Assembly (NCBI GenBank): GCA_025201365.1 | Contig: JAIXMF010000160.1 | Span: 1-28,884 of the forward strand | Reading direction: 5' to 3' | DNA length: 28,884 bases | DNA from: Syncephalis plumigaleata | Lineage: Eukaryota > Zoopagomycota > Zoopagomycetes > Zoopagales > Piptocephalidaceae | Shown here: piece after piece, positions 1 through 28,884 of the stretch | Layout of the letters: every line of letters begins with the position of its first letter | Position numbering within the stretch: position 1 is the first letter of the stretch | The notes under the pieces: generated by a model | The model's input: the letters and a program-made list of their open reading frames with translations, nothing else | Told to the model about the DNA's origin: nothing | Database searches by the model: none | Program-made: the position numbers and the translations under genes

Positions 1-25
1 GACGCACTAACAATGAACTGAATAG

Positions 26-858
26 GCAAATGAAGATCATAATTGTTACATGTTTGATATGCGTCGATTGGACAATGCAGTCAATGTATTCAAAGATCAT
101 GTATCTGCCGTGTAAGTGAATTGTAGCTGTACACACACACTAATCAAATCACTAATGGATTAATGACAATCTATAATAGAATGGATGTTGACTTTTCACC
201 AACAGGAGAAGAGATTGTCACCGGTTCTTATGATCGATCATTGCGTATATTCAATGTGAATCATGGACATAGTCGAGACATTTATCACACTAAACGAATG
301 CAACGGTAACTGATTAATAATATACATATATATACAGAAACTGATTCAATATTTGTTATTTAGTATATTCTGTGTCAAGTATAGTATGGATTCCAAGTAT
401 GTATTATCAGGCAGTGACGATGGTAATATTCGTCTATGGAAGGCAGTAGCCTCAGAAAAGATTGGACCGGTATGTATCTCGTATATTTATCTATTTATCT
501 ATTTATCTATTTATCTATTCATTTATTAATACGAATACATGATGCTGTATTACAGGTTGACACGAGAGAACGAACACATATGGAATATCAAGAGAAACTA
601 AAGGATCGTTATCGTCATTTGCCACAAGTTAAGAAGGTTCTCAAGTAAGTGGCACTATTATCATTAGTTATTGTATACTCATTATTGTATAATAGACATC
701 GTTTGGTACCAAAGGCTATTACAACAGCTAGTAAAACGAAACGTATCATGTTGGGTTCACGTAAACGTAAAGAGGAGAATGAGCGTAAACATAGTAAACC
801 AGGCACAGTGCCACACAAGGCAGAGCGTAAAAAGCATATTATTACTGTGGAAAAATAA
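26..858 (+). CDS. DCAF13: DCAF13/SOF1 WD-repeat protein, 3' part (5' end outside window)
   Basis: Nucleolar WD40 protein of the small-subunit processome, needed for 18S rRNA maturation (SOF1 in yeast). Exons read 26-111, 180-305, 364-469, 556-644 and 696-858, giving the last 189 residues in one frame. The window opens in the 3' end of an intron (branch-like ctaac at 7-11, AG at 24-25). The translation begins ANEDHNCYMFDMR and runs through the last WD repeats (SYDRSLRIF, SGSDDGNIRLWKA). It then enters the basic Sof1-like tail, with KHSKPGTVPHKAERKKH close to the stop. This tail motif is characteristic of the family and makes the call secure. The fourth intron holds an ATTTATCT-type tandem repeat. 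The N-terminal repeats cannot be judged. Confidence 0.94.
484..525. repeat. (ATTTATCT)n simple repeat in a DCAF13 intron
   Basis: About five units of an 8-bp TATC/TATT repeat lie inside the 86-bp intron at 470-555, between the GTATGT donor and the TTACAG acceptor. It accounts for much of this intron's length. Confidence 0.85.
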
Positions 859-907
859 ACGTGATATTATTATTATTATTCGTATACTGGATGTATAAAC
901 AATTAAC

Positions 908-985
908 TACAGACTTTTTCATCCAATTTGCGCAGTTAGCCATTTGTTGTTACGAATAAATAATAGTAATATTAACACTTACGTA
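908..985 (+). repeat. Short interspersed repeat, copy 1 (possible left inverted repeat of a 548-bp element)
   Basis: This stretch matches the reverse complement of 1359-1455. Both share TTTTTC, ATCCA, TTTGCGCA, ATTTG, TGTT, AATAAATA and TTAACAC in the same order, at roughly 75-80% identity by eye with two small gaps. It starts TACAGAC and ends CGTA. It sits 50 bp after the DCAF13 stop and 35 bp before the stop of the Fanzor-like relic. A third copy is at 18421-18577. Either each copy is an independent MITE-like element, or copies 1 and 2 are the degenerate inverted ends of one transposon. Confidence 0.55.
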
Positions 986-1020
986 TTTTTAAGCGGAATA
1001 ATTGGCGATAACCACCGCGG

Positions 1021-1212
1021 TTAATTTGATTTTTGTTGTTTGGACCCCCGTTGTCCTTGTCCTTCTTTCTTTGAACGTTTAGAAGGAACGGCACCTCGTT
1101 GGAATTGTGTTGGAATACGACCATCAGCACGATGACTGCGGATAATTTGAATGAAGTTCAGACATGCAGCCATATCCCGATTCCATACACGATAATCAAT
1201 AGCTACTTGTAA
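1021..1212 (-). pseudogene. Relic of a Fanzor/TnpB-like (RuvC) transposon-encoded nuclease, C-terminal fragment
   Basis: The minus strand has a 63-codon open frame ending at 1021 with an in-frame stop just upstream (1213-1215). It reads VWNRDMAACLNFIQIIRSHR, then RIPTQFQRG and a basic Lys/Arg/Gln/Ser tail. The WNRDxxAxLNF pattern corresponds to the RuvC-III segment of TnpB and eukaryotic Fanzor proteins (N/D-R-D-x-N-A-A-x-N-I), whose Asp is catalytic. The following R.IP..F.RG is what I recall from fungal members. Nothing of the N-terminus, the RuvC-I/II motifs or the zinc ribbon is recognisable in the 290 bp upstream, so it is called a relic. It lies between two inverted copies of a short repeat. 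An alternative is the last exon of an unusual small gene. Confidence 0.5.
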
Positions 1213-1358
1213 TTACATGACATGGCAATATCCAACTATACTAGTACACTTGTATCGTCTACCTTATAGAATTGATGATGATAGTTATCGCTATCAATAA
1301 ATGATCCATTACTAATACTGAATTGTTATTATTATTATGCTGTGTCAATTGGCATTTC

Positions 1359-1455
1359 TACGGTGATAATGGTGTTAACAATTGTGTAAATCTATTTATT
1401 AGTAAACAGCAAATGTTAAAGGATAAATGCGCAAAATGGATGGAAAAACACCCTA
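1359..1455 (-). repeat. Short interspersed repeat, copy 2, inverted relative to copy 1
   Basis: Read on the minus strand it starts TAGGGTGTTTTTCC, continues through ATTTTGCGCATTTATCC and CTGTTTACTAATAAATA, and ends TTAACACC...CACCGTA. The TAGGGTG/CACCCTA-type end is typical of Tc1/mariner-class elements with TA targets. Copy 1 (908-985, plus) and this copy face each other around the Fanzor-like relic. The remaining bases between 1213 and the PEX14 3' end at 1499 hold only this repeat and a CT run at 1467-1483. Confidence 0.55.
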
Positions 1456-1498
1456 CTAGTAATGTTCTCTCTCTCTCTCTCTCCCTTATTATCGAAGC

Positions 1499-2750
1499 CT
1501 AATTGTTCACTTTCTCTTGTGTAGTAGCATCAACATCAGTAGTCTTTGGAGTCTCTGATGCAGCATCGTTGTCTGATAAAGCAGGGCTTGCTGTATTCAA
1601 TGAACTAGTAGCACTCTTGGCAGATGCTGCATTAGCGGCCAACTGCCAAGCAGGAATGGTAGGTCGTCCTCCTGTAGCTACATGGCCTGCACCACTCATT
1701 AAGGAACTTAAGGGTGATGTACCATTACTACTACTACCAGCAGTGTAGCCTGATGTTATGGTATTTGTAACTGCTGCACTAAGAGGAATATCAGATGTCT
1801 GAATAGTACCACTGATACTATCATTCATATTGCCAGTACCAACTAATGGTATTGATGATGCGGATGCTGCTGCTGCTGGTGTTGCTGATGGACCACGTAC
1901 TCGATTGGCTAGTAGGCCTTTAAGTGATTTAATCTCTGATTGTAGATCACTCAACACCGTTGAATGTGATTCTTTACTTTGTTCAAGAATCTAATATAGA
2001 TCATGATGATGATAAGCATCGCAATTAAATGAGTATCTTTGTTAACTTACCTTGGGTATGGCATTGCGTACACGATCCAACTCTTCTCGAATACGTGTCA
2101 TCTCCTTCTCTCGTTGTTCCTCACGTTGACCTAGTTTGCCGAGTGTCTCGTTCGTTTCATTGATTACTTGCTCGATAGATGCTGCTCGTTTCTCCATCTG
2201 ATCGTGTGTATCTTGTGTTTTCTTGGCCATTTCATCGAGTGCCTCCTTTGCCTTGTCGAATGCCTCTTCAAATCGACGTTTATCCTCTTCCAATTCATTT
2301 TGCTTTGGCCAACTGAACATCGGTCCAACGTATCTCTATCATAAACAACAGCATTTCATCATTAGTTAACTCGTTATATCCATGTAATTGATAATGACCT
2401 ACCTTGGCTAACATGGTAGCACCATAACCAACACCGCCAATAACGACGGCAGCAATAAAATAGTCCTTCCAAGTAAGCGCAGGTGGTGGAGGAGGTGGTG
2501 GCGGTGCTTGCATCATAACAGGTCCATATCCTGCTGGCATCACAGCCATATTACTATTATTGACTGGTACGGTAGCAGGTGCAGTATTACTACTACTATC
2601 ACCGGTGCCAGCGCGTCGCATTGCTTCTTGAATCTCGTCCGACGTCATGCCTTTCGACTCTAGAAACGAGACTTTTTTGGCCATTGAGGCCGATTGCACT
2701 TTGGCATCACGAAGAAAGTTAACCGCGCTACTTACGAGATCTTCACGCAT
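1499..2750 (-). CDS. PEX14: Peroxin 14, peroxisomal import docking protein
   Basis: Docks the PEX5 and PEX7 cargo receptors at the peroxisomal membrane. Three exons on the minus strand, 2403-2750, 2051-2335 and 1499-1990, give 374 residues, a normal size for the family. Residues 1-48 are the conserved Pex14 N-terminal domain (REDLVSSAVNFL, KKVSFLESKGMTSDEIQEAM), which binds WxxxF motifs of PEX5. A polyproline run precedes a glycine-rich hydrophobic segment (about residues 96-116), the membrane anchor. Exon 2 opens RYVGPMFSWP and is a long Glu/Lys/Arg coiled coil. The C-terminal exon is low-complexity Ser/Thr/Ala. The start is the first ATG before the conserved domain. It is divergent from VWA8, with 276 bp between the starts. 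Confidence 0.94.
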
Positions 2751-3026
2751 GATATGTTACAATAGCGTATACGCGAGAGTTCACTAGAGGAAGGAGAAAG
2801 AACACGGTCGACGTAGATAGGAACGAGTGGCAGGTGGTAAGTTATTCGTCGAGAATGGTATGGAAATAAGCGACATCGCACACAAATCAATCATTTTTCT
2901 ATTTGCAAGTTCATGTGAGTGCGAAGAAGTACGGCATTACAAATTACCGATCTTTTGTAGATGTTACTTCATTGACGCCATTATCACTTTTATTATTATT
3001 ACTATCTAATAGCTATATTGATAAAC
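2751..3026. promoter_or_regulatory. Divergent intergenic region between PEX14 and VWA8
   Basis: The 276 bp separates the start codons of two divergently transcribed genes, so both promoters must lie here or overlap the 5' ends. No clear TATA box or known fungal operator is visible. The open frame at 2827-3009 starts with a non-ATG codon and looks like chance. Confidence 0.6.
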
Positions 3027-6000
3027 ATGTATCCAATATTACGGGTAGCCACTACCATCACGACTAGTAGTAATGCAAGACATTATAGACTAATAACGCA
3101 AGCAAGATATGGTCTTTCTAAAAGTATGTAGAATAGTATAGACAAGCTAAAGAGAAAAAACTAAACAAACAAATAATATGTAGCAATGGCGACTTTAGGA
3201 CAGTTGCGTATTGGTGATATTAGCACGCCTGTAATAGAGGCTAAAACACCGGAACGTGTACCTACTAATACAGGAAGGATAAACCTGAATAACCAGGCAA
3301 GTATCTATCATTTAGGATATGTATATATATATATTAATACTAGTGAATAGGAAGTGTTAAATCATATACGCTGGATGTTACAAAAAGATATGCTCGGACA
3401 AGATATGTTTCTAGTAGGGTACTAGTTATTCATAGATAGATAGATAGATAAGCATAAGCATGATTAATCTCTCTCTCTCTCTTTTGCGTAATAGACCACC
3501 TGGACCCTTTCGTCGTCAACTAGTGATGACCTATTTGAATTTAACGCAGCGTGAATTGGAATATATCGCCATTCATCGAGATACGAGTGCTGATGCTGAT
3601 CTGAAGCAACGACGCGAGATTGGTGGAGATGGTCGCAAAATCATATGGAATGATAGTTGTGCAGTACGCGTAAGTGACCTACATATATCAATCATATGTG
3701 TGATTGTAGAATGACTCATTTACTCTATCATTTAGGCTGCAATCAATGGTCGTGTATTACTGATTGATGGTACGTTTAATAATGATCATACTAATTCACA
3801 ACTGAATAATGATTATATAGGCATTGAAAAGGCAGAGAGAAATGTATTACCCGTACTTAATAATCTATTAGAAAATCGAGAAATGAAGTGAGTACAATTG
3901 GATTGATATCATTGATGATGATGATGATAATGATTTATACGTTTATGATTGTAATATACTAGTTTAGAAGATGGTCGACAACTACTTAGCCCAACGCGGT
4001 ATGATCAACTTGCCACACTACATTCTTCGTCTAATTTAGATGCATGGCAATTGACGCGTGTTAATGAGCGATTTCGAGTGATTGCACTTGGTGTGGCGGT
4101 ATGTATCATTTATTCAAGTAGTATACGAACGATTACTTATTTATAATGTAGACACCACCTTATCCTGGCCATCCGTTAGATCCACCATTTCGATCACGCT
4201 TTCAGTTCAGATATGTTAATGAACCATTAATGCTAGATAGTACACGTAGCAACACTCACACCTATCCTGCATGGCCTAGTACAGCTCGTGACATTATATC
4301 GACTGTGCAACAAGCAAGCGAGCTATCCAAGGAAATAGGTGGGTTTGCATTTATACTAACTATGCCAATCTAATTAATCGGTAAATAGATATGGATACAC
4401 GATTGCCCGTATTTCCTCAGGGATCTTTGAATAAGTTGCAGCATTTACCGTCGAAATTGTCATCATCGAATGACCTGCTATCCAGTGTCTATCCATATTA
4501 TCGAATTGATCAAGGTATTGTGATAATAATGCAAAATAAACTATTACTAAACTCTATTCAAGGATTGGATGATAGACAGAGAAAGCTATACGATGTATTA
4601 TTGAAACAATTCAATATCTCTAAGAATGTAGGTGATTATGTATTATACTCTACTACATCGTCTAATTTGCATTTAGACAAAGAATGAAAATGCAATAACT
4701 AAACTTGCACTAAAGGATACTGATATATCGAGTATCGCTCAAGTACAATTGACATACAAAGAGGGCGACACAATGGAGTGGAATGTACAACGAGGTACGT
4801 TCATTCCTTTATCATCTGATATTACTAGTTACAAATTGACTAATGAATTAACAAACAGGAAAACATTCATTACTAAATGATCAATCTATTAATAGCAAGC
4901 TTAGCGAGACACCTAGAATACGCAAAGTATTGGCAGATTTATATGCAGCTCATGCAGTCTCCGATATATGTTTGGTATGATAGCACGATTGTAGTAATTG
5001 GTAATAGCAACAATTAATATCTATCTATCTAGATTGGACCCAAAGGATCCGGCAAGTCATGGGTGGTTCATCGATTTGCAGAGCAGTTAGGCTATGCGCC
5101 CAACTATATCTGTACCATCCAACTATATCGAGATATGCCCGCTAGAGATCTATTACAAAGACGTGTTACGGATGCTAAGGGTAATACGACGTGGTAAGTA
5201 ATGTTTCCGTACTCTATTATATTGAATTGATATCTTATTATTTATATAAATAGGCAAAATTCATCTTTAGTTGAGGCAGCACTCTCTGGCCAATTACTTG
5301 TATTGGATGGTGCTGAACAAGTGCATGCAGATATGCTAGCAACATTACAACGTCTACATCATGATCGGTAAGGAGAGGCTGAAGGGAAAGGCAATGCATA
5401 ATGTATCATGGATACTGATCTTATTTGCTAGAGAGATCACACTACCAAATGGTCAATTCTTAACGGCTAATTACGATGAAATCAAGGCAGTATCCCGATT
5501 AAATGATCAGGTATGTCATTCACCATTGTTGAATATTGATCAAAATAAGCTTACGGAAATACATGTAGGAAATGAACGATAAGGGCATCTTCAAGATTCA
5601 TCCTTCATTCAGGATTGTTACCATTGCGAGTGCCGATTTAAAGGAAATAGATTCAAAGACAAGAAGTCAATGGAAGACTACACACAATTCTAGTGGTAAT
5701 GGTAATCGATCCACATCATGGCTTACTTCCGAGGTGGCTAGCATGTATACAGTCGTGTATATACCATGGCCAGATACCCAGGTAAAGAGCGTTAATAATG
5801 TAGAGTGCAATAGGTAACATATCATTGACTAACTAATCATAATAGGAGGAGAAGCAAATAGTAAAAGGTAAGCTATACTGGGAGTAGAATGTTTCAGCAT
5901 CGTTGTTATAACTTGCAATAAATAGCGGCTACTGGCATATCTGATGATAGATTGGAGCCATTAATGGATCTAGTGGGTAGACTTCGACAAATGTCAATCG

Positions 6001-9000
6001 ATACAGCTGGACAATCAAGTGCTCTATTTCTATCAACAAGGTATTTACATGATGTATTTATACATATATATATATATATGACATGTAGATTAACGTGTAT
6101 ATATACTTGTTAGACAGATCATTCGTGTTGTTAATCAGCAAATGGCACTGGGTGAGTCAACACTGATACCGGCAATAAAACGCGCACTACATACGGATCT
6201 ATTACCGAAATTACTACATACGACAGTCGATGAGATATTAAATGACGATATCGAATTGAGTTCATGGCAGAATGACAAGGCAAGTAGATGCAATGATACC
6301 TGAATAAACAGCTGTATTAATCATAGTAATCAATAGATACAAATGAAAATGAAGCATACCAATACTATAAATACGACTGCCTCGTTAACTAAAGAAGATG
6401 CAGCATTAATACCGACAGCAGGAAAGTTCTTCAACAATTCTGATCAATTATACATACTAAATGCTATGAGAAATGATCTCATATCTGGAGAGTACATACT
6501 ACTTATTGGCAATCAAGGTGTAGGCAAGAACAAACTTACAGATCGTATGCTTGAATTGGCACAACTACCACGACAATACATTCAACTGCATCGGTAATAT
6601 AATGCTGCTGCTATTACCAATTAATAGATCTAGACTAGAACTAATACGATATTTAGTGACACGACTGTTTCCTCATTATTAGTACAAACATCCATTCGTG
6701 ATGGTGTAATTACCTATCATGATTCACCGTTAATTCAAGCAATGCAACGCGGACATGTTGCAGTTATAGATGAGGCTGACAAGGCACCCACACACGTCAT
6801 TGCTATATTGAAGTCAATTGCTGAGAAGGCAGACCTACTACTACCGGATGGTCGTCGTTTATGTTGGCCACTCGATAAGCATATCCATAATGAGAGTGAA
6901 GGAACGATACCGTCCAATGGTGTAGCGGTGCATCCAGTAAGTGACACGATTAGACTGTGGAGATCATCAGCTAATATATTCATAGAATTTTCGTATGATT
7001 TTATTGGCAAATCGACCTGGATTCCCATTTCATGGCAACGAGTTCTTCTCTGTTATCGGCGATGTTCTTAGCTGGTAGGTTAAAAGTATATATACATACA
7101 CACCAATGAATTGCTTAGTAATCATTACGATATAGTCATGTAATATCTAATCCGAGTATTGATTCCGAGTTGGAATTACTCGAACAGATTGCGCCTAATG
7201 TTCCGGAAACAACGAGGAAATCATTGGCATTTGTGTTTCGTGATCTGAGAAATGCATACAATGATAGTCGTCTACTCTATCCATATAGTCTTAGGGTAAA
7301 TGAAAGCAACACACTCACTATGATATGCATTTAAATGATTGACATTGATGATTATACACGTAGGAATTGCTACACGTTGTTAAGCATATCGAGGTAAGAT
7401 TACCTATGGATTGAGTAGCAGTAATATTAAGACAACATATATATATATACGTATATATGTATGTAGAGATATCCAAATGAATCAATTGGCCATGTATTAA
7501 AGAATATCTTTGATGTGGATATTCATCGACATGATGCAAGTCAAATCATCAAGGAGATATTAAATCGTCACAAGTATGTGTAATGAATTGAATATGCGTA
7601 TGACATTAATCCATCATTTAGGATATCGGCAGATTTTATTGGATTAGACTCGCTAACTACTGCACAATCTGTAAATCAAACGAAACTAAGCATTACCTAT
7701 GAACCTACCAAACCTAAAGAGGTATGATGAATGTGTGCATTATTTACGAGTATATGCTAATACTTATCCTTTCTAGATGTCAGCACCAAAACATGGTAAA
7801 ATCGATGAATCTAATGCACCACATGTTGGTGGAAATACAGTAAGTAGTAGAAAGAGCAGCATGCTTAATAATAACAACTCTATTACATCTATCTATTAGT
7901 GGGCAGGTGGCACTGGTGGAAGTGATACTGCTGGTCTCGGTAAATAAATGCTATATAAATAGTTGCTAGTCTTTAATGTTGATTGATTAGGCGGTCGTGG
8001 TGGTCCATATCGTTTGGATGCGGGACATGATATTCACCAGATATCTGATGTATGTAGCATTGTTAGTATTATCTCTTCTTATTCTATTATGCTAAAGATG
8101 AAATGAACTATAGGAACTGAAGCAGCAAACACCGGAACATGTGAAAAAGGCAGCTAGAAAGTTGGCAAAAGAAGGATTACGGAATCGATTGAACGAGATT
8201 AAAATGAATGAACCGGACTACGAGGTGAGACATCTAATAGATTACACGCTTCATGCTACTGACTATGTAAAACAAGTTATATAAAGAACTTAAAGATAAT
8301 ATACGAGTTGAAACGCAACAACTACAATCCATCTTGGAGGCAGCTCAAATGCGTACAAATGAACGTACCTGGCTTCGGCATCAAACAGAGGGTGAAATGG
8401 ACGAGCAGAAATTAGTTGAAGGTATACGATGCATACGCGTATTAACGATGGCATTCTGGCTTACATGCATTACTACTACTATTATTATTAGGACTATTAG
8501 GCGAGCATACCGTATACAAGAGACGTGGCATTAGTCAAGAGGACAGTCTATTCGGTGATGCATCTCCCATACGAATGAAATTTGTACTCGATGTGAGTGC
8601 ATCGATGTATCGATTTCGTCGAATTAAACAATGCATGGAGGTGGCACTAATGGTAAATAGGATGTAGTGTATGAGTGTAAGCTTACTAATCAGTGGATGA
8701 AATAGATTATGGAGGCATTGGCACCATTCTCAAAGAAATTCACCTATGATATAGTAGGCCATTCGGGTGATTCAGCGTGTATTCCTTTGGTTAATGCGGG
8801 TGCTCCACCGGCTAATGAGAAAGAGAGATTAAAAGGTAAGAAGGATAAGTGGCAGCACATGCTTAATCGCATTACTCACAGACCCTTAGTATTACTGGAG
8901 ATGTGGGCTCATAGTCAATACTGCTATCCGGGAGATCATGTAAGTTGAAATGGCAAAGTGAAGGGTTAATGTCGAATTGACATGCTCCTATTGTTAGACG

Positions 9001-9467
9001 ATTGAAGGATTGGAATTAGCGGTCAAGACTGTTGTACCCTCTGATGAAGATGGTGAGCATGACAAGCGTTATAATGTCTTCAAGATCATTCTGACTAATT
9101 GTAAATGTAGAAAATGCCATTGTTATCCTACTTTCAGATGCGAACTTTAATCGATATGGCATTACACCGGATCAACTACTAAAGGCGATGACACTTAGAA
9201 GGTAAGCGTTATTGTTACTACTACGATACAGATCAATGCTTAATGGAATGATTATAGGAATGTTAAAGTGGCTGCTCTGTTCATTGGATGGCATCCACGG
9301 GAAGCTCAAAGGTAAACGCATCTTTACTCTAATGGTATAATAACTAACAAAATGGAATATCTAGGATTGTTCAGGAATTACCTCGAGAGAAAGCATTTGT
9401 TTGTCATAATCATGCTGATGTACCGCATGTATTTCAAAAGATATTCGCATCATTCCTTCAACAATAA
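3027..9467 (+). CDS. VWA8: VWA8, mitochondrial AAA+ ATPase with C-terminal VWA domain (compact form)
   Basis: Dynein-like AAA+ ATPase of mitochondria with a metal-binding VWA domain; the substrate is unknown. Hand splicing gives 38 exons and 1415 residues: 3027-3123, 3184-3296, 3351-3418, 3495-3669, 3736-3769, 3821-3887, 3963-4098, 4152-4338, 4389-4514, 4563-4627, 4677-4794, 4859-4974, 5033-5193, 5254-5367, 5432-5510, 5569-5781, 5846-5867, 5926-6040, 6114-6279, 6337-6593, 6657-6936, 6986-7074, 7136-7295, 7364-7393, 7467-7573, 7622-7721, 7777-7839, 7900-7939, 7991-8049, 8114-8224, 8277-8421, 8501-8652, 8706-8835, 8890-8939, 8998-9052, 9111-9201, 9258-9311, 9365-9467. Exon 1 encodes an Arg/Ser/Thr-rich, acid-free mitochondrial presequence. 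ATPase modules: degenerate GPPGP (about residue 93) with LLIDG; GPKGSGKS (436-443) with LVLDG; GNQGVGKN (782-789) with VIDEADKAP (846-854). A Gly-rich linker APHVGGNTWAGGTGG precedes the VWA MIDAS D1235-V-S-A-S1239. Residues 1065/1066 join directly where animal VWA8 carries several hundred extra residues. Introns after exons 2 and 19 start with GC. Confidence 0.94.
4515..4562 (+). other. 48-bp in-frame intron or optional exon segment within VWA8
   Basis: This segment begins GTATTG, contains TTACTAAAC near its end and finishes CAAG. Its length is divisible by three and it has no stop, so retention would add 16 residues (starting GIVIIMQNKL) without breaking the frame. Homology favours removal, because the flanks RIDQG and LDDRQRK then join as in other VWA8 proteins. 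Confidence 0.55.
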
Positions 9468-9527
9468 CGATAACAGTCTTTTATTATTATAAGTATGATT
9501 CCTAATAAACTGGTTGAGATCTAATCA

Positions 9528-10482
9528 TCATCGACATATAGCGGTGTGTTTACATGAGCTGTTACAATGGTATACGAGAATCGATGATGTAAATAGCCTA
9601 ATGTCGCAATCAATATTAGTACGATAAGAGGGGATTGATGCTCTCATTTACTTACCAGTCTACAACGAAGAACATATCGGCAAACTTGCCACCCACCTCT
9701 AATACAAGACAGGTGGCGCAGAATATGTTGCAAATAACGGCTAGACACATGATTTGTATACCGTCATGCGCCAGCTCTTTCCACGCCTCCATTCCGTAGC
9801 CCTTGTAGTGTTTATACGCTATATAGCTGAACAACGCCGAGAATAGAACGTTAATGGGTATGGTCAGTCCAAACCAGTAGAACGGCACGAATGTCTCGTA
9901 ATGAATGGCACAGCCACCGTTAACATTGATGGTTACCCAGGATGACATTAGGAATATTGGCATGAATGCTATTTGAGGTATGATAAGTAGAAGACCGAGT
10001 ATCAGAACCTGTTTCTGCTGCATGAGTATGATATACGCTTTCTGTAGAACGATAGCGCTATTACTTGCACTGGAGAGTGTTGTGGCAATCACGAAGAACC
10101 ATACGACGGGTCGACAACTCGATTGGTCCAACAGATATAGGATGACGCCGAATCCCCAGCCTGTGCCGAGAATCGCCGGTACTAAGCAGAACCAGCCTGA
10201 TAGTACGCGTGGACGCTTAGCGATCATGACTAGAGTGATAAATAGATTTCGTACGAATATCGTCGACATCATAAGATCGACAGATAGTTCAAAGTAAAGA
10301 CTCAGCATTCTAAGCTGCGTTTCCCGTATATCATAGTGCATCTCGACCACATAATCGTACAAGAGCATTTCACCCGTTGGATGAAGGGGAATCCCCCATA
10401 GTCTAGTGGCGTTTATTCTCCAGTCCACGCTTTCTTCTCTCAAATACTGCATGGTCGTTATCGTCGTGATTGTCGTATTCAT
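9528..10482 (-). CDS. Orphan seven-transmembrane, GPCR-like protein A
   Basis: Two exons (9656-10482 and 9528-9597) encode 298 residues. I see seven hydrophobic helices, about residues 58-88, 97-118, 126-150, 158-180, 198-223, 241-263 and 268-290. The short N-terminus has an N-glycosylation site (NAT 24-26) and WGIPLHPTGEM. C123 lies before helix 3 and C191 in the loop before helix 5, a spacing that suggests the classical GPCR disulfide. The loop between helices 5 and 6 reads AYKHYKGYG, AWKEL and DGIQIMCL. The intron splits the TGG codon in helix 7, as in paralogues B-D. The C-terminal tail is very short and Cys-rich (HCNSSCKHTAICR). Met1 and Met11 are both possible starts. No DRY, NPxxY or opsin lysine is present; ligand and coupling are unknown. 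The 3' end converges on VWA8 with 60 bp between stops. Confidence 0.85.
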
Positions 10483-10723
10483 ATTGATCGATGATGTTAT
10501 TTCGTGTATGTGTATGTATGTATGCGTATGTGCTCCTATTCGTATTCATACTAATAGTAATAAAATAATAAGAATATAGCCATGAACCTATAGGATGATG
10601 ATGATGATGATAATGGTGCTGATGATGTTGGAGAGGAACCGAGAGAAGGGAATGGAAATAAGATGCTAGTAAAAAAAGTTCGGCAATTAGGCGGATACTT
10701 GAGGATTAACCGAAGGTGCCATA
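10483..10723. promoter_or_regulatory. Upstream region of 7TM gene A
   Basis: This is the native sequence left between the start of gene A and the retrotransposon target site. It contains TGTATG/GTATGT and GATGAT simple repeats and no recognisable regulatory motif. The retrotransposon now lies within 250 bp of this gene's start codon. Confidence 0.5.
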
Positions 10724-10728
10724 GGATC
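10724..10728 (+). repeat. Target site duplication GGATC, left copy
   Basis: GGATC immediately precedes the 5' LTR and is repeated exactly at 16146-16150 after the 3' LTR, the 5-bp duplication expected for Ty3/gypsy integration. Confidence 0.93.
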
Positions 10729-11004
10729 TGTGATGATGTCTACCGTTTTCGGTAGAATCATGTCATGATTAACAGCCCCTCCAAGTATAAATAGGTCCAA
10801 CTAGAACCTATCTATCATTATCGAACAAAAAAGCTATCTTTTATCCCCTCTCTCAATAAAAAGCGTTTATACCTTTCGAAAATCCTCTCGTTTATTTGAT
10901 ATTGCAAGTATAGAATCGTAGCGTAAAGGTATATTTACTGGAACCTACGATTACGGGTCTTTGATATTAACCCAATTACACGCTGTTCTCACTAGAACGC
11001 CACA
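10729..11004 (+). repeat. 5' long terminal repeat
   Basis: Begins TGTG and ends CACA. It holds TATAAATA at 10786-10793 as likely promoter, AATAAA at 10855-10860 as likely polyadenylation signal, and a perfect 7-bp stem with TTTT loop (TCTACCG/CGGTAGA) at 10739-10756. Confidence 0.96.
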
Positions 11005-11006
11005 AT

Positions 11007-11025
11007 TGGTGGAGAACCCGGGCGG
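11007..11025 (+). other. Retrotransposon primer binding site
   Basis: Two bases after the 5' LTR, TGGTGGAGAACCCGGG begins with the TGG expected to pair with the CCA end of a tRNA. I cannot assign the tRNA from memory. From here to the gag start at 11215 is untranslated leader. Confidence 0.65.
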
Positions 11026-11214
11026 TATCAATCGTAAAGATACTGCCAACTATACTTACAATAACAAATATACACCTCGTCTCTCCCCTCGCTCTCGCTC
11101 TCTTCGTTTTTACGCCTATAATATCACGAGTCATATATTATCTTACCTTATTTCTTTTATATATTTCCTTTACGTCCCTTAACGACCTTACCACAGCTTC
11201 TGGTACACAACTGC

Positions 11215-12354
11215 ATGTCCCGCGAGTTGCGAGCTCTAGCCAACGATCCACACAACGCACATATCATGGCTACATTGCAGCAACCTGGCCAAGACAACCA
11301 GCCAGACGCAGGACCTGCCCCTCGTCGAGATGCCGCGCCCAACCGTGTCGAAGGTACCCCTGTTCCAGCACACGAGGACCTTGCAAACCCTTTCGGCGAG
11401 TACACGCCAAATGCTCGCCGAGTTTGTGAACTCGTGAACGGTGTAGCAACCCGATTAGATGAACTACAAGTTAACGAGCAGAATCAAGTGCAAGAGTTTC
11501 TCAACGCACACCAACGACGCCACGATTTAGCTCACCTATTTCGGAATGCTGCGCCCACGCATCAAGTCAACTTCCCGCCAGTACTCCCTCCCATCAAGAT
11601 TGAAGAGTACGATAGGAAGAAGGAGGACTTCTACACGTGGCTTACTCGTTTTGAACTTATCGTCGCCAAATACGAGCTGCTCAACGACGAGAGTATTCAC
11701 CAGCTCATGATTGCCATGAGTCGCTCATACCCTCAATGGGCCCGCACCACGAGTTTGGCGCTGGATCAACGTCCGATGACGTACGGTGACGTGCTAAATA
11801 GCTTAAAACGACATGTACTCGGTGGCGACCCCATCGATAAGGCGATGTTGCAATTCCGCCAGACACGTTACCGATCGCCGGAAACGTTACGAAGCTACGC
11901 CAATCGTATCACCGAAGCTGCCCTCAACGCCAATCAAGGACCGGAAGAACAATGGACGCAATTCCGATGTGGCCTTCCGGAAGATTTACGCTCGCACTTG
12001 ACGTTACACCGCATCACTAATTGGGAACAGATGATGGACTTTGTGGATGATCTCGATGTATTAACCAAGCAACGCAAGTCACATACTGTCGCCGCCCTCG
12101 ATATACCCAATCCTGATCCGGTTGTAGCTCACGCCGCTCCTCGCCCACAACAGAATGCTCATCGTAGACCTAACACCAACCGTCCTCGTCCAGTCACTCG
12201 TAGCTGCTTCCTTTGTGAGGGTACGGATCATTTCAAGAATGATTGCCCTTACGCTGACGCTATCCAGGAAGCGATTCGACAAAAACGCAATGCACCTGCA
12301 GAACGGAATGTCGAGGCTGACGTCAATACTGGCGTGCAGCAGACGGAAAACTAG
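11215..12354 (+). CDS. gag: Retrotransposon Gag polyprotein
   Basis: Structural protein of the Ty3/gypsy element, 379 residues, first ATG after the leader. A Pro/Ala-rich N-terminus is followed by a retrotransposon gag core (FYTWLTRFELIVAKYELL, then about residues 150-290). A single zinc knuckle of the form C-x2-C-x4-H-x4-C lies at C331, C334, H339 and C344 (CFLCEGTDHFKNDC) and should bind the RNA. The TAG stop is at 12352-12354, directly after GGAAAAC. The pol frame overlaps the end of gag in the -1 frame. GC content is higher and codon use different from the surrounding host genes. Confidence 0.95.
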   Translation: MSRELRALANDPHNAHIMATLQQPGQDNQPDAGPAPRRDAAPNRVEGTPVPAHEDLANPFGEYTPNARRVCELVNGVATRLDELQVNEQNQVQEFLNAHQRRHDLAHLFRNAAPTHQVNFPPVLPPIKIEEYDRKKEDFYTWLTRFELIVAKYELLNDESIHQLMIAMSRSYPQWARTTSLALDQRPMTYGDVLNSLKRHVLGGDPIDKAMLQFRQTRYRSPETLRSYANRITEAALNANQGPEEQWTQFRCGLPEDLRSHLTLHRITNWEQMMDFVDDLDVLTKQRKSHTVAALDIPNPDPVVAHAAPRPQQNAHRRPNTNRPRPVTRSCFLCEGTDHFKNDCPYADAIQEAIRQKRNAPAERNVEADVNTGVQQTEN

Positions 12355-15300
12355 AACGGGTGTGTGCCATTGAGGCCGCGCACGCCCAAAATGCTGATAA
12401 GTCCTCGGTAACCTTCGCTACAAGCAAAACCTCCAGCCAAGGTATTATGCTCGTAACCGGTACCATCGGTGGAACCGCATCAGATATGTTAGTAGATACT
12501 GGCGCGCAATGTACAGTGGTGACTCAAGATCTCTGTCGACAAATCGGTCGAAAGTTACCCCCACACACTGCGTCCCAAGTAAGGTTAGCTGACGGCAAGT
12601 CCGTTCAAACTCGTGGTCGCATTTTAATTCCTATTAATGTGGCAGGAGTTAGCGCTACTATTAATGCTATCATCTTAGACATGGCTCCTTACCCTGTTTT
12701 GTTAGGTATGGACTGGCTGAGTCATCCTTCGATTCGTGCCAATGTGAATTGTTATGATGGTATCATTAGTATAGCAGATCAACATGTGGAAACATCGGTT
12801 ATGACAGATATGTCTGGTGTACTAGCTATGCGCGTACAGTTTATCGCTGCTGATGACCCTTGGTCGTCTATACCTGTGAACGCGATAGTTCATGACACGT
12901 CCATTAATCATGTTGATGACAGAGTCGTTGAATCCCACTTCCCTACTACTGCAGTAGAGAAAGCCCGTTGTGAAGAGAAAATGAATCATTTATTACATCA
13001 GTATCATCGTGTTTTTGCTATTAATCCTAAACGTCCCGGCATCGTCACCAAGACGAAACATCGTATTGACACCGGCGACTGTTTACCTATCAACTCTCCG
13101 CCTTATCGTTCATCTTTCAAGCAGCGCGACAAGATCTCTCAAGAAGTGCAAGAAATGTTGAAGAACAATATCATCGAACCATCTCATAGTCCCTGGGCAT
13201 CACCGATCGTACTCGTTGGTAAGAAGGACGGAGGTGATCGATTCTGTGTCGATTATCGACGTCTGAACGCTATCACGAAGAAGGACGTTTATCCTCTTCC
13301 TCGAATCGACGACGCGTTGGATGCTTTAGCTGGCGCTACCTGGTTTAGCACGCTAGATCTGGCCGCTGGTTATTGGCAGATCCCAATGTCTGATGCTGAC
13401 AAGGAGAAGACGGCGTTCATCACGAGCGATGGTCTTTATCAATTCCGCGTTATGCCCTTCGGTCTATGTAATGCACCAGCAACATTTCAGCGCATGATGG
13501 ATGAGGTTCTCGCAGGCTTGAAGTGGCGTACCTGTTTGGTATATCTTGACGACATCATTGTTTTCGGCCGCACTTTCGACGATATGCTAATCCGCCTTGA
13601 AGAAGTGTTCCTACGACTGATCAACGCTGGATTACGCTTGAAACGTTCTAAATGTCATTTCGCGCAACAAGAAATTGCATACTTAGGACACATCGTCGGA
13701 GCTCGTGGTCTCTTACCTGATACAAGTAAAGTTGACGCCGTACGCAAGTTCCCTCAACCTGTCGATATTCGTGGTATCAAGAGCTTCCTCGGCCTAGCAT
13801 CCTATTATCGTCGTTTCATCCCCAACTTCGCCACCATCGCTGAACCATTACGTCGACTAACCAAGAAAGGAGTACCATTTGAGTGGACACTCGAGCAACA
13901 ATCTTCTTTCGAGCGGTTACGACAGACCCTTTCCAGCGATGCTGTCCTCGCATTTCCGAAGTTTGACCGTCCATTCCGTGTTGAAACCGACGCGTCCTCT
14001 GTAGGATTGGGTGCCGTGCTTGCTCAGCAACACAACGATGAATGGCGACCAGTAGCTTATGCTAGTCGAGCTCTTTCTAAAGCGGAAAGTAACTATTCAG
14101 CCACTGAATGTGAATGTTTAGCTATAATCTGGGCTTTGGAAAAGTTCCGTCCTTACATTTATGGTTGTCCGTTCACCGTCGTCACAGATCATTCTGCTTT
14201 ACGATGGTTAATGAGTCGTCCCGTTTTAACTGGAAGGTTAGGACGATGGACCCTCAAGTTACAGGAATGTCAGCCCACCATCGAATACCGTAAAGGCACA
14301 TCTAATGCCAACGCGGATGCTCTTTCTCGTGATCCGTTGCCCTGGAGCCACTTCGTTAGCGAATGTACGACGAATCCCGACACACCAGATGAAGAAGTAG
14401 ACAGCAACGAACAGCGCGACTACCCGATACCACTTATCGAATCTCCAGCAATCGCCGCCGCCGTAGACGAAGATCCATCCGTGAACGAAGAGAGTTTGGC
14501 CAACTCGATTCCGACATTACCTACACCCGACGAATGGCGCGATGCTCAGCGTGACGACGTTGAGTTCGAAGGTGTTTACGCCTTCCTATCCGACAACAAG
14601 CCGTTCTTCGAGGAGGTTGGTTCCGAAATGCTACGCAAGATTCGACGCCGCGCTGAATCATACCGTATACAAGATGGCAAGTTACTACGCATTAAAAAAG
14701 GTCAACGACTTGTAGAAGTAGTACCCGCTGTCTACCGCCAAGCTGTATTATATCACAATCACGACGTCCCTACAGCTGGCCATTTCGGTGTCTATCGTAC
14801 ATTCAAGCGTATACAACAAGGTTATTGGTGGCCATCGTTATATCAAGATACTTACGATTATGTAATGTCTTGCCCGTTATGCAGTCGTCAACGCGCGCCC
14901 GCAAAACGCACAGGCTTGCTACAGTCTATTCCAACCCCTGAGCGACCTTTCGATCTAATCGCTATCGATTTGGTAGGACCATTCGAGTGTACTACTAAAG
15001 GTAATAGATATATAGCTGTGTGCGCCGACTACACGACACGATGGATCGAAGCTGCCGCCATACCGGACCCATCTGCTACTACGACCGTACAGTTCCTATT
15101 AGACTACGTTATCGCTCGTCACGGTGTTCCTCAAGCTTTACTTACCGACCGCGGTACAAATTTCACTTCCGATCTAACAGTACATGTCGCCAAAGCACTC
15201 GGTATTCAACAGCGACTTGCTACCGTTAGACGCCCGCAAACCGACGGATTGGTCGAGCGTTTTAACAAGACGCTAGCTAGCATGTTAGCCAAGTTCGTTA

Positions 15301-15827
15301 ATGAACAAGGCACCGACTGGGATACGTACCTACCACTATTAATGTTCGCTTATCGTTCCACGCCGCAAGCTTCTACTGGTCACACTCCATTCCAACTATT
15401 ATATGGCCGAGAAGCGCGACAACCACTAGACGCAGCAGTAAAAGGAGTTGAGCCTACGCAGATTCGACATGCAAAGAAGCGCGAAGATTACAGTAACTAC
15501 GTCGAAGAGTTACAACGTAGACTAGAAGACGTGAGAGAACGCGCTCTTGTCATGATTACAGCAGCTCAACAACGACAGTCTGCGAGGTACAATAAAAAGC
15601 GAAAAGGTGCTACGTACGAAGAAGGTGACTTGGTCATGGTCGAGAACACGAACCAAAAAGGATCGAAGTTAGAACGACTACGCAACAAAATGCTTGGACC
15701 ATACGAAGTGAAAAAGCAAACCAGAGCAGTCAATTATACCCTTGAAAAAGTAGGTACTAAGGAGATACTCCACACACACGCGGACAGGATGCAAAAATAC
15801 ATACCCAGAAGTACCACCCAGGAGTAG
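12321..15827 (+). CDS. pol: Retrotransposon Pol polyprotein (protease, RT, RNase H, integrase)
   Basis: The frame opens at 12321 after an in-frame TGA and has no ATG near its start, so it is probably reached by -1 frameshifting from gag around 12345-12354. Counting from the GTG at 12360: aspartic protease DTGA at 46-49; reverse transcriptase with YLDD at 395-398; RNase H with TDAS (D544) and VTDHSALRWL; integrase zinc finger H801/H808 with C838-P-L-C841; and the integrase core D870, D930, E966, which is a D-D-35-E arrangement with TDRGTN and VERFNKTL. A GPY/F-type segment (MLGPYEV) is near the C-terminus. The protein ends soon after HTHADRMQKYI, with no chromodomain. All catalytic residues checked are present. 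Confidence 0.96.
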   Translation, partial: RQYWRAADGKLERVCAIEAAHAQNADKSSVTFATSKTSSQGIMLVTGTIGGTASDMLVDTGAQCTVVTQDLCRQIGRKLPPHTASQVRLADGKSVQTRGRILIPINVAGVSATINAIILDMAPYPVLLGMDWLSHPSIRANVNCYDGIISIADQHVETSVMTDMSGVLAMRVQFIAADDPWSSIPVNAIVHDTSINHVDDRVVESHFPTTAVEKARCEEKMNHLLHQYHRVFAINPKRPGIVTKTKHRIDTGDCLPINSPPYRSSFKQRDKISQEVQEMLKNNIIEPSHSPWASPIVLVGKKDGGDRFCVDYRRLNAITKKDVYPLPRIDDALDALAGATWFSTLDLAAGYWQIPMSDADKEKTAFITSDGLYQFRVMPFGLCNAPATFQRMMDEVLAGLKWRTCLVYLDDIIVFGRTFDDMLIRLEEVFLRLINAGLRLKRSKCHFAQQEIAYLGHIVGARGLLPDTSKVDAVRKFPQPVDIRGIKSFLGLASYYRRFIPNFATIAEPLRRLTKKGVPFEWTLEQQSSFERLRQTLSSDAVLAFPKFDRPFRVETDASSVGLGAVLAQQHNDEWRPVAYASRALSKAESNYSATECECLAIIWALEKFRPYIYGCPFTVVTDHSALRWLMSRPVLTGRLGRWTLKLQECQPTIEYRKGTSNANADALSRDPLPWSHFVSECTTNPDTPDEEVDSNEQRDYPIPLIESPAIAAAVDEDPSVNEESLANSIPTLPTPDEWRDAQRDDVEFEGVYAFLSDNKPFFEEVGSEMLRKIRRRAESYRIQDGKLLRIKKGQRLVEVVPAVYRQAVLYHNHDVPTAGHFGVYRTFKRIQQGYWWPSLYQDTYDYVMSCPLCSRQRAPAKRTGLLQSIPTPERPFDLIAIDLVGPFECTTKGNRYIAVCADYTTRWIEAAAIPDPSATTTVQFLLDYVIARHGVPQALLTDRGTNFTSDLTVHVAKALGIQQRLATVRRPQTDGLVERFNKTLASMLAKFVNEQGTDWDTYLPLLMFAYRSTPQASTGHTPFQLLYGREARQPLDAAVKGVEPTQIRHAKKREDYSNYVEELQRRLEDVRERALVMITAAQQRQSARYNKKRKGATYEEGDLVMVENTNQKGSKLERLRNKMLGPYEVKKQTRAVNYTLEKVGTKEILHTHADRMQKYIPRSTTQE

Positions 15828-15859
15828 TGTATGACAATTCGTACGTATAATCATACACT

Positions 15860-15870
15860 GGAGGAGGTGA
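15860..15870 (+). other. Polypurine tract
   Basis: GGAGGAGGTGA directly abuts the 3' LTR and is the expected primer site for plus-strand DNA synthesis; a single T interrupts the purines. Confidence 0.8.
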
Positions 15871-16145
15871 TGTGATGATGTCTACCGTTTTCGGTAGAAT
15901 CATGTCATGATTAACAGCCCCTCCAAGTATAAATAGGTCCAACTAGAACCTATCTATCATTATCGAACAAAAAAGCTATCTTTTATCCCCTCTCTCAATA
16001 AAAAGCGTTTATACCTTTCGAAATCCTCTCGTTTATTTGATATTGCAAGTATAGAATCGTAGCGTAAAGGTATATTTACTGGAACCTACGATTACGGGTC
16101 TTTGATATTAACCCAATTACACGCTGTTCTCACTAGAACGCCACA
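15871..16145 (+). repeat. 3' long terminal repeat
   Basis: Same sequence as the 5' LTR with one base fewer in an A run near 16020. It carries the same TATA box, AATAAA and TCTACCG/CGGTAGA hairpin (15881-15898). Confidence 0.96.
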
Positions 16146-16150
16146 GGATC
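16146..16150 (+). repeat. Target site duplication GGATC, right copy
   Basis: Exact repeat of 10724-10728, confirming element boundaries. Confidence 0.93.
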
Positions 16151-16891
16151 TATATTAACAAATCACTATAATGACCACGATAGGCATCGTTTATCATTAG
16201 GATATTGGAAGGCAAACCTGTTTTTATTGTACATGAGTAACATGTTTGCGCACATGTTGAAAAGAGGAAATGGGAAATGGAATGAACAACACGAGCCAAT
16301 AAATTCTTCGCTGATTTGGACAGAACCTCGCTATGCTACTCACTAAGCGAGACTAACATTATCTGCCAATCATTGGTCAGAATCGCTTACATTGAGGTAG
16401 TATATGGAAAGTAGATCCGTATGAGATGGCATCAGATGAGGCCTTTAACGCGTATAAAATGCACGCGGATAGGTGCATGTATGTATGTATGCATGAATGA
16501 ATGAATGAATGAATGAAGTGACGACTTTTTTATTTCTTCTCTTTGACAGTTGATCAGTTTTTGATGAATTCATAAACGTGCCTCTAATCTGTCCTGTAGA
16601 TGAGCATGGGATTATAGCTGTTTATAGAGCAGAAATGAATACTGAATAGTTCACACTGAGAACAAGAGCTATCAGAATAGTGCAAGCTATGTTGCACTTT
16701 TATGTTATGCAGTCTTGACAGCCTATTGTTACTGTTGCTATTATCATTTCTTCCTGTTCTTATCTCTTCAATACTTGATCGATTTTGAGTTAAACCGTAC
16801 AGCATTTCAAATCAATGACATAACTGTTAGTTATAAAATAAAGTAATGGGTAAAGTTCATTTTAATATATTACTACAGGTGTTAATACACT
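16151..16891. other. Intergenic, between retrotransposon and 7TM gene B
   Basis: No supportable gene. It was contiguous with 10483-10723 before the insertion, so it may hold distal promoter sequence of gene A. It contains a GTAT/TGAA microsatellite at 16477-16517 and a CTCGCT...AGCGAG inverted repeat near 16330. The open frame at 16584-16805 has no family resemblance. Confidence 0.6.
16477..16517. repeat. (TGTA)n(TGAA)n microsatellite
   Basis: Tandem 4-bp units, TGTA then TGAA. Confidence 0.9.
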
Positions 16892-17926
16892 CTAATGCCA
16901 TTTTGAGCCGATTTCACTGTATATTTCAGCTTGGGTTAATTCCATGATATCATTGTCTTTTGTCATGGTTTGAATCGTGCTACGAGCGTCACCCTGATGA
17001 GATGATCTAAATGTTCTCTTTCCACCGGCATTACAATGAATAGAGAGAACGGTGGAGGTGACTAACCTAATAGGCGTAAATGAGAATAAGTCAGTTGACA
17101 AGGCATGAACACACGGCATTACCCACCAATCTACTATGAAGAACATTTCGGAGAAATCGCCCGCCACTTGTATGACGATGCAAGTCGCGCAGGATATATT
17201 ACACGCCACTACTAGACACATGGTCTGTATGCCCTTACGCGTCAGTCTTCTCCACGCATCTGATCCGTACTTTTTATATTGTTTATACGCGATAACACTA
17301 AAAGTGGCCGAAAATAAAAGATTGATAGGTGTGGTGGTGGCAAACCAGTAGATAGGCATGAGATAGTGGAATTTGGCACCGCAGCCTCCTTGTATGTCCA
17401 TGGTAACGTAGGATAATCGTAGACTTAGTGGCAGTAGCACAATTTGCGGCAATACAAGGATAATCCCCATAACTAGTACCAACTTGCTTTTCACGAAAAC
17501 AAGATAGACCTTCTGCAATACGATGGCGCTATTACACAGACTGGAAAGGAGGATTAAAAGGGCAAAAAACCAAATGATGATACGACAATTGAACACGTCA
17601 AATGCAAACGCTATCACGGATAATCCCCAGGAAATGCCAAGGGACGCGGAGATCAAGCAACACCAGCCGGATATAAAGTGAGGCATGCATTTAACGACAT
17701 TGAGCGATATTCGAAAGTTGTTCGCAAACATAAACATCATAATTGTGTTGCAACAGATTTGCAACAATATACTGAGCAGTCTAGCGCGAGTAATGTCTAA
17801 ATCATTGATCGTCTCCATGATAAACTCGGTCGTGTACATTTCACCGGTCGGATTAAGCGGGATACCCCATAGTGTCGAAGCATCTTTCTGCCAGTCAAGA
17901 TTATAGGCGCTTACGTGTGGCGTCAT
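16892..17926 (-). CDS. Orphan seven-transmembrane, GPCR-like protein B
   Basis: Exons 17127-17926 and 16892-17066 encode 324 residues. The frame extends ten codons further upstream, but only from a TTG, so the ATG at 17926 is chosen. It shares the family features: DWQKDASTLWGIPLNPTGEM at the N-terminus (the NAT glycosylation site of A, C and D is DAS here), seven hydrophobic segments, C114 before helix 3, C182 in the GGC of the loop before helix 5, and AYKQYKKYG, AWRRL and KGIQTMCL between helices 5 and 6. EMFFIVDW marks the start of helix 7, where the codon is split by a 60-bp intron with no stop, so retention would insert 20 residues in frame. The cytoplasmic tail after HCNAGGKRTF is about 45 residues and polar, longer than in A. 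Confidence 0.85.
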   Translation of the reverse strand: MTPHVSAYNLDWQKDASTLWGIPLNPTGEMYTTEFIMETINDLDITRARLLSILLQICCNTIMMFMFANNFRISLNVVKCMPHFISGWCCLISASLGISWGLSVIAFAFDVFNCRIIIWFFALLILLSSLCNSAIVLQKVYLVFVKSKLVLVMGIILVLPQIVLLPLSLRLSYVTMDIQGGCGAKFHYLMPIYWFATTTPINLLFSATFSVIAYKQYKKYGSDAWRRLTRKGIQTMCLVVACNISCATCIVIQVAGDFSEMFFIVDWWVMPCVHALSTDLFSFTPIRLVTSTVLSIHCNAGGKRTFRSSHQGDARSTIQTMTKDNDIMELTQAEIYSEIGSKWH

Positions 17927-18420
17927 AGGAGCAATAAGAGGAATAAATAGCGTCAATTAGAAGGAAGAAGTATCAAGGAATTATTGTATCGATAAATGAA
18001 TGCAGAAAAGGGGTAGTCGATGAATGTAATGCGCTTTAAGACGAAATTTCCTACGGCAACATTGCTGTGTATCGAGGTTTCCACGCTATGCGAAACCGGT
18101 TTACATATGTGCTTGGAAGGAATGATTGGTGCAGTTGAATGATTGTAATGGCCTATGTGGCATAATTAGATGCACCAAGCCTGGAACGAGAAAAGTAGAT
18201 GCTACGGGTAAACAGAACGAATTATCGAGGACGAGAGGAGAGGCAACAGGTTTACACGTATCCCAGACAATTTACGAGGTTGCAATGGTTATTGTATTGC
18301 TCGTGTTGCAACTTTAGCGATATTTAGAAGGATCATACCGATTTAGGAAGCATAGTTGTACAAATCTAATTGTAGTTAATACCAATTCGACTTTGTTTGT
18401 TTTTACCAAGTAGTAATATA
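17927..18420. other. Intergenic, upstream of 7TM gene B
   Basis: Presumed promoter region of gene B (minus strand). The open frame at 18126-18317 shows no recognisable domain and sits in AT-rich, non-coding-looking sequence. Nothing else is supported. Confidence 0.5.
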
Positions 18421-18577
18421 TAGGGTGTTTCCAATCAGTTAACACAGTTAGCGTTTAACTCTTATTTTTATTAATAAACAGTCTATTCAATTAATGGTGC
18501 TAATGAATGCGCAAAAGTATTTATTAATAACAAAAGTTAGTGTCTAACAATGTTAATTGGTTGGAGAAAGTCTTGTA
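18421..18577 (-). repeat. MITE-like foldback repeat, copy 3 of the short repeat family
   Basis: On the plus strand it begins TAGGGTGTTTCC and its arms form an imperfect inverted repeat of nearly 50 bp: CCAATCAGTTAACACAGTTAG facing CCAACCAATTAACATTGTTAG, and TTATTAATAAA in both arms. Its reverse complement shares TTTTGCGCATT, CTGTTTAtTAATAAA and TGTTAAC with the copies at 908-985 and 1359-1455, and the TACAAGACTTTCTCC end resembles TACAGACTTTTTC of copy 1. TA occurs at both ends, fitting a Tc1/mariner-type target. It ends 36 bp beyond the stop codon of 7TM gene C. Confidence 0.5.
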
Positions 18578-18613
18578 CAGCAGGTAATAACTAGAAAGTA
18601 GCCGCCTACCATT

Positions 18614-19648
18614 CTAATTTGTCTTTGTCAGTTGATTAGCGGATGATTGCTCATCATTCGGCGGATTCTCTACATCATGATCAGTATGACATAAGATGTT
18701 CTCGGTCTTTGGACGATTCGATAGAGAGATGGCCTTCCGCATGCTATAGCAGTGTCGGACGAGAATGATCGATATGAGCAGCCTGTATTACATCTGTTAG
18801 TTGACAACGTTCTATTCATCCGTATCATTGTTTACGTACCAGTCGACTAGGAAAAACATTTCCGATAATTTACCACCAATCTCAAATAGCATTCCACAGG
18901 CGCAGACTATATTGCACACGACTACGAGACACATTGTCTGGATGCCATCGCGCATCATTCGTTTCCATGCCTCGGATCCAAACGTGCGATACTGCTTATA
19001 CGCGACATAGCTGAATATTCCGGAAAACAATGCGTTAATCGGCGCTGTCGATCCGAACCAAAACCACGGCAGGAGTGACGAGTAATTGACGACGCAACCC
19101 GTGTCTGCAGCGACGGTCACGGGGCTAAGCATCCATCCAGCGTACATAAAGCCTAGTTGAGGCAGTATAAATATAATGCCAACGATCAACACCCATGGTT
19201 TCCGATAGAGTACGAGATACGCCTTGTGCAGCACGATGGCACTATTGCAAATAATAGTCGTTGTAATGGCGAATCCAACGAACCATGATATCCTACGACA
19301 AGTCAAACCGGTAGGAAACATCGATAAGGCTGCGATAAGTCCTGTCACTACACCTAATGCTGACGGGAATAGACAAAGCCATCCCGGTATCGAGCGTCGG
19401 TAAGTGGTGATGATTCTAACGGCGAGGTAAAAGTTATACACGAAAATATGGCCGGCCAACAGATTGAGTAGAAGCTGACGATACACCCCGAATATTCGAG
19501 CTCTAAACTGCTCCTGATCACTCGCCACTTCCATGATATAGTCTGGTAGTGATATCTCCCCTAGTGGATGCATTGGGATTCCTACTATGTAAGTGGCGTT
19601 CTTTATCCAATCAGTTCCAAGTTGATGATCAGTATGATCAAAAGGCAT
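18614..19648 (-). CDS. Orphan seven-transmembrane, GPCR-like protein C
   Basis: Exons 18840-19648 and 18614-18782 encode 325 residues. The open frame runs further upstream from a TTG, but the first ATG is at 19648 (MPFDHTDHQLG). N-terminus: DWIKNATYIVGIPMHPLGEI with NAT glycosylation site. C117 precedes helix 3 and C185 lies in the loop before helix 5. The segment between helices 5 and 6 is AYKQYRTFG, AWKRM and RDGIQTMCL. EMFFLVDW is followed by the family intron splitting the W codon, then LLISIILVRHC and a polar tail rich in Asn, Asp and Ser. B and C are adjacent in the same orientation, consistent with tandem duplication. Function is inferred only from topology. Confidence 0.85.
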
Positions 19649-20698
19649 TATAATGTCTAACAGAAAAAGGAATAAACAAGATAACAAAAGCTGCAAAGAA
19701 AACAGGCAAGCACTGTGTAGTAAGCAGCTGTTTTTCTTTTGCTAAATTATTCAAAATAATATAGAGTGAAGAAATAGCAACTAGTATGACGAGGGATAGT
19801 AAATAGAATTTACAAGTATATTGTGCGCGAATGAAAAGAAAAACCACCGCTATATTTGATGCTGCAAGTAGTCAGTGCTTGTATAGAAAAAAGATCCTCG
19901 AGTTAGCGTTACAGTCATGCAACCGGTGAGAATACCGTAGTTTTTTCGATCGAGCGGCAATGTCTATGATATGCGTGGTCATTGCTGTACACATACACAC
20001 ATGGTCATACGCACCAATGGCCGTGTTTATCAGCCGGTTTGCACGTACCCGACTTCATGCAGTAGGCAAGAACGTGCCACGAGTGTAACCACTAGACTAT
20101 TGGGCGTGTGCCTTCTAAATATATCTGACGCGCCTAGTATCCGGTTACCGCATGGAGGTAGATTGCAGATCTCGACTTGACCGTTACTTCCTTATTTTCT
20201 ATCTTTTTTTTACTAATGGATTTGCGGATGCACCACCTTTCTTACCAATATTAATGGATTACTATGACAAACGTGCGCAGTTTTGCCGATATCCGCGAGA
20301 AATGGGGATGATGCATTGGAGATGAATTAATAAACGGTTGACAGATATGCTTAGGTATACGTATATGAATATGCATAGTAATTGAGCGGCAATATTGTAT
20401 AAAGCATACGGCGTATTCATAATTAAGATTTATTCACCTATCGGTGGTAAAAGCACAGTTACATATTAATATATATATCATAGGATTCGTTAAAAAAGTG
20501 ATGGGAGAGTATAAGCGTAGGAAGGAGGAGGAGGAGGAGAAAGAAGAAGAATACGAACACATAATAATGGTTATAAACTATAAAAAAGTATTCTAATTAC
20601 TGTCAAACAAAAAAAAGATAGCACGTCAACTTCACGTACTCTCCTATAGTGAGCATTCTGCAATCTATTGGATGGAGGCCAGCTTCATCTCTAACACG
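19649..20698. other. Intergenic, between 7TM gene C and the carboxylesterase
   Basis: About 1 kb without a supportable gene. It should include the promoter of C and the 3' flank of the esterase. A GGAGGAGGAGG/GAAGAAGAA purine-rich run lies at 20520-20550. The open frames at 19638-19847 and 19971-20180 lack any recognisable domain. No tRNA-like structure was seen. Confidence 0.5.
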
Positions 20699-22957
20699 TT
20701 AGAATCGATAGCCAATCTTATTCTATTGTACATAGTCAGGTTAGCAGTAGACGGATAGCGATCATTAGTCCACTTACCCAGAACTTGCAATTAGCTTGAT
20801 GTGGTGGTGGTATCGGCTTTACTTGATTATCAAGGTTCTGATAGAGCGGTGCACTAATGCTATACACCGGCCAATCCTCGAGTTGCGTCATGAATTCCTT
20901 GTCCTTTGAGGGCACCTCAGTCGAAGGACCCTTGTTCGGATTGCCCGTCGTGGCAAAGTTAGTATAATAGGCGATCCATCGATCGGACAATCGCTCCTGC
21001 TTCTTGTTCATTGTAAAGTAGAAAGGCGCCCGCCATGTATAGGTGAGATCCACCGAGTGACAGGTACGTGTCCTACAAACGCCTGTTCTATAATTAGTAC
21101 CGCTGCGTAATTGATAGATATCCATACTGTGGCGTCACATCACGATGATGACTACCTACCAATGGGTGGGAATATGCCTTGTTGCGTAAAGTAATACATG
21201 TATACTTTACCACCATGACGTGTAATATCTCTGGCCACCTAGTTAATCGACATGATAAGCATGCTGTACAATATTCATCGTATGCATTATTCAGCATCAA
21301 GTACTGATCGTAATAGCTTACATCATCATTCGGGCATAGGAATTCGTAGTCTGTTCCAATTCTAATGTAACTATCGATGTTCTTCTCGATATTAACACCA
21401 TTCGGGTATTGAGTCTCGATCTATTAACATTATAATGTCAATAAGCTATATTATTGTCATCACTATCTCGATGATACTAACCATGGAGGTGGAGTTCTTG
21501 AATATCTTGCTCAATAATTCGGTGTATCCCTTGGAACTGAATAGTTTACTAGCTCCCGGTGATCCAGGCACATACAACATTTGTAATACCCAGAATCCGA
21601 GTTCATCCCTAATTACATACCGAGATTAATAATGAGTATTCCAATTTCATACGAATATTATCGTGCGATATCAACCAACGAGTTACTTACTGGGTGGTGC
21701 CTATAATTACAGGAACATTCTTGTTAAAATGACCGGATTGAAAGGCAATTCGTGGATTCTCCACAATGTTGTAGTCGTCAATGGAGGCCCACCATGCGAA
21801 TGGATCGGATAGCGAGGATGTTCCCGTTTGTTTACCGGTAGGTGCATTGGCCATGGCGTCGACAATCGTCTTCCACGGCTTCTTTCGCATGCAAACCATA
21901 TCGACCTTGCCGTCTTCTGTTTTACACCCGACAAGCTCGGCCAATTCCAGGCTGGTGTCACGGATATTCTTTTTGGTACGTGGTACAATGCCGAGTGGAT
22001 TCGACTGCATAATAACCCGATGAAATAGATTTGGCGGTGTTTTCGGCGACGTCAAATGGATACCGAGAGAGGTGGCGCCTGAACTGAAACCAAACAAGGT
22101 GATATTGTCAGGGTCACCGCCAAATGCACGAATATTACGCTTGACCCATAGCATGGCTGCGCGTTGATCTTCGATACCCGCATTACCGCGTAATTCGTCG
22201 GTGGCGAAGAATCCAAATGCATTTGTACGATGATTCGACGTAACAATGATAACATCTTTGTGTTCAGTGACAAAACGACCATTATAGAAATCGAACGAAT
22301 ACGAACTACCAAATGCGAATGCACCACCGAACACGTAGAACATGACGGGCAATGGCTTGTCAGGTTTGATTTTGTCGGCAGGCGGTACGAATACATTAAG
22401 ATAGAGACAATCCTCTGAGCGTCCCAATGACAAGAAATGCTGCGGACAATCATCGGGATAATTGGTGGCATCGCGAATGGTGCCATAAGGTTTGCCATTG
22501 GCATCGATACCGCCCCATGTTTCATTAAATGGAGCGGGTGGAGCAAATCGGAGATCATTCACAGGTGCTGCAGCAAATGGGATACTATTTACTAGTTAGC
22601 TAGTTGGCCAGTTGTTTATTCAATTCCTTGTACTTACCCTGCGAATACACGTGGATGACTAGTGATATACTTGTCGCGATTGAATAGCTCTAAAAATCGT
22701 TCACGCCAAGTAAGATTGTTTCTACCGCGTACTCGACCATATTCCGTGGGGATGACAAGGGCAGGATGATCGGATATAGTGGACGTTTGATTTGCATTCA
22801 AATATTGGTTCACTTTCTCGATCGGTGCAAGATCTTTAAAGATCGATGCGATATCACCATCTACATGTCTGGCCTGACCAACTGGCGTTGTAGTCAATTG
22901 AACAAATAAAAAAATAAAGGAAAACTTCGTTAAAAAATCAATCATCATCATCATCAT
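20699..22957 (-). CDS. Secreted type-B carboxylesterase/lipase (alpha/beta hydrolase)
   Basis: Hydrolyses carboxylic esters; substrate unknown. Seven exons on the minus strand (22638-22957, 21691-22584, 21482-21608, 21322-21420, 21160-21238, 20778-21082, 20699-20722) give 615 residues. Five consecutive ATG codons make the exact start uncertain. MIDFLTKFSFIFLFVQL...GQA looks like a signal peptide, so it is probably secreted. Family landmarks: GIPFAAAPVNDLRFAPP, the type-B signature EDCLYLNVFVP, oxyanion-hole region YVFGGAF (G193-G194), and nucleophile S274 in GFSSG. The acid is probably E407 (GTTQDELGFW) and the base H515 (CHSVDL). FATTGNPN follows as usual near the C-terminus. The nucleophile elbow has Phe where most relatives have Glu (GESAG). 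The 3' acceptor of exon 6 (AACAG at 21083-21087) was chosen to keep the conserved His in frame. Confidence 0.94.
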
Positions 22958-24228
22958 AAAGAGGAAATAATTTATGGCGACAAAAAGTAAAAAGGAAAAA
23001 TAAGGGAAGAATAGCGCGAAATGGCAATGTCACTGGCTAGTTTAAAAAGAAATGTCAATCCAAGATGACGATGGTGGCGATGATGGTAATGATGCTAGGG
23101 AGACCGATAGTACTACTTTGATAGTTATACGGAGATTCATTTAAGGAGTAGTGGAGATGTAAAATCGTAATAATAATGGTAATAATAAAATCAAAACAAA
23201 GACAATTTATAGATGTACCACGTTACACTGCCATCCCGATGTTTGTGGAGTTCTTTTTATTTCCTACGATAGGTGGGTGCAAGAACTGTAAGGTAGAGGA
23301 GCATCGAGTGTGGCGTGATGTCTCCCCGCTCTTCACGACAATACTATTTAGTAGATGAGCGGTCGTTGAATATTGAAAAGTACGCACGCACACAAGTATA
23401 CCTCATGAGTATGAAGCTTTATTGAGTAAGATGGCATGTTTTTTTCGTTCGTTTCAACACCATATGCGATCTACCGTTACCCGCTTTGGGATATCGCAGA
23501 ACCAGTTGGACGGGTTTCAGATAGAGGCCTTGCCGAAATAGTCAAACTATTGACTGACTGGCTAACTAATTAGCCACTATGATGTGCTGCACTTTCTTGC
23601 TTCCTAGTATTACACATCCACATCCACCGTATTATTGATGTGTATATCATATATGTATATATCAATAGCATCAAAGGCAATAATGATGTACCTGTCTTGT
23701 ACTTGCAAAGATCGGTCGTGTCAACCTGACGATCTGTGTTCTAGTTCAACTTGGATGTAGATCTAGTTGTATCAAACATAACAGCAATGATTGTAATAGT
23801 GATTGATTTTGTTTTCTTACTCTAACACAATACATCGCAGTCAACTCGTCCTCCACACGTGTATATTTGTGTATATTTATGTATGTTTGTGTATGTATAT
23901 GTATGTGTCGTACCAAGCCATATCCATGACATCAACGTCTAACATGAGCAAATAACTAGGCAATGTAAGACTTTTCTCGGGTAGTACACGAATGGTACTG
24001 TCAGGCCAGTTAGCTTAATTCATGGTCATTGATTGTGGCCTAGTACAACGCTATCCATTCTCAATGAATAGAGTGAGTTGTAAACAATGACTTTTTTAGT
24101 ATTAGTAACACATGTACAAGCACGCATCATTAGTGTAACGAAATCAACAGTATGGTTATACATCATGAAGTATGAAAAATGACGTATTTTATTTATTGCC
24201 GTACATTCCATCAAACTATAATACCGTG
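22958..24228. other. Intergenic, between carboxylesterase and DONSON
   Basis: 1.27 kb with no gene I can support. It should contain the esterase promoter at its left end and the DONSON 3' flank at its right. A TGTATGTTTG-type repeat occupies 23860-23910. A minus-strand open stretch at about 23900-24015 looks weakly coding but could not be connected to a start or a family. Confidence 0.5.
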
Positions 24229-26570
24229 CTAGTAGTCTTCATTTGATACAGCAACAGGTAGTGCATCGCATAACGACGTACTCGTCATTAATTGTCGTCG
24301 AATTTCGACATTTGGATGTTTCAGTTGCACGATATGTACAAGTTGTTGCAGACCCGTAGGTAGAACGATACCATGTATTTCAAGTCGATGACATTGCATT
24401 TCCCTACCATTATCATAGCTGAGGATGGTACGTTCCTCGCCCATCTACGTGGAAGCAAACAAACGAACAAACAGATGAATAGTCAGTTAGCCAGTGTGTG
24501 CGTATCAATCGCATATGGATAAGCCATTCTGACTTGTTAGTGTTGTGAACAAGCACGCGTACTCACCTGTGCTTGTCCAATAGATGCGTTAAGAAACGGC
24601 ACCGGAGATACGAGGTGCGGATAGCATGATTGACGCGCGTAGCTTGGATGAGTATCCCAAGCATGAGCTAGTTTAATCAGTTGCTTGAGGGATTTTGGAT
24701 TCGCCACCAGCAATAATTCCTCATGATTAGAGTTGCGCCTATTGTTACAGGAACAAGAAGTGGTTAGGCTAAGCCATTACAACTATTGATTGCCGTCAAT
24801 AGGTTAATAGTGCCAGTAGATCAATTTACCGAACAGTCCTAAAGACCTCCACTGGGTACTCCTTCTCTAGTCGTATGTATTCAATGCCTGTACAAACAAC
24901 ACATGAGTTAGACATGTTATACACGGTCTAGAACCAGGATAGCCTACCATTTCGTTCTAGATAATTGGTTATACCGATAACATGCGTGGTGATTAGCGCG
25001 GCCCTTTCACGTACGGCATCATGTACAGTTAGACAACGATGTACGGGTGATTTCACCGCAGAGAATAATATGGTCATATGGTTGCCGATATAGTAGAAAT
25101 ACGTATTTGCATGCGCGTTATAATGAGCAATAAGCGATTCAAATGCACGCTGCCTAATCGCGCAAGTATTAGCATTACTTTGCGGCTTATATGTTGTATT
25201 GATCGTATTACCGCAGCCTTCACTTACCATGTCTTTTTCAAAGTGTGTAACCGTTCTAATTCTGCTTTGGCCACATTGCTACTATGCTGGCTACCGGTCA
25301 ATGCTTGTAGCGCAGCTATTGATTGAGCCTGACTCGGTTGCTCCACCGGATATTGCCAATAATGAAGACTGGATAGTAGTTTAATCTGGTGATTGACATC
25401 GGTTGCATCGTTGAATGTCGAACCGTGAATGAACATTTGTAATGCCTGCATTTCATGATATGGTTCTTGCTCTTGCTCTATAATTTTATCAGCAGCAAAC
25501 AGCAATGTTTTTTGCGGTAAGCCCCATCCAAATGGCTCCACTTGTGTCTAATCGATCTAGTTTAGACATCACAATTATGTCACGTCTATCCGTTCATCTC
25601 ACCTGATAGAATGCAGCCATAGATGCAGTTGACTATGAATATTGGATTGTTAGCATACGTATCATTATGTATCTGCGATTACTTACCGACATTGGTTTCC
25701 CTACTATAGACGACACTTGTTCCTTTGCATTGTAAGCATCATCACTATCGTCAGTATCGTCGTCAGTATCGTCGTCGTCGTCGTCGCTGTCATCGTCGTC
25801 ATCACTCTCCTCTTCTTCGTCTTCGTCTTCTTCATTTTCATCTATACTATTATCTTCATATTTGAAATAATAGGCACTCATATTAGATTTATCTACTGTG
25901 TCTGGTACGGATTGTTGTTGTTGTTTACTATTCTTAAATATATAAATTGCATCTGTATCTTCATGTTGTCCGTTAGTTGTAGTTGGCGTGTCACGATACA
26001 AAGTTCGTTGTCTCTTGGCTCTTAACGCGACTTTTCCCGAATTCTGATGACGATGAAGTATCGCGTCAAACGACATTGCTTCATCGTCTAGATGCAAGTG
26101 TCCATTATTCCTATAATTATTGGATGTCGCCATTGAGCTAGATTGGTTATTTCGTTTGAATATTGATGTGGTCACGTTCATTTGATCATCGCTTAGTATA
26201 TCATCTTTGGCATGACGGTAAGATTTGTGTAGAGCTGAAAGTGGCTGCTTGCTTGTTAGCGAATCCAACGGTGCTTCAAATCCACCAGTGGCTGCTGCTC
26301 TTTGTCTACTGCCATTAAGTTCATTGCTACTACTATCACTATTACCAGTAATACTATTGCTTCGAACGGCAAATGGATTGTTACTTGTACGCGCTGTCAC
26401 TCCTTTGGCCTGTAGAGTCGGTTGAACTGTAGACGATTGAGACGCTGCGTTGACATTAACAGCTGGACTCAGTAATCTCTACTACGCCTATTAGCATACT
26501 ACACTTTATTATGCTCTATTGCTCCATTACTTACACGTAATAATGATTTCTCCGCGTCGTAATTACTCAT
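24229..26570 (-). CDS. DONSON: DONSON homologue, replication initiation/fork protein
   Basis: In animals DONSON helps deliver GINS to MCM during CMG helicase assembly and protects forks; this role is inferred here. Eight exons (26535-26570, 25687-26478, 25603-25632, 25228-25547, 24948-25153, 24830-24887, 24567-24738, 24229-24444) give 609 residues. The N-terminal 276 residues are disordered, with an NPF motif and a Glu/Asp tract (about 224-259). The folded part follows the DONSON pattern: PFGWGLPQKTLLF, a SLHYWQYPVE block, FESLIAHYNAHANTYFYYIG...MTILFSAV, LLLVANPKSLKQLIKLA, PHLVSPVPFLNASI and CHRLEIHGIVLPTGLQQLV. Similarity is dispersed rather than strong, so the call rests on order and spacing of these blocks. 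The protein stops soon after DALPVAV, earlier than the animal protein. It is divergent from 7TM gene D. Confidence 0.8.
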
Positions 26571-27185
26571 CGTGCCAATAATAGTGTTAAAAAAGAGGAA
26601 TTCAACGTTATTATTCAATCTAAAAAAACCAACACGCAAAGTGTAATCTATTTACCACGTGATTATATCCAGATCAATTCATGTGGGATGCGCAATTGCA
26701 AGATCATCCTACAACACTGAATCGTCACTAACACGTCCAATTCAACCGACATTCTATGGACTATACAGTAACTACCGTGTAGTCTAATTATCCCTAGTAA
26801 TACCCGTATAAAGAGTGGTTACATCTATCCTTGTACACGAAGTGCATATTGCCGAACAAACTAGTATATCTTGTAGATGTGCCATCAATGTGGGTAAGAA
26901 CCTGTTTATCTTCGGGTAAAGCTATTCACGCAACTAAGCATGCGATGCCTTCTGCCATACGCATTACCATAAATAATATATGGCCTGTACACAGTATAGT
27001 AATCAAGGTAGCCAGGCCGTATAAGCAGCGTGGAAAATGCAGCTCTTACACGAATCAACCATTGAATTACTCGTTCCACCTTTGTCTTTTTTTAAATTTT
27101 TGTTTATTCAATACTTGATACTCTTATAATTAATATCTATACATATCTATATCTATATCTATCTATATCATCTTGCTAATTACAA
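26571..27185. promoter_or_regulatory. Divergent intergenic region between DONSON and 7TM gene D
   Basis: 615 bp between two divergent start codons. A CACGTG palindrome is at 26656-26661, about 90 bp upstream of the DONSON start. An ATATCT-rich simple repeat at 27126-27172 lies immediately upstream of gene D. The open frame at 26831-27118 starts with a non-ATG codon and has no domain resemblance. Confidence 0.55.
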
Positions 27186-28296
27186 ATGGGAACAACCATT
27201 GGTAAAGAATGGGAATCAAACGCCACGTTAATGTGGGGAATTCCACTACATCCAAAGGGCGAAATAAGCATCGAATCGTTCGTACTGGCCGATCCTAATG
27301 ATGTGCAACTCGTAAGAGAACGTATCCACGGGCTATACTGTCAACTGCTGTTCAACGTGACACTCGCCTATATATTTATGCGAAACTTTCATATATCCAT
27401 TAAGATGGTGATAAAACGAGTGAAAACCCTTCCCGGTTGGTGCTGTCTCATACCTTCAATATTCGGTATGAGCATAGGTATTTTAGCGATCGTATCCCTT
27501 CTGCCCGTGAATCTATCATGTCGCGAGATTGCTTGGTACGTTGGCTTTGCCATCACATTCTGTCTATTATGCAACAATATCATTGTACTACAAAAAGCCT
27601 ACCTTGCTTTGTGTCGACCACGCTGGGTACTGATTGTTGGTGCCTTGCTGATGATACCACAACTAGGCTACGTGTGCGCCGCGTGGCTACTTAGCCCGGT
27701 GACCCTGACTAGTGGAAGCGGCTGCACCGTACATTATCCCGATTTCCTGCCGGTGTACTGGTTCGGCTCGATCCTGCCATTGAACATGCTCTTCTCCACT
27801 GTCTTCAGTTACGTTGCCTATAAACAGTACAAAGCATATGGGTCCAAAGCATGGAAACGTATGGCACGCGATGGCATCCAGACAATGTGTCTAGTGGTGG
27901 CATGTAGTATCACATGCGGGCTTATTATCATGTTCCGTATGGGAGGCGATCTATCCGAGATGTTCTTCCTCGTCGATCGGTAAGTAAAGCATTCTTATGA
28001 CCGCGTAAATAGTCGCGAATACAAATCATCAACAGCAGTGGTAGTAACAAGCAAATGTGTCACTCTATTCTAGACTGGTCACCTCGACCATCCTGGTCAA
28101 TCATTGTTGTAGCATGCGTAGAATTGCCGATGAATCCAGAAATGAATCCAATTCATCTTCCCGTCGTCGTCAACAGGGTAATCCACTGGAGCATAATGAC
28201 GGATTACTGGACAATAAGCAACAAATGCAACTAGACAACGACTGGACATCCATTTCGTTACTGACAAAGAATACGATCCACAATAGGATGGGTTAA
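27186..28296 (+). CDS. Orphan seven-transmembrane, GPCR-like protein D
   Basis: Exons 27186-27979 and 28074-28296 encode 338 residues, the longest of the four paralogues. N-terminus: EWESNATLMWGIPLHPKGEI with an NAT glycosylation site. C112 (SCREIAWY) precedes helix 3 and C180 (GSGC) lies in the loop before helix 5. The helix 5-6 loop is AYKQYKAYG, AWKRM and RDGIQTMCL. At the start of helix 7, EMFFLVD is followed by Arg where the others have Trp, and this codon is split by the intron as in the paralogues. LVTSTILVNHC completes the helix, and a hydrophilic tail of about 60 residues follows, rich in Arg, Ser, Asn and Gln, a plausible cytoplasmic signalling tail. It lies on the opposite strand to A-C and some 7.5 kb beyond C, so it moved or duplicated with inversion. 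Confidence 0.85.
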
Positions 28297-28620
28297 TAGA
28301 TGGCAGATGCCACTGAATAGCCCATATTGAATATATATATAATGGATTATAATAAACAAACTGTGTACTTATTAATAGGAATAGAATGACCATCATGTTG
28401 TATATATCATATTAACCAAGTGTCACTGGCAAGTGTATGTAAACTATGAATAACCGCGTCATCTTCATTATCATTATCCATTCATTCATTCATTCATTCA
28501 TTACAATCTCTACTGTTTATCTGCTACCACACACATCACAACACACACACGCTGTCTCTTTATCTTCTCTCTCTTATTGAATTCCACTTTTCCTTTATTT
28601 GTTACTTTATTATAGTCAAG
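28297..28620. other. Intergenic, upstream of ARPC1
   Basis: Contains an ATTC microsatellite (28478-28502) and a CT-rich stretch (28551-28575) followed by T-rich sequence directly before the ARPC1 start, as often seen in fungal core promoters. No further feature is supported. Confidence 0.5.
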
Positions 28621-28836
28621 ATGACTAGCGTTACTGACCATCTATTTCCGTTTGGTATTGCTGCCCACGCCTACAACAAGGACCGCAGTCGTAAGTGAAG
28701 GGTGGCACGGTCGTTTACTGCGACATACTAACTCGTCAGTGGTGTGGCTCTTATAGAGGTTGCGGTGTGTCTGGATACCAGTGACGTACACATCTACGAC
28801 ACTAGTAACTGGAAACTACTCACTAAACTAACCGAG
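28621..28836 (+). CDS. ARPC1: ARPC1 (Arp2/3 complex 40-kDa WD-repeat subunit), 5' part
   Basis: Subunit of the Arp2/3 actin-nucleating complex. Exons 28621-28690 and 28757-28836 give the first 50 residues: MTSVTDHLFPFGIAAHAYNK, then DRSQVAVCLDTSDVHIYDTS and WKLLTKLTE. This matches the ARPC1 N-terminus (HAWN.DRS..A.C.....V.IY) with the first WD blade. The coding sequence stops at GAG followed by GCAAGT, a GC-type donor. The next residue expected in the family is His, beginning a new exon beyond the window. Reading through instead gives a low-complexity Thr/Tyr/His run from CA repeats, which supports the intron. Confidence 0.9.
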
Positions 28837-28884
28837 GCAAGTGCTCACAATACGGATACATACACGTACACACACGCGCGTGCG

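What the first reader, a model, noticed from the sequence alone, without database searches (positions are those of the whole stretch)
9528..28296. Cluster of four paralogous orphan 7TM proteins with a GPCR-like layout
Genes at 9528-10482, 16892-17926, 18614-19648 and 27186-28296 encode one family. Conserved blocks: W..(N/D)A(T/S)..WGIP.HP.GE, GW.CL.PS..G, C-R before helix 3, NSAIVLQKAYL after helix 3, G-C before helix 5, P.N.LFS..FS..AYK.Y...G..AW, GIQ.MCL and EMFF.VD(W/R). I do not recognise any named GPCR class. A local array suggests lineage-specific chemosensory or environmental receptors, which is inference.
Basis: partly seen in the sequence, partly recalled or inferred. Interest (0 to 1): 0.78.

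Follow-up and report, generated by a model that had tools for sequence, protein, structure and literature searches.

The report
Expanded orphan fungal GPCR-like receptor family
Four genes in this stretch belong to a large family of membrane proteins in one fungus that is built like the G-protein-coupled receptors animals use to smell and taste, yet matches no named receptor family; it probably lets the fungus sense chemicals.

Summary
Four intact paralogues sit at exactly the stated coordinates (42-50% identical, 298-338 aa), each with one phase-2 intron inside helix 7. They are the tip of a family with 150 match places in this 32.6 Mb fungal assembly; 88 of the 150 lie on large contigs, suggesting roughly 80-90 genes once alternative-haplotype contigs and fragments are allowed for. 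Forty non-redundant members share two invariant cysteines placed as in the class A disulfide, with K/R exactly 25 residues after the first in 39 of 40, the spacing recalled for class A R3.50. Loop charges point to an extracellular N-terminus in 40 of 40; inner helix halves are more conserved than outer ones. AlphaFold models are moderate (pLDDT 62 and 54), but the 50 listed Foldseek PDB rows of each are GPCRs. No Pfam GPCR family matches any of the 40. The genome holds two Galpha genes and 26 RGS matches. Best reading: an unnamed, expanded GPCR-like family, probably chemosensory and G-protein coupled. Ligands, coupling, species and distribution in other fungi are untested.

The parts
9656..10482 (-). 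gene A, exon 1 (TM1-TM6 and first half of TM7)
   Evidence: open frame, family alignment, GT donor at 9655
9528..9597 (-). gene A, exon 2 (second half of TM7, short C-terminal tail); intron 9598-9655
   Evidence: restores the TM7 motif DWLFTSSILVYHC; 298 aa in all
17127..17926 (-). gene B, exon 1 (TM1-TM6 and first half of TM7)
   Evidence: structure models
16892..17066 (-). gene B, exon 2 (second half of TM7, cytoplasmic tail); intron 17067-17126 happens to be open in frame
   Evidence: 324 aa in all; spliced model scores above unspliced (L036)
18840..19648 (-). gene C, exon 1 (TM1-TM6 and first half of TM7)
18614..18782 (-). gene C, exon 2 (second half of TM7, cytoplasmic tail); intron 18783-18839
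   Evidence: 325 aa in all
27186..27979 (+). gene D, exon 1 (TM1-TM6 and first half of TM7)
   Evidence: query
28074..28296 (+). gene D, exon 2 (second half of TM7, cytoplasmic tail); intron 27980-28073
   Evidence: 338 aa in all

Best explanation
The four genes are members of a large, locally duplicating family of short GPCR-like receptors in a fungus. Each protein has seven helices, a short extracellular N-terminus (about 45 residues in D) without a separate ligand domain, a class-A-like cysteine pair that would tie the top of TM3 to ECL2, and a strongly conserved cytoplasmic face (end of TM3, TM5-ICL3-TM6, inner TM7). Proposed working: a small molecule, lipid or peptide binds in the variable outer half of the bundle; the conserved inner face, chiefly the ICL3/TM6 block QY...GS.AWK.L..(D/E)GIQTM and the (K/R)AYL block at the DRY position, passes the change to one of two heterotrimeric G proteins, with RGS proteins ending the signal. 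Diversification of the outer half after duplication would give the fungus a chemosensory repertoire. Shown: gene structure, family size, conservation pattern, invariant cysteines, charge bias, presence of Galpha and RGS genes. Predicted: GPCR fold and topology. Inferred: disulfide, G-protein coupling, ligand sensing, plasma-membrane location.
For: Four intact paralogues under purifying selection. 150 match places genome-wide, 88 on large contigs, clustered beyond chance. TM7 intron in phase 2 at the same codon in 37 of 40 representatives, in phase 1 at that codon in one more. C112 and C180 in 40 of 40, K/R at C112+25 in 39 of 40. Positive-inside bias for N-out in 40 of 40; N-terminal N-glycosylation sequon in 22 of 40 against 8.7 on average (maximum 17) in 200 shuffles. 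Inner TM halves more conserved than outer (1.72 vs 2.38 bits, p 1.2e-7), intracellular loops more than N-terminus and extracellular loops (1.80 vs 2.29 bits, p 0.003). AF2 model with a hairpin in ECL2; 50 of 50 listed Foldseek PDB rows are GPCRs for each of two models, and 50 of 50 listed VIA rows for each. Two Galpha genes and 26 RGS matches, haplotype copies included.
Confidence: 0.72

Rival explanations
1. They are GPCR-like receptors, but for mating or self/non-self recognition (multi-allelic pheromone-type receptors) and not for environmental chemicals.
Against: No STE2 or STE3 Pfam match in 40 of 40 members; the family is spread over 16 large contigs and not at one mating locus.
Confidence: 0.12
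2. They are transporters or other non-receptor membrane proteins that happen to have seven helices.
For: NCBIfam Na+/H+ antiporter subunit C is matched in 4 of 40 members, best E 3.6e-5 (L037, the other-haplotype copy of gene B); Pfam CorC_HlyC in 2 of 40 at E 0.0051 and ECF_trnsprt in 1 at 0.037.
Against: The NCBIfam matches score 14.7-23.8 bits against a cut-off of 127 and cover only about three helices; 36 of 40 members lack them. Listed PDB fold matches are GPCRs; the conserved cytoplasmic face and extracellular Cys pair are receptor-like.
Confidence: 0.07
3. They are GPCR-like proteins that work without a G protein, as argued for some fungal 'GPCR' classes.
For: Several named fungal GPCR classes lack proof of coupling, and class IV may hold vacuolar transporters (PMC13308352, passages). 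Only two Galpha genes.
Against: N-terminal sequons above chance and an extracellular Cys pair fit a surface protein; ICL3 is the most conserved region (1.23 bits), as expected of a G-protein contact.
Confidence: 0.05
4. They are 7TM ligand-gated ion channels of the insect OR/GR (GRL) kind.
For: Large, clustered, divergent 7TM chemoreceptor-like family; single GRLs are reported from the chytrids Spizellomyces punctatus and S. palustris (PMC7746228, passages).
Against: GRLs have a cytoplasmic N-terminus and longer intracellular than extracellular loops; here N-out is predicted in 40 of 40. No insect-receptor or DUF3537 family is among the 17 listed for 40 members. No OR/GR structure is among the 50 listed Foldseek rows of either model, which does not exclude it.
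Confidence: 0.04

Closest known systems
Class A (rhodopsin-like) GPCRs, Pfam 7tm_1
   Same: N-out 7TM, short N-terminus, Cys before TM3 and in ECL2, basic residue 25 after the first Cys, ECL2 hairpin in the model, Pro in TM5 (38 of 40), most of the listed Foldseek rows
   Different: No 7tm_1 profile match, QKAYL or ERAYL for DRY, no CWxP, DW in place of NP in TM7
Fungal GPCR classes I-XVII (Ste2, Ste3, Git3, cAMP-receptor-like, RGS-linked, PAQR, Pth11 and so on; Liu et al. 2025, PMC12842992; review PMC13308352; passages of both)
   Same: Fungal 7TM receptors; Pth11-like receptors are similarly expanded, in Pezizomycotina
   Different: None of the class-marking Pfam domains is listed for any of 40 members; the family is not among the classes named in the passages read
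Expanded GPCRs of Entomophthoromycotina found by Pfam (125 in Conidiobolus coronatus, PMC12387763; [quoted passage not shown] passages of both)
   Same: Receptor set of about 100 genes in an early-diverging fungus; in C. coronatus read as host and environment sensing
   Different: Those are found by Pfam; here 7tm_1 finds nothing in the members or in the genome (without a positive control)
DUF6534 proteins of Agaricomycotina, proposed new GPCRs (PMC12842992, passages)
   Same: Orphan expanded fungal 7TM family proposed as GPCRs
   Different: DUF6534 is not listed for any of 40 members

Membership tests
GPCR superfamily (structural sense) | Seven TM helices, extracellular N-terminus, cytoplasmic C-terminus | tested here: met
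   Hydropathy of the four window proteins (TM5 of C under the threshold) and charge bias in 40 of 40; prediction only, no experiment
GPCR superfamily (structural sense) | GPCR fold | tested here: inconclusive
GPCR superfamily (functional sense) | Ligand-dependent activation of a heterotrimeric G protein | not testable with these tools
   Two Galpha genes exist in the genome
Class A (rhodopsin-like) GPCR | Profile match to Pfam 7tm_1 | tested here: not met
   Not listed for any of 40 members at E <= 1
Class A (rhodopsin-like) GPCR | Cys 3.25 and Cys in ECL2 (disulfide) | tested here: met
   C112 and C180 in 40 of 40; the bond itself is inferred
Class A (rhodopsin-like) GPCR | (D/E)RY at the end of TM3, R 25 after Cys 3.25 (spacing recalled) | tested here: inconclusive
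   K/R at C112+25 in 39 of 40 and Y at +27 in 39 of 40, but an acidic residue before it in only 4 of 40
Class A (rhodopsin-like) GPCR | CWxP in TM6 and NPxxY in TM7 | tested here: not met
   TM6 consensus CNIxC without the motif; TM7 DW, followed by no PxxY
Fungal classes I-XVII by Pfam domain | Match to STE2, STE3, Git3, PQ-loop, Dicty_CAR, RGS, 7tm_2, HlyIII, Bac_rhodopsin, Lung_7-TM_R, ABA_GPCR, DUF3112, Solute_trans_a, CFEM, 7tm_1, 7tm_3 or Frizzled | tested here: not met
   None is among the 17 families listed for 40 members at E <= 1; only 4.1% of class XIV carry CFEM, so for that class the test is weak
Microbial (type 1) rhodopsin, class IX | Retinal-binding Lys in the last helix (recalled) | tested here: not met
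   No conserved Lys in the TM7 columns shown; Bac_rhodopsin not listed
Insect OR/GR-like (GRL) channels | Cytoplasmic N-terminus | tested here: not met
   N-out predicted in 40 of 40; criterion from PMC7746228

The most novel reading that the evidence does not exclude
This is a class of fungal GPCRs outside the 17 named ones, independently expanded to some 80-90 genes as the main chemoreceptor repertoire of a fungus that appears to lack a flagellum. It keeps the class A cysteine pair and a basic residue at the R3.50 position but has replaced the DRY, CWxP and NPxxY switches by its own (K/R)AYL, ICL3 WK.L..(D/E)GIQTM and DWL.TS motifs, so it would show a different activation switch on a shared scaffold.
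Probability: 0.45. Interest if true: 0.78.

Novelty: new variant of a known kind. Interest (0 to 1): 0.62.

Why it matters
Sensing in early-diverging fungi is poorly known, and surveys there count receptors that existing profiles find; a family of some 80-90 genes that no profile finds means such counts can miss the largest receptor family of a genome. If it couples to G proteins it gives ready material for finding ligands and for asking which switch motifs a GPCR can do without.

Tried and rejected
Zoosporic chytrid as host: considered first (size, GC, Galpha). Dropped because the dynein heavy chain stalk domain (PF12777) has a single match in the whole genome, where axonemal dyneins would give many (recalled); radial spoke 3 gave none but had no positive control. 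A Batrachochytrium dendrobatidis diagnostic primer (recalled) has no match at up to 2 mismatches, which alone proves little. Ten chitin synthase matches over 400 bits, haplotype copies included, speak for a fungus, though that family also rang in 4 of 14 control genomes (bacteria). 'Early-diverging' rests on the Dicty_CAR matches and the class C matches near RGS domains read with the literature, and is inference. The species was not identified.

Relatives elsewhere: viral contigs and genome contigs with the four-sequence exon-1 alignment gave no relative; these hold viruses and prokaryotes, so this says nothing about other fungi. PDB by sequence: nothing credible with 4 or 40 sequences (best E 0.44 and 0.024, unrelated proteins). 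NCBIfam antiporter match: the four members were found by single scans (L037, L030, L032, L013; one search scanned ten others without it) and it was rejected as far below the cut-off. A class A repertoire: PF00001 gave 0 matches in the genome, without a positive control. Viral fold library: many of the 50 listed matches are viral GPCRs. No OR/GR channel, PAQR or microbial rhodopsin appears in the listed PDB rows, which does not exclude them.

Literature: eight searches on receptors brought up no paper that, by its listing or the passages read, describes this family; a ninth was about diagnostic primers and its papers were not opened. Only open-licence PMC text is held, and Liu et al. report 1,969 clusters of 141,666 fungal 7TM proteins not identified as GPCRs, among which it may already lie unnamed.

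Rows dropped: 58 family loci were modelled; L079 (frame broken early) was left out, and L028 returned its neighbour's gene, so its own match is not represented; 57 models gave 40 clusters at 90% identity. The other match places were not read. Eight of the 150 places are pieces under 450 nt, two of them side by side on C135 and probably one gene. A 61-nt intron call in L035 is probably misplaced by a few codons.

Full report
Observation. The four genes are real. Removing one GT..AG intron from each gives proteins of 298, 324, 325 and 338 aa at exactly the coordinates given. The intron splits the codon after the invariant D of the TM7 motif (W in three genes, R in D). The four are 42-50% identical, with 76 columns identical in all four (counted).

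Scale. A search of the window's own genome (32.6 Mb, 383 contigs; the window is the whole of contig C69) with protein D gave 119 matches, 118 gene places and one second exon. A divergent member as query gave 150 matches: all 118 places again and 32 new ones, so 150 places on 54 contigs, of which eight are pieces under 450 nt. The tool says that such counts are lower bounds. 88 places lie on 16 contigs of at least 140 kb, judged by known length or by the position of a match, and 62 on smaller ones. Small contigs are often second haplotypes: the window itself matches contig C46 at 95.5-98.7% in the six aligned pieces of four loci compared, and 16 of the 40 clusters of modelled proteins hold near-identical copies. 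So 80-90 genes is an estimate, not a count. Of the 88, 42 have a neighbour within 10 kb, against a mean of 9.1 and a maximum of 24 in 500 random placements; the contig lengths used are lower bounds, which makes the random figure too high if anything. The largest run (30 kb rule) has seven genes on C46, 279-341 kb, and includes the alleles of the window's four. In a tree of 40 representatives A groups with B and a gene on C146 (bootstrap 100), C with D (88), and some local sets are clades (four genes of C35, three of C2, the C13 pair with its C276 copy), while other genes of those contigs fall elsewhere. So arrays grow by local duplication, but the window's array holds two older lineages.

Gene structure. 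58 loci were modelled; 54 have a phase-2 intron of 52-100 nt; the profile gains a median of 25.8 bits from splicing over all 58. The profile was built from the four window genes, which are themselves among the 58. In the 40 representatives the intron splits codon 265 (D numbering) in phase 2 in 37 and in phase 1 in one (L090); two differ (L035, probably a misplaced call; L078, no usual second exon found). Sixteen near-identical pairs give pooled pN/pS 0.15; of ten paralogue pairs eight have a computable dS and give dN/dS 0.14-0.52, three of them with dS over 2, that is near saturation.

Anatomy. In 40 representatives five residues never change: C112 before TM3, C180 in ECL2, Y215, W223 and G230 in ICL3 and at the start of TM6. 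From C112 to position 137 is 25 residues in 40 of 40, and position 137 is K or R in 39; that is the distance recalled for class A from Cys 3.25 to Arg 3.50. Position 139 is Y in 39, but an acidic residue precedes 137 in only 4. CWxP and NPxxY are absent; in TM7 position 264 is D in 38 and 265 is W in 33 of 40. Intracellular loops have 0.22 K/R per residue and extracellular parts 0.07, and the bias points to N-out in 40 of 40. An N-glycosylation sequon occurs in the N-terminus of 22 of 40, against 8.7 on average and 17 at most in 200 shuffles. Conservation is lopsided: inner TM halves 1.72 bits of entropy, outer 2.38 (p 1.2e-7); ICL3 1.23, TM2 outer half 3.03; ICL1, against the trend, 2.58. The region borders were set by hand from hydropathy and the model, and the columns are not independent of the tree, so the p values are indicative.

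Sequence families. Pfam has no credible match in 40 members: 17 families listed at E <= 1, none a GPCR family, at most two members each, best CorC_HlyC at E 0.0051. The PDB by sequence has none. NCBIfam has a weak antiporter-subunit match in 4 of 40, judged chance: 23.8 bits at best where 127 is the cut-off.

Signalling context. The genome has two Galpha genes about 11 kb apart on C340 with copies on C257, 26 RGS matches, 10 weak 7tm_3 matches (one over its cut-off), several with an RGS domain close by on the same strand, and Dicty_CAR-like places, three on C112 and three on C231. A Galpha partner is therefore available; Gbeta and Ggamma were not searched. With two Galpha genes and some 80-90 receptors, many receptors would share a pathway.

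Comparison. Fungal GPCRs are sorted into 17 classes (PMC12842992, passages; PMC13308352, passages). None of the class-marking Pfam domains is listed here. [quoted passage not shown] So a large receptor family in such a fungus is not itself new; a large one that no profile sees is. Liu et al. left 141,666 fungal 7TM proteins in 1,969 clusters not identified as GPCRs, so the sequences may be in print as unnamed proteins.

Verdict. A GPCR-like receptor family outside the named classes, expanded to some 80-90 genes, most likely chemosensory. It works like a class A receptor on the evidence of layout and predicted fold; it is not filed as a class A member, because the profile, CWxP and NPxxY tests failed.

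Noticed in passing
window 10730-16145: Ty3/gypsy-type LTR retroelement (domain order RT, RNase H, integrase) with LTRs of about 275 nt (two repeat blocks, each 100% identical) and a GGATC target duplication, between genes A and B; absent from the matching contig C46, so a haplotype-specific insertion.
   Followed up: partly
window 8149-28884 (contig C69): The window is an alternative-haplotype contig of C46 (stretches at about 305-320 kb compared, 95.5-98.7% identical); the assembly holds both haplotypes of many regions.
   Followed up: partly
G000 C12 (copy C1), C35:503-505 kb, C46:518-520 kb, C318:722-724 kb, C362:271-273 kb: Class C (7tm_3) matches, all but one under the cut-off, lie just upstream of an RGS domain on the same strand, at C12/C1 and C46 in frames of equal length: candidate 7TM-RGS fusion proteins. 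At C35:705-707 kb the order is reversed.
   Followed up: no
G000 C340:1095-1109 kb: The genome's two Galpha genes lie about 11 kb apart in opposite orientation.
   Followed up: no
window 20739-22595 (-): Two stretches of a type-B carboxylesterase (COesterase) between receptor genes C and D; whether the gene is intact was not examined.
   Followed up: no
G000 C351:319.5-321.3 kb and C140:15.2-17.0 kb: A receptor family member stands tail to tail with an RGS-domain match.
   Followed up: no
G000 C329:136253-137257: The only dynein heavy chain stalk domain match in the genome, which suggests a fungus without flagellum.
   Followed up: partly
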